Assembly (NCBI RefSeq): GCF_004765785.1
Contig: NZ_SBIT01000001.1
Location: 372,001-436,000 of the forward strand
Reading direction: 5' to 3'
DNA from: Halorussus ruber
GTDB taxonomy: Archaea; Halobacteriota; Halobacteria; Halobacteriales; Haladaptataceae
DNA length: 64,000 nt
Part shown: positions 1-64,000 of the stretch, in pieces
How positions within the stretch are numbered: the stretch's first letter is position 1
Layout of the letters: every line of letters starts with the position of its first letter
Position numbers and translations under genes: made by a program
The notes under the pieces: generated by a model
Databases searched by the model: none
What the model saw: only the letters and a program-made list of their open reading frames with translations
What the model was told of the DNA's origin: nothing

Positions 1-108
1 GAGAAACAGAATGCCGCAACGACTCGGATGGGACTTACACTCTCGGTCGTTGCGGTCGCTATTTCCATGATCTCTGTTCTCGTCTCCGTCGGCTTGCAGT
101 ACCTATAG
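1..108 (+). CDS. 3' end of a membrane protein gene (partial)
   Basis: The window opens inside a reading frame whose last 35 codons end at TAG (106-108). The tail is polar at first and then hydrophobic (LTLSVVAVAISMISVLVSVG), which looks like a single C-terminal membrane helix ending four residues from the stop. The upstream part lies outside the window, so no family can be named. It converges on the PHP gene on the other strand. Confidence 0.5.
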   Translation, partial: EKQNAATTRMGLTLSVVAVAISMISVLVSVGLQYL

Positions 109-127
109 AATTAGTAGTGAACTCAAC

Positions 128-988
128 TCAGTCGAACAACCGGACCGGCTTCGCCTCCCGCCCCGCGAAGTGGTCGTCCAGTTCGCCCTTCCGCCGTTTC
201 ACCTCGGCGGGTTCGTGGGAGTCGGACCCCGCGACGAACCGGACGCCGCGCTCGCGGAGGGTCGCCCGGAAGTCGCTCGCGGGGTGGAACTCGCCGTAGT
301 TCCGGCGCACGCGCCCGGCGTTGATTTCGGGGACGGTTCGGGAGTTCCGGAAGGCGTCGGCGACCATCGCGTGGTGGTCGGGCGTGGTGTACCCCCGGAG
401 TTCGGGGGTGCGCTCCACGAGGTCCGGGTGGGCCGCGATGTCGAACAGCTCCGACGCCACGAGGTCGGCGAGTCGCTCGTAGTAGTCGTCCACGAGTTCG
501 CGGCGCTCGCGCTCGGACATGTCGGCGAAGGGGCGACTGCTCTGGACGTTGACGCCGTCCACGCGGTGAACGCTCCCGATGGCGTAGTCGAAGTCCGCCT
601 CGTCGAGGAGGGCAGCGATGTCCTCCTCGTCGCGCGGGTCGTAGTCGAGTTCCACCGCGTCGAAGATGCGAACGTCTGCCTGTTCGCGCATCGACTCGAT
701 GGCCTCGCGCCGGAGGGGATAGGTCTGGTCGAGGTTGAAGCCGAACTCGCGCTTGGCCCGGAGGAGTTCGTCGCGCGCGGCGACGTTGCAGTGGTCCGCG
801 AACCCCACCGCGCGCAGGCCTGCCTCCTCGGCGGCGGCGACCATCGACGGCATCACCTCGCCGTCCGAGTAGTTCGTGTGGACGTGGTAGTCGTGGGCGA
901 CGGGCACGCCTACTGCTTCACTCTCTGGAAGCGTATCTGTTTGGGTGGCGTCCCTCGGCGACGGGTCGATATCGACCCGTCGTGACAT
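128..988 (-). CDS. PHP-domain metal-dependent phosphoesterase
   Basis: A 286-residue PHP-superfamily protein. Metal-ligand motifs are all visible: HVHTNYSDG (about 35-43), FADHC (63-67), VELDYD (112-117), GSVHRVDG (138-145), AAHPDL (185-190) and GSDSHEP (254-260). PHP enzymes use a trinuclear metal site to hydrolyse phosphoesters; members include histidinol phosphatase and nucleotide or polymerase-linked phosphoesterases. No extra domain identifies the substrate here, and no his genes are adjacent, so histidinol phosphatase is only one option. The first 30 residues are polar and probably disordered, so an internal start is possible. It reads away from the regulator pair at 1.1-2.1 kb. Confidence 0.85.
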   Translation of the reverse strand: MSRRVDIDPSPRDATQTDTLPESEAVGVPVAHDYHVHTNYSDGEVMPSMVAAAEEAGLRAVGFADHCNVAARDELLRAKREFGFNLDQTYPLRREAIESMREQADVRIFDAVELDYDPRDEEDIAALLDEADFDYAIGSVHRVDGVNVQSSRPFADMSERERRELVDDYYERLADLVASELFDIAAHPDLVERTPELRGYTTPDHHAMVADAFRNSRTVPEINAGRVRRNYGEFHPASDFRATLRERGVRFVAGSDSHEPAEVKRRKGELDDHFAGREAKPVRLFD

Positions 989-1115
989 CCCGGCTGAAGT
1001 CCGAGCGACTCCGCGTTGGTGGCCGTACCGGTCAGACAGTTCTATAGACGTTTCAAAGAAATAATAACACGTCTTATAAATATATGTGGATGTGTTTAGA
1101 TTGATTTCTCATTTC

Positions 1116-1424
1116 TCACGCGGTCTTCCGGACCACCACTCGTCCCATTCCCTCGACGGTCACGACGCACCCCGCGTATCGGAACGTGACCGAAACGTCC
1201 GACTCGCCGCTGTCCCAGGCCCGCTCGAACAGCGCGTTCAGGGCGTCGGTGTCTACTACCTCGTAGAGCGGCGGAAGTACAGTCGGGTCGTTCATGCCGG
1301 ACACCGACGCTCCCGACAGCGCGGCGACGGCCGCGACGACGGCCTCGCTCGGCGTTTGGTCGGGAATCGGTTGGTACCTGACTTCGCGGTTTGACGCACT
1401 CCCCCGGTCGCTGGCCTTTGCCAT
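1116..1424 (-). CDS. HalOD1 output-domain protein
   Basis: A 102-residue protein dominated by a HalOD1 (halobacterial output domain 1) segment. The diagnostic stretch PPLYEVVDTDALNALF is near residues 51-66, followed by a short beta-rich end (VSVTFRYAGCVVTVEG). HalOD1 proteins are small haloarchaeal modules thought to act as outputs in signalling; the biochemical activity is unknown. It lies directly downstream of, and overlaps by 133 nt in another frame, the HTH_10 regulator on the same strand, so the two are probably co-transcribed. The ATG at 1424 is the only start giving a whole domain. Confidence 0.8.
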   Translation of the reverse strand: MAKASDRGSASNREVRYQPIPDQTPSEAVVAAVAALSGASVSGMNDPTVLPPLYEVVDTDALNALFERAWDSGESDVSVTFRYAGCVVTVEGMGRVVVRKTA

Positions 1425-2140
1425 GCGTTAGCAATGGAGGCCCGACGTGAATCGCTCTTCGTTGGAGGGCCAACCCTTTCAGTACCAGCGTCGGCGTCGC
1501 TCTCGCCGTCGAGCGCGTTCTGAACCAGATTCGTCTGTCCGCGCCGGAGTCGCGCCGAGAGGGCTTGGTCGGAGATGCCGAGGTCCGCGGCCAGTTTCGC
1601 CAACGTGATTCGGCGCGGTACGTCGAAGTATCCCGCCTCCAGCGCACGGACGAGTGCTTCGCGTTGCGGGGCCGTGATGCCGAACTGGTCGGCGTCGGCG
1701 TTCTCTCCCGCCCGGTCGTAAATTCCGATGAGTCGGAAGGGGAGATTGTTCTCGCGGAAGGCGTCCCGGTAGGCCAACAGCGCCTCTCTGTCGGGTACTC
1801 GCGCTCGAATCTGTGACTCGGTGGCGTCGGCGGTCACGTCGAGAAACGTGATGTCGTACCTCGCGGCGGTCTCGTGGGTCGTCCGCTCGGGGGCCGCCGG
1901 AGAGAGCGTCACCCGGTAGAGCCGCCGGTCGCAGAGATTCACGAGGAGGTTGTAGTCGGCCGCGGTCGGCTCCTCGTCGAGGGCCGCCTCGAAGGCGTCG
2001 AAGTCGTCGCCGCTCGCCCAGAAGACGTACTTCTGGCCCTCCTCGGAGGTCTGACGCACGTCCTCGGTCTCGAACTCCATGTCGGGCACCGCGTCCCTCG
2101 CGTCCCGAAGTACCGGCGAACTGACCGCGAACTCGACCAC
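1292..2140 (-). CDS. Bat-type HTH_10 transcriptional regulator
   Basis: A bacterio-opsin-activator-like regulator. An N-terminal alpha/beta domain begins VVEFAVSSPVLRD, and the C-terminal HTH_10 domain is near residues 155-210 (QREALVRALEAGYFD, then LAADLGISDQALSARLRRG). No ATG exists in frame near the N-terminus. The first codon that preserves the domain is GTG at 2140; an ATG at 2171 is in a different frame. Oddity: homologues normally stop soon after the helix-turn-helix, but this frame runs about 65 residues further, through low-complexity arginine/serine-rich sequence and into the HalOD1 gene. That suggests a lost stop codon or a frameshift near 1490-1500. Total length as read is 282 residues. 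Confidence 0.75.
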   Translation of the reverse strand: MVEFAVSSPVLRDARDAVPDMEFETEDVRQTSEEGQKYVFWASGDDFDAFEAALDEEPTAADYNLLVNLCDRRLYRVTLSPAAPERTTHETAARYDITFLDVTADATESQIRARVPDREALLAYRDAFRENNLPFRLIGIYDRAGENADADQFGITAPQREALVRALEAGYFDVPRRITLAKLAADLGISDQALSARLRRGQTNLVQNALDGESDADAGTERVGPPTKSDSRRASIANAWQRPATGGVRQTAKSGTNRFPTKRRARPSSRPSPRCRERRCPA

Positions 2141-2287
2141 CGAACTCGTAGCGGATACTTGGACGTAGCATAAAGATGCCTCTCGTAAGTAAGCATCTCG
2201 GCTGGCCTCCTCTGATGCTTGCGAATTCTCGGCTCGTGACTGGTCGCCACCGACGACGTTACCCGACTGTGGGCCGACGTTCCGGGC

Positions 2288-2773
2288 ATGGACGAACACA
2301 CCCGCGACGAGTCGGTCGGCCCGCCGAGGAGGGGAACCCCGACCGGGTGGCTCCCCGCCGAGGGTCGGTGGGAACACGACACGCTCCGGAGAGCCACCGC
2401 CCACGGGATTCGGCTGTTCAACGCCGCGGAGTTCCACGAATCCCACGATTGTTTTGAAGCAGAATGGTACAACTACGGGAGCGGGACCACCGAATCGAAG
2501 TTCCTCCACGGGATGGTGCAGGTCGCGGCGGGTGCCTACAAGCACTTCGACTTCGAGGACGACGGCGGGATGCGGAGCCTCTTCGACACCGCCCTCCAGT
2601 ACCTCCACGGCGTGCCCCGGGACTACTACGGCGTGGACGTGCTGGACGTCCGCGAGACGATGACTCGGGCCTTGGACGACCCGACCGAACTCCACGGCTG
2701 GCAGATAACGCTCGACGGGACTCGCCCGGTCGCCGACGAGTCGGATTTCGCCTACGCCGAGTCGCTGGAGTAG
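2288..2773 (+). CDS. DUF309 family protein
   Basis: A 161-residue protein whose centre matches the DUF309 fold: [17 protein letters not shown] carries the family His/Glu/Trp pattern, and the second helix is [18 protein letters not shown]309 proteins are small all-helical proteins of unknown function in bacteria and archaea. The C-terminal half ([17 protein letters not shown]) has the usual spacing of further helices. The polar first 30 residues may not belong to the fold, so translation could start later. It is transcribed divergently from the HTH_10 gene with about 150 nt between starts. Confidence 0.75.
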
Positions 2774-2860
2774 CTTCGAAATCGGCCCTGCCACTCGCTT
2801 TTACGCCCACTTCGATAGTTTGTATCGGGTTCCGTATGCGTAATCAAAAATATCGACAAC

Positions 2861-2866
2861 TTATAA
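2861..2866 (+). promoter_or_regulatory. TATA-like box upstream of the double winged-helix gene
   Basis: TTATAA lies in an AT-rich patch (about 2845-2870) in otherwise GC-rich DNA, 79 nt before the ATG at 2945. The spacing implies a 5' leader of about 50 nt rather than a leaderless message. This is inferred from sequence pattern only. Confidence 0.4.
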
Positions 2867-2944
2867 ACCTCGACTCTCGAAAGCTAACACAGAGTGGTCC
2901 CCGACTGCTCGCACATCGACCCTCGCCCGAAAGGAGGCTACTAA

Positions 2945-3640
2945 ATGACTACGACCGACTCTTTCCGAGACGCGACGGCGGACGCCCGACCGCACAGTTC
3001 CGAGCGCGACGCCTCGCTCGACGCGACTTTCGACGCGCTCGCCAATCGGCGGTGTCGGGCTCTGCTCGGGCACCTCTCCGAGAGCGGCGACGCGCTCGTC
3101 GTGGACGACCTCGCGGACCGACTCGCCGACGAGTTGGACGACGATTCGGCGAGCGAGGCCCGTCTGCTGACCTCCCTCCACCACACTCATCTGCCGAAGC
3201 TCGCGGACGCGAAACTGGTCGAGTACGACGCCGACCGGGGTCTCGTCCGCTTCCGGTCCGATTCCCGGTTCGACTCGCTGGCCTCGACCGTCGAGTCGCT
3301 GGAATCGGCCGACCAGCCGAGTTCGACCGACAGGCTGTTCGAGTTGCTCGCCGACTCCCGGCGGCGACAGGCCCTGCGCACGCTGGTCCGCCACGAAGAC
3401 CTGTCGCTTCCGGACCTCGCCGACGAGGTCGCCGTCGCCGAGTACGACCGGCCGCTCCCGAACATCGACCCCGACGACGTGCTGAAGATCTACCTCTCGC
3501 TGTACCACACCCACGTCCCGAAGCTCGCCGCCGCGGACCTGGTGAACTACGACCAGGACGGCGACCACGTGGCCCTGACCGAGGCTGGCAAGCGACTCGA
3601 ATCGCCGCTTCGGTCGCTCTGGGACCCCGACGACAGATAG
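2945..3640 (+). CDS. Tandem DUF7344-type winged-helix regulator
   Basis: A 231-residue protein made of two similar winged-helix modules of the haloarchaeal DUF7344 type. Module 1 starts at FDALANRRCRALLGHL (about residue 24) and ends at the wing around HHTHLPKLADAKLVEY. Module 2 starts at FELLADSRRRQALRTL (about 132) with the matching YHTHVPKLAAADLVNY. The repeated HTH-P-LxxAxLVxY signature identifies the pair. Such proteins are presumed DNA-binding regulators, but no ligand or target is known. Most relatives carry a single copy, so this internal duplication is the notable point. A TATA-like box lies at 2861. The AstE-like gene follows 43 nt after the stop. Confidence 0.8.
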   Translation: MTTTDSFRDATADARPHSSERDASLDATFDALANRRCRALLGHLSESGDALVVDDLADRLADELDDDSASEARLLTSLHHTHLPKLADAKLVEYDADRGLVRFRSDSRFDSLASTVESLESADQPSSTDRLFELLADSRRRQALRTLVRHEDLSLPDLADEVAVAEYDRPLPNIDPDDVLKIYLSLYHTHVPKLAAADLVNYDQDGDHVALTEAGKRLESPLRSLWDPDDR

Positions 3641-3683
3641 GAGTCGAAACGCTCAAAAGGGAGCGTTGCCGCTTTTTCGTCAG

Positions 3684-4484
3684 ATGCGAATCGAGCAGCT
3701 AGGCGAGGGCACGCCGGAGATCGCAGTCGTCGCGGCCATCCACGGCGACGAGCCGTGCGGCGTTCGGGCCGTCGAGCGACTGCTCGCCGAGTCGCCCGCG
3801 GCCGAGCGCCCCGTGAAGTTCGTCGTCGCCAACGAGAAGGCCCTCGAACGCGACGTTCGGTACGTAGACGAGGACCTCAACCGCGCCTTCCCCGGCGACG
3901 CAGACGCCGACACCCACGAGCGTCGGCTCGCCGACGCGCTGGCCCGCGAGGTTCGGGACTGCACCACCCTGTCGCTTCACTCCACCCAGTCCTACGCCGA
4001 ACCGTTCGCGCTGGTCGATACGATTGACGCCGTCGCGCGCTCGGTCTGCCCCTACCTCCCGGTCTCGGTCGTGGTCGAGACCGAGGCCGAGAGCGACGGG
4101 CGACTCATCGAGTACCCCCACGTCGTCGAAGCCGAGTGCGGCCTCCAGCACTCCGAGGAGGCCGCCGAGAACGCCTACGACCTGATTTGCGGCTTCCTCA
4201 CCGCGACCGGCGCGCTCGCCGACGACGCCGAACCGGTCGCTGGCGACGACTGCGAGTCGGTCGACGTCTATCGGCTCGGCAGTCCGGTGCCCAAGACCGA
4301 GGCCGACGACTACGAGGTACTCGCCGAGAACTTCGAGCGAGTCACCGAGGGCGAGGCGTTCGCCGCCGCCGACGGCGAGGAGTTAGTCGCCGCCGAGTCG
4401 TTCTACCCGGTGTTGATGTCCGCCTACGGCTACGAGAACGTCTTCGGCTATCGGGCCGAGCGCATCGGCGTCCTCGAAAGCTAA
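3684..4484 (+). CDS. Succinylglutamate desuccinylase/aspartoacylase-family zinc hydrolase
   Basis: A 266-residue M14-like metal hydrolase. The zinc motif HGDEPCG is near residue 20, a DEDLNRAFPGD segment near 68, and the third ligand is in SLHSTQSYAEP near 100. These are the hallmarks of the AstE/aspartoacylase group, which removes acyl groups from N-acyl amino acids. Substrate cannot be read from sequence. The start is placed at 3684 (MRIEQLGEG) rather than an upstream ATG at 3666, because the fold begins there. It follows the regulator at 2945-3640 closely and converges on psmA. Confidence 0.8.
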   Translation: MRIEQLGEGTPEIAVVAAIHGDEPCGVRAVERLLAESPAAERPVKFVVANEKALERDVRYVDEDLNRAFPGDADADTHERRLADALAREVRDCTTLSLHSTQSYAEPFALVDTIDAVARSVCPYLPVSVVVETEAESDGRLIEYPHVVEAECGLQHSEEAAENAYDLICGFLTATGALADDAEPVAGDDCESVDVYRLGSPVPKTEADDYEVLAENFERVTEGEAFAAADGEELVAAESFYPVLMSAYGYENVFGYRAERIGVLES

Positions 4485-4490
4485 CCGAGA

Positions 4491-4539
4491 CGCCGCGCCG
4501 ACTGATTCTGCGAAGCGCCGCGCCGACTGGTTCTGCGAA
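4491..4539. repeat. Two tandem copies of a 25-bp unit
   Basis: The gap between the deacylase and psmA holds two direct copies of CGCCGCGCCGACTG-R-TTCTGCGAA, 4491-4515 and 4516-4539, differing at one base in the middle. No coding or RNA feature is evident. It looks like a small slippage-type duplication. Confidence 0.7.
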
Positions 4540-4625
4540 AACCCGCGCTGGACGGCGGAATCCCTTGCGCCGAGGGACACGGAAAGAAGTTTGCGGTCGA
4601 TTCGACGCTCGGCGACAGCGAGGAG

Positions 4626-5369
4626 CTACTCCTCGTCCGACGCGAGCAGGTCGTTTTCGCGGAGGTAGGACTCGATTTCGTCGGTGTCGAGCGTCTTGTA
4701 CTGTTCGGTCTCGACGTCCACGGTCGCAATCGCGGCACCCTCAGGCTCTAGCTTGTCGTCTTTGGCCTGTGCGAGCGCGTTGAGCGACAGCGAGATGCCA
4801 GCGTCCAGGTCGAGGTCCTCGGTGTAGTTCTCCTCGAGGTACTCCTGAATCTCGCCGCGGTCGGCACCGATGGCCAGCGCCTTCCACTCGTTGGGCGTGC
4901 CACTCGGGTCGGTCTCGTAGAGTCGCGGCTCGCCGTTGGCGATGCCGCCGATGAGCAGCGCCGCGCCGAACGGTCGCGCGCCGCCGACCTGCGTGTACTG
5001 CTGGATGTGGTCGGTAATCTCCTTGGTCAGCGTCTCCAGCCCGATGGGTTCGCCGTAGCGGAGGTAGTTGACCTGCGCCTGCTTTCGCGCGAAGTCGATG
5101 AGCTGGCGCGCGTCGGCGACGTGGCCCGCCGAGGCGATGCCGATGTGGTCGTCGGCCTTGTGGAGCTTCTCGATGCTCTGTTTCTCCATGAGCTTCGACC
5201 GGATGTGCTTGTCCACGGTGAGGACGACGCCGTCGCTCGTTCTCACGCCGACGCACGGCGTGCCGCGTTTGACCGCTTCGCGGGCGTACTCGACCTGGTA
5301 GAGCCGTCCGTCCGGGGAGAAGATGGTAATCCCTCGGTCGTAGGCCTGCTGTTGACTTTGTCCCTGCAT
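4626..5369 (-). CDS. psmA: Proteasome subunit alpha
   Basis: A 247-residue 20S proteasome alpha subunit. The N-terminal alpha-type signature YDRGITIFSPDGRLYQVEYA (residues about 10-29) closes the axial gate and contacts the regulatory ATPase (PAN) ring. The rest of the Ntn-hydrolase fold follows (KHIRSKLM, GARPFGAALLIGG, TDPSGTPNEWKALAIGA). Alpha subunits lack catalytic Thr and form the outer rings around the beta subunits, acting in the cytoplasm in regulated protein degradation. The gene starts 4 nt after the stop of rnp2, consistent with one transcript in the archaeal RNase P/proteasome gene group. Confidence 0.97.
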   Translation of the reverse strand: MQGQSQQQAYDRGITIFSPDGRLYQVEYAREAVKRGTPCVGVRTSDGVVLTVDKHIRSKLMEKQSIEKLHKADDHIGIASAGHVADARQLIDFARKQAQVNYLRYGEPIGLETLTKEITDHIQQYTQVGGARPFGAALLIGGIANGEPRLYETDPSGTPNEWKALAIGADRGEIQEYLEENYTEDLDLDAGISLSLNALAQAKDDKLEPEGAAIATVDVETEQYKTLDTDEIESYLRENDLLASDEE

Positions 5370-5373
5370 AGTA

Positions 5374-5853
5374 TCACTCGAAATCGAGTTCCGTCGCGCC
5401 CGCGAACGTGCTGTCGGTCCGCACGTCGAGGAGTCCGTCTCGCTCGACTGCCGACCGCTGGTCGTCCCCGAACACGACTTTTCTCTCGTCGTGAATTTGG
5501 CCGTCTGCTCCTAAATACTTTTCTTCACAGGCACGGACCGTACCGCTTATACCGCGGACGCGAAGGCCTACGGGGTCGTTTCGGATTTCGTCCACGCAGG
5601 CCAGCGCCGCGCGGGCTTGCTGGGCGTGGCCGTGGCGCGCCCGGACGATGGCCTCGCCGGTCCCGTCGCCGAACTCGAACTGGAGGACCTTCAGGTCGGC
5701 GTCGGCGCTCCCGGCGTCGCCCAGCAGGTTCTGGGCCGCGAACCAGACGCTCCGCTGGAAGTCCCGCCGGTCGAAGTCCGCGTCGGGCCACGCTTCGAGG
5801 CCGACCGCGATGTAGCGCCACCGCGGTCGGAGGTGCTTGGGGAGGTGTTTCAT
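5374..5853 (-). CDS. rnp2: RNase P protein component 2 (Pop5/Rpp14)
   Basis: A 159-residue Pop5/Rpp14-type protein, a cofactor that binds the catalytic RNA of RNase P and supports 5' processing of pre-tRNAs. Family marks are MKHLPKHLRPRWRYIAVGLE at the N-terminus, the LLGDAGSADADLKVLQFE strand region, and the C-terminal RVRGISGTVRACEEKYLG. An acidic tail of about 30 residues follows, typical of haloarchaeal proteins. It sits 4 nt before psmA. Its usual partner gene rnp3 is 2.2 kb upstream, because another gene lies between them here. Confidence 0.93.
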   Translation of the reverse strand: MKHLPKHLRPRWRYIAVGLEAWPDADFDRRDFQRSVWFAAQNLLGDAGSADADLKVLQFEFGDGTGEAIVRARHGHAQQARAALACVDEIRNDPVGLRVRGISGTVRACEEKYLGADGQIHDERKVVFGDDQRSAVERDGLLDVRTDSTFAGATELDFE

Positions 5854-5981
5854 CGGTCAGTTGGCGGTTGTTAGGGTGGCGAGGGCTTGAAAGGTGGGAA
5901 TCAGAATGGACGAAGAAGAAGCCTCGTAAGACTACGCCCTGCGACCGCACTCAGCTACCGGCAGAGAAGCGACGAACGACT

Positions 5982-7085
5982 TTAATTCGCCGCGCAGTTG
6001 TTCGGCCCCAACTCCAAGTCCTCGGCGTCCTCGGTCAGGGGCTCCTCGCCCCAGTTAATCGACTTAATCTGGTTGTAGTTCGCTGGCTCGTCAGAGAGGC
6101 TCTCGACGATAGTCTCGACGAACGCCTCGCGGTCGTCCTCGCCGAACAGGTCGTTGCTCTCTTCGAGGTCACCCAGCGTGGTCGCCAGCGGGCGAATCTC
6201 CTCGTCGTTGAAGTGGCCCGGCAGGACCACGGTGTCCTCGGGCAGGTCCGCGAGGAGGTCCAGACTGTCGAATAGCTCCTCGGCCCCCTCGCGGATGTCG
6301 GTCTCGGTGTCGCCTTCGAGGTCCGGGCGGCCCACGCTGTCGATGAATAGCGTGTCGCCCGACAACAGGCCATCGCCGACGAGGAGCGAGACGCTCCCCG
6401 GCGTGTGGCCCGGCGTGTGGAGGACCTCCAGCTCTCGGTCGCCGACTGCGACGGTGTCGCCGTCAGCAATCGGCTCGTAGTCGTCCAAGTCCCCGCCGTC
6501 GTCCTCGTGGAGGTAGTAGGGCACGTCGAGTTCGCGCCCGCCGGAGACGTGGTCGGCGTGGGCGTGGGTGTCGATTGCGCCGACGAGTTCGAGGTCGCGC
6601 TCCGCGGCGAGGTCGCGGTACTCGTCGGTGTAGAGGCTCGGGTCGACGACCACGGCCTCGTCGTCGTCGTGGACGAGGTAGGAGACGCATCCCGTGCCGG
6701 GACGGACGACCTGAATCACGCCGTCGAGGGACTCGACCTCGTAGGGGACGTGGACTTTGCCCCACCCGCGCATGCCGTCTTCGACCGACTTGGCGTCGTA
6801 GCCCTCGTCTTGGAGGTACCCCGCGGCATCGTCGGAGGTGACGCCCCCGATGCAGATGACCGCGATTTCCTCGTCCTCGGGAATCTCGTCCAGCGACTCC
6901 TCCAGACCGGAGAGGTCGCCGTCGGCCAACTCGTCGTAGATGGGGAGATTGTGGCTTCCCTCGATGGCCCACTCGTCGTAGTCCTCCTCGTTTCGCACGT
7001 CGAGGATGAACAGGTCTTCGTCGTCGCGTCGGTCGGCTACTTCGTCAGGACTGATAGTCGGGCTTTCTTGCTTTGTCTTGCTCAT
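5982..7085 (-). CDS. Rhodanese and metallo-beta-lactamase fusion (persulfide dioxygenase-like)
   Basis: A 367-residue two-domain protein. Residues about 10-115 form a rhodanese domain with the persulfide-carrying Cys79 (VICIGGVTS). Residues about 120-320 form a metallo-beta-lactamase domain with THAHADH (173-179), TPGHTPGS, SGDTLF (242-247) and a final PGHF. ETHE1/Blh-like enzymes oxidise glutathione or other low-molecular-weight persulfides; here the usual domain order is reversed, with rhodanese first. The start is set at ATG 7085, since the 66 codons upstream look non-coding. It interrupts the rnp3-methyltransferase-rnp2-psmA order. A link to sulfide or persulfide detoxification is inferred. 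Confidence 0.85.
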   Translation of the reverse strand: MSKTKQESPTISPDEVADRRDDEDLFILDVRNEEDYDEWAIEGSHNLPIYDELADGDLSGLEESLDEIPEDEEIAVICIGGVTSDDAAGYLQDEGYDAKSVEDGMRGWGKVHVPYEVESLDGVIQVVRPGTGCVSYLVHDDDEAVVVDPSLYTDEYRDLAAERDLELVGAIDTHAHADHVSGGRELDVPYYLHEDDGGDLDDYEPIADGDTVAVGDRELEVLHTPGHTPGSVSLLVGDGLLSGDTLFIDSVGRPDLEGDTETDIREGAEELFDSLDLLADLPEDTVVLPGHFNDEEIRPLATTLGDLEESNDLFGEDDREAFVETIVESLSDEPANYNQIKSINWGEEPLTEDAEDLELGPNNCAAN

Positions 7086-7269
7086 GTCGGGCAAGACTAC
7101 CGCCCCCGAGCGGATAAACCTAATGGGGTCGTTGGACATCGAGAACTCCGTCCCTGACGCGACTGTCTCCGGCAGAGAGCGCAATTTTCCGCTCTCGACT
7201 CGGCGAGTACTTTCCCGCTTCGGACGATGTATCGCCGTCGGTGGCCGTTTTCCGACTGTTTTAATCTTG

Positions 7270-7308
7270 TAATCCGGACTCAAGACAAATTTGTTCGAGT
7301 CCTGATTA
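7270..7308. promoter_or_regulatory. 39-nt inverted repeat upstream of the rhodanese-MBL gene
   Basis: The left arm TAATC-C-GGACTC is mirrored by GAGTCC-T-GATTA around a centre containing the perfect palindrome ACAAATTTGT. It lies about 185 nt upstream of the start at 7085 in a 365-nt non-coding gap (7086-7450). Dyads of this size can be operators for dimeric regulators; a role in controlling the persulfide enzyme is inference. Confidence 0.5.
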
Positions 7309-7368
7309 GAGAAGGCGAGAGTTGGCCACCGCCGAGGCGGCGGACACGCTGACGAGATGAAAACGCTC

Positions 7369-7417
7369 AGACAGGTAGGAAAACAAACCTCGTTGTTAGA
7401 GAATTGTGTACCTGTCT
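7369..7417. repeat. Inverted repeat AGACAGGTA...TACCTGTCT
   Basis: Perfect 9-bp arms (7369-7377 and 7409-7417) flank a 31-nt loop that itself contains AACAA and TTGTT arms. It lies just beyond the stop of the methyltransferase gene (7451), so on the minus strand it could fold at the 3' end of the upstream transcript. A T-rich stretch on that strand between 7415 and 7445 supports transcript termination here. Confidence 0.45.
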
Positions 7418-7450
7418 AAAGAAAACAAGAAGATTGTTTTGCAGAACTCC

Positions 7451-8077
7451 CTACTCGTCTTCGCCGCCGTCACCGCCGCGCTCGGCCACCAGCACGCCGA
7501 CCTGCTCGTGGACGCGTTCGACCGCGGTCAGCGCGAATCCGGCGTCGGTCAGCGCGTCCGCGAGGTGGCCCACGGTCGAGGGGTCGTCCACTTCCGGGCT
7601 GTAAAACGGCTCGTCGGGGTCGGGTTCGCCGAAGAACATCACGTCGCCGAGGACGAACTTCCGGGGTCCGATTTCGGCAATCGCCTCGATGGCTTCGACC
7701 TTCTCGTCGTCGCTGAGGTGGTGCATGGCGAAGTTCGAGACGACGACGTCCGCCTCCTCGACGTTCGGCTCTCGAAATCTCCCTTCCCCGAACTCCACGT
7801 TGTCGAGGCCCTGCTCGGCGGCCTTCTCGCGGGCCTGCTCCATCATCCCCTCGCTGATGTCCCGACCGACGACTCTCCCGGCGTCGTCAGCCAGCGAAAG
7901 CGCGATGGCTCCCGTGCCGGTACCGAGGTCCGCGACAGTGTCCCCGGAGCCGGGGCTGGCGTGGTCGATTACGAGCGAGACCGACGCGCGGTACTCCTCG
8001 GTGTTGTTCTGGCTGTCGTCGTACTCCCTGGCGATGTCGTCGAACCGCGAGGCGTGTTCCTCAAGGCTCCTCTTCAT
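7451..8077 (-). CDS. Class I SAM-dependent methyltransferase of the RNase P cluster
   Basis: A 208-residue methyltransferase with a Rossmann motif I VADLGTGTGAIALSLA (residues about 49-64), an acidic loop (VGRDISEGMM) and the post-motif VSNFAMHHLSDDEKVEA. The start is ATG 8077, which overlaps the end of rnp3 by 17 nt, so both are surely one transcript. A methyltransferase at this place between RNase P subunit genes recurs in archaeal genomes, but its substrate is not established. tRNA or RNase P RNA methylation would be reasonable guesses only. Confidence 0.85.
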   Translation of the reverse strand: MKRSLEEHASRFDDIAREYDDSQNNTEEYRASVSLVIDHASPGSGDTVADLGTGTGAIALSLADDAGRVVGRDISEGMMEQAREKAAEQGLDNVEFGEGRFREPNVEEADVVVSNFAMHHLSDDEKVEAIEAIAEIGPRKFVLGDVMFFGEPDPDEPFYSPEVDDPSTVGHLADALTDAGFALTAVERVHEQVGVLVAERGGDGGEDE

Positions 8078-8771
8078 ACCTGCCGCGTTTGACCCCCGGT
8101 GCAATGAACTCGTCGGACATTCGCTCGCGGTTGCGCTCGGCCAGCACGGCCCACTCTTCCAGTCCCTGCCGAATCTGATCTGTCGAGAACCCGATCGCCT
8201 CGCCCACCGCGGCGAGTTCCCGCGGCGCTCGCAGTTGGAGGTGCGAGCGCGGATTCGCGCTGACGACGTAGGGCGCGTCGTACTTCTCGACCAGTTCCCG
8301 AAGCTTTCGCAGGTCCTGCAATGCTTGCACTCGCGGCCCGCCGTCGTTCCGGAGGACGCGCGCGAGGTCGAACTCCACCCGAACCCCGTGTTCGACCGCG
8401 GCCTTCGCCAGCACGTGGTTGAAGTCACCCCGTTCACGCATCGGATGCGCCAGCACGTCCACCCGGTCGGACTCGACCGCGAACCGGTTCAGCGCGTTGG
8501 TCCCGCCGTGGAGCGCCAGAATCGTCTGCTTTGGCCGGTAGTTCCCGACGTGGCCCGACGCCACGTCGGGGTTGTCGGCCCGAATCTCGATGGCGTCCAC
8601 CATGTCCACGCCGTACTCCTCGGCGATTCGCGCTCGGTCGTAGTCGGCGGTCGCGTCGCTATGGTTGCGCACCACGACGCCGTCGAGGCCGTACTCGGCG
8701 GCGGTGGCGGCGAAGCGCGCGACGGTGCTGTCGCCGTCGGGGTGGGCGTGGACGCCTTCGTAGACAGGCAT
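8061..8771 (-). CDS. rnp3: RNase P protein component 3 (Rpp30)
   Basis: A 236-residue TIM-barrel protein of the Rpp30 family, the archaeal RNase P subunit that pairs with Pop5. It starts MPVYEGVHAHPDGDST, has VVRNHSD near 35, GVDMVDAIEIRADNP near 54, and the typical NRFAVESDRVDVLAHPM and GVRVEFDLARVLR segments; the C-terminal region ends in a helix with NRERMSDEF. PHP-like residues are present, but Rpp30 acts structurally rather than as a hydrolase. It begins the group rnp3, methyltransferase, (rhodanese-MBL), rnp2, psmA. Confidence 0.9.
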   Translation of the reverse strand: MPVYEGVHAHPDGDSTVARFAATAAEYGLDGVVVRNHSDATADYDRARIAEEYGVDMVDAIEIRADNPDVASGHVGNYRPKQTILALHGGTNALNRFAVESDRVDVLAHPMRERGDFNHVLAKAAVEHGVRVEFDLARVLRNDGGPRVQALQDLRKLRELVEKYDAPYVVSANPRSHLQLRAPRELAAVGEAIGFSTDQIRQGLEEWAVLAERNRERMSDEFIAPGVKRGRYEEEP

Positions 8772-8855
8772 GGACTGCTCTCTGGCGGATATTCTCCCGG
8801 CGGCGTTTTGGGTCTGTCCCTTCGACGCCGGGCTTCGAAATCCCCCTTTCGGTCC

Positions 8856-9920
8856 CTAAATCTCGACCGAGAACGACTCGCGGCCGGACGACTCCTCGGC
8901 GAAGGCCGCCAGCAGGTCGGCGGCGGCGTCCAAGTCCTCGGTGTCGATGACCTCGACCGGGGTGTGCATGTAGCGATTCGGCAGGCCGACGTTCAGCGAG
9001 GGAATCCCGCCCTGCGAGGTGTAGAAGGCGTCCGCGTCGGTTCCGGTCGAACGCCCGGAGGCCTGCAACTGGACCGGCAGGTCGGCGGCGTCACCGGCCT
9101 CTCGGACAGCACTGACGACCTCGGGGTGGTTCGAGGAGCCGCGGGCCACGACCGGCCCGCCGCCGAGTTCGACCTCGCCGTGTTCGTCGTCCTCGTTGCT
9201 GATGTCGGGCGAATCCACCGCGTGAGTCACGTCCACGGCGATGGCGGCGTCCACCGGCAGGTCGAACCCGACCATCTTCGCGCCCTGCTTGCCCAGTTCC
9301 TCTTGGACGGTGCTGACAGCGTAGACCGTCGCGTCAACGTCGGACTCGGCGGCGCGCCGGGCGGCCTCCGCGGCGACCCAGATGCCCACGCGGTTGTCCA
9401 TCCCGCGGGCGGCCATCCGGGTGCCCTGCAACTCTCGGACCGGCGTGTCGAAGGTGATGGGGTCGCCAACGTCCACGAGTTCGCGGGCCTCGGCCTCTGA
9501 CTCCGCGCCGATGTCGATGTGCTGTTCGGCCACGTCCTCGATTTCGTCCTCCTCGGTGTCGCGCAGGTGGATGGCGGTCTGGCCGACCACGCCCCGGACC
9601 ACGCCGTCGTCGGTGTGAATCTCGACGTGCTGGCCCTTCGTGACGGTGCGGTCGGTGCCGCCGACGCGCGAGGGGTGGATGTAGCCGTCGTCGTCCACGC
9701 TGTTGACCATCATGCCGATTTCGTCGGCGTGCCCGGTGAACGCGACTGCGGGGTCGCCACCTTCCACCACGGCCACGGCGTTGCCGTACTCGTCGGTTCG
9801 GACCTCGTCGGCGAACTCGGAGACGTACTCGACCCAGACGCGCTGCACGTCGGCCTCGAATCCGGACGGACTCGGGGTAGTTAGCAGACGTTCGAGAAAG
9901 TCGCGGTGCGGTTCGTCCAT
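8856..9920 (-). CDS. M42-family metallo-aminopeptidase (TET-like)
   Basis: A 354-residue M42 peptidase. Metal and catalytic motifs in order: FTGHADEIGMMV (His about 62), ARGMDNRVG (bridging Asp about 173), VQEELGKQGAK (catalytic and metal Glu), AVDVTHAVD and the final His in NRYMHTPVE. M42 enzymes form tetrahedral dodecamers that trim peptides released by the proteasome, which fits the location near psmA functionally, although it is not in that operon. The insertion with acidic residues (TEEDEIEDVAEQ) is a halophilic feature. The start ATG at 9920 gives the full N-terminal helix. Confidence 0.92.
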   Translation of the reverse strand: MDEPHRDFLERLLTTPSPSGFEADVQRVWVEYVSEFADEVRTDEYGNAVAVVEGGDPAVAFTGHADEIGMMVNSVDDDGYIHPSRVGGTDRTVTKGQHVEIHTDDGVVRGVVGQTAIHLRDTEEDEIEDVAEQHIDIGAESEAEARELVDVGDPITFDTPVRELQGTRMAARGMDNRVGIWVAAEAARRAAESDVDATVYAVSTVQEELGKQGAKMVGFDLPVDAAIAVDVTHAVDSPDISNEDDEHGEVELGGGPVVARGSSNHPEVVSAVREAGDAADLPVQLQASGRSTGTDADAFYTSQGGIPSLNVGLPNRYMHTPVEVIDTEDLDAAADLLAAFAEESSGRESFSVEI

Positions 9921-9992
9921 ACTTCCGACGAATCAGATGCATGGTAATGAACGTCACGGAAGCGTCGTCCCGTTTCCGACTGGTCGCCCCTT

Positions 9993-10523
9993 TTGACAGG
10001 CCGTCCGGTTCCAGACCGTTTCTCTTCCGACAGACAACGCCTAGTGGCGCGAAACCAGAACGCACTACCTTCTGCAAGTCCTGACGTACCTGTCGTGGGT
10101 GACTCAGGATACCGGGCCGTTGCGAACCACCCGACTGTCGTGCGCCTCTATCGGTTCGGCCTCGTCGGCGCGAGCGCAGCGGTCGTCCAGACGGCGGTCC
10201 TGTGGCTCCTCGTGGAGTTCGCGGGCCTCAACTACCTGGTCGCGGCCACCGTCGCCATCGAGTTCACCATCGTCCTCCAGTACGTAGCGAACAACGCCTG
10301 GACCTTCCAGCACGCGAAGTACACGACGAGATACGACTACTTCGTCGGCCTCGTCCGGACCAACATCGTCCGCGGGAGCGCGATTCCGATTCAACTCGCG
10401 CTCCTCTGGGCGTTCGTCAACTGGGCCGGACTGGTCTACCTGCTGGCGAACGGGTTCGCCATCTTCATCAGCGGCCTCTATCGGTACTATCTGGACTCGC
10501 GCTGGACGTGGCAGATTGCGTGA
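9993..10523 (+). CDS. GtrA-family membrane protein
   Basis: A 176-residue protein. After about 50 polar residues come four predicted membrane helices of the GtrA type: FGLVGASAAVVQTAVLWLLV, YLVAATVAIEFTIVLQYVAN, the segment from IVRGSAIPIQLALLWAFV, and YLLANGFAIFISGLYRYYL. It ends in the family's SRWTW motif. GtrA proteins are thought to flip or help transfer polyprenyl-linked sugars in surface-polysaccharide or N-glycan assembly. The long N-terminal tail suggests the true start may be an internal codon near 10100. It is divergent from the M42 gene. Confidence 0.85.
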   Translation: MTGRPVPDRFSSDRQRLVARNQNALPSASPDVPVVGDSGYRAVANHPTVVRLYRFGLVGASAAVVQTAVLWLLVEFAGLNYLVAATVAIEFTIVLQYVANNAWTFQHAKYTTRYDYFVGLVRTNIVRGSAIPIQLALLWAFVNWAGLVYLLANGFAIFISGLYRYYLDSRWTWQIA

Positions 10524-10655
10524 ATAATTCTCGATGTAAGTATTTGAATCGGTTCCATCTACTTGGCATTCGATTCGACGTATTTACTAAGCTTGCTTAC
10601 GGGACCTTGATAAGCAACGAAAAGATTAATACTAATCTAACCACCCTCATTCATT

Positions 10656-11111
10656 ATGAGAAAATTACACTTTGGCCGTCGGGGTTTCTTACAATACTTT
10701 AGTTGCGGAATTACTGCGCTTCTCGCAGGATGTAGTTCGCAAAATCGGACAAAAGAGTCCAAAAACGAGGAGCTACCTTCATTACGGCGAGTATCTGTAA
10801 AAAATCACGATGCAACCACTCGAACAGTCGATGTTGTCATCAAGCGCGACGGTGAAATAATCTATTGGGAGGAATTTGAGATTCGCGGGAAGGATCAGTC
10901 GAAAGATATCACATATGGCCCTGAAATTACACCACCAGCGTTCAAATCCATGCCCGCGAAGTGGGCCATCTCATCTCACCTTAGTGGTAAACCGACTGGG
11001 AAAACGTTCGACCTTACCGCGAACGGGTCAAGCGGGTGTTACGATGTGATGATTCAGATAAAGGAGGGAACTATCGAGTTCCTCCGTGATACGCCAGAGT
11101 GTTCAGAATAA
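10656..11111 (+). CDS. Haloarchaeal lipoprotein, function unknown
   Basis: A 151-residue secreted protein. The N-terminus has an RRGFLQ twin-arginine motif, a short hydrophobic segment (FSCGITALLAG) and a lipobox ending AGC near residue 25, so it is probably Tat-exported and lipid-anchored. The mature part is a compact beta-rich domain (VSVKNHDATTRTVDVVIKRD, then CYDVMIQI) with two further cysteines. Base composition is clearly lower in GC than in the neighbours, with many A- or T-ending codons, which suggests recent acquisition. It converges on the Tat-exported protein gene at 11124 with 12 nt between the stops. Confidence 0.7.
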   Translation: MRKLHFGRRGFLQYFSCGITALLAGCSSQNRTKESKNEELPSLRRVSVKNHDATTRTVDVVIKRDGEIIYWEEFEIRGKDQSKDITYGPEITPPAFKSMPAKWAISSHLSGKPTGKTFDLTANGSSGCYDVMIQIKEGTIEFLRDTPECSE

Positions 11112-11123
11112 GAGTGAATCGTC

Positions 11124-12098
11124 CTATTGGACTAACGTCAGCGGAGCCTCGTGGGCGAAGTACATCGGTTTTCCGACGCTATTCAGATGTCGTTCTCGGG
11201 TTTCTTCTGAGAGACCTAATTGTTTCGTCCGCTTTGCGATTTTCGCGTACGGAATTTGCTCGACGAGCCATCCCGATTTCGGACGGAAGAGAGTCGTTCC
11301 CATCGAAGTCGTTGTTTTCCGTTGGCTCGAAAGATTACTTACTGTTCCTTCTGACGGAACGTAGTCTCCATTGATTGTGAACGTGTAATTCGTGTCACAC
11401 GCAAGGTCGTAATTACCCACGCACTCGGTCCCGATGTCGAAGACAGAATCATTGGAGTCGGTACACGCTTTGATCCAGCGGAAGAACGAGGTATCCGCTT
11501 TCAGATCATTATATGCCCAGATATCGTCGTGGGCGTGAGAGCCGTCCGCACCGGGGTCAACGACATATTTAGCTGCGATATCCGCAGCACTGAACGCGAA
11601 CGTCGCCAGCGAACTGAGTCTCGTAATCGCTTCTCTTGCGATTGCTAGCGCGAACTCAGTGTGATCGAAATCGTCCGAATCACTGACTTTCGGGTGAACA
11701 CCGATCTTCTTATCATGAACCGAGATGTACATGTTTTGGGTGGTTCCGTTGGTTAACCACCAAGACTGTTCTTCGACTGCTGGTACGATGTTGTCGTTTT
11801 CTGTATCACGTGTTGAAGTTGTGGAGGAGACTCTGAAATCGTGTCCCCAACCATCTCCTCCGCCAATCCAATCAGCGCCATACCATCCGACCGCAGATGA
11901 GTGGTAGAGTCCCACGTTCCACGTATTGTAGATTTCGTCGCTGTCGTTCTTCGACCATTTTTCTTGTGGGGTGTCTTCTGCCGCCGCAGGGATGACGGCA
12001 GTGTTCGACAGTCCAAGTCCGGCGAACGAGCCACCGAGGCTTAGAGCGCCAGCCTTTTTTAGTGCATCTCTTCTACTAAATTTGTATTTCTCTAGCAT
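11124..12098 (-). CDS. Tat-exported protein, function unknown
   Basis: A 324-residue protein with a clear Tat signal: SRRDALKKAG (residues 8-17), a hydrophobic core (ALSLGGSFAGLGLSNTAVI) and an AAA cleavage region. The mature sequence is rich in Asp, Ser and Trp (SAVGWYGADWIGGGDGWGHD) and has a cluster of three cysteines near residues 210-235 (ACTDS, TECVGN, LACDT) that could form disulfides outside the cell. No known catalytic motif was recognised. Codon use is AT-richer than the flanks and the gene is followed upstream by strongly AT-rich DNA. It is not halocin C8-like; a secreted enzyme or toxin-like protein cannot be excluded. Confidence 0.65.
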   Translation of the reverse strand: MLEKYKFSRRDALKKAGALSLGGSFAGLGLSNTAVIPAAAEDTPQEKWSKNDSDEIYNTWNVGLYHSSAVGWYGADWIGGGDGWGHDFRVSSTTSTRDTENDNIVPAVEEQSWWLTNGTTQNMYISVHDKKIGVHPKVSDSDDFDHTEFALAIAREAITRLSSLATFAFSAADIAAKYVVDPGADGSHAHDDIWAYNDLKADTSFFRWIKACTDSNDSVFDIGTECVGNYDLACDTNYTFTINGDYVPSEGTVSNLSSQRKTTTSMGTTLFRPKSGWLVEQIPYAKIAKRTKQLGLSEETRERHLNSVGKPMYFAHEAPLTLVQ

Positions 12099-12250
12099 GC
12101 AATTTCTGGCTAATTGTTGGATGTTTAATTAGTTTTCTAAATATTTATTAAATTAATATAATACATAAACTCACGGAAGACATTGATTCACCGAAACGGC
12201 AATTGACTTCAGTTATAAGACGGGAAAAGAAACAGTAAACCGCTGTTCGA

Positions 12251-13402
12251 CTAGAAACCTTTACCAAGAAGCTCGCGGGCGATGATGTTCTTCTGAATCT
12301 CGGTGGTGCCCTCGTAAATCTGGGTAATCTTGGCGTCGCGGTAGAACCGCTCGACCGGGAAGTCGTTGACGTAGCCAGCGCCGCCGTGAATCTGGACGGC
12401 CTCGTCGGCCACGTCCACAGCGACCTGCGAGGAGAACTCCTTGGCCATGCTGGCGAGCTTCGTGATGTCCTCGCCCTGGTCGACGTTCCACGCGGCCTTG
12501 TAGGTCAGGTTGCGCGCGGCCTCGGTCTGGGTGTGCATCTCGGCGAGTTTGTGCTGGATAGCCTGGAACTCCGAGATGGGGCGGTCGAACTGTTCGCGCT
12601 CCTCGGCGTAGTCGAGGGCGGCCTCGCAGGCACCCTTGGCGATGCCGACGCCTTGGGCGGCGACCGCGGTCCGGGTCTCGTCGAAGAACTGCATCTGCTG
12701 GAGGAAGCCCATGCCGCGCGTGCCGATGAGGTTCTCCTCGGGAACTCGCACGTCGTTCAGGACGAGTTCGGCCGTGTCGGAGGCCCGAATGCCCAGTTTG
12801 CCCGTAATCTTGTCGGCCTCGAAGCCGTCGCGGTCGGACTCGACGACGATTTGGGAGAAGCCGTTGTACCGACCGTCGGCGTCGGGGTCGGTCTGACAGA
12901 GGACGACGTAGTAGTCGCCGACCGAGCCGTTCGTAATCCACATCTTGTTGCCATTAATCACCCATTCATCGCCGTCCTTCTCGGCCTGCGTCGAGACGCT
13001 GGAGACGTCGGAACCGGTGTCGGGTTCGGAGATGGCCGCGCCCATGATGGCCTCGCCCTCGGCGACCGGGGTCAGGAAACGCTCTTTCTGCTCGTCGGTG
13101 CCGAACTCCATGATGGCGTCCGCGCCGAACGCCGCCGACGTGATGCAGAGGCCGATACCGGGGTCCACGGCGAACAGCTCCTCGGTGATGATGGCCGACT
13201 CGAGGTTGCTGTAGCCCGCGCCGCCGTACTCGATGGGGATGTGGGCACCGAGGAGACCCATCTTCGCGGCCTCGTCCATGATTTCCCACGGATACTCCTC
13301 GTTGACGTCGTACTCGCTGGCTATCGGTTCGATTTCGTTCTCGGCGAACCGGCGCACTTCCTCTCGAATCTGCTTCTGTTCGTCGGAGAGTCCGAAGTCC
13401 AT
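12251..13402 (-). CDS. Acyl-CoA dehydrogenase
   Basis: A 383-residue FAD-dependent acyl-CoA dehydrogenase of full family length. Visible marks: [13 protein letters not shown] (FAD and substrate loop, about 127), [15 protein letters not shown] (about 152), the helical C-terminal domain with [20 protein letters not shown], and the catalytic-base region [11 protein letters not shown] (Glu about 366). It introduces the trans-2 double bond in fatty acyl-CoA, passing electrons to ETF. It is divergent from the fused hydroxyacyl-CoA dehydrogenase/enoyl-CoA hydratase gene, and the 115-nt shared region probably holds both promoters. Chain-length preference is unknown. Confidence 0.95.
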
Positions 13403-13517
13403 GGGTCAGGATTACATACCCTGCCCTAAATCCTTTTGTAACCGTAAGTGAACTCGAACGAAGTTTCTAACCTGCGATAGGGAAACGTTGAAACGCCCGG
13501 CAACCGAGGGCACGAAC

Positions 13518-15500
13518 ATGGACGTCGAAGATATCAACACCATCGCGGTTCTCGGAGCGGGCAACATGGGCCACGGCATCGCCGAAGTCGCCGCCCTCGC
13601 AGGGTACGAGGTCAACCTGCGCGACATCAAAGACGAGTTCGTCCAGAACGGCTACGAACAGATCGAGTGGAGCCTCGACAAACTCGCCGAGAAAGACCAG
13701 ATCTCGCAGGACGAGGCCGACGCGGCCCTCGACCGCGTGACGCCCCTCGTCGACTTCGAGGAGGCCGCCTCGGACGCCGACTTCGTCATCGAGGCGGTGC
13801 CCGAGAAGATGGACATCAAGAAGGACGTCTACGGCGAACTCGAAGAGTACGCGCCCGACGAGGCCGTCTTCGCCACCAACACGTCCAGCCTCTCGATCAC
13901 GGAACTCTCGGAGGTCACCGAGCGACCCGAGCGCTTCTGCGGGATGCACTTTTTCAACCCGCCGGTCCGGATGCAGTTGGTCGAGGTCATCTCGGGCGAA
14001 CACACCGACGACGAGGTGCTGGACCTGACCGAGGACCTCGCCGAGGAGATGGGCAAGACGCCGGTCCGCGTCCGCAAGGACAGTCCCGGCTTCATCGTGA
14101 ACCGCGTCCTCGTCCCCCTCATGAACGAGGCGGCGTGGATGGTCGAAACTGGGGAGTACACCATCGAGGAAGTCGACAGCGCGACCAAGTTCGACATCGG
14201 CCTCCCGATGGGGAGCTTCGAACTCGCCGACCAAGTGGGAATCGACGTCGGCTACCACGTCCTCGAATACATGCACGACGTGCTGGGCGACGCCTACGAA
14301 CCCTGCCCGCTCCTCGAAGGGAAGGTCGAGGAGGAGAAACTCGGCAAGAAGACCGGCGAAGGCTTCTACGACTACGACGACGGCGGCGCGGACATCCCCA
14401 CCGACGCCGGAAGCGAGGACGCCGTCCACCGCCTGCAGGCCGTGATGGCCAACGAAGTCGCCAAACTCGTCGGCAACGACGTGGCCGACCCCGACGCCAT
14501 CGACGAGGCCGTCATGCTCGGCGCTGGCTTCCCCGAAGGCCCGGCGAAGATGACCGACGACGCGGGTCTCGACACGCTGGTCGAGACGCTCGACGACCTT
14601 CAAGAGGAAACCGGCGCACAGCGTTACGAGGCCGCCGACTACCTCCGCGAGGCCGCCGAACAGGGCGGCTTCCGCGGCGGCGAGGACGGCGGCGACAGCG
14701 AATCGGGTGCATACGACTACGACACCATCCGCGTCGAGAAGCCCGGCGAGATGGTCGGCAAAGTCGTCCTCGACCGCCCGCACCGGATGAACACCATCAG
14801 CGACGAACTCCTTGACGACCTCTCCGACGCCGTGGACGCGCTGGAGGCGGACGACGACGTGCGCGCCATCCTCCTCGTCGGCGAGGGCGACAAGGCCTTC
14901 TCCGCCGGTGCAGACGTTCAGAGCATGGCCGCGGGCGGCGGCGACCCCCTTCAGGCGGTCGAACTCTCGAAGAAGGGCCAGGAGACCTTCGGCAAGCTCG
15001 AGGAGTGCCCGATGCCGGTCGTCGCGGGCATCGACGGCTACTGTCTGGGCGGCGGCATGGAACTGGCGACCTGCGCCGACATGCGCGTCGCCAGCGAACG
15101 CTCGCAGTTCGGCCAGCCCGAACACGACCTCGGCCTCCTCCCCGGCTGGGGCGGCACCCAGCGCCTCAAACACATCGTCGGCGAGGGCCGCGCGAAAGAA
15201 ATCATCTTCACCGCCGACCGCTTCGACCCCGAGCCGATGGCGGACTTCGGCTTCGTCAACGAAGTCGTCGAGGTCTCGGAGTTCGAGGAGCGGGCCTTCG
15301 AACTCGCGGCCGACCTCGCCGCCGGACCGCCCATCGCCCAGAAGTACACCAAGCGCGCGATGCTCGCCGGTCGAGACGACACCGACGCCGGTCTGGAAGT
15401 CGAATCGCAGGCGTTCGGCCACCTCATGAGTACCGACGACCTGATGGAGGGCATCACGGCGTTCATGGGCGACGGTGAGCCAGACTTCGAAGGGAAGTGA
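13518..15500 (+). CDS. 3-hydroxyacyl-CoA dehydrogenase / enoyl-CoA hydratase fusion
   Basis: A 660-residue bifunctional enzyme. Residues 1-290 are a 3-hydroxyacyl-CoA dehydrogenase (NAD motif LGAGNMGHGIAE; catalytic GMHFFNPPVRM; SPGFIVNRVL), followed by the second helical lobe (about 300-385). A linker rich in Gly and Asp (GGEDGGDSESG) leads to the C-terminal crotonase domain (about 410-660) with the oxyanion-hole region DGYCLGGGMELATCADMR and the acid-base Glu in QPEHDLGLLPGWGG. The order (dehydrogenase first) is the reverse of bacterial FadB and matches the archaeal crotonyl-CoA hydratase/3-hydroxybutyryl-CoA dehydrogenase type. The start 13518 (MDVEDINTIAVLG) is preferred over ATG 13488. 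Confidence 0.93.
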   Translation: MDVEDINTIAVLGAGNMGHGIAEVAALAGYEVNLRDIKDEFVQNGYEQIEWSLDKLAEKDQISQDEADAALDRVTPLVDFEEAASDADFVIEAVPEKMDIKKDVYGELEEYAPDEAVFATNTSSLSITELSEVTERPERFCGMHFFNPPVRMQLVEVISGEHTDDEVLDLTEDLAEEMGKTPVRVRKDSPGFIVNRVLVPLMNEAAWMVETGEYTIEEVDSATKFDIGLPMGSFELADQVGIDVGYHVLEYMHDVLGDAYEPCPLLEGKVEEEKLGKKTGEGFYDYDDGGADIPTDAGSEDAVHRLQAVMANEVAKLVGNDVADPDAIDEAVMLGAGFPEGPAKMTDDAGLDTLVETLDDLQEETGAQRYEAADYLREAAEQGGFRGGEDGGDSESGAYDYDTIRVEKPGEMVGKVVLDRPHRMNTISDELLDDLSDAVDALEADDDVRAILLVGEGDKAFSAGADVQSMAAGGGDPLQAVELSKKGQETFGKLEECPMPVVAGIDGYCLGGGMELATCADMRVASERSQFGQPEHDLGLLPGWGGTQRLKHIVGEGRAKEIIFTADRFDPEPMADFGFVNEVVEVSEFEERAFELAADLAAGPPIAQKYTKRAMLAGRDDTDAGLEVESQAFGHLMSTDDLMEGITAFMGDGEPDFEGK

Positions 15501-15663
15501 CCGAAGCGAACGCCGTCAGGGTTTGCGGCTGACGGGAACTAACTCATTCGGCGTAGACATTTTCATTTCCTAAGGTGGCGATTCTGATTTCACAGCGGTC
15601 GTGCTGAGTGACCACTGTCGGTTATCTCCGAATACGTTTCTCCCCCAGTTCCGAGAAATTTTT

Positions 15664-15690
15664 GTAGTCTCGATAGTCTAGAAAGACTAC
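15664..15690 (+). promoter_or_regulatory. Hairpin directly before the HNH gene start
   Basis: The arms GTAGTCT (15664-15670) and AGACTAC (15684-15690) form a 7-bp stem ending two bases before the ATG at 15693. In a transcript it could mask the start region, or the dyad could be an operator for the encoded helix-turn-helix. Both readings are inferences. Confidence 0.45.
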
Positions 15691-15692
15691 AG

Positions 15693-16424
15693 ATGAAGCG
15701 ATACCGGAACAGTCGTTGGCTCGAAGAAAAGTACTGGGAGGAGGGACTGACGCAGAAGGAAATCGCCGAGAAATGCGGTATCTCGCCGACGACAGTCCGG
15801 AAGTACATGAAGCGGTTCGACATTCCCACCCGCGAGATGCGCGGCGAGAATCACCCGATGTACGGCCGAGAGCGAACCGAAGAGGAAAAACAGAAAATCT
15901 CCGAATCGTTGGAAGGTCGGACCCTCTCGGACGAGACTCGACGGAAGATGTCGGAAGCACAACGAGGACAGGAACTTCCGAAGGACGTGCGCGAGAAGAT
16001 TTCTAATTCCCTTGAAGGCTTCACTCGACCCGAGGAAACCCGCCGAAAGATGAGCGAATCTACAGCAGGAGAGCAAAACCCGAACTGGCGAGGCGGATAC
16101 AGCAATCGGTACGGCTCTGGCTGGTCGGTCGTGCGCGAGAAAATCCGTGAACGCGACGTAGTGTGCCAGCATTGCGGTCACGACGGGTCAGAACGCCGTC
16201 TAGAAGTACACCACATCGTCCCTGTTCGGGTGTTCCGGAAGGCCGACCATCTCGAAATCGAGGACGCACACGAGGAATCGAACCTCGTCCTGCTCTGCAA
16301 CCGCTGTCACGGTCACGCAGATCACGGACAAATCGAGTTCGACGCTCCGATAGAACTACTCTTCAAGGGCAAGCGCGAGAACCCATCACGTGACAAATCG
16401 CCCCACGGCGAGAGAGCGATTTAG
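15693..16424 (+). CDS. HNH endonuclease with HTH and NUMOD3 motifs (homing-type)
   Basis: A 243-residue protein with three parts. Residues 1-50 form a helix-turn-helix (LTQKEIAEKCGISPTTVRKY). Residues about 55-135 hold repeated NUMOD3-like DNA-binding motifs (ENHPMYGRERTEE, then KISESLEGRTLSDETRRKMS, KISNSLEGFTRPEETRRKMS). Residues about 145-215 form an HNH nuclease (CQHCGHDGSERRLEVHHIVP, and LVLLCNRCHGHADHG with zinc-type CxxC pairs). The architecture is typical of free-standing or intron-encoded homing endonucleases. Lower GC upstream and a position 67 nt before a tRNA gene point to a mobile origin. No split gene or intron boundary was found around it. Confidence 0.85.
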   Translation: MKRYRNSRWLEEKYWEEGLTQKEIAEKCGISPTTVRKYMKRFDIPTREMRGENHPMYGRERTEEEKQKISESLEGRTLSDETRRKMSEAQRGQELPKDVREKISNSLEGFTRPEETRRKMSESTAGEQNPNWRGGYSNRYGSGWSVVREKIRERDVVCQHCGHDGSERRLEVHHIVPVRVFRKADHLEIEDAHEESNLVLLCNRCHGHADHGQIEFDAPIELLFKGKRENPSRDKSPHGERAI

Positions 16425-16430
16425 TTGGGT

Positions 16431-16436
16431 TTATAA
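16431..16436 (+). promoter_or_regulatory. TATA-like box for tRNA-Glu
   Basis: TTATAA at 16431-16436 lies about 58 nt upstream of the mature tRNA 5' end, giving a predicted short leader of roughly 30 nt that RNase P would remove. It falls just after the stop of the HNH gene at 16424. Confidence 0.45.
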
Positions 16437-16491
16437 GCATGCGGGCCATTCGTCGAAATGCGTCCGGAAGTGGACCCGGACCGAAGTAGTC

Positions 16492-16566
16492 GCTCCGTTA
16501 GTGTAGTCCGGCCAATCATCAGGGCCTTTCGAGCCCCGGACCTGGGTTCAAATCCCAGACGGAGCA
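16492..16566 (+). tRNA. tRNA-Glu (anticodon UUC)
   Basis: The sequence folds into a complete cloverleaf. The acceptor arms GCTCCGT (16492-16498) and ACGGAGC (16559-16565) pair, with discriminator A at 16566. The T arm CTGGG-TTCAAAT-CCCAG is perfect. The anticodon loop CTTTCGA has U33 followed by TTC, reading GAA (Glu). The acceptor and D-arm sequence resemble other haloarchaeal tRNA-Glu. The first anticodon-stem pair is an A-C mismatch, while the other four pairs are sound. No intron. CCA is not encoded. Confidence 0.93.
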
Positions 16567-16643
16567 TACTTTTCCAAGAAATTACCCTCGATTAGCGACG
16601 ATTCTTCAATTCTCGCGTTCCGCAAACCGCGCCGAGGTCCGAC

Positions 16644-17501
16644 CTACTCGAACCACAGTTGGCCGAACGATTCGAAGAACGGTCGTCCGGTATCGACCCG
16701 CTCGTAGCGCGCCCGGAGGTCTCGCGCCACGTCGGCCACCGCGTCGGCGTGGGCGTCGAACTCCTCGCGGTACGAGCGCTCTAACCGATTACTGACGTAG
16801 GCCCGGAGCGACTGGTCGCTCTCCAGCGCCTCGAAGACGGTGTCTCGGCCGGTGGGGAGGGTTCGCTCCTCGGGAGCGACGACGTGCCCGAGGAGGACCT
16901 GATTCGAGGCCAGCGCCTCTAGTCCGGCGTCGATGGCGTCCACGTCGCCCAGAAAGTCACTGCACACCACGACCAGCGCCTTCGAGTCGATGGTGGCGGC
17001 GTAGTCGGCAAGCGCGTTCTCGAAGTCGGCTTCGCCGTCGGGGGAAATCTCGTTGCATCGCTCGACCAGCCCCAGCACCTCGCCGCGGTTCGAGCGGCCG
17101 CGGTCGAGTCGCTCGGCGGCGGAGTCGAACACCGCGAATCGGAAGTCGTTGTGTTCGCGGGCGGTGAGGTAGGCGAACCCTAACCCGAGTTTGGCGGCGG
17201 TCTCGAACTTGTGGGCGTCGCCGTCGCCGAAGTCCATCGACGCGCTGGCGTCGACCAGCACGTGGACCGTGAAGTTGCGCTCGGCCTCGAACTGCTTGAC
17301 GTACAACTCGTCGGTCCGGGCGTAGAGGTTCCAGTCGATGAACCGCGGTTCGTCGCCGGGCGCGTACCGTCGGTAGTCGGCGAAGGTCAGGCCCTCGCCG
17401 ACCGCCTCGGTGGTGCGCTCGCCCTGCTGGTTCGACCGGGCGTCTCGGTCGCGGGCGGACTCGAACCGGTCGAGTTCGTCCAGAAAGTCGGTGGTAATCA
17501 T
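16644..17501 (-). CDS. DUF58 (VWA-like) protein
   Basis: A 285-residue DUF58 protein. Its signature is in residues about 40-85: FADYRRYAPGDEPRFIDWNL, followed by the VWA-like metal site HVLVDASASMDFGD (DxSxS). DUF58 proteins accompany MoxR ATPases in bacteria and archaea and are thought to help assemble or fold secreted and membrane complexes. This gene is the last of a seven-gene minus-strand operon (24379 to 16644), and its start overlaps the end of moxR by 4 nt. No membrane helices are seen, so it is probably cytoplasmic, working with the MoxR ring. Confidence 0.88.
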   Translation of the reverse strand: MITTDFLDELDRFESARDRDARSNQQGERTTEAVGEGLTFADYRRYAPGDEPRFIDWNLYARTDELYVKQFEAERNFTVHVLVDASASMDFGDGDAHKFETAAKLGLGFAYLTAREHNDFRFAVFDSAAERLDRGRSNRGEVLGLVERCNEISPDGEADFENALADYAATIDSKALVVVCSDFLGDVDAIDAGLEALASNQVLLGHVVAPEERTLPTGRDTVFEALESDQSLRAYVSNRLERSYREEFDAHADAVADVARDLRARYERVDTGRPFFESFGQLWFE

Positions 17502-18451
17502 CGGTCTGCGACCAGCGCCTCGATTACGTCGTCGGGGGCCAAACCCTCGCGCTCGGCCCGGAAGTCCACCACGACGCGGTGGCGCAGGACCGGCACGGCC
17601 ATCGCGGTCACGTCCTCGCTACTGACGTGGGTCCGGCCCTCGACCAGCGCGCGAGCCTTCGCGGCTCGGACCAAGGACATGCTGGCGCGGGGACTCGCGC
17701 CGTACTCCAAGTCGTCGGCGGTCCGAGTCTCGCGCACGAGGTCCACCGCCGTGTCCCGCAGGTCGTCGGCGATGGGGACCTGATGGGTGAGCTGTTGCAT
17801 CTGGCGGAGTTGCCCGGTCGAGACGCGCTGTTCGACCGAGACCGAGGAGTCCACGTCGCGGGTGTACCGGTCGACGATTTCGCGTTCGGCCTCGGCGTCG
17901 GGGTAGTCCACCAGAATCTTCATCAGGAAGCGGTCGGACTGGGCCTCGGGCAGGGGGTAGGTCCCCTCTTGGTCGATGGGATTCTGGGTCGCCAGCACGA
18001 AGAACGGTTCCGGCAGGTCGTAGGTCTCGTTGCCCGCCGTGACTTGGCCCTCCTCCATCGCCTCAAGCAGGGCCGACTGGGTCTTCGGGGTCGCTCGGTT
18101 GATTTCGTCCGATAGCACGAGGTTGGCGAACACCGGTCCCTTCTCGAAGGTGAACGACCGGCCGGTCTCGGTCTCGCGGACCATCTCGGTCCCGATAACG
18201 TCCGAGGGCATCAGGTCCGGCGTGTTCTGGATGCGCGAGAACGACAGGTCCGTCACCTCCGCCAGCGTCCGGACGAGGAGCGTCTTGCCCAGTCCGGGCG
18301 TACTCTCCAGCAGGGCGTTGCCGTCGCAGAGCAGGCAGGCAAGCACTTGGTCAACCACCTGCTCCTGTCCGACGATTCGCTTGCGGACCTCCGAGCGGAT
18401 GGCCTGAATGCGGTTCGTCACGTCGTCGATGGTCGGTTTTCGGTCGGTCAT
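17498..18451 (-). CDS. MoxR-family AAA+ ATPase
   Basis: A 317-residue AAA+ protein of the MoxR branch. Walker A is TPGLGKTLL near residue 55, Walker B is LVLSDEINRATPKTQSALLE near 112, followed by sensor and arginine motifs (NPIDQEGTYPLPEAQSDRF). The C-terminal lid domain has GASPRASMSLVRAAKA. MoxR proteins act as chaperone-like ATPases together with VWA/DUF58 partners, which flank it here. A 29-bp tandem duplication covers its start codon (18432-18489); the upstream copy carries GTG in place of ATG but reads into a stop after nine codons, so ATG 18451 is the start. Confidence 0.93.
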   Translation of the reverse strand: MTDRKPTIDDVTNRIQAIRSEVRKRIVGQEQVVDQVLACLLCDGNALLESTPGLGKTLLVRTLAEVTDLSFSRIQNTPDLMPSDVIGTEMVRETETGRSFTFEKGPVFANLVLSDEINRATPKTQSALLEAMEEGQVTAGNETYDLPEPFFVLATQNPIDQEGTYPLPEAQSDRFLMKILVDYPDAEAEREIVDRYTRDVDSSVSVEQRVSTGQLRQMQQLTHQVPIADDLRDTAVDLVRETRTADDLEYGASPRASMSLVRAAKARALVEGRTHVSSEDVTAMAVPVLRHRVVVDFRAEREGLAPDDVIEALVADR

Positions 18452-18489
18452 GGGTCGGTTGTCGGTTTTCGGTCGGTCACGGGTCGGTT
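18432..18489. repeat. 29-bp tandem duplication over the moxR start
   Basis: Two direct copies (18432-18460 and 18461-18489) of a 29-bp unit differ at one base, which turns the moxR start codon of the first copy into GTG in the second. A third copy begins but breaks off within 5 nt. It fills the whole gap between moxR and the preceding gene of the operon. Confidence 0.8.
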
Positions 18490-18496
18490 GTCGATT

Positions 18497-19453
18497 TCAA
18501 TCATCGGTCGAGTTCGCCTCCAATCGGTGCGCGTAGCGTTGCACGAGCGCGGCGTCCTCCACCCGGTCGGGCGAGGAGAACCCGGCGCGCTGGGCCTCGA
18601 CGGCCTCGTCACCGCCGGACTCGCCGCCGTCGCGCTCGTAGTTCCAGTCGCGCTCGCCCTCGCCGCCGGGGCTCGCGCTGACCGCGGCCGAGAGGTTCTT
18701 CGACCCCGCGGTCACGTCGGTCGGTTCGCCCAGCACCTCGTCGCCGGATTTCAGTTCGGCGGTCTGGTTCGGGAGCGCGCGCTCGGACGGATTCCCGGCA
18801 GGCCCGCCAGCGCCCGGCCCGCTTTCGGAGACGCCGACGCCCAAATCCACGCCGACGACCGCGGTCTGGACCGTCGCCAGACTCAGCGCGAGCGCGAGAG
18901 CGACGGTCGCGGCGAGTCGGGTCGCGTTCAGCAGGCCGACGCTGGAGGTCTCGCGGAGTTTCTCCAGCACGTCGGCGTAGAGCGCCCGCTCCACGGGGTT
19001 CGGTCGGTCGGGGTGTTCGGAGCCGTCTCCTCGGTCGCCTCGGCCGGATTCGGCCACGTCGCGGGCGGTCCGGAGCGCCTCCCGAATTTCGGGATTGGCC
19101 GCCTCGAACTGCTCGGCGGCGGGTCGGCGCGTCCGGATGCGAAACTCCGCGGCGAACGCGACCGCGCCCGCGACGAGCGCGACCAGCGTGCCGAGGTCGG
19201 GCGCGGGCAGTCCGGCCGAGGAGAACGTCTTTGCGGCGACTTCGGCGTCCAAGGCTGGCACGCCGACCGCGGTGGCCGCGAAATCGACCGCCAGCAGGAC
19301 GCAGACCGCGTCGAGGCTGGCGTAGACCAGCGCCGCCTTTCGGCATTCCCGGCGAATCTCGGCGAGCGCGGCATTGATTTCGTTGCTTTCGGAATTGTCT
19401 TGATTCTCTTTAGACAACTTCTTGTTTGTCTCTGACTCCGAGTCCTCGGTCAT
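18497..19453 (-). CDS. Haloarchaeal membrane protein of the MoxR operon
   Basis: A 318-residue protein, no enzymatic motif recognised. It has about three hydrophobic segments: VYASLDAVCVLLAVDFAATA (about 43-62), LGTLVALVAGAVAFAAEF (about 87-104) and LAATVALALALSLATVQTAV (about 180-199). Between them is a charged cytoplasmic loop (RTRRPAAEQFEAANPEIREA), and the C-terminal 110 residues are polar, Gly/Ser/Glu-rich and probably extracellular. It overlaps the coiled-coil gene upstream by 4 nt. The fixed position between VWA proteins and MoxR suggests a membrane partner of the same complex. Confidence 0.75.
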   Translation of the reverse strand: MTEDSESETNKKLSKENQDNSESNEINAALAEIRRECRKAALVYASLDAVCVLLAVDFAATAVGVPALDAEVAAKTFSSAGLPAPDLGTLVALVAGAVAFAAEFRIRTRRPAAEQFEAANPEIREALRTARDVAESGRGDRGDGSEHPDRPNPVERALYADVLEKLRETSSVGLLNATRLAATVALALALSLATVQTAVVGVDLGVGVSESGPGAGGPAGNPSERALPNQTAELKSGDEVLGEPTDVTAGSKNLSAAVSASPGGEGERDWNYERDGGESGGDEAVEAQRAGFSSPDRVEDAALVQRYAHRLEANSTDD

Positions 19454-20196
19454 CGTCTCACCTCCGCGGAAAGGACGCCGCTGGGAACGCGGGCGGGACT
19501 GCCGAGGTGACGCTCTCCGAGTCGTGTGAGCAGTCCTGCCTCCGACCCCGCGTCCGACCGGCTCCGCCGGAGTCGGTCGGGCCGCGCGTAGTCGTTCGAC
19601 GACGACTCGTTGAGTTCCTCGCGGAGGCGCTCTATCTCCTCGCGGAGGTTCGCTATCGTCCGGTTCTTCCGGATGAGCATCCGCTCGTGGCGGTCGAGCG
19701 TCTCGTTGACGCGCTCAAGCGTCGCGTTGCGTGCCTCGCCCCGCGTTTCGAGGCGCTCGATGGTCTCGTTGAGTTCGTCGGTGCGCTCTTGGGTCTCCTC
19801 GAACTGGCGTTTCAGCCTGTCGCGCTCGTCTTCGAGTTTCGAGAGGCGACTCCGGGCCTGCGAGAGGTCTCGCTCGGTCGAGTCGAGTTCCGACTCGGTT
19901 TCGTTGAGTTGCTCCTCGGTCGCTCGCAACTGCTCGGACACCTCCTCGATGTCCGAGAGCCGAGTCTGGAGCGACTGGTTGATGTTCCGGAGCGTCCGAT
20001 TCAGTTCCGCGACGCGCTGTCGCTTGGCCTCCACCTGCGCCGATAGTTTCTCGTTCTCCTCGGCCAGTTTGCGGTTCTCGGTCCGGAGTTCGTCGACCGA
20101 CTCCTGATAGTAGACGGTCGTCCCGACCAGTCCGACGGCCGACAGCGTGACGAACAGCGCCAGCGCGACGTTGATGGTGTCACCGATGTAGCTCAT
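19450..20196 (-). CDS. Membrane-anchored coiled-coil protein
   Basis: A 248-residue protein. One N-terminal membrane helix (INVALALFVTLSAVGLVGTT, about 8-27) is followed by about 170 residues of almost uninterrupted heptad-type coiled coil rich in Glu, Arg, Leu and Asn (for example ERLETRGEARNATLERVNET), and a basic tail. The start is ATG 20196, overlapping the preceding VWA gene by 4 nt; longer upstream readings in this frame are shadows of that gene. It is probably an outward-facing stalk or spacer in the MoxR/VWA membrane assembly. No homologous function is known to me. Confidence 0.8.
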   Translation of the reverse strand: MSYIGDTINVALALFVTLSAVGLVGTTVYYQESVDELRTENRKLAEENEKLSAQVEAKRQRVAELNRTLRNINQSLQTRLSDIEEVSEQLRATEEQLNETESELDSTERDLSQARSRLSKLEDERDRLKRQFEETQERTDELNETIERLETRGEARNATLERVNETLDRHERMLIRKNRTIANLREEIERLREELNESSSNDYARPDRLRRSRSDAGSEAGLLTRLGERHLGSPARVPSGVLSAEVRR

Positions 20197-22568
20197 GGAA
20201 TCACTCCCTGACCGCGATAGCGTCCGAGTCGCCGGGCGCAGACCTCGCCGACGAGGACCAGCAGGCCCGCCAGCAGGGCGGCCCAGTCCCACGACCGCTC
20301 GACCCGGCGCTCGCGGGTTACCTGTCGCTCGACCGCCGACGCGACGGTCGCTGGCCGATTCGCCGAGAACGCCCGGCCGCCGGTCTGCTCGACGGCCCGC
20401 TTCAGTTCCGGCGAGACGCCGAGCGCGGCGTACTCCGCCGGGTAGTTGACGGCGTAGGCGCTCCCCGAAACCTCCCGATAGCCGACTTCGGTCGGGGTCT
20501 CCTCGGCCTCGTAGCGCCCCGGCGCGACTTCCGAGAACGACAGACTGGCGCTCCCGACGCTCTCCGGCGGCTCGCTGCCAGCGTAGACGAGGGTCGTGGG
20601 TTCGCCGACGCGGGTGTCGGGCGAGGAGACCACGCCGGTCGCCTTGCGCTGCGGGTCGCCGATGGCCCAGTTCACCGACCGCGAGACGAGTAGCGAGTCG
20701 GGCTTGGTCAGCAGGTCCCCGAGGCCGCCCTCGGCCCCGTAGGCGGTGACGCTCGCAACTCTGCCGAGGCCGAACCGCCACGTCGAGATGGCGGGCGCGC
20801 CGTAGCCGGTCGCCACCAGCAGGTCCGCGCTCTCCTTGACGCTGACCTCGTTGACGCCCGACAGCGAGGCCGTCGGCGAGACCCCGCGCGTGACGAAGTG
20901 ACCGTCGTCCACGACGACAGCGTGGTCGCCGTCGTACTGCCGGTTCGCGCCGCCGAACTCGACCCGGAGTCGGTTGGTCTCGTCGGCCAGCAGGAAGGAG
21001 CCGTCGGTCCGGTCGGCGACGCCGCGGAGCAGGCCCTCGTTGACGCTCCCGACGCCGACGCTGACGACCCGGACGTTCCGGTCGGAGAGCTTTCGGGCCG
21101 CCGCGAACGCGGGTTTCGGGGAGTCACGACCGTCGCTCAGGAGGATGACCGTCCCGCCCTCGTCGCCCAGAAGTTTCGACGCCCCGAGCAGTCCCGCGCC
21201 GATGTCCGTGCTGCCGCCGCTCCGGAGGCGTCGAATCTTGTGCTCGAGCCGTCCGCGACCGGAGTCCAGCGACGTGCGGTCCGCGACTCGGTAGGCGTCG
21301 CCGTCGAACGCGACGACGCCGACTTCGTTGCGGTCGCCGAGTTGGCCCAAAACGTCGAGCGCGAGCGCCTTCTGGACCGCCATCCCGGCCTTCGCGCTCC
21401 CCGAGACGTCCACCGCCAGCACGACCCGAGACTTCTGGCCGGTCGAGCCGCCGACCCGGACCGGGAGGAGCGACGAGATGCGGGAGTTGCCGTATCGGCC
21501 CTTCTCGTAGGCGCGTTCGCCGCCGACCACCACGAGGCCGCCGCCGTCGATGACGTGGCTCTGGAGCGCGCCGACGTTCCCGAGGTCGGGTGCGGCGACG
21601 TCCTGAATCACGACCGCGTAGTAGTCGCTCAGGTTCGTCGGGACCGATTTCGCGCGAGTCACGTCGTAGAGTTTCCGGAGGTACGATTCGAGGGCGTAGT
21701 CGCCGCGACTCACGTAGAGGACCCGGGGTTGCTCGACGACTTGCACCGTCTTGCGGGAGGCGTCGTTGACCGCGAAGGCGTCCTCGGTCCCCGAGATGCG
21801 GGCCGTGACTCGGTGCGGGCCGGTCTCGCTGAAGTTGTGCGCGAACGACAACGACCCGTCTTTCGGAACTTTTCGGGAGACGACCTCGGAACCGTCGATA
21901 GTGACCGTGACCCGGGCACCGCTCGGAGTCTTCTCGATGCCAGCCACGCGGACTCCGAACCGACTCTCGACGCCGACGCTGGCCTTCCGCGGCCCGGAGA
22001 GCGTGACGCGGGCGTCGGACCGATTTGCGGTGAGCCGGACCCGATTGATCGTCGCGTTGACCGACTGGGCGAGGTCGCCAGCCCGCGATAGCGACGCGCC
22101 GCCCGTGGTCTGTCCGTCCGAGACCACGAGCAGACTCGCGTTCGGCCGGAGGTTGGCGACGACGCCCTCGCCGACTCGGGACCGGTTTTCGGTGCCGACC
22201 GTGACGCGGTTCACCGCGATGCCCTGCCGTTCGATTCCGGATTCGAGGTCGTCGGCGACCGGCGAGTGGACGCCCATGCTGGCCGACTCGTCCACCAGCA
22301 TCGTGACCTGCGGGTCGCCCGCCGTGGTCGCGGTGGTGACGGTGGTCGGCCCGGCGGCCGCGGTCACGAGGCAGGTCACGACGACGAGTCGAGTCCCGAA
22401 GAGCGCGAGGCGAGCGCGGCGACTCGGTTCGCTGTCGGCCGATTCGTGGTCGGATTTTTCCCCTCCTCGCCGGACGACGAGGACCCAGAGGACGAGCGCG
22501 GCGACCGGCACCGCGCCGAAGACGACCGGCCGGGCGAACTCGATGGCGGTACCGACTGGGAGATTCAT
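20193..22568 (-). CDS. Large VWA-domain membrane protein with GATase-like fold
   Basis: A 791-residue protein. N-terminal helices (VVFGAVPVAALVLWVLVV, about 14-31, and one near 55-75) precede a first VWA-like region with the metal motif TMLVDESASMG (about 90-100). A middle Ig-like part follows, then a ThuA/glutamine-amidotransferase-like piece (GGLVVVGGERAYEKGRYGNS), a second, complete VWA domain with LAVDVSGSAK and STDIGAGLL (about 385-545), and a C-terminal helix (WAALLAGLLVLVGEV). VWA domains bind metal-dependent protein ligands. It shares a TGATG junction with the upstream BatA-like gene, so the two subunits are translationally coupled. Confidence 0.87.
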   Translation of the reverse strand: MNLPVGTAIEFARPVVFGAVPVAALVLWVLVVRRGGEKSDHESADSEPSRRARLALFGTRLVVVTCLVTAAAGPTTVTTATTAGDPQVTMLVDESASMGVHSPVADDLESGIERQGIAVNRVTVGTENRSRVGEGVVANLRPNASLLVVSDGQTTGGASLSRAGDLAQSVNATINRVRLTANRSDARVTLSGPRKASVGVESRFGVRVAGIEKTPSGARVTVTIDGSEVVSRKVPKDGSLSFAHNFSETGPHRVTARISGTEDAFAVNDASRKTVQVVEQPRVLYVSRGDYALESYLRKLYDVTRAKSVPTNLSDYYAVVIQDVAAPDLGNVGALQSHVIDGGGLVVVGGERAYEKGRYGNSRISSLLPVRVGGSTGQKSRVVLAVDVSGSAKAGMAVQKALALDVLGQLGDRNEVGVVAFDGDAYRVADRTSLDSGRGRLEHKIRRLRSGGSTDIGAGLLGASKLLGDEGGTVILLSDGRDSPKPAFAAARKLSDRNVRVVSVGVGSVNEGLLRGVADRTDGSFLLADETNRLRVEFGGANRQYDGDHAVVVDDGHFVTRGVSPTASLSGVNEVSVKESADLLVATGYGAPAISTWRFGLGRVASVTAYGAEGGLGDLLTKPDSLLVSRSVNWAIGDPQRKATGVVSSPDTRVGEPTTLVYAGSEPPESVGSASLSFSEVAPGRYEAEETPTEVGYREVSGSAYAVNYPAEYAALGVSPELKRAVEQTGGRAFSANRPATVASAVERQVTRERRVERSWDWAALLAGLLVLVGEVCARRLGRYRGQGVIP

Positions 22569-24379
22569 CAGAGGTCACCTCGATAGCGCAGGTAGGCCAT
22601 CTCCAGCAGGACGACCAGGACCGCGAGGCCCGCGACTGCTGGCGTCAACTGCTGGGGAACGGTGGTCGTCTCGGTGTCTCCTCCGGCCGCGCCGCCCTCA
22701 GCTTCGGACTCAATCGAGGGAGCCGCGACGTTCGACTCCGCAGCGCTGGCAAGCGACGCGGCGTAGCGCCGCCCGCCGACCTCGTAGGAGCCGACCCGTC
22801 GGAAGGTGAGGAGGCCGGTTTTCCGTTTCCCGGCGGGCGTCTCGACGGTCGCGTTGCCGCCGAGCGGGAGGGTGGTCCCGGTTCGGCGGTTCATCGACGA
22901 CAGCGAGCGCCGCCCGGTGAGTTCGTAGACGACGCGCTTCCAGAACACCGGATAGCGGTAGTTGTGTTCGAACGACGAGTTGTCGGCGGGGTAGCCGTAG
23001 TAGAACACCCGGCCTCCCGAAAGCGGCGCGGCGGCGAGCAGGGGCGTGCCGTTCGCGGTCCGGAGGTGGGCCGTCCCGGCCCGGAGGTCGGCGCGAACGT
23101 AGCCCTCGGGTGCCGGGAAGGTCACGTCCTCGGTCAGGGGCGTCGGCGACGGCTGGCGGACTGTCGGGTCGGTTGCGGTGCCGTTGGGCGCGACGGGGAG
23201 GAGGTCGCCGTAGCCCACCGCCGAGAGGTTCGACTGGGCCTGAATCACGACGCCGCCGCCCGCCGACAAGGTCTCGCGGGCCACGCTGAGCGTCCCGTCG
23301 AGGAGTCTGTCGGGGGCGACTTCGCTGAACACCACGAGGTCGTAGGACTCCGAAATCGACGCTGGCGGATGTTTGACCGTGACCCGCGTCCCCCGGATGA
23401 CCGACAGCGCGGTGGTCAGCGGGCGGTTCTCGTCGTTGGTGACGACCAACACGTCGATGGTCGGCTCCTCGGGTGCCGCGATGGCGAGTCGGTCGTCGGT
23501 CGGGAAAGAGTCGCCGGGCGCGAGTTCGAGGGTCCCGCCGCCCGCCGGGACGGAGAGTCTCGCGGTGGCGACCTCGCCGGGGTCGAGAGTTAGGGACTCG
23601 CTCTCGCCGCCGAGCGTGACCTTCCGGGTCGCTCGGCGCTCGCCGAAGTTCTTGACCCGGACCGAGACGGTGCCGTTGGAGAAGGACGACCCCACGACGC
23701 CGACGTTTTCGGACCCGCCGCCGGAGAACTGCCGGAGTGCGACCGTGTAGCCTCTGGCGCGGGCCGACGCGACCGCGGTCCGCCAGTCGCCGGAGGCGAA
23801 GTCGCTCAGGACCACGATTCGGGCGTCGTCGCCCGCGACGGCCGCGGCGCGACTGACGGCCTCGCGGAGGTCGCTCGTCCCGGCGGTGACTCGCAGGTCC
23901 GAGAGCGCGGCCTTCGCCTCGGTCGGCGGAGCGCGCCGGGTGGGGACCGTCGTCTCCGCGCCCGCGACGACGACCGAGGTCTCTGAGGTCACGGCGTCCT
24001 CCGCGGCCTGTACGGCTCGGTCGAAGCGCGTTTTTTCGCCCGCTTCGGTCGCCATGCTCGCGGTCGCGTCCACCACGACCACGGTCTCGGAGACCGTCTC
24101 GCGCTCGGAGACGGGGACGTAGGGCGCGGCCAGCGACACCGCGACGAGGAGGACGGCGAGCAACTGGAGCGCGAGCAGGGCGTTGCGCTGGAGTCGTCGG
24201 AGCGCGGGGTGGCGGCGACGCTCCTCGCGGTCCCCGAGCAGGAACTCGACCGCGGGGAAGGCGACCTCCTCGGGGTCGGGTTTGAGCAGGTAGAGCGCGA
24301 TTATCGGGAGCGCCGCGGCGACCGCGGCGAGGCCCAGCGGCCGGAGGAACACCGACGAGAGGGCGTCTGCCAGCGTCAC
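22568..24379 (-). CDS. BatA-like VWA membrane protein
   Basis: A 603-residue protein and first gene of the MoxR operon. The N-terminus has the BatA-type double helix: PLGLAAVAAALPIIALYLLK with the conserved PDPEEVAFPAVEFL loop, then LLALQLLAVLLVAVSLAAPY. A VWA domain follows with the metal motif VVVVDATASM (about 98-107). A long beta-rich, probably extracellular part with an amidotransferase-like segment comes next, and a C-terminal helix near residues 570-595 (AVAGLAVLVVLLEMAYL). BatA/B proteins are implicated in stress tolerance and envelope complex assembly with MoxR. Its promoter must lie in 24380-24640, where no clear TATA box was recognised. Confidence 0.85.
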   Translation of the reverse strand: MTLADALSSVFLRPLGLAAVAAALPIIALYLLKPDPEEVAFPAVEFLLGDREERRRHPALRRLQRNALLALQLLAVLLVAVSLAAPYVPVSERETVSETVVVVDATASMATEAGEKTRFDRAVQAAEDAVTSETSVVVAGAETTVPTRRAPPTEAKAALSDLRVTAGTSDLREAVSRAAAVAGDDARIVVLSDFASGDWRTAVASARARGYTVALRQFSGGGSENVGVVGSSFSNGTVSVRVKNFGERRATRKVTLGGESESLTLDPGEVATARLSVPAGGGTLELAPGDSFPTDDRLAIAAPEEPTIDVLVVTNDENRPLTTALSVIRGTRVTVKHPPASISESYDLVVFSEVAPDRLLDGTLSVARETLSAGGGVVIQAQSNLSAVGYGDLLPVAPNGTATDPTVRQPSPTPLTEDVTFPAPEGYVRADLRAGTAHLRTANGTPLLAAAPLSGGRVFYYGYPADNSSFEHNYRYPVFWKRVVYELTGRRSLSSMNRRTGTTLPLGGNATVETPAGKRKTGLLTFRRVGSYEVGGRRYAASLASAAESNVAAPSIESEAEGGAAGGDTETTTVPQQLTPAVAGLAVLVVLLEMAYLRYRGDL

Positions 24380-24639
24380 GGCTCAGGGGCCACCTCCGGA
24401 GCGCAGAGCGGAGCGAGCGAGGAGCTGTCGCCGGGCGAAATGGACGGGGCTACGGCTTCTGACCATCGTTGGTGAGTCGCCCGCGTTCGGAGCTGTTGGA
24501 GGGCCGACGGGCGATTTGGTGGTTGTGAGAACGGATAGTGTAAATACTTTTTCATCAGGCGGCGTTCGGACGAGGGGGACCCGACTCGACGGTCGCTCGG
24601 ACCGTCGGTGACGCGCTATCTCGGCGTCACGTTCGCTAC

Positions 24640-24912
24640 CCCGGCATCACGTTCGCTATCCTGGCGTCACGTTGCCAGACCGTTGCGGGACCCGGAAGAA
24701 GACCGTGTCGTCGGTCTCGCCGTCCGCCTCGACCGTCAGCGTGTAGAGGGCCGGGTTCCAGACCGTCGGTGTCCATCGCAACCGACCAGTTGCCGTCGGT
24801 GTTCCAGTTGTCGGTCCAGACGACCGGGACGCGCCCGGCCGACGGCCCGGAGATGGCCTCGACCCGGATGGTGTTGTCGCACGGGAGCAGGTTGGTGTAG
24901 CCCGCGACAATT
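24640..24912 (-). pseudogene. Frameshifted remnant of a secreted haloarchaeal protein gene
   Basis: Two adjacent frames each read like half of one protein. Frame A gives IIVAGYTNLLPCDNTIRVE then VVWTDNWNTDGNWSVAMDTD to GLEPG. Frame B continues NPALYTLTVEADGETDD and VFFRVPQRSGNVTPG. The switch occurs at about 24750-24755, where one extra C (or loss of two bases) breaks GLEPG-xYTLTVEADG. The 5' end is also missing: before IIVAGYTN the sequence stops looking like protein. This is a broken C-terminal fragment of what appears to be a beta-sandwich surface protein. The surrounding 24380-25030 holds no other gene. Confidence 0.6.
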
Positions 24913-25030
24913 ATCCCTGTTCGGGCGCGAGGCGAGTCAGTCGTCCGGTTCGACGGTCGAACCGTCCCGCGAGGGTCGCCGCGGGGTAGCGGTGGCCGCG
25001 ATGACGGCTTGACGGCGGGTCGAGCGATTT

Positions 25031-25417
25031 TCAGGAGGTGACGACGACGTCCACTTTCCTGGTCCGCGGGCCGTCGCACTCCACGAGCAGTATCGACTGC
25101 CACGTCCCGGTGGCCAGTTCGCCGTCCTCGACCGGGACGCTGACCGACTCGCCCAGCACGGTGGCCCGGAGGTGGGCGTCGGCGTTGTCGTCGATTCGGT
25201 CGTGGCGATAGTCGCCGTCGCTCGGTGCAAGGTCCTCGGCGAACTCCTCGATGTCCTCCAGCAGTCCGGACTCGGCCTCTTGGACGACCACCCCGGCGGT
25301 GGTGTGACGGACGAAGACGGTGCAGACGCCCGACGAGACGGAGTCCGGAATCTCGTCGGCCACGCGGTCGGTCACGTCCACGACCTCGGTTCGGTCGCTG
25401 GTCTCGACGCGGAACAT
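25031..25417 (-). CDS. YjbQ family protein (UPF0047)
   Basis: A 128-residue single-domain protein of the YjbQ/UPF0047 family. The signature near the middle is CTVFVRHTTAGVVVQE, and the C-terminal strand motif is TGTWQSILLVECDGPR with RKVDVVVT at the end. Bacterial members complement thiamine-phosphate synthase defects and the family is annotated as a secondary thiamine-phosphate synthase; the true activity is uncertain. The start at 25417 (MFRVETSDRTEVVDV) is preferred over 25432 because homologues begin there. It is monocistronic and followed by the remnant gene. Confidence 0.87.
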   Translation of the reverse strand: MFRVETSDRTEVVDVTDRVADEIPDSVSSGVCTVFVRHTTAGVVVQEAESGLLEDIEEFAEDLAPSDGDYRHDRIDDNADAHLRATVLGESVSVPVEDGELATGTWQSILLVECDGPRTRKVDVVVTS

Positions 25418-25546
25418 ACCAAACGGTCGCACGGCGAACCCCGTAGTTGCACCGGAGGACCGGGCTTTGGGAAATGTTTTGTTGTGTTTAAGGCTTGTAA
25501 TCCGTTGTGTATCAAAGCCTTCGGACTCGTTCGGAACCTACTGACC

Positions 25547-25700
25547 GGCGCGCGCTGGCGCGGCTTTATGCCGCGCCATCGTCGCGCGAGGGACGAGCAA
25601 CGCAGGCCACAGGCCGAGTAGCGCAGGAGGTTGGGGAGGTGTGAGGGCCGTGCTGTGCGGTGCTGTGCGGTAGACGCCTCGGCTCAAGCCTGAAGCTAGC
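25547..25700 (+). repeat. Dispersed repeat family C, copy C1
   Basis: An intergenic element running from GGCGCGCGCTGGCGC to GCCTGAAGCTAGC. It includes a hairpin with arms TGGCGCGGC and GCCGCGCCA around TTTAT (25556-25578), the box TCGCGCGAGGGACGA, and GGTTGGGGAGGTGTGAGG followed by TGCTGTGCGGT. The same ends and boxes recur at 37795-37965, in inverted orientation at 39836-40091, and in part at 43677-43767. No reading frame spans it. Confidence 0.75.
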
Positions 25701-25855
25701 TCCGACGAACAATCCAGTGTTGATAGCTGGCTCCGACGAACAATCCAGTGTTGATAGCTGACTCCGACGAATTAACCTCGGTGCCGATAGCTGGTTCCGA
25801 CGAAGCAATCCCAAGATAGCCAAAGATAGCTCCGACGAACCAATCCCGGTGCTGG
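25700..25855 (+). repeat. Five tandem copies of a 31-35-nt unit
   Basis: Units start with CTCCGACGAA and end GATAGCTGG: 25700-25730, 25731-25761, 25762-25794, 25795-25829 and a partial 25830-25855. The first two are nearly identical and the rest diverge. They extend directly from the 3' end of element C1; copy C4 at 43760 carries a single version of the unit. There are no unique spacers, so this is not a CRISPR. It fills the gap between yjbQ and the dehydrogenase gene. Confidence 0.8.
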
Positions 25856-25957
25856 TCGCGGTGCAGTTGCGGTTTCGGATACGCGAATCTTCCTCGTCTC
25901 CTGATTAGCCCCTTTCAGGTGCTACTTTACACCCGCACGCCAAACCACCGCGTACGA

Positions 25958-26917
25958 ATGACCGACAGTACACCCGACCTGCTCGTCCTGCGGAAAGGGA
26001 CCCACGGCGTCCCCGTCTCCGAGTTCGCCGACGAACTCCGCGAGCGCCTGCCGGACCTCGACGTGCGCCACGCCCGGACGCCGAAAGAGGAGCGCGAACT
26101 CGTCGCCGACGCGCCAATCGTCGCCGGGATGGAGTTGGACGAGGACCTGCTGGCCCACGCCGACGCGATGGAGTTGTTCGCCTGCGCCTACGCCGGGACC
26201 GGCCACCTGCCCCTCGACGCGCTCGAAGACCGCGGCGTGGCGGTGACGAACGCCTCGGGCGTCCACGGGCCGAACATCGCCGAACACGTCATCGGCAATC
26301 TCCTCGTCTTCGCGCGCCGCCTCCACGAGGGGTGGCGTCGCCAGCAGAACCGCGAGTGGCGGCACTTCCGCGCTCACGAACTACAGGACAGCACCGTCAC
26401 CGTCGTCGGCCTCGGCGCGATTGGACAGTCCGTGGTCGAGCGACTGGCGGGCTTCGGCGTCGAGACCATCGGCGTGCGCTACACCCCCGAGAAGGGCGGC
26501 CCGACCGACGAGGTCCTCGGCTTCGGCGAGGAGGACTTCCACGAGGCGCTCGCGCGCACGGACTATCTCGTACTAGCCTGCCCGCTGACCGAGACGACGC
26601 GTGGCCTCGTCGGGAGCGAGGAGTTCGAGACCCTGCCGCCCGAGAGCGTGCTGGTCAACGTCGCCCGCGGGCCGGTGGTCGAGACCGACGCGCTCGTGAC
26701 CGCCCTCCGGAAGGACTACGTCCGCGGCGCGGCGCTGGACGTGACCGACCCCGAACCGCTTCCCGAGGACCACGCGCTCTGGAACTTCGAGAACTGCCTG
26801 ATTACGCCCCACTGCTCGGGACACACGCCGGAGTACTACTCCCGACTGGCTGACATCGTCGCGGGGAACGTCCGCCGGTTGGACGAGGGCGAGGAGTTGG
26901 AGAATCGAGTCGTCTGA
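25958..26917 (+). CDS. D-2-hydroxyacid dehydrogenase
   Basis: A 319-residue NAD(P)-dependent 2-hydroxyacid dehydrogenase. The nucleotide-binding loop is VVGLGAIGQSV (about 148-158), the catalytic Arg is in VNVARGPVVETDAL (about 232), Glu in DVTDPEPLPEDHALW (about 262) and His in CLITPHCSGHTPEYY (about 285). It would reduce a 2-keto acid or oxidise a D-2-hydroxyacid in the cytoplasm; the substrate is not evident. The start is placed at 25958 (MTDSTPDLLVLRKG), since the 13 codons upstream are not conserved-looking. The gene stands alone, between repeats upstream and a regulator downstream. Confidence 0.9.
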   Translation: MTDSTPDLLVLRKGTHGVPVSEFADELRERLPDLDVRHARTPKEERELVADAPIVAGMELDEDLLAHADAMELFACAYAGTGHLPLDALEDRGVAVTNASGVHGPNIAEHVIGNLLVFARRLHEGWRRQQNREWRHFRAHELQDSTVTVVGLGAIGQSVVERLAGFGVETIGVRYTPEKGGPTDEVLGFGEEDFHEALARTDYLVLACPLTETTRGLVGSEEFETLPPESVLVNVARGPVVETDALVTALRKDYVRGAALDVTDPEPLPEDHALWNFENCLITPHCSGHTPEYYSRLADIVAGNVRRLDEGEELENRVV

Positions 26918-27091
26918 GGCGATTCCACGCCAAACGCGGCCTCGCTCGCTTTCCGATTCCGCGCTTGTCGAAACATATTCGTAAAAGGAGAACGACGTTC
27001 AGGTGCGAGTCGATTAGTGAAAACGACCCTCAACTTAAAAACCATCGGCCTATTTCTCGCAGGCTGAAAATCTGCTCCGTTTTCTAACCCG

Positions 27092-27421
27092 ATGGAGCGA
27101 CGACGTTCGAACATGAAGGAGCAAATCGACCTCGTCTTTCGGGCGATGGCCCACCCGCTTCGGCGCGAGGTGCTGGCCCTGCTCGCCCGGCGAGACGACG
27201 GCGTGGCCGACGTGGTCGAGTTGGCAGACGGACTCGGGCACCTGTCCGAGAAGACCGACGAGCAGTTGCGGGTGGCGTTCCACCACGTCCACCTGCCGCT
27301 CCTCCGAGACGCCGGACTCGTCGAGTACGACGACCGAACCGGTTTCGCTCGACACCAAGACGGCTCCTCGTCGGACCTCGCTGAGTCCATGCTTGCGAAG
27401 TCCCGCGAGTTAGAGAGTTGA
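27092..27421 (+). CDS. DUF7344-type winged-helix protein
   Basis: A 109-residue single winged-helix module. It has FRAMAHPLRREVLALLARRD (about 17-36) and the characteristic HHVHLPLLRDAGLVEYDDRT (about 72-91). It is the single-copy version of the module found twice in the gene at 2945 and once at 41173. It is a presumed transcription regulator with no known target. A second in-frame ATG at 27113 (MKEQIDLVF) could be the true start, which would drop a basic seven-residue prefix. An AACTTAAAAACC box lies about 60 nt upstream. Confidence 0.8.
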   Translation: MERRRSNMKEQIDLVFRAMAHPLRREVLALLARRDDGVADVVELADGLGHLSEKTDEQLRVAFHHVHLPLLRDAGLVEYDDRTGFARHQDGSSSDLAESMLAKSRELES

Positions 27422-27476
27422 ATCTGACCTCGGCTCGGCAACTAGTTTTATCTGCCCGGCCATCGACGTTCGAAGT

Positions 27477-27707
27477 ATGCGAAAACGCATCAAACGAGTC
27501 CTGAACCGCGCAGAGTACGCCGCCGCCGGGGCTGCGGTCGGCGGAGCGCTCGGCGGACTGTTCAGTCGGAACGCCGCCAGCACCGCCGCCGGGGTCGGCG
27601 CGCTCGTCGGCGCGACCATCGGCGAGAAGCGCGGGTCGGTCGACGCGGCCGTGACGAAGGTGACGGAGACGCGAGAGCGTCCCCAGAACCTGCTCCGCGG
27701 GAAGTAA
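27477..27707 (+). CDS. Small glycine-zipper protein
   Basis: A 76-residue protein. A basic N-terminus (MRKRIKRVLNRAE) is followed by an Ala/Gly-rich stretch with glycine-zipper spacing (AAAGAAVGGALGGLFSRN, then AAGVGALVGATIGEKRG), which usually inserts in or lies on membranes, and a polar tail. Function is unknown; similar small haloarchaeal proteins exist. Codon use matches the neighbours, which supports a real gene. It follows the regulator gene by 55 nt on the same strand and may be co-transcribed. Confidence 0.7.
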   Translation: MRKRIKRVLNRAEYAAAGAAVGGALGGLFSRNAASTAAGVGALVGATIGEKRGSVDAAVTKVTETRERPQNLLRGK

Positions 27708-27738
27708 CGCCGGGAGAGCGGGTCCGGCGAACCCCGTC

Positions 27739-28584
27739 TCAGCCGCCGCGAATCCCGACTGCGACGAGGAGGACGCCGACTCCGCCGCTCGCAAGCGCGG
27801 CGTACCAGAGGACGACCCCGCTTCGGGGATTCGCGGCCGTCGGGCCTACGGTCGAAAGTAGCCCTGCGAGTCCGAGAAAGCACGCGCCGAGTGCGAGCGC
27901 CGCGAGTCGAACCCCGCGCCGCGTCGAACCGGGGTCGCCGGAGTCGGCTTCCACGCCGGATTCGAGCGCATCGCGGACCGCGGCGTCGGCCTTTCGGGGT
28001 ACCACGAGCGACCGCGGCGTGCCGAAGGTCGCGGCCTCCTCGGCGTACGAGAGTCGATAGACGACGTAGCCGCCGACCACCCACCGCCGGAAACCGGCCA
28101 GCGTTGAGCAGTCGATAGCGGTGCCGGAGTAAGTGAGCATCGCGGCGTCCGCGTCGATTTCGCCCTCGGAGGCGAGCAGACTGGCGAGCGCTAGCGGTAG
28201 CGAAACCGTCGCCACGACCAGTGTCGAGAACCAGTTGTACGGGGCGAAGAAACCGCCGAGAACGAGGAACCCGAGACCGCCGACAGACGCCGCCGCGAGT
28301 GACTTGCGTCCGAGTCCGCGGAGCGCGGGGGTTCCCTTTCGCGGGGAGGTCGCCGCGAGGTGGGGCGCAGTCCGCGCCAGTCCGAAGAGGAACGCCAGCA
28401 GGACGCCGACGCCAAGCGCGTACCGGCCTTCGACCACCAGCAGGACTCCGAGGCCGACCGCTCCGAGGGCGATGCCGAGGCCGAACCCGCCGACGACGCC
28501 GACCGAGACGGAGGCGAGCGCCCGGAGGAGTCGAGAGTTCTCCGGGGTGTGCGACCACGAGACCGTCTCGGAGCGGGGCGTCAC
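27739..28584 (-). CDS. Haloarchaeal integral membrane protein, function unknown
   Basis: A 281-residue protein with several hydrophobic segments: LASVSVGVVGGFGLGIALGA (about 23-42), a second starting GLGVLLVVEGRYALGVGVLL, then SVGGLGFLVLGGFFAPY, TLVVATVSLPLALASLLA, and two at the C-terminus (LAALALGACFLGLAGLLSTV; VVLWYAALASGGVGVLLVAV). Between helices four and five is a soluble loop (about 145-215) with YVVYRLSYAEEAATFGTPR. No family was recognised. It converges on the glycine-zipper gene and is 36 nt downstream of asd in the opposite sense of their order, possibly sharing its transcript. Confidence 0.65.
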   Translation of the reverse strand: MTPRSETVSWSHTPENSRLLRALASVSVGVVGGFGLGIALGAVGLGVLLVVEGRYALGVGVLLAFLFGLARTAPHLAATSPRKGTPALRGLGRKSLAAASVGGLGFLVLGGFFAPYNWFSTLVVATVSLPLALASLLASEGEIDADAAMLTYSGTAIDCSTLAGFRRWVVGGYVVYRLSYAEEAATFGTPRSLVVPRKADAAVRDALESGVEADSGDPGSTRRGVRLAALALGACFLGLAGLLSTVGPTAANPRSGVVLWYAALASGGVGVLLVAVGIRGG

Positions 28585-28620
28585 AGCATCCGGTACTGAC
28601 CCGAAGAAAGTAAACCCCCG

Positions 28621-29655
28621 CTAAATCCAGCCTTCGCTCTGGAGCAACTCGCCGTTCAGCACCGCCGCGCCAGCCGCGCCGCGAATCGTGTTGTGTGCCA
28701 GACAGTTGTACTGAATACCTGCGGGCGTCGTCTGGACGCCGCCAGCGGCGACCGACATCCCGCCGCCCAGCGTCCGGTCGAGTCGGGGCTGTGGTCGGCT
28801 CGGGTCCTCGAACACCTCGATGAGTTGGTCGGGCGAACTCGGCAGGTCGAGGCTCTCGACCGCGCGGAAGGCCGCCTCGATTTCGGCCTCGCTCGGGTCG
28901 GCGTCGAGTTCGGCCCAGACGTTTTCGAGGTGGCCGTCGATGGTCGGCACGCGGTTACAGGAGGCCGAGACCTCGGCGTCGTGACGGGAGAGTTCCGCGC
29001 CGTCGAAGCTACCGAGGAGTTTCCGGGATTCGGTCTCCATCTTCTCCTCCTCGCCGCCGATGTGCGGGATGACGTTGTCGATGATTTCCATCGAGGAGAC
29101 CCCGGAGTAGCCAGCGCCGGAGACCGCTTGCAGGGTCGAGACGTGGACCCGCTCCAGACCGAACTGGTCGAGCGCAGACAGCGTCGGGACCATCGTGATG
29201 GTCGAGCAGTTGGGGTTCTTGACGACCGCGCCGTCCCAGCCGCGCTCGTCGCGCTGGACCTCCAGCAGGTCGAGGTGGCCCGGATTGATTTCGGGAATCA
29301 CGAGGGGCACGTCGTCGGCCATCCGGTCGTTCGAGGAGTTCGACGAGAGGACGTACCCCTCCTCGGCGAAGTCGGGTTCGACCTCGCTTGCGACGCCCGA
29401 AGGGAGCGACGAGAACAGCAGGTCGACGTCGTCGGGGACCTCCGCGGGGTCGGTCGCGCGCACCGTCAGGTCTGCCACCGCGTCGGGAATCGGGGCGTCG
29501 ACCCGCCACTTCGCGGCCTCGCTGTAGGAACTGCCCGCGCTGTCTTCGCTCGCCGTTACCGCCGCCAGTTCGAATTCAGGGTGGCCGTCCAGTAGCTGGA
29601 TGCATCGCTGGCCGACCGCGCCCGTCGCACCGAGGACTCCGACTCGTACAGACAT
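28621..29655 (-). CDS. asd: Aspartate-semialdehyde dehydrogenase
   Basis: A 344-residue archaeal/fungal-type enzyme that makes aspartate semialdehyde from aspartyl phosphate, the branch point to Lys, Thr and Met. NADP-binding [15 protein letters not shown] (8-22), a SSLPSGVA segment (about 86), catalytic Cys in [11 protein letters not shown] (about 148) and catalytic His in [16 protein letters not shown] (about 237) are all present. The [12 protein letters not shown] loop is typical of the family. It sits about 300 nt downstream of rps17e on the same strand, an arrangement seen in other haloarchaea. Confidence 0.95.
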
Positions 29656-29956
29656 TGTTCGGGAGTAGGGTGATAGGCCGTGAAAACGGTTTTGGTCTCC
29701 CTAAACCTTTCCAAATCTCGAATGACATCACGATAGTACCCAATATGTTTTATAAAACCGCGGTAGTGGCGGATATAATTTATAAAATGTGGGGTCCCGT
29801 GTTCAGGAAGAGTTCACGAAGAGCATCGGTCGCTATCGCCGAGGCGGACCGATTGCACGGCGCGGCGGCGTCCGACCACGGTTGTCGCGGAGTCGCAACG
29901 CTCCGCTGGTGGGTTTCGACGCGCCGGAGAATAGCCTCGCCGATGTACTCGCCGAG
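29656..29956. other. Intergenic region between asd and rps17e
   Basis: About 300 nt with no supported gene. The asd-proximal part is AT-rich and contains two similar boxes, TTTTATAAAAC (near 29748) and ATTTATAAAATG (near 29779), read alike on both strands, which are good candidates for the asd promoter. The remainder is GC-rich with no recognisable RNA fold. Confidence 0.5.
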
Positions 29957-30130
29957 TTACTGCTTGCGCGTGACGTAGCCCGCGATGCGGTTGCGGACGC
30001 CCTTCGACTCGATGTTGGTCAGCTTCTTGACGCTCTCTTTGTTCTGGTCGAAGTCGGTCGTGAACGCCTCGGGGTACCGTTCGAGCAGGATTCGCCCCGT
30101 CTTCTTTACGTAGTCGGGTTTGATTGCCAT
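29957..30130 (-). CDS. rps17e: 30S ribosomal protein S17e
   Basis: A 57-residue archaeal/eukaryotic-type ribosomal protein of the small subunit. The N-terminal MAIKPDYVKKTGRILLERYP and the central FTTDFDQNKESVKKLTNI, then SKGVRNRIAGYVTR, match S17e throughout. The ATG at 30130 is the only start giving the family N-terminus; the longer upstream reading in this frame is non-coding. Length fits archaeal S17e, which is much shorter than the eukaryotic form. Confidence 0.95.
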   Translation of the reverse strand: MAIKPDYVKKTGRILLERYPEAFTTDFDQNKESVKKLTNIESKGVRNRIAGYVTRKQ

Positions 30131-30221
30131 ACTCGACAATTTCCCGTTGTCGACCTTAAAAGCATTCGTTCGGCCCGGCCGCGACGCGACGATGGATTCG
30201 TAAGGGTAATGAGGATGGAAT

Positions 30222-30440
30222 ATGCACGGAGAATCAGTAACCGTGCGTGGAGCTGACCGAGATACCGATGGGAACATCGAAACCGACGCCGGAAAGCGGG
30301 AGTTCGAGAGCGAACTCGAAGAACTCGTTCTCAAGGCGTTCGGGGACGGCGAGGAGATAGAGGGCGTCTGGGACCTCGAATACGAACCCGACGAGATTCC
30401 GAACTGGACCGTGACCATCGACCGCAAGGACGGGATTTGA
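30222..30440 (+). CDS. Small acidic haloarchaeal protein, function unknown
   Basis: A 72-residue strongly acidic protein. An early beta-type stretch (ESVTVRGADRDTDG) leads to a helix (ELEELVLKAFGDGEEIEG) and a final strand pair (VWDLEYEPDEIPNWTVTIDR). Codon use is typical of the genome. No motif links it to a known family. It is divergent from rps17e and ends 2 nt before the stop of the DUF447 gene, which runs the other way. Confidence 0.65.
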   Translation: MHGESVTVRGADRDTDGNIETDAGKREFESELEELVLKAFGDGEEIEGVWDLEYEPDEIPNWTVTIDRKDGI

Positions 30441-30442
30441 GG

Positions 30443-31069
30443 CTACTCGCCGACGTACTCAGCCAGCTTATCCAGCGCCGCGCGTACTCGCTGGTCGCCG
30501 CACTTTCTGCCGACCTCCTCGAAGTAGTCGAGGCGCTCGCGGAGTTCGGTCTGGTCGTACTCGGGGACGTCGAGCCGCGAGGCCGCGACCGTGGCTTCGA
30601 CCACCGCGGGAAAGCCGCGGGTGACGGTCGGCACCGTCTCGCGCTCGACGCCGGACTCGCGGGGCCGGAGTTTCCACTCTTCCCACTCTGTGCCGCCGGA
30701 TTCGCCCGAATCGACCTGTTCGACTTCGACCTCGACCCACGCGTCGGCCGAGTCGAGGAGTGGCTCGTCGATCTCGTAAATCGAGAGCGTGGCGTCCACG
30801 AAATCGACCGGGTCGCGGGTGAACTGGACGTAGCCGCCGCCCTGCCGGTGGAAGTTCCGCCGGGTGCGGGTGTTGCCCCACGTGCGGGCCGTGACGACGC
30901 CGTCCGCCGCCTCATCGCAGTCTGGCGCGTCCGATTCGGGGGGATGGAGTCCGAGCGCGGCGACGTTCCACAGGTCGTTCGGACCGAGCGTGGTCGCGAG
31001 CGACTCGGTGACGCCCCGGAACTCGACGGGCCAGCCCGCAACTCCCCCGTCGCGTCTCCCGTCGCTCAC
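30443..31069 (-). CDS. DUF447 domain protein (flavin-reductase-like fold)
   Basis: A 208-residue protein matching the archaeal DUF447 family. It begins WPVEFRGVTESLATTLGPND, has WNVAALGLH, then ARTWGNTRTRRNFHRQGGGY (a conserved basic segment) and VQFTRDPVDFVDATL, and a helical end with LDYFEEVGRKCGD. DUF447 proteins have a split-barrel fold like FMN-binding reductases, but activity is unknown. The start is a GTG at 31069 that overlaps the stop of the upstream CitG-like gene (GTGA), so it is the last gene of the cofD operon. Confidence 0.8.
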   Translation of the reverse strand: MSDGRRDGGVAGWPVEFRGVTESLATTLGPNDLWNVAALGLHPPESDAPDCDEAADGVVTARTWGNTRTRRNFHRQGGGYVQFTRDPVDFVDATLSIYEIDEPLLDSADAWVEVEVEQVDSGESGGTEWEEWKLRPRESGVERETVPTVTRGFPAVVEATVAASRLDVPEYDQTELRERLDYFEEVGRKCGDQRVRAALDKLAEYVGE

Positions 31070-31908
31070 ACCGACACCTCCCCGCGAGCCAGCGCGACGA
31101 ACAGTCCCGCCGCGGTGATGTCGGCGGTCGTGCCGGGATTGATACCGTCCTCGACCAGCGAGTCGGCGAAGGCCTCGACTACTTCGGGGCCGCCTTCGAG
31201 GGCCTGCTGGGCGCGGACCCGGACGCTCTCGGCGGTCTTCTGGCCGTGCTGTTTCGCCACGAAGGTGTCGGGTTCGCGCGCGAGGAGTTCGAGGTAGACC
31301 CGCGCGCCGATGGCCGAGGCCGGGGCCGACCCCGCCAGTTCCGCGAGGCGATTCGCCGCCCAGAAGGTGCGCTCGAACTCGTGGGTCCACTCGCGGGCCA
31401 CATCGTCCTCGTCGTCGCCCAGCTCCATCACGTCGTAGAGGGTGACGCCGCGCTCCTCGACCGCGGGAACCGCGTCGCTCCCGCGCCGGGCGTCGAGCTC
31501 CTCGGCGTCCTCCGGCGGGTCGTCGACGTACACGTCGGCGTGGTCGAAGGCTCGGAAGAAGTTCGCGGCGTCCTCGACGGTCGTATTTTTCACCACGCGC
31601 GCGACTCCGTCGGGCGTGAGGTCTCCTTCTCCGGCGGCCCGGACGAGGGGCACGAGGAGCAAGAGCGCGCCGAACTGGGTGTTGCCGCCCTCCTGCTGGC
31701 TCATCCCGGCGACGGCCTGCTCGAAGGCCTCGCCGACCGGGGCACCGTTCTGGGCGGCGCGCAGGCCCGGTCCCGCGCCGACCGCGCCAGCGAGGAAGTG
31801 TTCGAATCGGAGGTCCGGAAGGTCGCGGTCGCGGTCCACGTTGCCGGGCTTGGGAGTGCCCGCGACTTCCAGCAGGAGCGCGAGCTGGGCGTTCTCGGCG
31901 GGAGTCAT
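31066..31908 (-). CDS. CitG-like triphosphoribosyl-dephospho-CoA synthase family protein
   Basis: A 280-residue all-helical protein of the CitG/MdcB family. Two signatures are clear: EVAGTPKPGNVDRDRDLPD (about 14-32) and QEGGNTQFGALLLLVPL (about 69-85). Bacterial CitG joins ATP and dephospho-CoA to make the citrate-lyase prosthetic-group precursor. This organism shows no citrate lyase here, and archaeal members instead sit with DUF447 and TIM-barrel genes, so it probably makes another phosphoribosylated cofactor precursor (inference). It shares an ATGA overlap with the upstream gene and a GTGA overlap downstream. Confidence 0.83.
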   Translation of the reverse strand: MTPAENAQLALLLEVAGTPKPGNVDRDRDLPDLRFEHFLAGAVGAGPGLRAAQNGAPVGEAFEQAVAGMSQQEGGNTQFGALLLLVPLVRAAGEGDLTPDGVARVVKNTTVEDAANFFRAFDHADVYVDDPPEDAEELDARRGSDAVPAVEERGVTLYDVMELGDDEDDVAREWTHEFERTFWAANRLAELAGSAPASAIGARVYLELLAREPDTFVAKQHGQKTAESVRVRAQQALEGGPEVVEAFADSLVEDGINPGTTADITAAGLFVALARGEVSV

Positions 31909-32696
31909 GCTTCGACCTCCGTTTCTTTCGCTTCTTCGATGCTCTCTGCCTCGAACCACTCGTCTACCGCGCTCCGGACGCGCCGGAGGACCGCGGGGTC
32001 GTCGCTCGGCCTGCCGACGCTGACCGCGTCCGCGCCGTAGGCCAGATACTCGCGGACGGTGGCGCGGTCGCGGACGCCGTTGTTGGCGATGACGAAGAGG
32101 TCCGATTCGTCGGTGGCTTCGGCGGCGTCTGCAATCTCGGCGACGACGCCCTCGGAGTCCATCGCGTCCACGTGGACGGCGTGGCCCCCGGCGTCGGCGA
32201 CGAGTCGGGCGATTTCGGGGAGATTGACGCCGGGGAGTTCGGCCCGGACCTTGACGCTGACCGTGGCCCCTTCGCTCGCGGCGGTCCTGACCTGTTCTCG
32301 GAGGCGCTCGGAATCCCGCAGGAGGGCCTCGCCAGCGCCCGCGCGGCACATCTCGTCCTGTCGGCAGTGGGCGTTGAGTTCGAGGAGGGCGTCGCGGTCG
32401 GCGCAGGTCTCGGCGACTTTCCGGAGGGGCGGAAGGGTCGCGGTCCGGACGTTGAAGCCCGGTCGGATGTCGGCGTCTCCGAGCGCGGCGAGTTGGCGGT
32501 CCACGAACGCGACCGGATTTTCGGGCAGGAACTCCTCGCGGTCGCGCTCGACCATCTCGCGGGCGGCCTCGCGGGTCGGTTCGTCGAGGGCGATACCGCC
32601 CAGCATGGCCGCGCCAGCGAATTTTTGGGCGTTCTCGGCCCACTCGGCGTCGGACTGGCCGCTGAGGCTGGCGAGTGCGAGTCGGGGTTCGAACAT
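31905..32696 (-). CDS. Dus-like flavin TIM-barrel protein
   Basis: A 263-residue protein resembling tRNA-dihydrouridine synthases and related FMN barrels. [16 protein letters not shown] starts the barrel. NAHCRQDEMCRAGAGEALL (about 110-128) aligns with the Dus catalytic-Cys loop. VSVKVRAELPGVNL carries the phosphate-binding Lys region, and FVIANNGVRDRATVREYL with GADAVSVGRPS closes the FMN site. It lacks the C-terminal helical tRNA-binding domain of true Dus enzymes, so the substrate may be a small molecule. It is coupled to cofD (TGATG) and to the CitG-like gene (ATGA). Confidence 0.78.
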   Translation of the reverse strand: MFEPRLALASLSGQSDAEWAENAQKFAGAAMLGGIALDEPTREAAREMVERDREEFLPENPVAFVDRQLAALGDADIRPGFNVRTATLPPLRKVAETCADRDALLELNAHCRQDEMCRAGAGEALLRDSERLREQVRTAASEGATVSVKVRAELPGVNLPEIARLVADAGGHAVHVDAMDSEGVVAEIADAAEATDESDLFVIANNGVRDRATVREYLAYGADAVSVGRPSDDPAVLRRVRSAVDEWFEAESIEEAKETEVEA

Positions 32697-33706
32697 CACA
32701 GCACCTCCAGCGCGTCGGCGACGGCGCGGGCCACGCGGTCGGCGTCCGATTCGTCCTCGATTTCGGTGTCGGTCTTGATTACGGGGCGGTCGAGGTCGGT
32801 GTCGTCGTGGTCGTCCAGCACGAAGGCGTCCGCGAAGGGGTAGGCCTCCGCGACGCCTCTCGTAGAGGGTTCGAAGCCGACGCCTTCCATGAGTTCCGCG
32901 GCCGGGCCGGAGAAGACCTCGTCTTCCACGAAGGGCGAGATTGCGACCACGGTGGTCTCTTCGAGCGCGTCGTGGAGTTCGTCCAGCGCGAGCATCGGGC
33001 CGATGCTGGTGACGGGGTTCGAGGGACCGATGACGACCGGCCCCTCCTCGATTGCGCCGAGCGCGGCAGGCGCGGGAGTTGCGGATTCTGCACCGCGGAA
33101 CTCGACGGTGTAGACTTCGGGGTCCGCGCGGTGGGCGACCCAGTACTCCTGAAAGTGCATCTCGTCGCGGTACCGGTCGTCCTCGGGCGGCGTGTGGACG
33201 ATGGATGCCACGGGGTCGTCGCTCATCGGCACCACGTCCACGGGCACGTCGAAGGCGTCGCCGAGGAGGCGCGTGACCTCGGTCAGGCTTCGACCCTCGT
33301 CGAGGAGGCCGGTCCGAGTGATGTGGACCGCTCGGTCGCGGTCGCCCAGTTCCATGAACTCCGCGACGCCGGAGAAGCGCCGCCAGCGCGAGAGTTCCCG
33401 GCCCGCGGTCTGGGCTTCGGCGGGCAGATAGCGCGGGCCGCCCTCCAAGCCCGCGGCGTCGGCGAGCGCGTGGAGTTCGTCGTGGGTCTCGGTGGTGTCG
33501 TCTTCGATACCCCACCAGAGTTCGCGGTCGAGGACGTCGCCCTGGTCGAAGAGGACGGTGTCAACGTCGGGGCACACGAGGAGGCCGCCCAACTCCACGT
33601 CGTCGCCCGTGTTGGCGACCACGGTGGTCTCGGCCGGGTCGAAGACGGAGTCGGCTCCGGCGAGGAGCTTCGGGGTGCCGGTCCCCCCGGAGAGAAACGT
33701 CGTCAT
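32696..33706 (-). CDS. cofD: 2-phospho-L-lactate transferase (F420 biosynthesis)
   Basis: A 336-residue CofD, which transfers a phospholactyl-type group from its GDP/guanylyl-activated form to the deazaflavin Fo, producing F420-0. The family start [16 protein letters not shown] (4-19) and [19 protein letters not shown] (29-47), then WWGIEDDT, form the substrate pocket; [14 protein letters not shown] near residue 233 is another conserved loop. The gene leads a four-gene overlapping operon (cofD, Dus-like, CitG-like, DUF447). CofE, CofC and CofG/H are not in the window. Confidence 0.93.
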
Positions 33707-33846
33707 AGGGGGAGGTGCGTGTTCGGGGAGGTAAATGCTTGTGCTGTCGCGGTGCGGTTGCGTGGTTGCTTGGGCTATCGTGGACTAACCCACTTGACCT
33801 CCAAAAGCTTATTACTCTACCTCAATATTCAACATTAAATTCAAAT

Positions 33847-34683
33847 ATGAGTGATAACTCATCAAGCTCTGATTCGCCCCGAGAAATCACACCTATAGAA
33901 TACGAAAGCAGTCGCCGTCAGTTACTACGACGGATTGGAATCGGAGCCGCCATCACCGGAACTATCTCCCTCGCTGGTTGTAGTGGCACACTCAGCTCGT
34001 CGGAAGAAGTATCGCACAAAACGAACGTGGGTCCAGCCGATTCCGGGATGTCCCAACGAGCGTTTACGGAGTTCGTGAAGAGAACAGAGAAGAGATACGG
34101 AAATGCCGGAGTCTGGGGCAACTCCCGAACGGAACCAGCGCACGATTTAGAGTACGTCGGTGCTTGGAAGTCGAGCGAGTCGGTCGAGAAGGGCGATGCG
34201 ACCGAGGGGTTCGCTATTTTCGATAGCTCCGTCACACTGTATCGGATTCCCGAGAAAGTGAGCGAGGACAGTCAACAGCACTATCAATTTTGGCTCTGGT
34301 CCGCGGTCAGACCAGTAGAGCAGGCTTCCGACGACGAGATACTCCCGTTCACACACGTAGAAAACCGCGTCTCCTTCGACGATTCAGCGTATACCATGCT
34401 CGCTTATTCTCCGTCGCACGATTCGTCGGAGGGACCCGTTTCTGTCGGGCCGCAATCTCCCGGCGTAGACGGGCTCGCGGTGGACTTTCCGCTTCGTCAG
34501 GGCAAAGTCCGGTACGACCCCGACAGCAAAGTCGGGGCAAGCGGAGAGTACGGAGTCCAATGGAACGGGGAGGTTACGCGAGCGCAATCAGTCAACGCGA
34601 CGTTCGAAGCGAGTTGGCCAACCGGAGCGAAACACCAGTTCGGTTGGGAGTCCCGTCTCGAAACGACTAAATCTAAATTCTAG
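33847..34683 (+). CDS. Tat-type lipoprotein, function unknown
   Basis: A 278-residue secreted protein. The N-terminus carries a twin-arginine stretch (SSRRQLLRRIG, about 21-31), a hydrophobic core (IGAAITGTISLAG) and a lipobox ending AGC near residue 45, so it should be anchored outside the membrane. The mature part has several beta-type stretches (YQFWLWSAVRP, MLAYSPSHDS, VQWNGEVTRAQSVNATFEAS) and no recognised motif. The gene and its upstream region are lower in GC than neighbours. The start 33847 replaces an upstream ATG because the signal peptide begins there. Confidence 0.7.
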   Translation: MSDNSSSSDSPREITPIEYESSRRQLLRRIGIGAAITGTISLAGCSGTLSSSEEVSHKTNVGPADSGMSQRAFTEFVKRTEKRYGNAGVWGNSRTEPAHDLEYVGAWKSSESVEKGDATEGFAIFDSSVTLYRIPEKVSEDSQQHYQFWLWSAVRPVEQASDDEILPFTHVENRVSFDDSAYTMLAYSPSHDSSEGPVSVGPQSPGVDGLAVDFPLRQGKVRYDPDSKVGASGEYGVQWNGEVTRAQSVNATFEASWPTGAKHQFGWESRLETTKSKF

Positions 34684-34759
34684 TGGATATCGCGCGTATT
34701 CACATCTATCGAGCGACCCGACGAAATCATCTGCCACGACCCCTCTACTCCCGGCGGTT

Positions 34760-34765
34760 TTTATA
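34760..34765 (+). promoter_or_regulatory. TATA-like box of the HD hydrolase gene
   Basis: TTTATA at 34760-34765 within GTTTTTATACG lies 23-28 nt before ATG 34788. That spacing fits a leaderless transcript starting at or beside the initiation codon, the common haloarchaeal arrangement. Confidence 0.55.
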
Positions 34766-34787
34766 CGAAGGCGAACAACCCAGTAAT

Positions 34788-36014
34788 ATGAAGACAATCA
34801 AGGACAGCGTCCACGACCACATCGAGGTCGAGGGCGTCGCTCGCGCCTTGTTCGACACGCCCGCGGTCCAGCGCCTCCGGCGCATCAAGCAACTCGGTCC
34901 GGCCCATCTCGTCTACCCCTCGGCGAACCACACCCGGTTCGAACACAGTCTCGGCGTCTACCATCTGGCCTGCGAGGGCCTCGACCATCTCGGGATTCAG
35001 GGCAAGCGGGCCGAGCGCGTTCGCGCGGCGGCGATGCTCCACGACATCGGCCACGCGCCCTACAGCCACACCATCGAGGAGGTCGTCTATCGCCACACCG
35101 GCAAGTACCACGACGACGTCCACGACCTGCTGGCGGAAAACGAAGTCGGCGACGTGCTTCGGAACCACGGCCACGACCCCGACACCATCGCCGACCTCAT
35201 CGCTGGCGAGGGCAAACTGGGCCAACTCGTCTCGGGCGAACTCGATGTGGACCGGATGGACTACCTCGTGCGCGACGCCCACCACACGGGGGTTCCCTAC
35301 GGCACCATCGATCACGCGCGCCTCGTTCGGGAGCTGACGCTCGTGGACGACGAACTGGTGTTAGAGGAGGGCAACGTCCCGACCGCAGAGAGCCTTCTGC
35401 TCGCTCGCGCCCTGATGAACCCGACCGTCTACAACCACCACGTGACGCGCATCTGCCGGGGCATCCTCCAGCGCGCCAGCGAGCGCCTGCTGGCCGAGTC
35501 GGACGTGACGCCCGAGCGACTCCGCCGGATGGACGACCACGACCTGTTCGCCGCGCTCCGGGCGACTCCCGAGACTTCCGAGTACGCCCGCCGACTCAGC
35601 GAGCGCGACCTCTACAAGCGGGCGGTCTGGGCCGAGATGGGCGACGTGCCCGAGGAGGTCATCGACGCCGACCACGACGAAATCCGCGAGTTCGAGGCCG
35701 ACATCGCCGACGCGGCCGGAGTCGAGCAGGGCGAGGTCATCATCGACGTACTCGGCCGCCCGAGCATGACCGAGTCCTCGACGCGGGTCATCGTCAACGG
35801 CGAGATTCGGCGCTTGGACCAGCAGTCGGCGCTGGTCGCGGCGCTCCGGCACGTCCAGCGCGAGCAGTGGCGACTCGGCGTCTACGCCCCCGAGGACGAC
35901 ACCGACGCGGTGGGCCACGCCGCCGAGTCGGTGCTGGGACTGGAGACCGACGGCGCGCTCGTCAACGAGATTCGCTCGCCCGGCCAGCGCACGACGCTGG
36001 ACCAGTTCGAGTAG
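34788..36014 (+). CDS. HD-domain phosphohydrolase (dNTPase-like)
   Basis: A 408-residue protein of the HD superfamily branch related to dGTPase and SAMHD1. The metal site is spread over HTRFEHSLGVYHLA (His about 43), AAMLHDIGHAPYSH (HD about 85) and ELDVDRMDYLVRDAHHTG (Asp about 152). The N-terminal IKDSVHDHIEVEG and FDTPAVQRLRRIKQLG are also family typical. Such enzymes cleave deoxynucleoside triphosphates or related nucleotides; some act in phage defence, but nothing in the neighbours suggests that here. A TATA box 23 nt upstream supports ATG 34788. Confidence 0.9.
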   Translation: MKTIKDSVHDHIEVEGVARALFDTPAVQRLRRIKQLGPAHLVYPSANHTRFEHSLGVYHLACEGLDHLGIQGKRAERVRAAAMLHDIGHAPYSHTIEEVVYRHTGKYHDDVHDLLAENEVGDVLRNHGHDPDTIADLIAGEGKLGQLVSGELDVDRMDYLVRDAHHTGVPYGTIDHARLVRELTLVDDELVLEEGNVPTAESLLLARALMNPTVYNHHVTRICRGILQRASERLLAESDVTPERLRRMDDHDLFAALRATPETSEYARRLSERDLYKRAVWAEMGDVPEEVIDADHDEIREFEADIADAAGVEQGEVIIDVLGRPSMTESSTRVIVNGEIRRLDQQSALVAALRHVQREQWRLGVYAPEDDTDAVGHAAESVLGLETDGALVNEIRSPGQRTTLDQFE

Positions 36015-36233
36015 GGTCTCCTCGGCGGCGAGAACTAATTGCAAGCCGGAAAGTGTCTCGCTCTGTCACTCGTTACGTGTTTACCCGTCATCTCGCTATC
36101 AGGTAAGAGTGCGCGGTTTGCCCCGGCGAAAGCGCTAAAAATTCTTATCTTATTTAAATCCTTTGATATTCTGGTAGTGTTATATACTACTTCGCCAGAA
36201 AATATAAATCAGAAGAGAGCTTTAGTATCTCAC

Positions 36234-37760
36234 ATGGCGACCGAACGTCAATCAGCCCCAGAGTTCGACGACGGACGCACCACCGCGCTCGACGGCCTCG
36301 AAGTCGCCCCCGAGGGCGGTTGGAACGCGCTCTACGTGGACGGAAACTGGCGGCCACAGGGCGACCGCGACGGCCTCGACGTCGTGGACCCGACCGCCCG
36401 AGACGCCGTCGGGACGGTGCCCGCCGGGACGGCCGCCGACGTGGACGAGGCCTACGCCGTCGCCGACGAGGCCCAAGACGAGTGGGCCGAGGTCGCGCCC
36501 GAGGAGCGCGCGGCCGTGGTCGCCGAGGCCCGCGAACTCGTGGACGAGTACCACGAGGACTTCGCGCACCTGTTCGCCGTCGAGTGCGGCGGGTCGCGTC
36601 TGAAGGCCGAAATCGAACTCGACTTGACGCAGGGGACGATGGAGGTCGCCGAAGACCTCGCCGACTCCTACGAGACCGAGGAGCGCGAGTCGGTCATCGA
36701 CGGTAAGCGGAACCTGCTGTTCCGCGAACCGACCGGAGTCGTCGGGGTCATCTCACCCTGGAATTTCCCGCTGTACCTCTCGATGCGGGCCGTCGCGCCC
36801 GCCATCGCGCTGGGCAACAGCGTGGTGCTCAAGCCCTCCACGCACACGTCGATTATGGGCGGCCTCGCACTCGCGCGACTCTTCGACGAGGCTGGCCTGC
36901 CAGACGGCGTGCTGAACGTCGTCACGGGGAAAGGTTCAGAAATTGGTGACGCAGTCGCCGGGCACTCGACGCCCTCGGTCATCTCCTTTACGGGGTCGAC
37001 CGAGGTCGGCAGGGAAGTGGGCGCGGCGGCGGCGGAACAGCTCTCGCTCCCGGCACTCGAACTCGGTGGGAACAACGCTCACATCGTCACCGCTGAGGCC
37101 GACCTCGACCGCGCGGTCGACGGCGGCGTCTTCGGGTCGTTCACCCACCAGGGCCAGGAGTGCATCTCCATCAACCGCCACATCGTTCACGAATCGGTCT
37201 ACGACGAGTACGTCGAGCGCCTCGCCGAACGGGCCTCGAAGCTCCCGATGGGCGACCCGCGCGACGAGGACGTGCTGGTCGGGCCGGTCCAGAACGAATC
37301 GCAGTACGAGTCCATCGTGGACCTCCTCGAGCGGTCGGTCGAACAGGGCGCCGAAATCGAAACAGGGGGCGACCACTTCGACTGGTTCATCGAGCCGACG
37401 GTCCTCTCGAACGTGGACAACGACATGCCCATCGCGGCCGAGGAGCACTTCGGCCCGATTGCGCCGGTCATCCCGTTCGAGGACATCGACGAGGCCATCG
37501 AGATGGCCAACGACACCGAGTACGGTCTCTCGGGGTCGGTCCACAGCGAGGACGTCGAGCGAGCGATGGACATCGCCAAGCGACTCGAAACCGGCATGGT
37601 CCACATCAACGGCCAGACGCTGAACGACGAACCGCACGTCGCGTTCGGCGGCGTCGGCGCGTCTGGCATCGGCCGGTACAACGGCGAGTGGATCATGGAG
37701 GAGTTCACCGAGACCCGGTGGATTTCGGTGCAGGACGAGCCGCGAGAGTATCCTTATTAA
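36234..37760 (+). CDS. Aldehyde dehydrogenase
   Basis: A 508-residue NAD(P)-dependent aldehyde dehydrogenase of full family length. It has GVVGVISPWNFPLYLSMRAV (about 164-183), SFTGSTEVGREVG (Rossmann Gly loop), catalytic Glu in ALELGGNNAHIV (about 277) and catalytic Cys in HQGQECISINRH (about 313). ALDHs oxidise aldehydes to acids; this one resembles benzaldehyde/vanillin and succinate-semialdehyde types, but the substrate is not certain. About 120 nt of AT-rich sequence upstream (36115-36233) probably carries the promoter. The start 36234 (MATERQSAPEF) is chosen over 36039. Confidence 0.93.
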   Translation: MATERQSAPEFDDGRTTALDGLEVAPEGGWNALYVDGNWRPQGDRDGLDVVDPTARDAVGTVPAGTAADVDEAYAVADEAQDEWAEVAPEERAAVVAEARELVDEYHEDFAHLFAVECGGSRLKAEIELDLTQGTMEVAEDLADSYETEERESVIDGKRNLLFREPTGVVGVISPWNFPLYLSMRAVAPAIALGNSVVLKPSTHTSIMGGLALARLFDEAGLPDGVLNVVTGKGSEIGDAVAGHSTPSVISFTGSTEVGREVGAAAAEQLSLPALELGGNNAHIVTAEADLDRAVDGGVFGSFTHQGQECISINRHIVHESVYDEYVERLAERASKLPMGDPRDEDVLVGPVQNESQYESIVDLLERSVEQGAEIETGGDHFDWFIEPTVLSNVDNDMPIAAEEHFGPIAPVIPFEDIDEAIEMANDTEYGLSGSVHSEDVERAMDIAKRLETGMVHINGQTLNDEPHVAFGGVGASGIGRYNGEWIMEEFTETRWISVQDEPREYPY

Positions 37761-37794
37761 GGCGTCAGTGACTCATTTTCTGGTCTTTTAGTCC

Positions 37795-37965
37795 GGCGCG
37801 TGGGCCGCGCGCAGAACTGCGCGCGGCCTCGCGCGAGGGACGAACGACCGAACGAAGTGAGGGAGTGAGGAGGCTGGGGAGGCGTGAGGGTCCTGGGGAG
37901 GCCCGAGGTTCGCGGCCGCGGGGCGGTGCTGTGCGACAGACGCCTGTGTTCAAGCCGAACTAGCT
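37795..37965 (+). repeat. Dispersed repeat family C, copy C2
   Basis: This intergenic element fills most of 37761-38075. It begins GGCGCGTGGGCC, continues with a hairpin of 11-bp arms GGCCGCGCGCA and TGCGCGCGGCC around GAAC (37803-37828), the shared box TCGCGCGAGGGACGA, then GAGGCTGGGGAGGCGTGAGG and GGTGCTGTGCGAC, and ends CAAGCCGAACTAGCT. It matches copy C1 in order and orientation. Confidence 0.7.
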
Positions 37966-38075
37966 TTACGGAATCTCACGTCTCAAGAGTCTCGAACGGA
38001 TACATTCCACCACAATCTCCGGTAGCCGATAAACGAATAGGGACCTTCAAGGCCGTCGCGGAGAGTCCATCCCAC

Positions 38076-39089
38076 ATGATAGTCGAGGGAACCGTCCTCC
38101 GCGGTCCCGACTTCGAGCCAATCGAGGGCCGGGTCGTGGTCGAGGACGGCGAGATTACCGCGGTCGAGGAGGCGTCGGTGGATTCGTCGCGCATCGTCCT
38201 CCCGGCGTTCGTCAACGCCCACACCCATATCGGCGACTCCATCGCCAAGGAGGCCGGTGGCGGCCTGAGTCTGGCCGAACTCGTCGCGCCGCCGGACGGG
38301 TTGAAGCACCAGCTCCTGCGCGAGGCCTCGCGCGAGGAGAAAGTCGAGGCCATGCATCGCTCGATTCGGTTCATGCAGGAGACCGGGACGGCCTCGTTCG
38401 TCGAGTTCCGCGAGGGCGGCGTCGAGGGCGTCTACGCGCTCCGCGAGGCGGTCGAAGGACTCGACGTCGAGCCGGTGATTCTCGGCCGCGAGACCGTCGA
38501 GGCGATGGAGGCCGCCGAGGGCTTCGGCGCGAGCGGGGCGCGCGACGGCGAGTTCTCCCGCGAGCGCAACGCCACCGCCCGCGAGGGCAAACTGTTCGGC
38601 ATCCACGCTGGCGAGCGCGACCCCACGGACATCAACCCCGCGCTGGATTTGGACCCCGACTTTCTGGTCCACATGGTCCACCCCGAACCGCTCCACCTCG
38701 ACCGCTTGGAGGACAGCGCCATCCCGGTCGTGGTCTGCCCGCGCTCGAACCTCGTGACCGGCGTCGGCGTCCCGCCCATCGCGGAACTGGCCGACCGGAC
38801 GACGGTGGCGCTGGGCACCGACAACGTGATGCTCAACTCACCCTCGATGTTCCGCGAGATGGAGTTCGCCGCCAAACTCGCCGACGTGAGCGCCCGCGAG
38901 GTCCTCCGGATGGCGACGCGCAACGGCGCGCGCATCGCGGGCCTCGACTGCGGCGTCATCGAGGAGGGCCGCCCCGGAAAGCTCCTCGTGCTGGACGGCG
39001 ACTCGGATAACCTCGCTGGCGCGCAGGACGTGGTCCGCGCGGTCGTGCGCCGGGCCGGAACGGGCGACGTCGAAGACGTAATTCTATAG
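38076..39089 (+). CDS. Amidohydrolase-family metal-dependent hydrolase
   Basis: A 337-residue member of the amidohydrolase superfamily (cytosine deaminase/chlorohydrolase-like). FVNAHTHIGDS (about 45-55) provides the HxH metal pair, FGIHAGERDP and MVHPEPLHLD the next histidines, and ALGTDNVMLNSPSMF the catalytic Asp (about 250). Flanking beta-sandwich strands (VEGTVLRGPDFEPIEGRVVV; GRPGKLLVLDGDSDN) are typical. It would hydrolyse or deaminate a cyclic amide or amine; the substrate is unknown. The start is ATG 38076, as upstream codons read through repeat C2. Confidence 0.87.
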   Translation: MIVEGTVLRGPDFEPIEGRVVVEDGEITAVEEASVDSSRIVLPAFVNAHTHIGDSIAKEAGGGLSLAELVAPPDGLKHQLLREASREEKVEAMHRSIRFMQETGTASFVEFREGGVEGVYALREAVEGLDVEPVILGRETVEAMEAAEGFGASGARDGEFSRERNATAREGKLFGIHAGERDPTDINPALDLDPDFLVHMVHPEPLHLDRLEDSAIPVVVCPRSNLVTGVGVPPIAELADRTTVALGTDNVMLNSPSMFREMEFAAKLADVSAREVLRMATRNGARIAGLDCGVIEEGRPGKLLVLDGDSDNLAGAQDVVRAVVRRAGTGDVEDVIL

Positions 39090-39181
39090 ATTTAGCATAG
39101 AAATTTGTTTCTTTAGCATATCTAATTATTTCTTGTAGGGTCGTTTTATTTCTCCAGTGGCCTCCCTCGGACGGCAAACGC

Positions 39182-39187
39182 TTATAT
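39182..39187 (+). promoter_or_regulatory. TATA-like box of the universal stress protein gene
   Basis: TTATAT at 39182-39187 lies 30-35 nt before the ATG at 39217, giving a leaderless or very short-leader transcript. The flanking DNA at 39090-39150 is strongly AT-rich. Confidence 0.5.
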
Positions 39188-39216
39188 CGTGTAACGTGTT
39201 ACCATCCAGCAGACAG

Positions 39217-39738
39217 ATGTACGACCGGATACTCGTGCCGACCGACGGCTCGACCGAGACCGAGCGCGCGGTCGAACACGCCGCCGAACTGGCGGCCGCA
39301 CACGGGGCGAACCTGCACGCGGTCTACGTCGTCAACTCGGCAACGTTCGCGGGCCTCCACATGGAGACCTCGTGGGAGGGGGTCAGCGAGGTCCTCCGCG
39401 AGGAGGGCGAGTCGGCACTCGACCGCGTCGAGGACATCGCGGCGGGCCACGGCGTCGCGGTCACGACCACCGTCCTCGACGGGTCGCCGAGCAAGCGCAT
39501 CGTGGAGTACGCCGAGGGCGAGGACTGTGACCTCGTCGTCATGGGCACCCACGGGAGAGGCGGCATCGACCGCCTGCTGTTGGGGAGCGTCGCGGAGGGG
39601 GTCGTCCGGGCCTGCTCGGTCCCGGTGCTGACGGTGCAGGTCGGCGACGAGGAGGGTGAGGGTAGTTCGGCAGAGAGTGAAGGCAATTCGGCAGAGGCCG
39701 AAGGCGAGGACGTACCTGCGGAAGGGTCGATTACGTGA
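39217..39738 (+). CDS. Universal stress protein (UspA family)
   Basis: A 173-residue UspA-domain protein. The N-terminal strand MYDRILVPTDGSTETERAV carries the ATP-contacting Asp. The C-terminal nucleotide loop GTHGRGGIDRLLLGSVAEGV fits the G-2x-G-9x-G(S/T) ATP-binding pattern, followed by VPVLTVQVG. The last 30 residues are an acidic Glu/Ser-rich tail (SSAESEGNSAEAEGEDVPAE), probably disordered. USPs act in general stress responses, often as dimers. The start at 39217 follows the TATA box by 30 nt. Confidence 0.92.
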   Translation: MYDRILVPTDGSTETERAVEHAAELAAAHGANLHAVYVVNSATFAGLHMETSWEGVSEVLREEGESALDRVEDIAAGHGVAVTTTVLDGSPSKRIVEYAEGEDCDLVVMGTHGRGGIDRLLLGSVAEGVVRACSVPVLTVQVGDEEGEGSSAESEGNSAEAEGEDVPAEGSIT

Positions 39739-39835
39739 GAGTGAGTTCTGTCGGCGAAAATGGAGTGGTCGGGATAGCGTCAGGAAACGAGAGAATTGAG
39801 GGCGAGAGAGACTGGAACACCGGAAAGTCGAGGGC

Positions 39836-40091
39836 GCTAGCTTCAGGCTCGAGCCGAGGAGTTACCGCAACCGCCCCGCACCGCGACAGCCTCACACCTC
39901 CCCAACCGATTGCGGTCCTCGGCCATGGGCCTGCGGTCCTCATCCACCGGCGGACAAACCGCGTCCGCCGAGCCTTCGGCTTCGCCGAAGACCTCGCGCG
40001 ATTCGGGCGGCGCACGAGAGCGCCGACGGACAAACCGCGTCCGTCGAGCCGTCGTTCGCTTCGCTCACGACGACGCCGCCCAGCGCGCGCC
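39836..40091 (-). repeat. Dispersed repeat family C, copy C3 (inverted, with extra hairpins)
   Basis: Read on the minus strand, this element starts GGCGCGCGCTGGGC and ends CTCGAGCCTGAAGCTAGC, with GGTTGGGGAGGTGTGAGG identical to copy C1. It is longer than the other copies because it carries additional hairpins. Two have the AAACCGC loop: 39948-39970 (arms CGGCGGAC/GTCCGCCG) and 40024-40046 (CGACGGAC/GTCCGTCG). One has the TCGCTTCGCTC loop: 40050-40072 (CGTCGT/ACGACG). One is at 39974-39990. It occupies the gap between uspA and birA. Confidence 0.75.
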
Positions 40092-40127
40092 AGAGGAGAA
40101 ATCAGAAACCCACAGCAGAAATCCACG

Positions 40128-41123
40128 TCACACCGGTCGGAGGTGTTCGCAGTCGCCAGCGTGAACCCGAACGCGCTCGCCGTCGTCGGTCTCGACCACC
40201 AGCGCGCCGGGGAAAGCCACGTCCACGGCTTCGCCGACGACCTCCCGGTTCGGCATTTCGACTCGCACTCGCTGGCCGAGGGTAGCCGACCGCTCGCGCC
40301 ACGCCTCGATAGCTTGCTCCGGGTCTGCCCGGAGGTCGTCGAGGCGCTCCAGCAGGCGCTGGACGAACGCCCGGCGGTCCACGTCCCCGGCTTCCTCGCG
40401 GATGCTGGTCGCGCCCTCCGGCAGGTCCTCGGCGGCGATGTTCGCGTTCACGCCGATGCCGACGACGACCCACGAGACGCGGTCGGCCTCGCCCTCCATC
40501 TCGGTCAGGATGCCAGCGAGCTTTCGGCCTCCTCGCCTCGCTTCGCTCGGCGAGACACCGGAAGACTCGCTTCGCTCGTCTTCCGAGTTCTCGTTCGCTT
40601 CCCTCACGAGAACGTCGTTCGGCCACTTGATTTCGGCCGGGACGCCCGCCTCGCGCGCCGCATCGGTGATAGCCACCGCACCCGCCAGCGTCAGCGCCGG
40701 GACGCGAGCGGGGGCGAGGTCGGGCCGGAGGACCGTGCTCACCCAGACGCCGCCCGAGGGCGCGGACCACTCGCGGTCGAGTCGCCCCCGGCTTCCGGTC
40801 TGCTCGTCGGCCAGCACGACCACGTCGCTGGCCTCCTCGTCGGCCAGTTCCCGGGCGCGGTCGTTGGTACTCCCGACGGCGTCGTGGTACTCGATTTCGA
40901 AGGGCGCGTCGAGGCCGAACTCGACGGCGGGACCGCCGTACTCGGGCACCCCGGCCAAGGCGTAGCCGTCGTCGCCGCTGTCGATTTCGAAGCCCGCCTC
41001 GCGGAGCGCCTCGACGTGCTTCCAGACCGCGTTGCGCGAGACGCCGAGGCCGTCGGCGAGTTCCGGCCCGGGCACGGGACCGTCCGCGAGGGCGTCGAGG
41101 ACCGCCCGGCGCGTGTCGTTCAT
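40128..41123 (-). CDS. birA: Biotin-[acetyl-CoA carboxylase] ligase BirA
   Basis: A 331-residue BirA with an N-terminal winged helix (LADGLGVSRNAVWKHVEAL) and a ligase domain: VGSTNDRARELA, EQTGSRGRLDREWSAP (biotinyl-AMP loop), EIKWPNDVLV, GRKLAGILTEM and VVVGIGVNAN. It attaches biotin to the PccA lysine nearby at 41617-43467 and may repress biotin genes. Oddity: between KWPNDVLV and GRKLAGIL there is an extra 25-residue polar segment encoded by three tandem palindromes (40532-40613), so the ligase carries an in-frame insertion at a surface loop next to its active site. The start 41123 (MNDTRRAVLDAL) is chosen. Confidence 0.93.
   Translation of the reverse strand: MNDTRRAVLDALADGPVPGPELADGLGVSRNAVWKHVEALREAGFEIDSGDDGYALAGVPEYGGPAVEFGLDAPFEIEYHDAVGSTNDRARELADEEASDVVVLADEQTGSRGRLDREWSAPSGGVWVSTVLRPDLAPARVPALTLAGAVAITDAAREAGVPAEIKWPNDVLVREANENSEDERSESSGVSPSEARRGGRKLAGILTEMEGEADRVSWVVVGIGVNANIAAEDLPEGATSIREEAGDVDRRAFVQRLLERLDDLRADPEQAIEAWRERSATLGQRVRVEMPNREVVGEAVDVAFPGALVVETDDGERVRVHAGDCEHLRPV
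40532..40613. repeat. Three tandem hairpins inside birA, same 11-nt loop
   Basis: Three perfect hairpins lie head to tail within the coding sequence. CTCGCC/GGCGAG at 40532-40554. CGGAAGAC/GTCTTCCG at 40559-40585. GTTCTCGT/ACGAGAAC at 40587-40613. The first two share the loop TCGCTTCGCTC and the third has TCGCTTCCCTC. Stems differ completely but every pair is matched. Confidence 0.9.
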
Positions 41124-41172
41124 ACCCCGCGGTAGGGCTGAACCGAACAAGAAAGGTCCGTTTCTCCGGCCG

Positions 41173-41502
41173 TCAGTTCACGCTTCGTCCCGCTTCGAGG
41201 AGCGCCTCGACCGACGACTGGTCGCCTGCGAGTTCGACGCGCTTCTCGGCGCGCTCGTAGGCGACGATGCCCGCCGCGTCGAGGCGCGGCAGGTGAGTGT
41301 GATAGAGCAACTCGGAGACCGACCCGGAGGCGTCGCTGCTGGTGATTCGGTCGGCGAGTGCTTCGACCGCAATCGGCCCGTCTCCGTCGCGCTCGAACAG
41401 ACACGTCAGAATCTCGCGTCGGTCGTCGTCCGAGAGGGCCTGCATCGTCTGGTCGAGCGAGGGGTCGTCGGGATTCGTATCGACTGGGGAGTGTTCCGAC
41501 AT
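41173..41502 (-). CDS. DUF7344-type winged-helix protein
   Basis: A 109-residue single winged-helix module. It has MQALSDDDRREILTCLFERD and the family signature YHTHLPRLDAAGIVAYERAE. It resembles the modules at 2945 (two copies) and 27092. It is a presumed regulator with unknown target. The start is taken at ATG 41502 (MSEHSPVDTNPD), with an alternative three codons upstream. It lies between birA and pccA on the same strand, 49 nt from birA, so it could be co-transcribed with the biotin genes and regulate them. Confidence 0.8.
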   Translation of the reverse strand: MSEHSPVDTNPDDPSLDQTMQALSDDDRREILTCLFERDGDGPIAVEALADRITSSDASGSVSELLYHTHLPRLDAAGIVAYERAEKRVELAGDQSSVEALLEAGRSVN

Positions 41503-41616
41503 GATTCTCACGGATACTTGACTTCGACACGGAACTGGGTAGTGCTACTGCGTGACCTGCGAGAGGATTGAAAAAGGGGTGGCTTGCGGACGCCGACTAC
41601 CGAGGAGTCACTCGAT

Positions 41617-43467
<1,851 letters not shown>

Positions 43468-43676
43468 TCTTGCGGTGAAATATTCGGGTGGGCTACCTCA
43501 TTCTGTCGGTTCCGAACGGCGAACGCGACCGCTCGTCTACTTTCGCGGCGAAGTCGGTTGACGAGTTGCCAGAAGCGCGACGAGACGATGTTCGGCAGTA
43601 AGAGACACCGCAGACTATGCTTTCGAGGACTTTCGCGGTCCACCGCGTTTCCTGAAACTCCACAGACCACAGGATG

Positions 43677-43767
43677 CACCGCGTTCGCGCAGAACTGCGC
43701 GAACGCGGTGGGGAGGCACGGGGCGCGGCGCGGTGGCGGTTCTCCTGTGCCTCGGCAGTAGCTAGCT
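43677..43767 (+). repeat. Dispersed repeat family C, partial copy C4
   Basis: A hairpin with perfect 15-bp arms (CACCGCGTTCGCGCA / TGCGCGAACGCGGTG) and loop GAAC spans 43677-43710. It is followed by GGGGAGGCACGGGGC, then CCTCGGCAGTAGCTAGCTCCG, matching the 3' half of copies C1-C3. One degenerate unit of the C1 tandem repeat follows. Upstream to 43468 and downstream to 43930 no gene was found; this 464-nt gap separates pccA from the methyltransferase. Confidence 0.65.
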
Positions 43768-43931
43768 CCGGGGAACAAATCTCAGAGTTGCAGTTACGTC
43801 GCGGTTGCGGTGCGGTCGCGGTCTGACCGATCCGAGAGCGTCGAAAACCTCGAAGATCACCGCGCCAAGCCGACCCACACGTCACCAACGTTTAACTCCG
43901 ACTCACCTGAAATCCGACTCAGACGACCTAC

Positions 43932-44813
43932 ATGAGCGACGACACGGAGATGGACCCCCGACAGTACTACGACGAACTCGGCGACGGCGAGTGGGAGCGC
44001 CTCGATGCCAACCCCGTCGCCCGACTGGAGTTCGAGAACACGACCGACTACCTCGCCGAGCGCCTGCCCGACGCGGAGTCGCCGAGCGACCCCGCGGACG
44101 ACTCGGCGCGCGGCGACTCCGACCCCGTCCGCGTCCTCGACGCCGGCGGCGGTCCGGGCCGGTACGCCTGCTGGCTGGCCGAGCGCGGGTACGAGGTCCA
44201 GCACACCGACCTTAGCAACGAACAGGTTTCTCTAGCACGTGAGAACGTTGCTAAGAGAAACGTCGAGGGGTCCGTGACCTGCCAGCAGGCCGACGTGCGC
44301 GACCTGCCCTTCCCGGACGACTCGTTCGACGCGGTGTGCTGTCTCGGCGGCGTCCTGAGCCACGTCGTGGACCCCGCCGAGCGCGAGCAGGCGATCCGGG
44401 AACTCCGGCGCGTGGCCACCCCCGACGCGCCGACGTTCGTCTCGGTCATCGGTCGCCTCGCCACGCTCCGAGACATCGCCAAGCACGTCCTCGACGGCTC
44501 GCACGGCCTGCTCGTCCCGCTCGCCGAGGACGGCGACTACACCGACGAGCGCGTCGAGCGACTGGCCGACGGCGAGGGCTGGGCCGAGTGTCACTTCTTC
44601 CGCGCCGACGAGTTCGAGCGCGAGTTGGCCGACGCCGGCCTCTCGGTCGACAGACTCGTCGGCTTGGAGGGTCCCGTCTCGCGGTTGCAGGCGGAGCTGG
44701 CCGACGCCGACGACGCGGCGATAGCGGACGTTCGAGCGATGCTCCGAGAGGTGCGCGAGGACCGGAGCGTGGTCGATACCTCCGAACACATGCTGGCGGT
44801 CTGCCGGGCGTGA
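43932..44813 (+). CDS. Class I SAM-dependent methyltransferase
   Basis: A 293-residue methyltransferase. Motif I is VRVLDAGGGPGRYACWLAER (about 59-78), the acidic residue is in VQHTDLSNEQV, motif II-like is QADVRDLPFPDDSFDAVCCL, and a long helical cap follows (EREQAIRELRRV; DGSHGLLVPLAEDGDY). The substrate is unknown; UbiE-like small-molecule methylation is one option. It is inserted, on the opposite strand, between pccA and pccX, with repeat elements on both sides, so its location suggests a rearrangement of the carboxylase locus. Confidence 0.87.
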   Translation: MSDDTEMDPRQYYDELGDGEWERLDANPVARLEFENTTDYLAERLPDAESPSDPADDSARGDSDPVRVLDAGGGPGRYACWLAERGYEVQHTDLSNEQVSLARENVAKRNVEGSVTCQQADVRDLPFPDDSFDAVCCLGGVLSHVVDPAEREQAIRELRRVATPDAPTFVSVIGRLATLRDIAKHVLDGSHGLLVPLAEDGDYTDERVERLADGEGWAECHFFRADEFERELADAGLSVDRLVGLEGPVSRLQAELADADDAAIADVRAMLREVREDRSVVDTSEHMLAVCRA

Positions 44814-44881
44814 ACGCGGCGAGTTCCGGCAGCGGAAGAAACAGTCGGCGGCAGGACCTTCGACCCGCCCGGCAGATTGCG

Positions 44882-45226
44882 TCAGGATTCGGTCGTCGTG
44901 TTCGTCGGCGGCGCGGTCCGGTTCACGGTTCGGATGCCCAGGAGCGGTTCGTCCGTCGCCGCGACGAGCGCGCTGGTCCGGCTCCCCTCTGGCGTCCGTA
45001 GCGCGACGGCGTAGACGAGTTCACCCCGCTTGATGCCGGCGTTGACCACGGTTCCGTTCGTCCGGTTCTCGACCAGTCGGATGGCGTCGCCCACCGTCCG
45101 AAGTGCTGCGTAGTCGAACGCCTCGCCGCCCAAGAACGACCGTTCCACGACTTCGAGCGCGTGACGGAGGAGTTGGACCTCTCGATGGGCCTGACGCTGA
45201 GTTCGGGGGATGTGAAAGTTCGAGTT
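44882..45226 (-). pseudogene. 5'-truncated gene remnant
   Basis: The frame ends at 44882. A start can only be placed at GTG 45148 (88 residues: VERSFLGGEAFDYAALRT... to TVNRTAPPTNTTTES). Protein-like sequence continues upstream of that codon without any ATG, GTG or TTG (RTQRQAHREVQLLRHALEVV, helix-like) to about 45226, where AT-rich DNA begins. That suggests the real N-terminus, perhaps with a signal peptide or domain, was removed. No family was recognised; the part present has an alpha-beta pattern (VVNAGIKRGELVYAVALRTP). Confidence 0.5.
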
Positions 45227-45309
45227 CGAGACGTTTGGGAAATGAATATCTATATTTAGTGTTTATATTTATTTGTTAAATGGCTGTATTCATTTCCTGA
45301 GACAAGAGG

Positions 45310-45490
45310 GACCGGGGAAACCGCTGTAACTTCGAAAGCCCTTGCGCTCGGAACCGCAGGAGTAACCGGGACAGCAACGTCCTCGAAAGCCCTCGCACTC
45401 GGAACCGCAAGAGTAGATGGGACTGCAACGTCCTCGAAAGCCCTCGCACTCGGAACCGCAAGAGTAGATGGGACTGCAACGTCCTCGAAA
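45310..45490. repeat. 51-bp tandem repeat array
   Basis: About three and a half copies of a 51-bp unit (from CCCTCGCACTCGGAACCGCA through AGAGTAGATGGGACTGCAAC to GTCCTCGAAAG). The two central copies are identical and the outer ones diverged. Since 51 is a multiple of three, the minus strand reads as 17-residue peptide repeats, but composition and lack of start context argue against a gene. The last unit runs directly into composite element E2, whose left end (TCGAAAGCCCTCGC) is the same sequence. Confidence 0.85.
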
Positions 45491-45620
45491 GCCCTCGCGC
45501 GGTTCGCGGTCGCTCAGCGACATATCCTCGACTCACCTTCGCTTCGCTCGGTTCGTCTCGGATAGGGGTCGGCTGAGACGACCACGTACACGCGAACCGC
45601 GCTCGCCCTTTCAGTCCGCC
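45485..45620 (+). repeat. Composite hairpin element E2
   Basis: Outer 12-bp arms GCGCGGTTCGCG (45497-45508) and CGCGAACCGCGC (45591-45602) enclose nested stems CTCAGC/GCTGAG and TATCC/GGATA. A tip carries the loop TCGCTTCGCTC (45539-45549). The unpaired linker AGACGACCACG (45576-45586) precedes the right arm. Ends are TCGAAAGCCC and CCCTTTCAGTCC. Element E1 at 52821-52950 has the same layout with different paired bases. The remaining 45621-45694 holds nothing recognised. Confidence 0.8.
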
Positions 45621-45694
45621 AAGGGGGTGGTTGCTCTACTGGCCGAAACCAGCCAGTAGGTACGCTACTCGAAAAATACTCTCCTGTCGCGTCC

Positions 45695-46024
45695 TCAGAA
45701 CCGGTCGGTACGGCCCGAGGAGGCCCACGCATCAGTCGGCGCACTCTTCGGCACGCGGCCGGCGCGGCCCTGAAGGCCGCGCAGGCGGCCCGCGAACGAC
45801 CAGCGTTTGCCCTGCCACGTCTCCTCGTCGTCGTCCGCCGCCGCGGCGGCCGCGGCCTCCTGCGCTCGGAGGTGGGCACCGATGGCGGCGGCGATGGCGG
45901 CGGCCTCCTCGTCGGTGGCGTCGTCCGGGATGGTCACGTCCACGCCAGCGAGCGGTCCGTCGGATGCTGAGGTGGCGGGGGCGTCCTCCTCGGACTCGGC
46001 CTCCTCAGAGCGGGATGTTGCCAT
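45695..46024 (-). CDS. pccX: Acyl-CoA carboxylase small (epsilon-like) subunit PccX
   Basis: A 109-residue protein. An acidic N-terminal half includes the segment [20 protein letters not shown], typical of the AccE/PccX small subunits. An Ala-rich helix follows, then a basic Trp-containing tail ([20 protein letters not shown]). In haloarchaeal propionyl-CoA carboxylase this third polypeptide is needed for activity, along with PccA and PccB. It starts 20 nt before the pccB stop, so translation is coupled. Its partner pccA is displaced downstream. Confidence 0.88.
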
Positions 46025-47555
46025 GTTTCTTGTCCGGGAGTTCGTCGCGCTTGCTCTGGAGCATTTCGAGGTCGTCCACGAGTCGCGGGCGAGTGTCCTG
46101 CGGTTCGATAACGTCGTCCACGAACCCGCGGTCTGCGGCGGTGTAGGGGTTGGCGAACTCCTCGCGGTACTCGTCGATGAGTTCCTGGCGGCGGGCGTCG
46201 GTGTCCTCGGCCTCGTCCAACTCGTCGCTGTAGAGGACGTTGACCGCGCCCTTCGGCCCCATCACCGCGATTTCCGCGGTCGGCCACGCGTAGTTCACGT
46301 CCGCGCCGATGTGTTTCGAGGCCATCACGTCGTAGGCTCCGCCGTAGGCCTTCCGGGTGATGACCGTCATCAGCGGCACGGTGGCCTCCGAGTAGGCGTA
46401 GAGCAACTTCGCGCCGTGGCGGATGATACCCCCGTGTTCCTGGTCCGTGCCGGGCATGAAGCCGGGCACGTCCACGAACGTCAGGATGGGGATGTTGAAC
46501 GAGTCGCAGAACCGGACGAATCTGGCCCCCTTCTCCGAGGACTCGATGTCGAGCGTCCCGGCGTTGACGCGGGGCTGGTTGGCGACGACGCCGATGGAAC
46601 GGCCGTCGAGGCGCGCGAAGCCGATGACGATGTTCTTGGCGTAGCCCTCCTGTACCTCGAAGAACGAGTCCTCGTCCACCACGCCGTCGATGACCCGCGT
46701 CATGTCGTAGGGCTTCTTGGGCTGGTCGGGGACGATGGATTTGAGTTCGTCGTCGCGGCGCTCGGGGTCGTCCCACGGTTCGACTCTCGGCGGGTCCTCG
46801 ACGTTGTTCTGCGGGACGTACGACAGCAGGCGGCGGATGTCGTCTAGAGCCTCCTCTTCGCTCTTCTCGGAGAAGTGCGAGACGCCGGAGGTCGATTCGT
46901 GGGTCTTCGCGCCCCCGAGTTCCTCGAAGGTGACCTCCTCGCCCGTGACCGTCTCGATGACGTCCGGGCCGGTGATGAACATGTGGCTGGTGTCCTCGAC
47001 CATGAAGATGAAGTCCGTGATGGCGGGCGAGTAGACCGCACCGCCAGCGCACGGACCCATGATGGCCGAAATCTGGGGGATGACGCCCGATGCTTCCGTG
47101 TTCCGCCGGAAAATCTCGGCGTAGCCCGCCAGCGAGGCGACGCCCTCCTGAATCCGGGCACCCGCCGAGTCGTTCAGGCCGACAACGGGCGCGCCGACTT
47201 CCATCGCCTTGTCCATGACCTTGCAGACCTTCTCGGCGAACACCTCGCCGAGCGACCCGCCGAAGACGGTGAAGTCGTGGGCGAAGACGAAGACCTTGCG
47301 ACCGTTGACCTCGCCGTAGCCCGTCACGACGCCGTCGCCTTTGATTTGCTTCTCCTCCATCCCGAAGTTGTGGCTCCGGTGGGTCCGGAGTTGGTCGAAC
47401 TCCTGGAAGGTGCCGTCGTCGAGGAAGTAGTCGATGCGCTCGCGCGCGGTCATCTTACCCTTCTCGTGCTGGGACTCGATGCGGTCCTCACCGCCGCCTT
47501 TCAGGGCCTCCTCGCGCAGTTCGCGTAACTCGGCAATCTTGTCTTCCATCGTCAT
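46005..47555 (-). CDS. pccB: Acyl-CoA carboxylase carboxyltransferase subunit
   Basis: A 516-residue carboxyltransferase with two crotonase-fold halves. N-terminal half: [39 protein letters not shown] and [19 protein letters not shown] (first oxyanion hole). C-terminal half: [38 protein letters not shown] and [20 protein letters not shown] (second). It transfers the carboxyl group from biotin on PccA to propionyl- or acetyl-CoA. It is first of the pccB-pccX pair. Substrate specificity cannot be fixed by eye. Confidence 0.95.
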
Positions 47556-47645
47556 GCTCGTCGAACCCTCCGATGGCTACTCATTGAGCGATTTGATGGC
47601 CACGGAGCGGAAAAACGTTCCTAAAGAGGCGAAGAAAGCGAGGGC

Positions 47646-49010
47646 CTACCCCAGAACCGCCGTGACCAGACTGGTCAGCGAGAACCCGGCCAGCGAGAGG
47701 AGGTTGACCGCGAGCGTGCCGACCAGAAAGAGGGGCAGAATCGTCCGGACCGACCAGAGCCACGCCGGGCCGACCGACCGGACCCGCGACCCCGCGCCGG
47801 TCGAGTACTCCGCGAGGGCGTCCTTGCCCAGCACCCACCCGACGAACACGAGGAATCCGGCGAGCCCGGCGGTCAGCATTAGGTCCACGAGCGTCCCCGC
47901 CACGAAGCCGAACAGCGCGGGATTCAGCGCGTTCGCGCTTCCGGTCAGCAGGACGAGGCCGGCGAGCGAGAGGGTCGCGGTCCGGCGCGAGATGTCGTGT
48001 TCGTCCACGAGGTACGCAACCGGAATTTCGAGCATGCTAATCGACGAGGAGAGCGCCGCGAGGACGATGACGCCGAAGAAGACGACCGCGAGGAACCGTC
48101 CGAGCGGAACCTGCGAGAACGCGCCCGCCAGACTCACGAACAGCGCGCCGGGACCGCCGCCGGAGGCCGCGGGACCGGTCAACTCGCCGAAGGTGGCGAA
48201 CAGCAGGGGGAAGACCACGAAGCCAGCGAGGACGCCGACGCCGGTGTTCAGCACCGCGATGAGGCTCCCGTCGGAGGCCAGATTGTGGTCGTCGCCGAGA
48301 TAGGAGGCGTAGGTAATCATCGTGCCGACGCCGAGTGAGAGGGTGAACAGCGCCTGTCCGGCCGCCGCGCCCAGCACGTCGAAGAAGTTCGCCCGGAGGT
48401 AGGCGGCGTCGAAGTCGAGGTAGAACGAGAGACCCGCGCCCGCTCCAGGTCGGGTGACTGCCCAGCCAGCGAGCGCGACCAGCAGAATCACGATTGCGGG
48501 CATCATGATTTTGGTCGCCCTCTCGATGCCGTCTCGAATCCCGCCGACCACGACGAGGGCGGTCAGCGCGAGGAAGCCGACGTGGAAGCCGACCGCGCCG
48601 AGACCGTAGTCGATGGCCTTGAAGTACTCGCCCGGCGACCCGAAGTACCCGCCGGTGAAACTGGCGACGAAGTACCGGAGAATCCACCCGCCGACGACGC
48701 TGTAGAACGACAGTAGGACGATTGCGGTGACGACGCCGAAGAGGCCGACCGCGCCCCACGACTTCGACCCGGAGGAGAGCCGATAGAGCGCGCCCGCCGG
48801 GTTGCGCTGGGAGCGCCGCCCGATGACGAACTCCGCGAGCAGGCCGGGGACCCCGACCAGCAGGACGATTGCGAGATATACGACCAGAAACGCGCTCCCG
48901 CCGTTTTCGGCCGTCATCCAGGGGAAGCGCCAGACGTTACCGAGCCCGACCGCGCTCCCGACCGCGGCGAGGATGAAACCGAGGCGGGTGCGCCACGATT
49001 CACGTGTCAT
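47646..49010 (-). CDS. Sodium:neurotransmitter symporter (SNF/NSS) family transporter
   Basis: A 454-residue LeuT-fold secondary transporter with about eleven to twelve membrane helices. TM1 holds the Na+ and substrate-binding unwound segment GSAVGLGNVWRFPWMTAENG (about 15-34). TM6 and TM8 equivalents are QALFTLSLGVGTMITYASYL and FFGVIVLAALSSSISMLE. It imports an amino acid or related solute with Na+. The start 49010 (MTRESWRTRLGF) is preferred; upstream codons are non-coding. A paralogue lies 205 nt upstream on the same strand. Confidence 0.9.
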   Translation of the reverse strand: MTRESWRTRLGFILAAVGSAVGLGNVWRFPWMTAENGGSAFLVVYLAIVLLVGVPGLLAEFVIGRRSQRNPAGALYRLSSGSKSWGAVGLFGVVTAIVLLSFYSVVGGWILRYFVASFTGGYFGSPGEYFKAIDYGLGAVGFHVGFLALTALVVVGGIRDGIERATKIMMPAIVILLVALAGWAVTRPGAGAGLSFYLDFDAAYLRANFFDVLGAAAGQALFTLSLGVGTMITYASYLGDDHNLASDGSLIAVLNTGVGVLAGFVVFPLLFATFGELTGPAASGGGPGALFVSLAGAFSQVPLGRFLAVVFFGVIVLAALSSSISMLEIPVAYLVDEHDISRRTATLSLAGLVLLTGSANALNPALFGFVAGTLVDLMLTAGLAGFLVFVGWVLGKDALAEYSTGAGSRVRSVGPAWLWSVRTILPLFLVGTLAVNLLSLAGFSLTSLVTAVLG

Positions 49011-49214
49011 TGGCACACACTCGCTCACACGGCCATAAGAGTTTTTCGAGTTACAAATCGTAAATTCGGAAATACAATGCTCTTTCGGGCGTGATTCGGT
49101 AGTTCTTCGCAACACTTTCCGGAGAATTTTGGAGAGGGTTCTACGAAGCGTAGATTCTCCTCCGTATCTGCGGGATATCAGCTACGATTCGTAACCGAGG
49201 AGAGAGGGGACGGC

Positions 49215-50549
49215 TTAGAAGTAGGCTCCCGACGCGAGGCCGGACGAGAGCGCCTTGACGCCGAGGTAGAGCGTCACGATGACGGCGACGGGGACGACGA
49301 GTCGGACCCACCACAGCCACGCCGAGGTGAACGAATCGCCGACGGACGACCCTCGACCGAGTTCGTCGATGGCCTCCCGGTCGGCGACCCAGCCGACGAA
49401 GACGGCCAGCAGCAGCACCGAGATGGGGAGCAGGAGCTTGAACACCAGGTCGTTGTAGAACCCGAGCCACGACGTGCCGAACGTCGCGGGCACGCCGATG
49501 AGAGCGATGAGACCGCCCATCGCCACGGCGGTCGTCGAACGCTTGTAGCCGTGGTTCTCGCTGACGTACGAAACCGGGACCTCCAGCAGGCTGATGGAAC
49601 TGGAGAGGGCCGCGAACAGCAGGATGGCGAAGAAGACGAAGCCGATGATGCCCCCCGCGGGCAGGCTACCGAACGCACCGGCGAGTGCGACGAACGCGGT
49701 TCCGGGACCGCCGCCTGCGCCCTCTGCACCGCCCGTGGCGAACAGAATCGGGAAGACCACGAAACCGGCCAGCAGCGCGATGAGGGTGTTGACGACCACG
49801 ATGGCTCCGCCGTCGGCCGGGAGGCTGTCGTCGCGGCCGAGGTACGACGAGTAGGCGATCATGACGCTGAACCCGAGCGAGAGGGTGAAGAAGGCCTGAC
49901 CCATCGCGGGCGGGACGATAGAGCCGAAGTTACTGGCGATGACGCCGAAGTCCGGCGAGAGGTAGTAGCTGTAACCCTCGGTCGCGCCGTCGAGCGTCGT
50001 CGCCCAACCGGCGAGCGCGACGAGGAGAACCAGCACGCCGGGAATCATGACCTTGGTCGCGCGCTCGATGCCGTCGGTGACGCCGGAGGCCACGATGCCG
50101 ATGGTCAGCAGCATGAAGACGAGGTGGCCGCCGATAGCGGTCGGCCCCGAGGCGACGGACCCGAAGTAGGCTCCGGCGTCGGCGAAGTACGCGCCGGTCG
50201 CGCTACCGACGATGTAGCTCAGGACCCAGCCGCCGACGACGCTGTAGAACGACAGCGTGATGAGCGACGAAAACAGGCCGAGGCCGCCGGTGAACGACCA
50301 GTTATTGTATCCGATTTTGCCGAAGGAGGCGACGGGGTTCTGCTCGCCGCGCCGACCGATGACGAACTCGACCATCATGGTCGGGAAGCCGATGAGGAAG
50401 ACGGCCGCCAAGTAGACCACGAGGAAGGCCGCGCCGCCGTTCGCTGCGGTCTGGAAGGGGAAAGACCAGATGTTCCCGAGTCCGACCGCGCTCCCGACCG
50501 CGGCGAAGATGAATCCTATCCGACTCGTCCATGTCTCGCGTTGTGCCAT
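49215..50549 (-). CDS. Sodium:neurotransmitter symporter (SNF/NSS) family transporter, paralogue
   Basis: A 444-residue paralogue of the gene at 47646. It has TM1 motif GSAVGLGNIWSFPFQTAANG, TM6 QAFFTLSLGFSVMIAYSSYL and TM8 AILLFAALSSSISLLEVPVS. Compared with its neighbour, TM1 has SFPFQT where the other has RFPWMT, which could change substrate choice. The short C-terminus matches prokaryotic NSS proteins. It is part of a likely two-gene transcript or tandem duplication. Confidence 0.9.
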   Translation of the reverse strand: MAQRETWTSRIGFIFAAVGSAVGLGNIWSFPFQTAANGGAAFLVVYLAAVFLIGFPTMMVEFVIGRRGEQNPVASFGKIGYNNWSFTGGLGLFSSLITLSFYSVVGGWVLSYIVGSATGAYFADAGAYFGSVASGPTAIGGHLVFMLLTIGIVASGVTDGIERATKVMIPGVLVLLVALAGWATTLDGATEGYSYYLSPDFGVIASNFGSIVPPAMGQAFFTLSLGFSVMIAYSSYLGRDDSLPADGGAIVVVNTLIALLAGFVVFPILFATGGAEGAGGGPGTAFVALAGAFGSLPAGGIIGFVFFAILLFAALSSSISLLEVPVSYVSENHGYKRSTTAVAMGGLIALIGVPATFGTSWLGFYNDLVFKLLLPISVLLLAVFVGWVADREAIDELGRGSSVGDSFTSAWLWWVRLVVPVAVIVTLYLGVKALSSGLASGAYF

Positions 50550-50691
50550 GTGTGAGGGTAGCTTTCAAACGCCTCTGTATAAACGACACGATTTCAGTTT
50601 CGTCGGGCGATTTTTGCCCGATTTGTTCGTGTCAACGAGTACGACGGAGGGGAGAATTTGACGAACGTCAAAAGGAAAGATATCTTATAAT

Positions 50692-51435
50692 TCAGGCCTC
50701 GCCGTAAACCGGGACCGCCGCGCCGCTGGTGACCGAGGTGGCGTCCGAGCAGAGGACCAGAATCGTCTCGGCGATGTCGGCGGGGTCCACCCATTTGTCG
50801 TGGTCGGCGTCGGGCATCATCTCGCGGTTGGCGGGCGTGTCGATGACGCTCGGCATGACAGCGTTGGCCCGGACCTCGCCCGCGTTCTCCTCGGCGATGG
50901 TCTCGGTCAGCAGGCGGACGCCCGCCTTCGACGCCCGGTAGGGACCGTCGCCCTCGCCGCCTTCGAGCGACGAGCGGGCGCTGACGCTGACTATCGCGCC
51001 CTGTTCGCCCTCTCGGTCGCTCCCGTTACCGCCGCCATCGCGCAGATGGGGCAGGGCGTGCTTGCTGGCCAGAAACATCGTCTTGAGGTTCACGTCGAAG
51101 AGGAAGTCGAACGTCTCGGCGTCGGTCTCCTCGATTGGCGTGCCGCCGCGCCACGTGCCAGCGATGTTGGCGAGGTAGTCGAGGCCGCCGTGGTCGTCGG
51201 CGACTTCCGAGACGACGCGCTCGACGTCGGACTCGTCGGTGAAGTCGCCCTCGTAGAAGTGGATGCGCTCGCGGTCGGCATCGAGGGCGGTGTCCTCGTC
51301 GTCGGGCGCGACCACGTCCGCCGCGGCGACGGTCGCCCCCGCGTCGGCGAACGCTCGGCAGACCGCGCTTCCGAGCGCGCCGCTGGCTCCGGTCACGAGT
51401 GCCACGTCGTCGCTGAAGTCGAAGCTGACGCTCAT
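50692..51435 (-). CDS. Short-chain dehydrogenase/reductase (SDR)
   Basis: A 247-residue classical SDR. The cofactor loop is TGASGALGSAV (15-25), with acidic AAADVV suggesting NAD(H) preference. NIAGTW follows, then the catalytic Ser in VSVSARSSLEGG and YxxxK in GPYRASKAGV (about 166-170). The C-terminal motif VTSGAAVPVYG fits 3-oxoacyl-ACP-reductase-like members. It interconverts an alcohol and ketone; the substrate is unknown. Downstream is a 140-nt gap, then the symporter; upstream lies a possible small truncated frame. Confidence 0.9.
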   Translation of the reverse strand: MSVSFDFSDDVALVTGASGALGSAVCRAFADAGATVAAADVVAPDDEDTALDADRERIHFYEGDFTDESDVERVVSEVADDHGGLDYLANIAGTWRGGTPIEETDAETFDFLFDVNLKTMFLASKHALPHLRDGGGNGSDREGEQGAIVSVSARSSLEGGEGDGPYRASKAGVRLLTETIAEENAGEVRANAVMPSVIDTPANREMMPDADHDKWVDPADIAETILVLCSDATSVTSGAAVPVYGEA

Positions 51436-51439
51436 ACCC

Positions 51440-51607
51440 GGTGGGACGACGGCCGGAGTGATAACGTTCGGGCCGGAGTTCCGTCGCGGCGAACGCGGCG
51501 AGTTCGCGTGCGAACTCAGCCCGCGCCTTCTCAGTCCAGTCGGCGCGACTCGTGACCGCGAACAAGCCGACGAGGAGACCAGCGATGACCAGACCAGAGG
51601 GAAACAA
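51440..51607 (-). pseudogene. Possible small membrane-protein fragment upstream of the SDR gene
   Basis: From ATG 51607 the minus strand reads MFPSGLVIAGLLVGLFAVTS, then RADWTEKARAEFARELAAFA, with codon bias like real haloarchaeal genes. The frame then continues into the SDR gene, where it is only a shadow. It looks like the N-terminus of a small membrane protein whose end was lost, or a very short gene with a missing stop. Support is limited to composition and the hydrophobic helix. Confidence 0.3.
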
Positions 51608-51695
51608 TATTAGCCATCTACTGATTGTTTAGGTGTCCTAAAGAAATAAATAGTTATATCTGGCCGCTCTCTCTCCGTGACGGTCCGCCATCTGG

Positions 51696-52652
51696 CTACG
51701 GTTCCACGACCAACTTGCCGAGGAAGCTGTTGTGCAGGACCGCCTTCTGGGCGTCGGCGGCGTGGTTCAGGTCGTAGCGGTTCGAGACGCGCGGCCGGAG
51801 GTCGCCCTCCTCCAGCATCCACGCCAGTTTCCGTAGGACCGCCGAGATATCGGGCGTGTTGAACATGCTCATCAGGTGGAGGGTCATCTCCTGCCCGCGG
51901 GCGACCGCGATGTCGCCGAACCCGGCCTTCGGTTGGGTGTTGCCGATGCCGACGACGCGGACGCCGGTCGTGCCGACCTCGGCGTCGAAGTCGAGGTACT
52001 GGTCGAGTCGGTGGTCCACGATTACGTCCGGGCGTCCGGCGTCCACGACCGCGTCGGCGAGGTCGTCGCGGCCGTAATCGACCGTCACGTCCGCGCCTAA
52101 GTCTTCGAGTTGGTCGTGATACTCCTTGGAGGCGGTCGTGACGACGCGGGCACCCGAGGAGGCCGCAATCTGAACCGCGGCGTGGCCGACGCCGCCGTTG
52201 CCGCCGTGGACGAGACAGGTTTCGGCGGGTTCGAGGCCCGCGTGGTCCACCAGCGCCCGCCACGCGGTCACGCCGACCAGCGCGGCCGCCGCACCCTCGG
52301 CGAAGTCCACGCGGTCGGGCAAGCGGGCCACGCGGTCGGTCGGCGCGACGGCGAACTCGGCGTAGGTCCCCTGCCGGTCGTTGCCGAGGCCGGTGCCGAA
52401 CACGCGGTCGCCCTCGGTGAACTCTGTTACCTCCTCGCCGACCGCGTCCACCACGCCCGCGAAGTCCGACCCCGGAATCATCGGCAGGGCGGCGGGGTCG
52501 TAGCTCCCCTCGCGGAAGTAGGTGTCCACCGGGTTGACGCCCGCGGCCTCGACTTCGACCCGGATTTCCCCGGGGCCGGGGTCGGGCTGTTCTGTCTCCT
52601 CGACTGTCAGTACGTTCGGGCCGCCGTGTTCGTGGTATCGGACTGCTCGCAT
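51696..52652 (-). CDS. Zinc-independent NADPH:quinone reductase (MDR family)
   Basis: A 318-residue medium-chain reductase. The N-terminal GroES-like domain starts MRAVRYHEHGGPNVL, with VEAAGVNPVDTYFREG. The Rossmann domain has CLVHGGNGGVGHAAVQIAAS (about 144-163). Zinc ligands of alcohol dehydrogenases are absent, so it belongs with quinone oxidoreductases, reducing quinones or enones with NADPH. The start 52652 replaces a longer in-frame reading. It stands alone, with element E1 upstream. Confidence 0.9.
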   Translation of the reverse strand: MRAVRYHEHGGPNVLTVEETEQPDPGPGEIRVEVEAAGVNPVDTYFREGSYDPAALPMIPGSDFAGVVDAVGEEVTEFTEGDRVFGTGLGNDRQGTYAEFAVAPTDRVARLPDRVDFAEGAAAALVGVTAWRALVDHAGLEPAETCLVHGGNGGVGHAAVQIAASSGARVVTTASKEYHDQLEDLGADVTVDYGRDDLADAVVDAGRPDVIVDHRLDQYLDFDAEVGTTGVRVVGIGNTQPKAGFGDIAVARGQEMTLHLMSMFNTPDISAVLRKLAWMLEEGDLRPRVSNRYDLNHAADAQKAVLHNSFLGKLVVEP

Positions 52653-52820
52653 GGAAGTGGGTACGCGGTTGTGGCTGATAAAGTCGGACGGTGAAGTCAA
52701 ATCTGACAGTCGGAAGGCTCGGCGGCGACTGATAACTCAGCAGAGAGCGTTTCTTGAAGCCGCTTCCCGGTCGCTCTGCATGGCTACAGCTACGACAGCA
52801 ACTGAGGTGGTGAACGTTTT

Positions 52821-52950
52821 TTGAAGCCCCCGCCCGGTCGCGGTCGCTGAGCAGGATATTCGGGGCCTCTCCGCACAACCCGGCCCCGAATAGTTGCCTG
52901 CTCAGACGACCACGGGTCTCCGACCCGCGACCGGGCGGCCCCTTCATCCA
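52821..52950 (+). repeat. Composite hairpin element E1
   Basis: Outer 14-bp arms CCGCCCGGTCGCGG (52830-52843) and CCGCGACCGGGCGG (52925-52938) enclose CTGAGCAGG/CCTGCTCAG (52847-52855, 52897-52905) and then ATTCGGGGCC/GGCCCCGAAT (52858-52867, 52882-52891). The unpaired linker AGACGACCACG is at 52904-52914. Ends are TTGAAGCCCC and CCCCTTCATCC. Same architecture as E2 with different stem bases. The rest of 52653-53075 holds no gene. Confidence 0.85.
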
Positions 52951-53075
52951 CCCACACTGTCGGCTGTCAGGCCGAGCGCATCCTCAGTGGTTCGGTCAGT
53001 CGAGCGTACCCTCGGCGGCTGATTCACCGAGCGCATCCGCGGCGGTTGGGTCGCCGGGCGCACCCACACCCGGAC

Positions 53076-53867
53076 TCAGAGGTAGCCGTCGAGTTTCTCG
53101 GCGCTGAGTTCCAGATAGTCGAAGTCGAAGGTGTAGACCTCGACCGAAACCGTGCCCTCCCAGTCCTCGCGGAGGGGTGCCAGCGCGGTGTCGAAGTCGG
53201 TCGTCCCCGACCCCGTGGGGACGTGTTCGTCGGCGTCTTCACGGGCGTCGTTGACGTGGACGTGGGAGATGCGGTCGCCGTGGTCGTCCAGAAAGTCGGC
53301 GGTGTCCTCGGCGTCGAACCCATCGACGCGGGCGTGGCCGGTGTCGAAGGTCATCGACGCCTCGGTGTCGGCGAACACCCGGTCGAAGTGGTGAATGGTG
53401 AACGGAACGCCCGGCAGGTTCTCGACGCAGATTTCGACCCCGCGGTCGGCGGCGAACTGGTCGAGTTCCCGAATCGCCGAGAGCAGGTTCGGCGCGACCG
53501 ATTCGAGGTCCCACTCCGGCGGTCGGGCGCTGGTCCCGGCGTGGAGGACCGCCTTCTCGGCTCCCATCTCGGCCGCCAGCTCGATGCAGGCACGCTGTTC
53601 GGAGAGCGACCCCTGCCGGACCGGCGCGCGGGGCGACCCGATTTCGATGTCCACGAACGGGAGGTGGACCAGCAGGTCGAGGTCCTCGTCGTCCACCAGC
53701 GACTCGACCGCCCCGGCGTCGAGTTGGGTGCGCTCGGTCGCGCCGTCCACGTAGAGTTCCACGAAGTCGAAGCCGATTCGCGCGCCCTCCCGAATCGCCT
53801 CGCGCCACGACACCGCCCCGGTGTGGGTCTGAGTGACGTACCCCCGGCGGACGCTCGCGTCGGTCAC
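53076..53867 (-). CDS. Xylose-isomerase-like TIM-barrel protein
   Basis: A 263-residue sugar-phosphate isomerase/epimerase-type barrel. VTQTHTGAVSWREAI opens the barrel, LLVHLPFVDIEIGSP (about 68), AEKAVLHAGTSARPPEW, CVENLPGVPFTIHH with a metal Glu, MTFDTGHARVDGF and ISHVHVNDARED (His and Asp ligands), and VSVEVYTFDFDYL near the end. It probably isomerises a sugar or acts as an AP-endonuclease-like fold without DNA function. The start is GTG 53867, overlapping the stop of the upstream nucleotidyltransferase-HAD fusion (GTGA), so the two work together. Confidence 0.85.
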   Translation of the reverse strand: MTDASVRRGYVTQTHTGAVSWREAIREGARIGFDFVELYVDGATERTQLDAGAVESLVDDEDLDLLVHLPFVDIEIGSPRAPVRQGSLSEQRACIELAAEMGAEKAVLHAGTSARPPEWDLESVAPNLLSAIRELDQFAADRGVEICVENLPGVPFTIHHFDRVFADTEASMTFDTGHARVDGFDAEDTADFLDDHGDRISHVHVNDAREDADEHVPTGSGTTDFDTALAPLREDWEGTVSVEVYTFDFDYLELSAEKLDGYL

Positions 53868-55528
53868 TCGTCGCCTCCGCGCTCGCCGACGATGGCCTCG
53901 TCCGGTTCGGCGGCATCGACCGAGTCCAGCGACTCGCTGGCGGGGCGGGCGACGAACTCGGTCAGTACCGACACGTCCGAGGCGACGAGGGTCGGGTCGA
54001 TGGCGCTCTCCTCGACTTCGGCGCGAGTCGCGTCGCCCGACAGCACGCAGACCGACTCGCACCCGACGTTCTCGGCGAGTTGCACGTCGGTCTCGAGTCT
54101 GTCGCCGACGACTGCGACCTCCTCGGGGTCGTAGCCCTCGCGTTCGAGGACCGGCGCGAGCATCTCGGCGTTGGGCTTGCCGAAGACGCGGGCCGGGGAC
54201 TGGTCGGTCGCGCGCTCTATCATCGCGCCGATTGACCCGCAGTCGGGGACGAACCCCTCGCCGGTCGGGCAGACCGCGTCCGGGTGGGCCAGCAGGAAGG
54301 TCGCGCCGTCCCGAATCGCCAGCGTCGCCTGCCGGGCCTTCTCGTAGGTGAGTTCGGTGTCGAAGCCGACGACCGCGGCGTCCGGGGTGCCGGTCTCGTC
54401 GCCGCCCTCGACCGCCTCCACGACCGGAATACCGCCGTCCGAGAGCGCATCGCGCATCGCCTCGGTGCCGAGGACGTACACCCCGTCGGAGTCCGCCTTG
54501 CCGGAGTCCGCCCCGCCGGAGTCCACCCCACCAGAGGCGGTGCGCTGGAGGTGCTGAATCACGCCGTCGGTCGAGAGGAGAACGTCCTCGGGGTCGGTCG
54601 GGACGCCGAGGTCGGTGAGTCGCTCGGCGTAGTCGTCCTTCCACTTCGAGGAGTTGTTCGTCAGGAAGTAGACGTCCACGCCGCGCTCGCGGAGCGTCCG
54701 AATCAACTCGCCAGCGCCGTCGAGCAGTTCGTCGTCCAAGTAAATCGTCCCGTCGAGGTCGAAGAAGACGGCCTCCTTCGAGTCGAGGGTAGACAGCGAC
54801 GAGAATCGGCGGTCGGCGGTCCGGAGGTCCGCGAAGTTGTCGATTTCCACCCAGTCGCGCCCGGAGACGTCCACGGCCTCCACGTCGTGGTCGCGGTTCC
54901 GGACGAGGCGGTCGATGGCGGCCTCGGTCCAGTCGGTGTAGTCGCCCTCGCGCTCGATGGTCTCGGTCATCTCCTCGAACAGCATCGACGAGAAGTCGGC
55001 CGAGAACCGGTACACGTCGGTCGAAACTCCGCGGGCGACCTCCGGCGGGACGCCCTTGTCGATGTGAGTCACTCGGTCGCCCTCCTCGACGGTGACTTTC
55101 ATCCCCTCGTCGGAGTAGGTCCCCACGTCGGTGGCGATGGCGCTGTCGGCCTCGGCGTCGAGCAGGTCGACCAGCAGTTCCCGGTCGAAGGCGACGTCGC
55201 CGTTGCTGAGGACGAACGGTTCCCCGGCGACCACCTCGCGGGCGAGGTACAGCGAGTACATGTTGTCGGTGTTGGCGAACACCTCGCTCTCGCGGACAGT
55301 CACGTCGAGTTCCGGTCTCGCCTCCCCCATCTCCTCGCAGAGCGCTCGCACGTCGTCGGCCAAGTAGCCCGCGATGACCGTCACGTCGGTCACCCCGGCG
55401 TCGGCGTAGGCGTGCAGTTGGCGCGCGAGAATCGGCGTCCCGTCGACTGTCACGCAGGCTTTCGGCTTCTGGAGCGTGAGCGGTCGGAGGCGGGACCCGA
55501 TACCCGCCGCTAAAATAACCCCCTTCAT
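53864..55528 (-). CDS. Nucleotidyltransferase / HAD-IIA phosphatase fusion
   Basis: A 554-residue two-domain protein. Residues 1-235 are a sugar-1-phosphate-type nucleotidyltransferase: MKGVILAAGIGSRLRPLTLQ, KPKACVTVDGTPIL, then VLSNGDVAFD. It is closest in feel to CTP:inositol/phosphocholine cytidylyltransferases. Residues about 250-500 are a HAD-IIA hydrolase of the NagD/glycerol-phosphate-phosphatase group: FFDLDGTIYLDDELLDG (motif I), FLTNNSSKW (II), FGKPNAEML (III) and VVGDRLETDVQLAENVGC (IV). A single chain could thus both activate a polyol phosphate with CTP and remove or recycle phosphate. The start 55528 is preferred over 55552. Confidence 0.87.
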   Translation of the reverse strand: MKGVILAAGIGSRLRPLTLQKPKACVTVDGTPILARQLHAYADAGVTDVTVIAGYLADDVRALCEEMGEARPELDVTVRESEVFANTDNMYSLYLAREVVAGEPFVLSNGDVAFDRELLVDLLDAEADSAIATDVGTYSDEGMKVTVEEGDRVTHIDKGVPPEVARGVSTDVYRFSADFSSMLFEEMTETIEREGDYTDWTEAAIDRLVRNRDHDVEAVDVSGRDWVEIDNFADLRTADRRFSSLSTLDSKEAVFFDLDGTIYLDDELLDGAGELIRTLRERGVDVYFLTNNSSKWKDDYAERLTDLGVPTDPEDVLLSTDGVIQHLQRTASGGVDSGGADSGKADSDGVYVLGTEAMRDALSDGGIPVVEAVEGGDETGTPDAAVVGFDTELTYEKARQATLAIRDGATFLLAHPDAVCPTGEGFVPDCGSIGAMIERATDQSPARVFGKPNAEMLAPVLEREGYDPEEVAVVGDRLETDVQLAENVGCESVCVLSGDATRAEVEESAIDPTLVASDVSVLTEFVARPASESLDSVDAAEPDEAIVGERGGDE

Positions 55529-55626
55529 GAATAACACTGCACCAGAAGGCAACGCCGTCGGTCATAACAGTATTGGCTATCCTTTCGCTACAGACAAATC
55601 ATACTCGACATGTGGGAAAAGAGGTA

Positions 55627-56505
55627 CTACTGGTCGCCGAACCGAAGCACGCCGGGATAGTCGGTGATGAGGCCGTCTACTCCGGCCTGCCGGAGCTGGT
55701 TGGCCTGATACCAGCTCTCGACGGTCCAGACGTTGACCGCCCGGCCCTCCTCGTGGGCCGCGGTCACGAGGTCGATGTTCTCGTAGGGCCCCAGCGTCCC
55801 GTAGTCGGCGTTGAAAAGCGCCGTGTCGGCTATCATGTTCCACGGCGGGTGGACCGCCTCGCAGTCGTACCGCCGGGCGATTTCCATTCCGTCGGCGATG
55901 GACTCGGCGAAGACGGCCGCGATGGGGACCGAGGAGTCAGACTCGCGGACCGCGGCCAGCGCGCCCTCGCAGAACGACGAAATCAACACGTCGTGGTCGT
56001 ACGTCGAGAGGGTGTCGAGAACCTCGTCGGCGAACGCCTGCCAGAGGGCGCGTTGGTCGTCGCGGTCGCCCGGCGGGAGGTTCTCGCGGGGTCGCACCTC
56101 GTCCGACCCCGGATTCTTGAACTCGACGTTGACGCCGACCTCCTCGGGGAGGGCATCGAGAACGTCGGTCAGCGTCGGGACGCGTTCGCCGGTCCCGAGG
56201 ACCTCGAACTCCGCGAGGGTGTCGTAGGAGACCTCCCAGACGTTCCGGTCGGCGAGTTCGTCGGGCGCGTCGGTGAGTCGGCCGAGATTCCAGTCGTGGA
56301 AGGTGACGATTTCGCCGTCGGCGGTCGGCATCACGTCGATTTCGACCATGGAAGGCGGGTCGTTGGCGGCCGGGGACGTTACCGCCTGTTCGACCGCGGC
56401 GACGGTGTTCTCGGGGTAGACGCCCGCGAATCCGCGGTGGGCGATGAGCGATACGTCGGTTCGATTCGCCGTCTCCTGCTCGGTCTGTCCGCTGGTTTGT
56501 GGCAT
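55627..56505 (-). CDS. Glycerophosphodiester phosphodiesterase (GDPD)
   Basis: A 292-residue GDPD TIM barrel. The catalytic signature is LIAHRGFAGVYPENTVAAVE (about 20-39) with the metal Glu and Asp in MVEIDVMPTADGEIVTFHDW (about 55-74) and the general acid His there. Further family strands are VGVNVEFKNPG, VLISSFCEGAL, VNVWTVESWYQANQL and GVDGLITDYPG. It hydrolyses glycerophosphodiesters to glycerol phosphate and an alcohol. No signal peptide, so cytoplasmic. The location between an NTP-transferase/HAD gene and a TagB/F-like gene suggests recycling of glycerol-phosphate units. Confidence 0.92.
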   Translation of the reverse strand: MPQTSGQTEQETANRTDVSLIAHRGFAGVYPENTVAAVEQAVTSPAANDPPSMVEIDVMPTADGEIVTFHDWNLGRLTDAPDELADRNVWEVSYDTLAEFEVLGTGERVPTLTDVLDALPEEVGVNVEFKNPGSDEVRPRENLPPGDRDDQRALWQAFADEVLDTLSTYDHDVLISSFCEGALAAVRESDSSVPIAAVFAESIADGMEIARRYDCEAVHPPWNMIADTALFNADYGTLGPYENIDLVTAAHEEGRAVNVWTVESWYQANQLRQAGVDGLITDYPGVLRFGDQ

Positions 56506-56645
56506 GTTGGGTCGAGTGTCGCTCGTCTGCGGCGGGGACCGCAACTGCTCTCGTTCGGGGGTTTGGAGAAGGAGAACTTCAACCTTTCTTTCTGCATATA
56601 AATACCCCTGTAGAACAGAAGGAAATCAATAGAGAGACCGGTACG

Positions 56646-57905
56646 CTATTTATTCGGACGCTCTCTGTCGGTTTTCCCGTCTCGGTCGGCGAGGAGGTCA
56701 CGGACGAGTTCGTAAATCGTGTGCCCTCGACTACATTTGCATCCTCCTCTCGCGCGGGGGTCGCCGTCGAGGAGTCGATTTCTCAGGTCACGCCTGCGTT
56801 CGGCGTCCGCCTCCGGGTCGGCGAGCGCCCGGTCGAGACCGTCAAGCAAGTCCTCGAAGTTTTCGGCGACCGGGCCGGGCGTCACCGAACCGTAGTCGAA
56901 GTAGAATCCGCGGCGCGCGCGGTACTCGTCGAGGTCGTAGGGGTAGAAGACGACCGGACGGTCGAGCAGGAGGTAGTCGAAGTAGACCGACGAGTAGTCG
57001 GTGACGAGCAAGTCGGCGTGCCGGAGGAAGGGGTAGACGTCGATTCCCTCGGGGAGTTGGCGGACGTTCGAGAGACCCTCGGGGAGGTCGAACGTCTCGT
57101 TCGGGTGGGTCTTGACGACGAGGATGGCGTCTCGCTCGGCGAAGAACGCGTCGAGGGCCTCGAAGTCGAGGTGGTTCTCGACCGACTCGTCGGTCCACTC
57201 GCGGAAGGTCGGCAGGTAGAAGACGAGCCTGTGGTCGGTCCCGAGGTCTCGGATTCGGGCGAGCGCCTCCGAGTCGGTCCGCTCCTCCTCGCCCGGAATC
57301 GGACCGAAGAGGGCGTCGTTGCGGGGGTAGCCCGCTCGGGCCATTCGCTCGCGGTCGATTCGGAGACCGGACGCGAAGACGTCGGCCAGTTCCCGACCGG
57401 GGGTGACGAAGAGGTCGAACTCCTCGGCCACGTCGGCGTGGACGGCCCGGACCGGTGCGGGCAGGTCGCGGAATCCGGCGTCCCACGAGATGTGCTTGAG
57501 GGGGACGCCGTGCCAGAGCAGGACCGCGAACGCACCCGCCGTCGCTGGCATGGCGAGGTCGCGGTGGCCCTGCGTCAGGAAGACGACGCCCGCCCGGAAG
57601 GTGAGGGTAAGGCCCCGAAGCGAGTAGCACGAGTAGGCCTCGTAGCCCGCCGACTGGAGTTCGGCGACGACCTCCGGGTTCTTCGAGAGCCAGACCGGTC
57701 TGATTTCGGGATGTTCGGCCGCGACGTGGAGGTAGAGGTACTTCGAGTTGTCTACGAACTCCTCGCCGCCGCGCGCCCCGAAGACCCACAGCGTTTCGTC
57801 GCGCTTCCAGAACGATTGGAGGGCCTCGATGCCGCGGTAGAGTCTCCACTGGGCGAGAAACGAGGCGTGGTCGGCGAGCGAGGAGAGGCCCGCTCTCAGG
57901 TCCAT
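56646..57905 (-). CDS. CDP-glycerol glycerophosphotransferase family protein (TagB/TagF-like)
   Basis: A 419-residue protein with the TagB/TagF glycosyltransferase-B-like fold. The N-terminal domain includes LWVFGARGGEEFVDNSKYLY and RPVWLSKNPEVV. LLWHGVPLKHISWD (about 130) carries the catalytic His region. The C-terminal donor-binding half has VVKTHPNETF, VTDYSSVYFDYLLLDRPVVF (about 303-322) and RGFYFDYGSVTPGPVA. Bacterial relatives add glycerol phosphate from CDP-glycerol to make teichoic acid. Here it would attach a polyol phosphate to a surface glycan or lipid, in line with the neighbouring genes. Confidence 0.88.
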   Translation of the reverse strand: MDLRAGLSSLADHASFLAQWRLYRGIEALQSFWKRDETLWVFGARGGEEFVDNSKYLYLHVAAEHPEIRPVWLSKNPEVVAELQSAGYEAYSCYSLRGLTLTFRAGVVFLTQGHRDLAMPATAGAFAVLLWHGVPLKHISWDAGFRDLPAPVRAVHADVAEEFDLFVTPGRELADVFASGLRIDRERMARAGYPRNDALFGPIPGEEERTDSEALARIRDLGTDHRLVFYLPTFREWTDESVENHLDFEALDAFFAERDAILVVKTHPNETFDLPEGLSNVRQLPEGIDVYPFLRHADLLVTDYSSVYFDYLLLDRPVVFYPYDLDEYRARRGFYFDYGSVTPGPVAENFEDLLDGLDRALADPEADAERRRDLRNRLLDGDPRARGGCKCSRGHTIYELVRDLLADRDGKTDRERPNK

Positions 57906-58050
57906 CGGTGCGACTCCGGCGTCGGCGACGGTCGGCGAGTCATCGTCGGAGCCACGACGCCCGGAACAAAAGTCCCTGCGGGCCGTCTGCTGTGGGTCGT
58001 TACCAATAATCGTGAGACTACGTACCGGTCGATTCCGCCATTAGCAGTCC

Positions 58051-58056
58051 TTATAA
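58051..58056 (+). promoter_or_regulatory. TATA-like box of the YchF-type GTPase gene
   Basis: TTATAA at 58051-58056 lies 25-30 nt before ATG 58081, so the transcript probably starts at the initiation codon (leaderless). Confidence 0.6.
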
Positions 58057-58080
58057 CTGCTGAACCGCCAGTCGGATGCA

Positions 58081-59274
58081 ATGAGTTACAAAATCGGTCT
58101 CGTGGGCAAGCCCTCGGTGGGCAAGTCCACGTTCTTCAACGCCGCGACGATGAACGACGTACCCGAAGGGGCCTACCCCTTCACGACCATCGACCCCGCC
58201 GTGGGCGAGGCCTACGTCCGGGTCGAGTGCGCCGCGCCGGAGTTCGACGAGGAGTGTACGCCCAACGTCGGGTTCTGCGAGGACGGCACCCGGTTCGTCC
58301 CGACCAAACTGGTGGACGTGGCGGGACTGATTCCCGGTGCCCACGAGGGGGCCGGACTGGGCAACCAGTTCCTGACGGACCTCAACGAGGCCGACGTGCT
58401 GGTCCACGTCGTGGACTTCTCGGGCAAGACCGACATCGAGGGCGAACCCACCGAAAATCACGACCCGCGCGAGGACATCGACTTTCTGGAGAACGAGTTG
58501 GACATGTGGTACCTCGAAGTGCTGGAGAAGGGCATCGAGCGCTACCAGAGCGGGTACGACGGCAACGACGACGACATCGAAATCGAGTTGGCCGAGCAGA
58601 TGAGCGCCTTCCGGACCAACAAGGACGAAATCAAGCGCGAAATCCTCTCGCTCGGCATCGGGCTGGAACCCGAGGAGTGGGACGACGAGGACCGCGAGGA
58701 GTTGGCCCGCGAGATTCGCAAGACGACCAAGCCGATGGTCATCGCCGCGAACAAGATGGACACGCCCGAGGCACAGGCGAACTTCGAGGAAATCACGTCG
58801 GACCCCGAGTACGAGCATCTGACGGTGGTGCCCGCCAGCGCCCACGCCGAGAAGGCGCTCAAGCAGGCCGACGAGCAGGGCGCGGTCGAGTACCGACCGG
58901 GCGACAGCGACTTCGAAATCGTCGGCGACGTGTCGGGCGACCAGCGCGAGGGACTGGAGGCCATCGAGGAGTTCGTCAACGAGTTCGAGGGCACCGGCGT
59001 CCAGCGTGCGCTCGAAGAAGCCCTCTTCGAGGAGTTGGGCCTCGTGCCGGTCTTCCCCGGCGGCGCGAACGGTCTCGGCAACGAGAACGGCGAGGTCCTG
59101 CCCGACTGCTTCCTCCTGCCGGAGGGCGCGACCGCCGAGGACTTCGCCCACCACATCCACTCGGACCTCGGCGAGGGCTTCCTCCACGGCATCGACTGCC
59201 GGAGCAACCGGCAGGTCGGCGCTGACGCCGAACTCGACAGTCGGGACGTCATCGACATCGTCTCGACGAACTGA
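58081..59274 (+). CDS. ychF: OBG-type NTPase, YchF-like
   Basis: A 397-residue TRAFAC-class P-loop NTPase. G1 is GLVGKPSVGKSTFFNAAT (5-22), G2-like AYPFTTIDP, G3 LVDVAGLIPGAHEGAGLGNQ (about 80-99), and the G4 variant AANKMD (about 223). An internal helical insert and a C-terminal TGS domain (GFLHGIDCRSNRQVGADAEL) complete the archaeal YchF/OLA1-like layout. These bind ribosomes and hydrolyse ATP or GTP, with roles in translation and stress. A TATA box 25 nt upstream supports the start. Confidence 0.93.
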   Translation: MSYKIGLVGKPSVGKSTFFNAATMNDVPEGAYPFTTIDPAVGEAYVRVECAAPEFDEECTPNVGFCEDGTRFVPTKLVDVAGLIPGAHEGAGLGNQFLTDLNEADVLVHVVDFSGKTDIEGEPTENHDPREDIDFLENELDMWYLEVLEKGIERYQSGYDGNDDDIEIELAEQMSAFRTNKDEIKREILSLGIGLEPEEWDDEDREELAREIRKTTKPMVIAANKMDTPEAQANFEEITSDPEYEHLTVVPASAHAEKALKQADEQGAVEYRPGDSDFEIVGDVSGDQREGLEAIEEFVNEFEGTGVQRALEEALFEELGLVPVFPGGANGLGNENGEVLPDCFLLPEGATAEDFAHHIHSDLGEGFLHGIDCRSNRQVGADAELDSRDVIDIVSTN

Positions 59275-59300
59275 ACGCGCCGGAGTAGAGCAGTAAGTAG

Positions 59301-59350
59301 TTGTCTTTGAGCATTGTCTTTCTTTTCTAAGAATATCTATTTCTTTCCTA
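59301..59350 (+). terminator. T-rich terminator region after ychF
   Basis: Several T clusters (GTCTTTG, GTCTTTCTTTTC, ATTTCTTTCC) follow the ychF stop at 59274 within 75 nt. Archaeal termination generally uses oligo-T without a stable hairpin, which fits. A GC-rich hairpin with arms CGCCCG and CGGGCG lies just beyond. Confidence 0.4.
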
Positions 59351-59460
59351 CCAGCCCGCGAGCGCCCGACCGCTGGCGGCCGGGCGCTGGGGTAGCAATC
59401 CACGGGCGAAGGCTCGGCCGACCAGCCGACAGCGAACGCTCGGTGAATCAACTGACGGGT

Positions 59461-59533
59461 GGGATGAAGGGGCCGCCCGGTCGCGGTCACGCGAGGGAAC
59501 CGAGCGTGACCGCGACCGGGCGGGGGCTTCAAG
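59461..59533 (-). repeat. Hairpin element E3 (short form of E1, inverted)
   Basis: A perfect 20-bp stem (59473-59492 with 59504-59523) closes the 11-nt loop GAGGGAACCGA. That loop is one base from the complement of the third birA hairpin loop. Flanks GGGATGAAGGGG and CGGGGGCTTCAAG are the ends of element E1 in reverse. The stem begins CCGCCCGGTCGCGGTC, as E1 does. It lies in the 490-nt gap between ychF and the zinc-ribbon gene. Confidence 0.9.
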
Positions 59534-59574
59534 AGGAGAACACGGCTACGAATCCCCTCGAACACGCAACAAAG

Positions 59575-59605
59575 TAACGCGACCGGGCAGGGACTTCAAG
59601 AAGCG
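59575..59605 (-). repeat. Solo end of an E1/E3-type element
   Basis: GTAACGCGACCGGGCAGGGA followed by CTTCAAGAAG repeats the right part of E3 forty-odd bases away, without a matching left half. It appears to be a broken or half copy. Confidence 0.55.
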
Positions 59606-59764
59606 TTCCTCCTCCTGATTCTGCGGTTCGCGCTCACAGTCATCCGAATTCGCTGTTCACGTACACACTCACGTCGAGGACAACCCCGAACCACCCCGTG
59701 CAAGTTATAGACAAATTGAACAAAGTTCGATATGTTTTTCGTCGGACCCCGAGAACGCCCGCGT

Positions 59765-59965
59765 ATGGGTGGCGAAGCGCGGTGTCCCGACTGCGACGTG
59801 TCGCTCGAAGAGGCCGACCTGTTCACCGGACAGGGCGAGTTCAGGATTCGGACCGAGGCCGAGAGCGACGACGTGCTGGCCGCAGTCGGCGTGACGAAGG
59901 CGTTGGACGTGACTCCTCGGCGGTGTCCCGACTGCGGGTTGGTGCGGTTCTACGCCGAGGAGTGA
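59765..59965 (+). CDS. Small zinc-ribbon protein
   Basis: A 66-residue protein with two CPDC knuckles (ARCPDCDVSLEEADL near 6, RRCPDCGLVRFYAEE at the end) that together can bind one zinc. A beta-type middle (GEFRIRTEAESDDVLAAVG) lies between them. Such haloarchaeal proteins are presumed nucleic-acid or protein-binding adaptors without known role. The start is set at ATG 59765 (MGGEARCPDC), though ATG 59732 is possible. It is followed after about 90 nt by a small membrane-protein gene. Confidence 0.75.
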   Translation: MGGEARCPDCDVSLEEADLFTGQGEFRIRTEAESDDVLAAVGVTKALDVTPRRCPDCGLVRFYAEE

Positions 59966-60024
59966 ATAGTCGTACTCGACTATTTTCCGACACGCTTTTC
60001 GGGGCACTCTGTGACGGTTCGAGC

Positions 60025-60042
60025 GCGGTGCTACAACACCGC
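60025..60042 (+). promoter_or_regulatory. Leader hairpin before the small membrane ORF
   Basis: GCGGTG and CACCGC form a 6-bp stem with loop CTACAA. The ribosome-binding-like GGAG follows at 60044 and the ATG is at 60053. The identical 18-nt hairpin recurs at 60332-60349 ahead of a degraded copy of the ORF, so it belongs to the duplicated unit and may control its translation. Confidence 0.6.
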
Positions 60043-60052
60043 AGGAGAATAA

Positions 60053-60232
60053 ATGGTCGAAAATCTGTTGTACGGAGTAGTCGCGGTAGTACCGTGTGCA
60101 GTCGCACTCCTTGCGATGGTCTGCCTGCGATACGTGCCGAAGCGTTGGCGGCACGTTGACGTGGGTGTCAAAACACCCTTGTTCGGCGTCGAGATGTCGG
60201 CAAGGGACGACGACAGCGAAGGCCCGAAGTAG
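60053..60232 (+). CDS. Small single-pass membrane protein
   Basis: A 59-residue ORF with its own GGAG ribosome-binding sequence 7 nt upstream. MVENLLYGVVAVVPCAVALL opens with one hydrophobic helix (about 4-26). A basic stop-transfer segment (LRYVPKRWRHVD) follows, then a short beta-like motif (VGVKTPLFGVEMSA) and an acidic end. The layout (one helix plus a small cytoplasmic strand motif) and the duplicated degraded copy 300 nt downstream support a real gene. Function is not recognised. A partner protein or an effector role cannot be told from sequence. Confidence 0.6.
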   Translation: MVENLLYGVVAVVPCAVALLAMVCLRYVPKRWRHVDVGVKTPLFGVEMSARDDDSEGPK

Positions 60233-60331
60233 GGGCCTGAAACGTCTTTTTATTGCGTCAGTCGAGAAGGGAAGGCAATGAACCCAATCATTTGGCTAAG
60301 AAGTTACTCTTGAAACGTTGAAATCGGCAAT

Positions 60332-60470
60332 GCGGTGCTACAACACCGCATGCCAAGAAGTTCTGTTGTACGCTCGTAGCAGTACCGTGTACTGCCTACG
60401 ATACATCCCATACTTCTTCCGCCGCCCATTTAAAATTGTCGATTACACCTATCCTCCCACCGCCTACTGA
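60332..60470 (+). pseudogene. Degraded duplicate of the small membrane ORF
   Basis: The 18-nt hairpin and following sequence repeat the 60025-60150 region: TCTGTTGTACG, then AGTACCGTGT, then CTGCCTACGATAC match the first copy (CTGTTGTACG, AGTACCGTGT, CTGCCTGCGATAC). About 25 nt of the membrane helix are deleted and no ATG remains in the right place. One frame reads CLRYIPYFFRRPFKIVDYTY to a stop at 60470. The sucC promoter (TTTAAA at 60429) now lies within it. Confidence 0.6.
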
Positions 60471-60573
60471 CCCCGGACCGTATGCTACTGTACCCCACAG
60501 AAAAAACGCCTCGAATCCCGACGATTCCGATACGCCTAACTCGCGGGCGGGAAAAGTTGCGTGCGAGTCGAAA

Positions 60574-61719
60574 ATGAGATTACACGAGTATCAGGCGAAG
60601 AGCGTCTTCGCCGACGCAGGGATTCCGACGCCGGACGCGACGCTGGCGTCGTCGGTCGAGGAGGTAGTCGAGGCCGCCGAGGAGATCGGCTACCCCGTCG
60701 CCGTCAAGGCACAGGTACACGTCGGGGGCCGCGGAAAGGCTGGCGGCATCAAACTCGCCGAGAGTCGAGACGAGGCCGAGGAGGCGGCCGAGTCCATCAT
60801 CGGCATGGACCTCAAGGGCTACCACGTCGACCGCGTGCTGGTCGAGGAGGCCGTCGACTTCAAGAACGAACTCTACGTCGGCGTGACGATGGACCGCGGC
60901 GAGGGCAAGCCCGTGGCCATGGTCTCGACCAAGGGCGGCGTCAACATCGAGGAGGTCGCCGAGGAAGACCCCGACGCTATCGCTCGGGAGCACATCGACC
61001 CCGCCTTCGGGATGCACCCCTATCAGGCCCGCAAGGCCGTCTACGACGCTGGCGTCCCGCGGGAACTGGCCCGCGACGTGGCGAGCGTCCTCCAGACGAT
61101 GTATCAGCTCTGGGACGACCGCGACGCCAGCGAGGTCGAAATCAACCCGCTGATGGTCACCGAGGACGACGAAATCATCGCGGCCGACGCCGTGATGAAC
61201 ATCGACGACGACGCGCTGTTCCGCCAGCAGGAACTCGCCGAGATGGAAGAGGAGACCTTCGAGGACGACCTCGAACGCAAGGCTGGCGAGTACGGCTTCG
61301 ACTACGTTCGCCTCTCGGGCAACGTCGGCATCATCGGCAACGGTGCCGGACTGGTCATGACGACGCTCGACCTCGTGGACTACTACGGCGGCGAACCCGC
61401 CAACTTCCTCGACATCGGCGGCGGCGCGAAGGCCGAGCGCGTGGCGAACGCGCTGGACATGGTGTTCTCCGACGAGAACGTCGACGCGGTCGTCTTCAAC
61501 ATCTTCGGCGGCATCACTCGCGGTGACGAGGTCGCCAAGGGCATCAACAACGCGCTCGAACAGTTCGACGAGATTCCCAAGCCCGTGGTCGTCCGCCTCG
61601 CCGGTACCAACGCCGAGGAGGGCCGCGAGATTCTGAACGACGAACTCGTCACGGTCGAGGAGACCCTCGAAGACGCGGTTCAGCGCACGGTCGAATACTC
61701 CGAGGAGGAAGCACAATGA
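60574..61719 (+). CDS. sucC: Succinate-CoA ligase (ADP-forming) subunit beta
   Basis: A 381-residue beta subunit with an N-terminal ATP-grasp domain: [39 protein letters not shown] (about 47-65), [20 protein letters not shown] and [22 protein letters not shown]-terminal CoA-ligase domain follows with [18 protein letters not shown] and [17 protein letters not shown]. It holds the nucleotide site of the TCA-cycle enzyme that makes succinate and ATP from succinyl-CoA. The start 60574 is the first matching the family; upstream codons are non-coding. It shares an ATGA overlap with sucD. Confidence 0.96.
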
Positions 61720-62585
61720 GCGTTCTAGTCGATTCGGACACCAGAGTCGTCGTACAGGGCATCACCGGCGGGGAAGGCAAGTTCCACGCCGAGCAGATGA
61801 TGGACTACGGCACCAACGTCGTCGCTGGCGCGGTGCCGGGCAAGGGCGGCCAAGAGGTCAACGGCGTGCCCGTCTACGACACGGTCCACGAAGCGGCCCG
61901 CGAGGAGGACGCCGACGCCTCGGTCGTCTTCGTCCCGCCCGCGTTCGCCGGAGACGCCGTCTTCGAGGCGCTCGACGCGCCGCTGGACCTCGTGGTCGCC
62001 ATCACGGAGGGCATCCCCACCCAGGACATGGCGAAGGTCAACAAGCGCCTGAGCGAGGTCGACACTCGCCTCATCGGTCCGAACTGTCCGGGCATCATCA
62101 CCCCCGGCGAGGCCAAACTCGGCATCCTGCCGGGCAACATCTTCGAGTCCGGCGACGTGGGGCTGGTCTCCCGGTCGGGTACCCTGACCTACCAAGTCGT
62201 GGACAACCTCACGAGCCGAGGAATCGGTCAGACCACCGCCATCGGTATCGGCGGCGACCCCATCATCGGCACGGACTTCATCGACGCGCTGGAACTGTTC
62301 GAGGCCGACCCCGACACGAAGGCGGTCGTCATGTGCGGCGAAATCGGCGGCGAGGACGAGGAGGAGGCCGCCCGCTACATCGCCGAGAACATGGACACCC
62401 CGGTCGCTGGCTTCATCGCCGGTCGGACCGCCCCGCCGGGCAAGCGCATGGGCCACGCTGGAGCTATCGTCTCGGGGAGCGGTACCGGCACCGCCGAGAG
62501 CAAAATCAACGCGCTGAACGACGCTGGCGTCCCTGTCGGCGACACGCCGAACGAAGTCGCTGACCACATCGAAGACTTCCTGTAG
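61716..62585 (+). CDS. sucD: Succinate-CoA ligase subunit alpha
   Basis: A 289-residue alpha subunit. The CoA-binding Rossmann domain has [20 protein letters not shown] (11-30), [12 protein letters not shown] and [12 protein letters not shown]. The ligase domain has [28 protein letters not shown] and the phosphorylated active-site His in [16 protein letters not shown] (about 246). It pairs with SucC to interconvert succinyl-CoA and succinate. Translation is coupled through the ATGA overlap. Confidence 0.96.
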
Positions 62586-62632
62586 TCTCTCTTTCTCCCG
62601 TTTTCTCTCGTCTCTACGCCTTTCTCTCGAAG
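62586..62632 (+). terminator. T-rich terminator after sucCD
   Basis: A pyrimidine-rich run (TCTCTCTTTCTCCCGTTTTC, then TCTCGTCTCTACGCCTTTCTC) begins at the sucD stop and contrasts with the GC-rich flanks. It fits the oligo-T termination signals of archaea. Confidence 0.5.
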
Positions 62633-62684
62633 CGTAATCCGCCGGGGGCACAGCACTTACCCGTGACAGGCCCGTAGCAAAGGT

Positions 62685-62939
62685 GTGAAGACTCCCCAAC
62701 CACTTCGGTCGGCCGCCGACGAAGAGGACGACCTGACCATCGCCCGCCGGGAGTACGACGACGAGAGCGTCGTCACCGTGGACTTCGGCCGAGGCGTCGA
62801 GGCGAAACTCGACATCCTCGGCGACACGGCCATCGTCGTCGCTGGCGACCGGCAGTTCGAGTTCGCGGTCCCCGACGAGGCGACCGAGTTCACGACCAAC
62901 GAGGGCATGCTCGTCATCAGAGAGAAGCGCACCGAGTGA
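62685..62939 (+). CDS. Small haloarchaeal beta-rich protein
   Basis: An 84-residue acidic protein starting at GTG 62685. The order of strands (SVVTVDFGRGVEAKLDILGD, AIVVAGDRQFEFAVPDEA, GMLVIREKR) suggests a small beta-sandwich with some likeness to HSP20-type or DUF7127-type haloarchaeal proteins. Function is unknown. It follows sucCD by 100 nt on the same strand and converges on the MscS-type gene. Confidence 0.7.
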   Translation: MKTPQPLRSAADEEDDLTIARREYDDESVVTVDFGRGVEAKLDILGDTAIVVAGDRQFEFAVPDEATEFTTNEGMLVIREKRTE

Positions 62940-62962
62940 GCGCCTGCGGAGGGTTCTGCGGT

Positions 62963-63535
62963 CTATTCTGGCGACTCTGACGTTGCTGTCGAGTCCGCCG
63001 CCGCGGTCTTTTTGATCCACTTCTCCTCGACAGAGCCGTTGCCGAGGACCACCACGTCGCCGCTTTCGACCTCCAGTCGCGTCTTTCGGAGGCCGATGTC
63101 CAGCACGACGCCCGACACGTCGGCGGTCTCGACCCTGTCGCCGGGGTTGAAGTCCGGGTCTTTCAGGAGGTAGACCCCGGCCACCGTGTCGGCTATCACG
63201 TCCGAGAGGGCGTAACTGACACCCAGCGCGACGAACCCGGTCGCGGTGCCCAGACTCGCCGCGATGTCGCCCATGCCGAGGAGTTTCAGGAAGGTGAGCG
63301 CGGCCCCGAACCAGAGGAACACCGCCGCGACGGTGGCGAACAGGTCGGCGACGAGTTCGTTGTCGGCGTAGACGCGCCCGAGAATCGACCGGACGACCCC
63401 GAGCGTGAGTCGGATGGCGACGTAGGCGACGACCAGAAAGACCAGCGCGGTGAGGAGGCGCGGAATCGCGTCCACGAAAGTCGCCCGGAGGTCGGCGAGG
63501 ACCTCGGCGAGCGGACCGTCCGCTGACACCTGCAT
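62963..63535 (-). CDS. Mechanosensitive ion channel (MscS) family protein
   Basis: A 190-residue small MscS-type channel. Three hydrophobic segments: LLTALVFLVVAYVAIRLTLG (about 27-46), VADLFATVAAVFLWFGAALT (about 62-81) and the pore-lining helix LGTATGFVALGVSYALSDVI (about 95-114). A beta domain follows with LLKDPDFNPGDRVETADVSG and TRLEVESGDVVVLGNG. It relieves turgor under osmotic downshock. It lacks the C-terminal alpha-beta vestibule, ending shortly after the beta domain, which is usual for haloarchaeal short forms. Confidence 0.88.
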   Translation of the reverse strand: MQVSADGPLAEVLADLRATFVDAIPRLLTALVFLVVAYVAIRLTLGVVRSILGRVYADNELVADLFATVAAVFLWFGAALTFLKLLGMGDIAASLGTATGFVALGVSYALSDVIADTVAGVYLLKDPDFNPGDRVETADVSGVVLDIGLRKTRLEVESGDVVVLGNGSVEEKWIKKTAAADSTATSESPE

Positions 63536-63618
63536 GCCGACGTACTACTCGGGCGAGCGACAAGAGGTTTCGGCAGGGGAGAGTCGGAGTCGCGGGGTCG
63601 AACGGCGAGGATTGAGTT

Positions 63619-63726
63619 TCGAAAGTCCTCGCGCGGTTCGCGGTCGCCGGAAGACAAACTGCGTCTTCCGAGGTCACCCTCGCTCCGCTCGCGTGACCGC
63701 GCCCCGCGCTCGCTCTTTCAGTCCAC
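63619..63726 (+). repeat. Composite hairpin element E5
   Basis: Ends TCGAAAGTCCTCGCGCGG and CGCTCTTTCAGTCC match element E2. Inside are two hairpins: CGGAAGAC-AAACTGC-GTCTTCCG (63648-63670) and GGTCACCC-TCGCTCCGCTC-GCGTGACC (63672-63698, one mismatch). The inner part thus joins the AAACYGC-loop and TCGCTTCGCTC-loop families in one element. The remaining 63536-63875 shows no gene. Confidence 0.85.
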
Positions 63727-63875
63727 CAGGAAATCGCCTGTGTCACCGAGCGAAGCAGGTGGTTGGCACGCTGTTCTCAACCACAGTTCCAAAAGAGATG
63801 GAGGACAACTAGACCTATGTCTGAGAAATATACAATTTCTTAGGAAATAGAAAAGTTCCCTAAACCCGCAGAAAC

Positions 63876-64000
63876 CTACCCCTTCAGTTCGCCGAGGCAG
63901 TTCTGGCAGTAGCGCGCGCCGGTCATGTTCGACGCGCCGCAAGTCGAGCAGACGTAGGAGTCGGCGGTGGGGACCGAGTCGCCCGCCGCGGGCGACCCGC
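63876..64000 (-). CDS. C-terminal end of a zinc-ribbon protein (partial)
   Basis: The window ends inside a minus-strand frame whose last 40 or so codons read DSYVCSTCGASNMTGARYCQ then NCLGELKG before a TAG at 63876-63878. Two CxxC pairs form a zinc ribbon at the extreme C-terminus. The rest of the protein lies beyond the window, so its function cannot be told. Confidence 0.6.
   Translation of the reverse strand, partial: GSPAAGDSVPTADSYVCSTCGASNMTGARYCQNCLGELKG

Follow-up and report, generated by a model that had tools for sequence, protein, structure and literature searches.

Twin hairpins in frame within birA of Halorussus ruber as a probable copy of a dispersed haloarchaeal repeat

Introduction

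The best-known case of the in-frame insertion of palindromic DNA into genes is that of Rickettsia (PMC10969869). Among other short palindromic repeats, the CGTC families of REP sequences are described as bearing a CGTC, TGTC or CCTC tag (PMC3733652). DNA hairpins that end in a GNA loop, for example GCGAAGC, are reported to be very stable and resistant to nucleases (PMC4686876). Here we analyse a 64,000-nucleotide stretch of the genome of Halorussus ruber (contig NZ_SBIT01000001.1, positions 372,001 to 436,000), referred to as the window, in which the gene for the biotin protein ligase BirA contains three hairpins between the segments encoding KWPND and RKLAGI. This birA segment is probably one of the dispersed copies of a twin-hairpin repeat that is present across haloarchaea. 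A search in listings of freely accessible journal papers returned no earlier description of the element.

Hairpins in the birA gene

A first-pass annotation of the window had reported three perfect hairpins inside birA, with arms of 6, 8 and 8 bp that each close 11 nt, and all three were confirmed where it had placed them (Table 1). The coding strand of birA reads GTTCTCGT-GAGGGAAGCGA-ACGAGAAC, T, CGGAAGAC-GAGCGAAGCGA-GTCTTCCG, GTGT, CTCGCC-GAGCGAAGCGA-GGCGAG, and the 11-nt stretches closed by the hairpins are TCGCTTCGCTC, found twice, and TCGCTTCCCTC, found once. Folding of the insert as single-stranded DNA produced all three hairpins on both strands; folds as good were obtained from none of 200 shuffled sequences on the coding strand and from one of 200 on the other. 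When the 30 residues of the insert were re-encoded synonymously 200,000 times, with codon frequencies taken from the predicted genes of the 856-kb sample, three such hairpins arose six times and two arose 628 times. Therefore, the peptide alone does not dictate the hairpins, and the explanation that the palindromes are there by chance or are forced by the peptide was ruled out.

The insert resembles sequences elsewhere in the genome. BLASTN against the rest of the 856-kb sample, with birA masked, aligned it to intergenic copies at 87-93% identity (E 6e-7); the best hit in reversed DNA had an E value of 0.013. The part belonging to the third hairpin is 93% identical over 30 nt to the intergenic copy C2:338316-338287. 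Judged by sequence, hairpins 1 and 2 (H1 and H2) are one complete twin-hairpin copy, and hairpin 3 represents part of another. The annotation's view of three inserted palindromes was thus replaced by that of a twin-hairpin unit, of which about one and a half are present at the site.

Table 1. Coordinates of birA, its hairpins and the repeats of the window
Feature	Position	Strand	Evidence and remarks
birA (biotin protein ligase, N-terminal HTH), host gene	40128..41123	-	331 aa; Pfam BPL_LplA_LipB, BPL_C and HTH domains
Complete in-frame twin-hairpin element, 57 nt, encoding VLVREANENSEDERSESSG	40557..40613	-	R2 50.4 bits, E 9.5e-10 over 856 kb
Partial second element, limited to its first hairpin, encoding VSPSEARRGG	40527..40556	-	R2 26.8 bits
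Hairpin 1 (H1), GAGGGAAGCGA closed by 8-bp arms	40587..40613	-	Perfect inverted repeat; corresponding birA hairpin covaries across genera
Hairpin 2 (H2), arms CGGAAGAC/GTCTTCCG, 8 bp	40559..40585	-	Perfect inverted repeat
Hairpin 3 (6-bp arms), first of the partial second element	40532..40554	-	Perfect inverted repeat
Intergenic twin-hairpin copy past birA 3' end	40022..40074	-	R2 79.5 bits; in R2 seed, match partly by construction
Second intergenic twin-hairpin copy, H1 reduced to GCGAAGC hairpin	39946..39992	-	R2 60.6 bits
Further twin-hairpin copy, outside called genes	63646..63698	-	R2 62.4 bits
R1 long palindromic element holding 45539 motif	45488..45613	-	R1 105.9 bits; in R1 seed, match partly by construction
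R1 long palindrome	52823-52946	-	R1 family member
R1 long palindrome	59465-59530	+	R1 family member
R1 long palindrome	63622-63720	-	R1 family member

Architecture of the twin-hairpin element

The genome contains 131 copies of the motif GAGCGAAGCGA, compared with 63 of the reversed pattern. Among the 29 distinct copies that were read, the arms around the motif are either 0-2 or 5-8 bp long, and 13 of these 29 have arms of at least 5 bp. Arms of this length surround about 0.25% of 11-nt stretches in the background (1,268 of 509,287 positions sampled from 80 haloarchaeal loci). Many intergenic copies are double and consist of H1 with the GAGCGAAGCGA-type cap, a linker that is mostly GCT, and H2 with arms like CGGAAGAC/GTCTTCCG and the loop GCGGTTT. 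The H2 of birA has the same arms, but the H1-type cap GAGCGAAGCGA replaces GCGGTTT. The consensus recognised by eye in several genera is GT-CCTCGT-GAGCGAAGCGA-ACGAGG-GCT-CGGAAGAC-(variable loop)-GTCTTCC-GGY, and its sense strand translates as VLVSEANEGSEDERSESSG.

Fourteen intergenic Halorussus copies, with no birA copy among them, were aligned to build the covariance model R2, whose matches span 48-75 nt. In this seed alignment, 11 of the 16 pairs changed on both sides, and covariation was 0.501 compared with 0.183 in shuffled alignments, a kind of test that is inflated by paralogous repeats. Further pair types showed no excess over the shuffles (121 of 500). The covariation extends to the inner pair of the supposed 11-nt loop, and the outer of the pairs inside the cap is A-T instead of G-C in three seed copies. 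Because the inner pairs covary, the cap is not an open loop of 11 nt; it is best read from the alignment as a structure of GA, two covarying pairs, a GNA triloop and GA (GA-NN-GNA-N'N'-GA). The coding strand of birA has GA-GC-GAA-GC-GA at this place, and the open loop of the original description was revised accordingly. In this genome, such hairpins are flanked most often by GA/GA (18 of 57). Its excess is weaker in other genera outside birA (11 of 110), and only four of those hairpins have a GAA loop. The stability of the GNA loop may matter for the element inside the cell.

In the 856-kb sample, the genic R2 hits above 22 bits lay only in birA, as determined for 54 of the 58 hits with gene calls from a simple codon scorer, the other four being left out. 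Two weaker hits of the sample (21.8 and 19.8 bits) are also putatively genic. Intergenic copies of the birA loop had been proposed at 40050 and 45539. The first lies in a member of the family (40022-40074, 79.5 bits), while the second lacks perfect arms and is part of a different, longer palindrome. A search of Rfam 15 at the gathering score, covering the window and seven stretches of the same genome that hold copies, matched only tRNA and sR-tMet, which ruled out a known RNA family.

Distribution of the element

R2 matched 112 of 116 haloarchaeal genomes, which represent 43 of 45 genera, and 29 of 30 further haloarchaeal genomes. A phylum-wide draw of 120 genomes gave 18 matched genomes, all among the 19 marked as belonging to the own or same order, and none among the 101 outside the order, of which 19 are individually named, with the mark 'same phylum', and 82 are not. 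Copy numbers per genome are lower bounds, since candidates were scored up to a fixed maximum. Most copies are located outside genes, and some are in frame within genes. In the 30-genome set, G264, G154 and G152 have at least 51, 82 and 40 matches, respectively, compared with 12 or fewer in most others, and these may be recent expansions of the element. One contig region (G027:C2:230807-231117) contains six tandem twin-hairpin matches with a period of 52 nt. With the 57-nt copy as a query, six plasmid records of PLSDB were found, all from Haloarcula or Halorussus, and phages gave no match.

The birA site across haloarchaea

When 80 named haloarchaeal loci (1.54 Mb) were searched with R2 at E values up to 0.1, the birA site accounted for 35 of the 53 hits, which were distributed over 14 loci and lay on the sense strand throughout. 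Among eleven Haloferax loci, eight have between two and five hits at this site, mostly 54 or 48 nt apart. A GA-capped hairpin occurs at KWPND^VLV in 18 of 91 BirA rows, and the linker at this position varies from 5 to 88 residues among the 91 rows. The figure of 25 extra residues, given by the first-pass annotation, depends on the reference chosen, since Halorussus linkers have 10 to 48 residues, with 28 in this genome. In five loci (L033, L046, L065, L089 and L115) the host V[LV]V picks up again past the unit, which identifies GAC^GTN as the insertion point.

On a tree of the 91 BirA rows, calculated with the linker excluded, the hairpin trait changes at least eleven times, gains and losses being counted together. 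The trait was defined as any GA-capped linker hairpin with arms of at least 5 bp, which in L093 is the one of the second unit. Close relatives are not all alike at birA, as had been asked of the insertion reading: the sisters L056 and L043, joined with 98% support, have a hairpin in a 28-residue linker and no hairpin in a 10-residue linker, respectively. The H1 arms of birA changed on both sides in five of ten pairs across genera, with covariation of 0.309 compared with 0.201 after shuffling (22 rows, 17 of them distinct, including three decayed copies). The birA linkers of L079 and L112 contain further hairpins nested in the H1 loop, which would fit hairpin tips being themselves targets of insertion.

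At least six hairpin-free rows (L097, L103, L109, L111, L121 and L131) read GACGTCCTCGT at the site, a sequence similar to the element's own start. The gene may be a hotspot partly because the GAC-GTC-CTC-GT of many species resembles the 5' end of the element. The birA site is recurrent across haloarchaea and may be old; from the sequences, both repeated insertion and one old insertion followed by losses are possible.

Copies in other genes

The element is also in frame in the genes for ETF-alpha, CbiC, CobN, a histidine kinase, HMG-CoA reductase and a DEAD/MZB helicase. The copy in CbiC is close to the N terminus, and that in the histidine kinase adjoins the HATPase domain. The idea that dispersed palindromes enter archaeal genes in frame therefore holds, and more widely than was first proposed. 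The in-gene copies share one sense frame. A possible exception, for which the coding filter gave a different frame and orientation, is L261; it was set aside. L225, which failed the filter (N-terminal), was counted as coding by its Pfam match. The coding screen comprised 61 loci in range, one of them too short.

The clearest case of insertion is in HMG-CoA reductase. In the genus of G264, the site is filled in G264 only and empty in nine of the ten species read. The insert is exactly 48 nt long, with nothing duplicated or lost, and its 150-nt flanks are 95% and 93% identical to those of the empty site in G266. Thirteen genomes were searched for this gene, giving twelve near-complete matches and a fragment (G262), and the site was read in ten, G143 and G263 being left aside. 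In CobN, for which ten of 13 searched genomes matched, the element follows GAG-GAC in two of ten species. The filled site is flanked on both sides by GTCCGC or GTCCAC, which on sequence is possibly a short target duplication. Two more positions of CobN contain in-frame inserts: at site A, filled in one of six species read, G051 (L239) has a twin-hairpin insert of another kind, 57 nt long, and site C has a further kind of twin-hairpin insertion (L240, in G040), filled in five of nine. The clean filled and empty sites of HMG-CoA reductase and CobN are contrasts between species of one genus, and no movement was seen within a species.

Coding-like DNA of the same strand (180 nt) flanks five of 60 copies on both sides, and the frame is kept in all five, two of which are CobN copies; this test does not presuppose a frame. 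A count of lengths that are multiples of three (seven of seven coding copies) was dropped as circular, because the filter could only yield in-frame copies. Under another definition of the ends, 17 of 22 copies in this genome also have lengths that are multiples of three.

Consequences for the protein

The fold of BirA predicted by AlphaFold from an alignment with 33 haloarchaeal BirA sequences is confident (mean pLDDT 85.4). Residues 176-195 have pLDDT values below 50 and are flanked by strands 170-173 and 200-212. Solved BirA homologues include 1bia, 1wnl and 3rir, and the alignments to 6apw and 3rir break at residues 173 and 201, which flank the insert. In the model, the insert is probably an extruded, disordered loop. 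In-gene copies would survive if their length, orientation and frame yield a harmless hydrophilic loop, as at the beta-hairpin turn of BirA, and the sense strand in the surviving copies would then read V-x-[AV]-S-[ED]-[AV]... The best explanation for the survival of these copies is that selection favours frame, orientation and surface loops.

A second repeat family in the same genome

The longer palindrome around 45539, where ACC pairs with GGT around the motif with one extra base, belongs to a second family, R1. Members of R1 are long nested palindromes, TGAARGGG...GGGCTTY, with covarying stems (double changes in 14 of 30 pairs), and the family has no match in Rfam. At least 148 matches are present in this genome and 0-101 in 17 other Halorussus genomes. 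Within the class, at least 35 of 145 genomes were matched among the best 25 candidates per genome. Twin hairpins lie within or beside many of the R1 elements inspected. A link of R1 to the birA hairpin was rejected, as none was seen: the birA genes of G003, G012 and G015, which have 97-101 R1 matches, are free of hairpins. G002, with eleven R1 matches, has an imperfect birA H1, and G007, with one, a decayed birA H1. Repeats of the CTCGGCCGAA type stand before R1 long palindromes, and degenerate repeats GAGGACGTTGCTGTCC...CTGCGGTTCCGAGCGCGAG run past them in L147, L152, the window near 45440-45488 and other R1 flanks.

Spread of the element and alternative explanations

The absence of a target duplication in the clearest case, together with the hairpin form, suggests a single-stranded route. 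Based on the copies described above, the element would spread as a single-stranded hairpin with a GNA triloop and GA/GA, in a manner that did not duplicate the target in HMG-CoA reductase; the route may be an HUH-type enzyme yet to be named or replication-based copying. We speculate, and consider it rather unlikely in this full form, that a transposase-independent hairpin parasite of single-stranded DNA has colonised the whole archaeal class, with a GA-GNA-GA cap that is recognised or copied, arms that are kept paired by hairpin-templated copying and a sense strand that encodes a harmless acidic peptide, and that it has invaded core metabolic enzymes in frame. Such an element would be a standing source of new protein loops.

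Alternatively, the element could be one of the known repeats that a Y1 transposase mobilises, namely a PATE or SMR repeat of haloarchaea or a REP of the CGTC type, which we consider unlikely. The hairpins and the lack of a target duplication in the clearest case agree with this assignment, and haloarchaeal PATEs with IS605-like palindromes are described together with SMR-A repeats of unknown mobilisation (PMC3119063). Moreover, of 60 copies, 22 start with CGTC and 13 with its variants in REPs, TGTC (11) or CCTC (2), which gives 35 in total (PMC3733652). However, GGTC (12) and AGTC (4) starts are also common, none of the copies starts with GTAG, and the rest have other starts. Four of the eight carriers tested (G009, G040, G089 and G102, with at least 13-38 R2 matches) lack the Y1 transposase (PF01797), and all four non-carriers tested possess it, many of these copies being broken. 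Since its presence does not track the element in these twelve genomes, an IS200-type TnpA was rejected as the mover. The ends of IS605/tnpB elements were likewise rejected as a source: the genome has 23 tnpB matches, and at least about 2.3 kb separates each of the seven within the 856-kb sample from the nearest long palindrome.

A single insertion into an early haloarchaeal birA, inherited and then lost in places, with nothing moving today, would account for the shared site and strand of the birA hits. Nevertheless, this history is doubtful, because Haloferax species have differing second hairpins after a near-identical H1, and because a site in another gene, that for HMG-CoA reductase, is filled in only one of ten species of a genus.

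The hairpins could also have been built in place, if replication slippage and template switching repeatedly generated and perfected palindromes in a linker that is rich in GC and tolerant, with caps that converge on the very stable GCGAAGC hairpin. In birA, the 5' arm of H1 can be read as host V-[LIV]-V codons to which the 3' arm conforms, hairpins are nested in the H1 loop of L079 and L112, and linker length differs between close rows (18 residues in L105 and 42 in L112), as this process would predict. An origin in place is improbable, since the order of the two hairpins, the linker and the arms of the second hairpin recur at unrelated sites in many genera, and HMG-CoA reductase and CobN show clean 48-nt differences. 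It may, however, explain the perfection of the arms after insertion. Strictly host-templated arms are not required, as copies outside genes already have GTCCTCGT arms. A cis-acting structure of the birA mRNA, kept for its function, would fit the compensatory changes within the coding region and the sense orientation of all birA hits, but is very improbable given that 73 of the 91 BirA rows have no GA-capped hairpin with arms of at least 5 bp and that the same element is found in unrelated genes and outside genes.

Comparison with known systems

Reading the birA segment as a copy of the dispersed twin-hairpin element places in-frame palindromic insertion in archaea, with matches in nearly all sampled haloarchaeal genera and clean filled and empty sites. 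In tractable hosts such as Haloferax, two questions become testable: by what means such small palindromes are moved when no transposase is evident, and in what way proteins acquire loops. For annotation, peptides like V-x-V-S-E-A-N-E-x-S-E-D in haloarchaeal enzymes may stem from a repeat rather than from function.

Inverted repeats within protein-coding genes are also described from the mitochondria of Nematomorpha, but these repeats, from four animal species, are perfect and long (as much as 284 bp) and do not form a dispersed family of ~50 nt (PMC6649704). REP sequences of the GTAG and CGTC families share with the haloarchaeal element short hairpins, complementary changes in the arms, many copies and the presence of some copies in genes (PMC3733652). 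They differ from it in that the haloarchaeal element is a two-hairpin unit with a GA-GNA-GA cap, half of whose tested carriers are without a Y1 transposase; one text on REPs contains no word beginning with 'halo' (PMC12306157). The PATE and SMR repeats of Haloquadratum walsbyi are similar in being haloarchaeal, transposase-free, without target duplication and related to palindromes (PMC3119063). PATEs are described there as related to IS605 ends, whereas no such link was found for the twin-hairpin element. The comparison with the PATE/SMR (HqIRS) repeats was made by description and not by sequence, and a family link is possible.

The closest parallel in outcome is the Rickettsia palindromic element (RPE), whose repeats occur between genes and in frame within unrelated genes, to which they add a peptide (PMC10969869). 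The haloarchaeal element is likewise present outside and inside genes, and the host protein stays readable with an in-frame copy in birA, CobN, HMG-CoA reductase and ETF-alpha. RPEs are rickettsial and about 150 bp long (PMC10969869), whereas the haloarchaeal element has 48-75 nt, two hairpins and GA-GNA-GA caps. The resemblance appears to be an analogy of outcome.

Follow-up and report, generated by a model that had tools for sequence, protein, structure and literature searches.

A dispersed intergenic repeat of haloarchaea with variable, pairing-conserved stems and a predicted three-way-junction fold

What kind of element are the composite hairpins that recur in a 64,000-nucleotide stretch of the Halorussus ruber genome (here, the window)? 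From the sequence of the window, four of them (E1, E2, E3, and E5) had been proposed to be structures under selection, either a structured RNA or a single-stranded-DNA mobile element. We conclude that E1 and E2 are full copies of a dispersed intergenic cassette, one strand of which is predicted to fold as a three-way junction. The cassette has variable stems whose pairing is conserved, is patchy in its copies, lies between genes at sites of polymorphic occupancy, and spreads independently of its flanks. Direct reading of the sequence confirmed both composite hairpins in place (Table 1). The unit is 116 to 140 nt long (typically ~120 to 135 bp), with one arm of the outer stem S1 at each end, a long arm S2, and a short hairpin S3. 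Its kept ends are GAAG/GAAAG and CTTC/CTTTC; across copies, the ATAT/ATAG internal loop and the TCTCCGCACCGCCC apical loop are kept as unpaired motifs and GACGACC as a paired one. The junction of S1, S2, and S3 replaces the nested two-stem core originally described. The sequence AGACGACCACG is indeed common to E1 and E2, with exactly two occurrences in the window, but it is mostly paired and not the unpaired linker it was taken for: in E1, 8 of its 11 bases are paired (CGACC with the left GGTCG), one A is bulged, and two junction bases are unpaired. The fold of E1 has z = -10 with RNA and -9 with DNA parameters and that of E2 z = -4.5 and -3.8, respectively; under both parameter sets, S3 is well formed in E1 and almost missing in E2. 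A near-twin of E2 (98% identical, with unrelated flanks) lies at contig C1:318298-318434.

Table 1. Cassette features and accompanying repeats, by position in the window
Feature	Position	Strand	Basis
E1 core, whole three-way-junction cassette, subfamily 1, GAAGCCCCCGCCCGGTCGCG...CGCGACCGGGCGGCCCCTTCATCC	52823..52949	+	read directly, fold, covariance model
E1 foot, GAAG paired with CTTC across an unpaired 3/3 internal loop	52823-52826 / 52942-52945		fold
E1 S1 left arm (partner 52927-52938)	52830..52841	+	fold
E1 long arm S2	52842..52911	+	fold, covariation
E1 S2 base pairs, GGTCG/CGACC; A 52906 bulged	52842-52846 / 52907-52911	+	fold
E1 S2 further pairs	52847-52855 / 52897-52905 and 52857-52867 / 52882-52892	+	fold
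E1 S2 internal loop	52856 / 52893-52896	+	fold
E1 S2 apical loop, 14 nt, conserved, TCTCCGCACAACCC	52868-52881	+	fold, covariation
E1 short hairpin S3, GGGTC-TCC-GACCC; bottom-strand loop GGA	52914..52926	+	fold
Single left-flank unit before E1, TTGAAGCCGCTTCCCGGTCGC...GTGAACGTTTT	52754..52822	+	
Tandem right-flank units after E1, about 27 bp, ..CCGAGCGCATCC.CGGCGG..	52950..53062	+	
E2 core, whole cassette, subfamily 2, GAAAGCCCTCGCGCGGTTCGCG...CGCGAACCGCGCTCGCCCTTTCAGTCC	45487..45617	+	read directly, fold, covariance model
Tandem left-flank units before E2, 51-bp period, 3.3 copies	45332..45486 (array to 45498)	+	
E3, ends and S1 as in E1, interior swapped for a single perfect hairpin	59462..59531	-	model score, fold
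E5, subfamily-2 ends, other two-hairpin interior: GGAAGACAAACTGCGTCTTCC, then GAGGTCAC..GTGACC	63621..63724	+	model score, fold
Members of the second repeat family	25583-25639 and 37830-37882	-	

E3 and E5 hold up as elements in that they have the outer stem and ends in common with E1 and E2, but their interiors differ and they are not full copies. Over 78 bp, E3 does not differ from a copy at contig C2:72868-72945. The cores may also carry flanking arrays: some are preceded by one to three ~50- to 65-bp units, each a repeat of the left S1 strand, and most have one to six units of ~27 to 30 bp on the right. At E2, each left-flank unit bears the left S1 strand, that is, the left end of the element, without its partner strand. 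Smaller inserts of 50 to 60 bp, composed of two hairpins and a short linker, lie within or beside copies at nine loci (L002, L148, L149, L056, L093, L118, L131, L035, and L053); many end in ACACC or ACCAA, their stems vary, and they resemble yet smaller mobile repeats. Elsewhere in the window, a 167-nt direct repeat with 71% identity (positions 48193-48359 and 49735-49901) is probably paralogous coding sequence.

The host genome also contains at least 58 exact-pattern copies of a second structured repeat family, CCTCCCCARCC-hairpin-TCCCTCGCGCG-hairpin-CGCGCGCC, in which both hairpins vary. In Halosimplex, 42 of 45 cores are followed by it at a distance of no more than 650 nt, and elsewhere it stands alone; only 15 of the 148 host cores have a CCTCCCCARCC module at most 450 nt downstream. 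We therefore rejected this module as the cassette's other end and regard it as a separate family.

The cassette itself is abundant in its host. Whereas a reversed control occurs 5 times in the 4.32-Mb genome, AGACGACCACG occurs 126 times, and E2 and E1 as queries each identify at least 40 candidate places. A covariance model was built from 44 host-genome copies, with E1 and E2 in the training set and E3 and E5 left out; it scores E1 at 134 bits, E2 at 95, E3 at 45, and E5 at 29. The search with this model recovers at least 148 cassette copies, with a few more on searching loci, and the host analyses were made on the stretches around copies. By a simple codon-usage gene finder, 143 of 148 cores are intergenic. 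Neighboring genes are oriented (-,-) in 53 cases, (-,+) in 36, (+,-) in 27, and (+,+) in 27; the cassette thus shows no fixed orientation to genes of the kind expected for a leader, a terminator, or a 3' element, only a mild excess of (-,-) over (+,+).

Beyond the host, the distribution is wide and patchy. Within the family, 23 of 28 genomes carry the cassette, the range being 0 to at least 121 copies per genome; within the order, 97 of 392 sampled genomes do so, representing 32 of 95 genera (E <= 1e-7). Copies in other families have the same unpaired motifs and other stems. Within Halorussus, the genomes with no copy (G019) and one copy (G017), compared with 28 to 148 in the others, form a natural contrast in which to look for the gene responsible. 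Scanned for a motif, named genomes gave many matches in Halosimplex pelagicum and Halosimplex carlsbadense, several Halorussus, and a Haladaptatus plasmid; a plasmid search found two Halorussus replicons only. Viral contigs scanned for the conserved S2 motif gave 0 matches, and E1 was found in none of the phage records searched. The search of the host and other haloarchaeal genomes called for in the original prediction thus uncovered many further copies with the same layout. A search of the open-access literature found no description of the family, which is apparently so far undescribed.

Conservation of pairing was assessed in a main alignment of 114 distinct rows fitted to the covariance model. 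There, 89.7% of cells at paired positions are paired, against 76.4% after shuffling and 32 to 46% with slid partners; 36 of 46 pairs are altered on both sides, and double changes number 644 versus 230 when shuffled, counts that are not independent events because some rows are related. As a model-fitted alignment leans to the structure, a plain, structure-free MAFFT alignment served as a guard, and it points in the same direction (134 versus 51). Covariation beyond the shuffled and slid controls in both alignments bears out the claim of a structure under selection. Between very close paralogues, most differences are single changes (double/single ratio of 0.14), and the ratio reaches 1.6 by 8 to 12% divergence, a rise in keeping with ordinary compensation or with one arm being repaired from the other. 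A simultaneous template switch as the sole source of double changes is not supported, as the closest pairs show mostly single changes. In orthologous Halosimplex copies, whose flanks are 83 to 92% identical, the differences are blocks of compensating changes in the stems.

The best-matching pairs of copies have cores 91 to 98% identical and 60-nt flanks as unlike as those of random pairs; for the full set of 238 pairs exceeding 86%, flanks average 0.62/0.65, compared to 0.60/0.63 for random pairs. Such dissimilar flanks around near-identical cores indicate that the core moves or is converted alone, as a discrete cassette, and gene conversion instead of transposition could be the source of this similarity. 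At four sites compared between species, the gene interval is empty in several and holds a full core in others. The E1 site is empty in five species and filled in one, with no clear target duplication seen there, and sites A to C are empty, filled, or S1-only; in two cases, the interval has the outer hairpin alone or a remnant. Occupancy is therefore polymorphic between related species, although the empty sites could be losses, gain and loss not being told apart because the species tree of the genus lacks resolution in the window. With at least 148 copies, a patchy distribution, filled and empty sites, and cassette-like spread, the suggestion of a mobile repeat without a published description is sustained.

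Which strand folds, and as which nucleic acid, can be approached through its mismatches. If the + strand acted as a selected RNA, it should tolerate G.U better than A.C. When 136 copies are folded with Watson-Crick pairs only, the isolated mismatches of the + strand are 8 G.T and 40 A.C, whereas folding the other strand gives 39 and 9. G.T is rarer than A.C on the top strand, and thus the wobble sits on the bottom strand. Against an even prior, this gives P = 2e-6; the test is weaker if the top strand intrinsically undergoes G-to-A more often than C-to-T, with P = 5e-4 for an excess of ~1.5:1, as in the apical loop columns, and P = 0.12 for a 3:1 prior, the ratio over all unpaired columns. A small replicate in other genomes gives 2 versus 8 (P = 0.11). 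The bottom strand is also the better folder in 125 of 136 copies with RNA parameters and in 105 of 136 with DNA parameters. Loops of the GNA and GNNA types with a C-G closing pair have unusual stability in DNA, whereas GNRA is an RNA preference. On the bottom strand, 47 of 86 S3 loops are C(GNA)G and 13 are C(GNNA)G, none of the 13 being GNRA; these 13 share one common stem and therefore represent few independent events. The same 47 triloops read as UNCG tetraloops on a top-strand RNA. The combined pattern is suggestive, favoring a bottom strand (complementary to E1 as written here) that folds as DNA over a top-strand RNA.

These results bear on the alternatives to different degrees. Chance GC-rich inverted repeats, which a GC-rich genome with many hairpins might supply, have next to no probability left, since they are refuted by the repeated layout and by covariation far beyond the controls; neither a lack of further copies nor covariation at the level of such repeats, the outcomes named as refuting the original prediction, was found. 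The structured-RNA alternative in that prediction survives as a somewhat unlikely reading, in which a non-coding RNA, or a cis-acting leader or trailer RNA, is made from one strand of many copies and its fold is selected. Strong covariation, conserved loops and bulges, stable folds, and the UNCG-type S3 loops of the top strand would all suit it. However, the strand test opposes a top-strand RNA, as its G.T wobbles are rarer than its A.C mismatches, opposite to expectation, and for a bottom-strand RNA the preference for GNA/GNNA loops and the lack of GNRA among the 13 tetraloops are not expected. The inconsistent gene orientation and the range from 0 to at least 148 copies among close species also argue against an RNA, as does a search of Rfam 15 with 15 cassette-bearing loci, in which no match to the cassette appeared and nothing but a tRNA and an S15 leader exceeded the gathering score. 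The latter two, an ordinary tRNA and S15-Halobacteria ribosomal protein leader, lie near one copy (L003, 1218-1289 and 2048-2159).

A structural DNA site that serves the host (in the nucleoid, in supercoiling, or as a transcription boundary) and is copied mainly by gene conversion appears improbable to us. Its many intergenic copies, with cores that homogenize independently of their flanks, and the orthologous Halosimplex sites that retain the element while its stems are rewritten would be in keeping with such a role; the close relatives with 0 to 1 copies, the sites empty in related species, and the absence of a preference for convergent gene ends are not. More improbable still is a PATE, that is, a transposase-free IS200/IS605 derivative mobilized in trans by TnpA, although PATEs are abundant and palindrome-bearing in one haloarchaeon (PMC3119063), the single-strand asymmetry suits single-stranded-DNA transposition, and the host genome has seven Y1 loci. 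Across the 28 genomes, which have 0 to 6 Y1 transposase genes each, copy number is uncorrelated with Y1 number (rho = 0.04), and seven genomes with 28 to 97 copies carry no Y1 protein. TnpB counts likewise show no relation to copy number by inspection, and the covariance model detects no core within 1.5 kb of the seven host Y1 loci (a sub-threshold 13-bit match only). A survey of complete genomes reported only ordinary IS200 TnpA, and no REP transposase, in archaea (PMC6006769). The search for a cognate TnpA/RAYT gene thus came back without a linked Y1 gene in host or family genomes. The lack of correlation, the high-copy genomes free of Y1, and the core-free Y1 loci make an IS200/IS605 mechanism unlikely; the PATE reading is largely refuted, the proposed handling of a PATE- or REP-like element by such a transposase is not borne out, and the enzyme behind the cassette is probably not an IS200/IS605 TnpA.

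Our preferred explanation, which taken whole we consider about evenly balanced between right and wrong, is a structure-defined repeat with a bottom-strand single-stranded-DNA fold, movement or rewriting through a reading of its shape, and S1 hairpins as hosts. The folded and recognized strand would be the reverse complement of E1, acting as single-stranded DNA. A trans-acting putative recombinase may move or rewrite the cassette, reading shape and not letters; alternatively, a hairpin-templated copying or conversion process might do the reading. Intergenic S1 hairpins would be the hosts, within which the interior is exchanged (a simple loop, a single hairpin, or the full three-way junction). 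The S1-only hairpins at orthologous sites, which are not known PATEs, suggest this role. Only tentatively do we propose a class of archaeal mobile DNA defined by single-strand shape and exchanged in host hairpins by a putative non-Y1, shape-reading enzyme; if true, such an enzyme would bring a new principle to archaeal DNA mobility. In any case, haloarchaea gain a large repeat family of conserved structure that is apparently undescribed, and with its hundreds of copies one can test directly whether RNA or DNA folds, which strand is chosen, and whether the cassette transposes or is converted. The family is also a warning that strong covariation by itself is no proof of an RNA gene.

Several known systems invite comparison. 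Pneumococcal BOX elements are, like the cassette, modular, with tandem subunits beside a folded core, although their sequence and fold are unrelated. The attC sites of integrons act as folded single-stranded hairpins with a strong bottom-strand preference (PMC6393395), but they belong with an integrase, R/L boxes, and a cassette array; the likeness is one of principle only. REP/BIME elements with TnpA-REP (RAYT) are also intergenic, palindromic, present in >100 copies per genome, and thought to move as single-stranded DNA (PMC3733652, PMC2817692, and PMC8266576). However, REPs are 20 to 40 bp long and bear a GTAG or CGTC tag on one of their ends, whereas the cassette is a three-armed unit of more than 100 nt; it has neither the tagged short palindrome nor a cognate TnpA-REP in the genome. 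The PATEs of Haloquadratum walsbyi resemble the cassette in being haloarchaeal, non-coding, multicopy, palindromic, heterogeneous in sequence, and polymorphic in their sites (PMC3119063). They differ in having near-terminal IS605-like palindromes, whereas the cassette is one whole three-way junction, lacks IS605-type ends, and neither co-occurs with nor is related to the Y1 loci, being present in Y1-free genomes. Together with PATEs and bacterial REPs, the nearest described kinds include the SMR-A elements of Haloquadratum (HqIRS42/43/55), which are about 110 bp long with prominent inverted ends, a size and ends that the cassette shares; they reach 54 copies, insert into other elements, and are mobilized in a way called enigmatic (PMC3119063). 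A high similarity, commonly over 95%, is described for SMR-A copies, and their targets are the near-terminal palindromes of PATE/IS605 elements; cassette copies diverge strongly with compensatory change, lie between genes, and are themselves invaded by the small double-hairpin inserts; it is by description, not sequence, that the two are set apart. As far as tested, the cassette belongs to none of the kinds compared and behaves like a repeat that is moved or converted through a reading of its structure.
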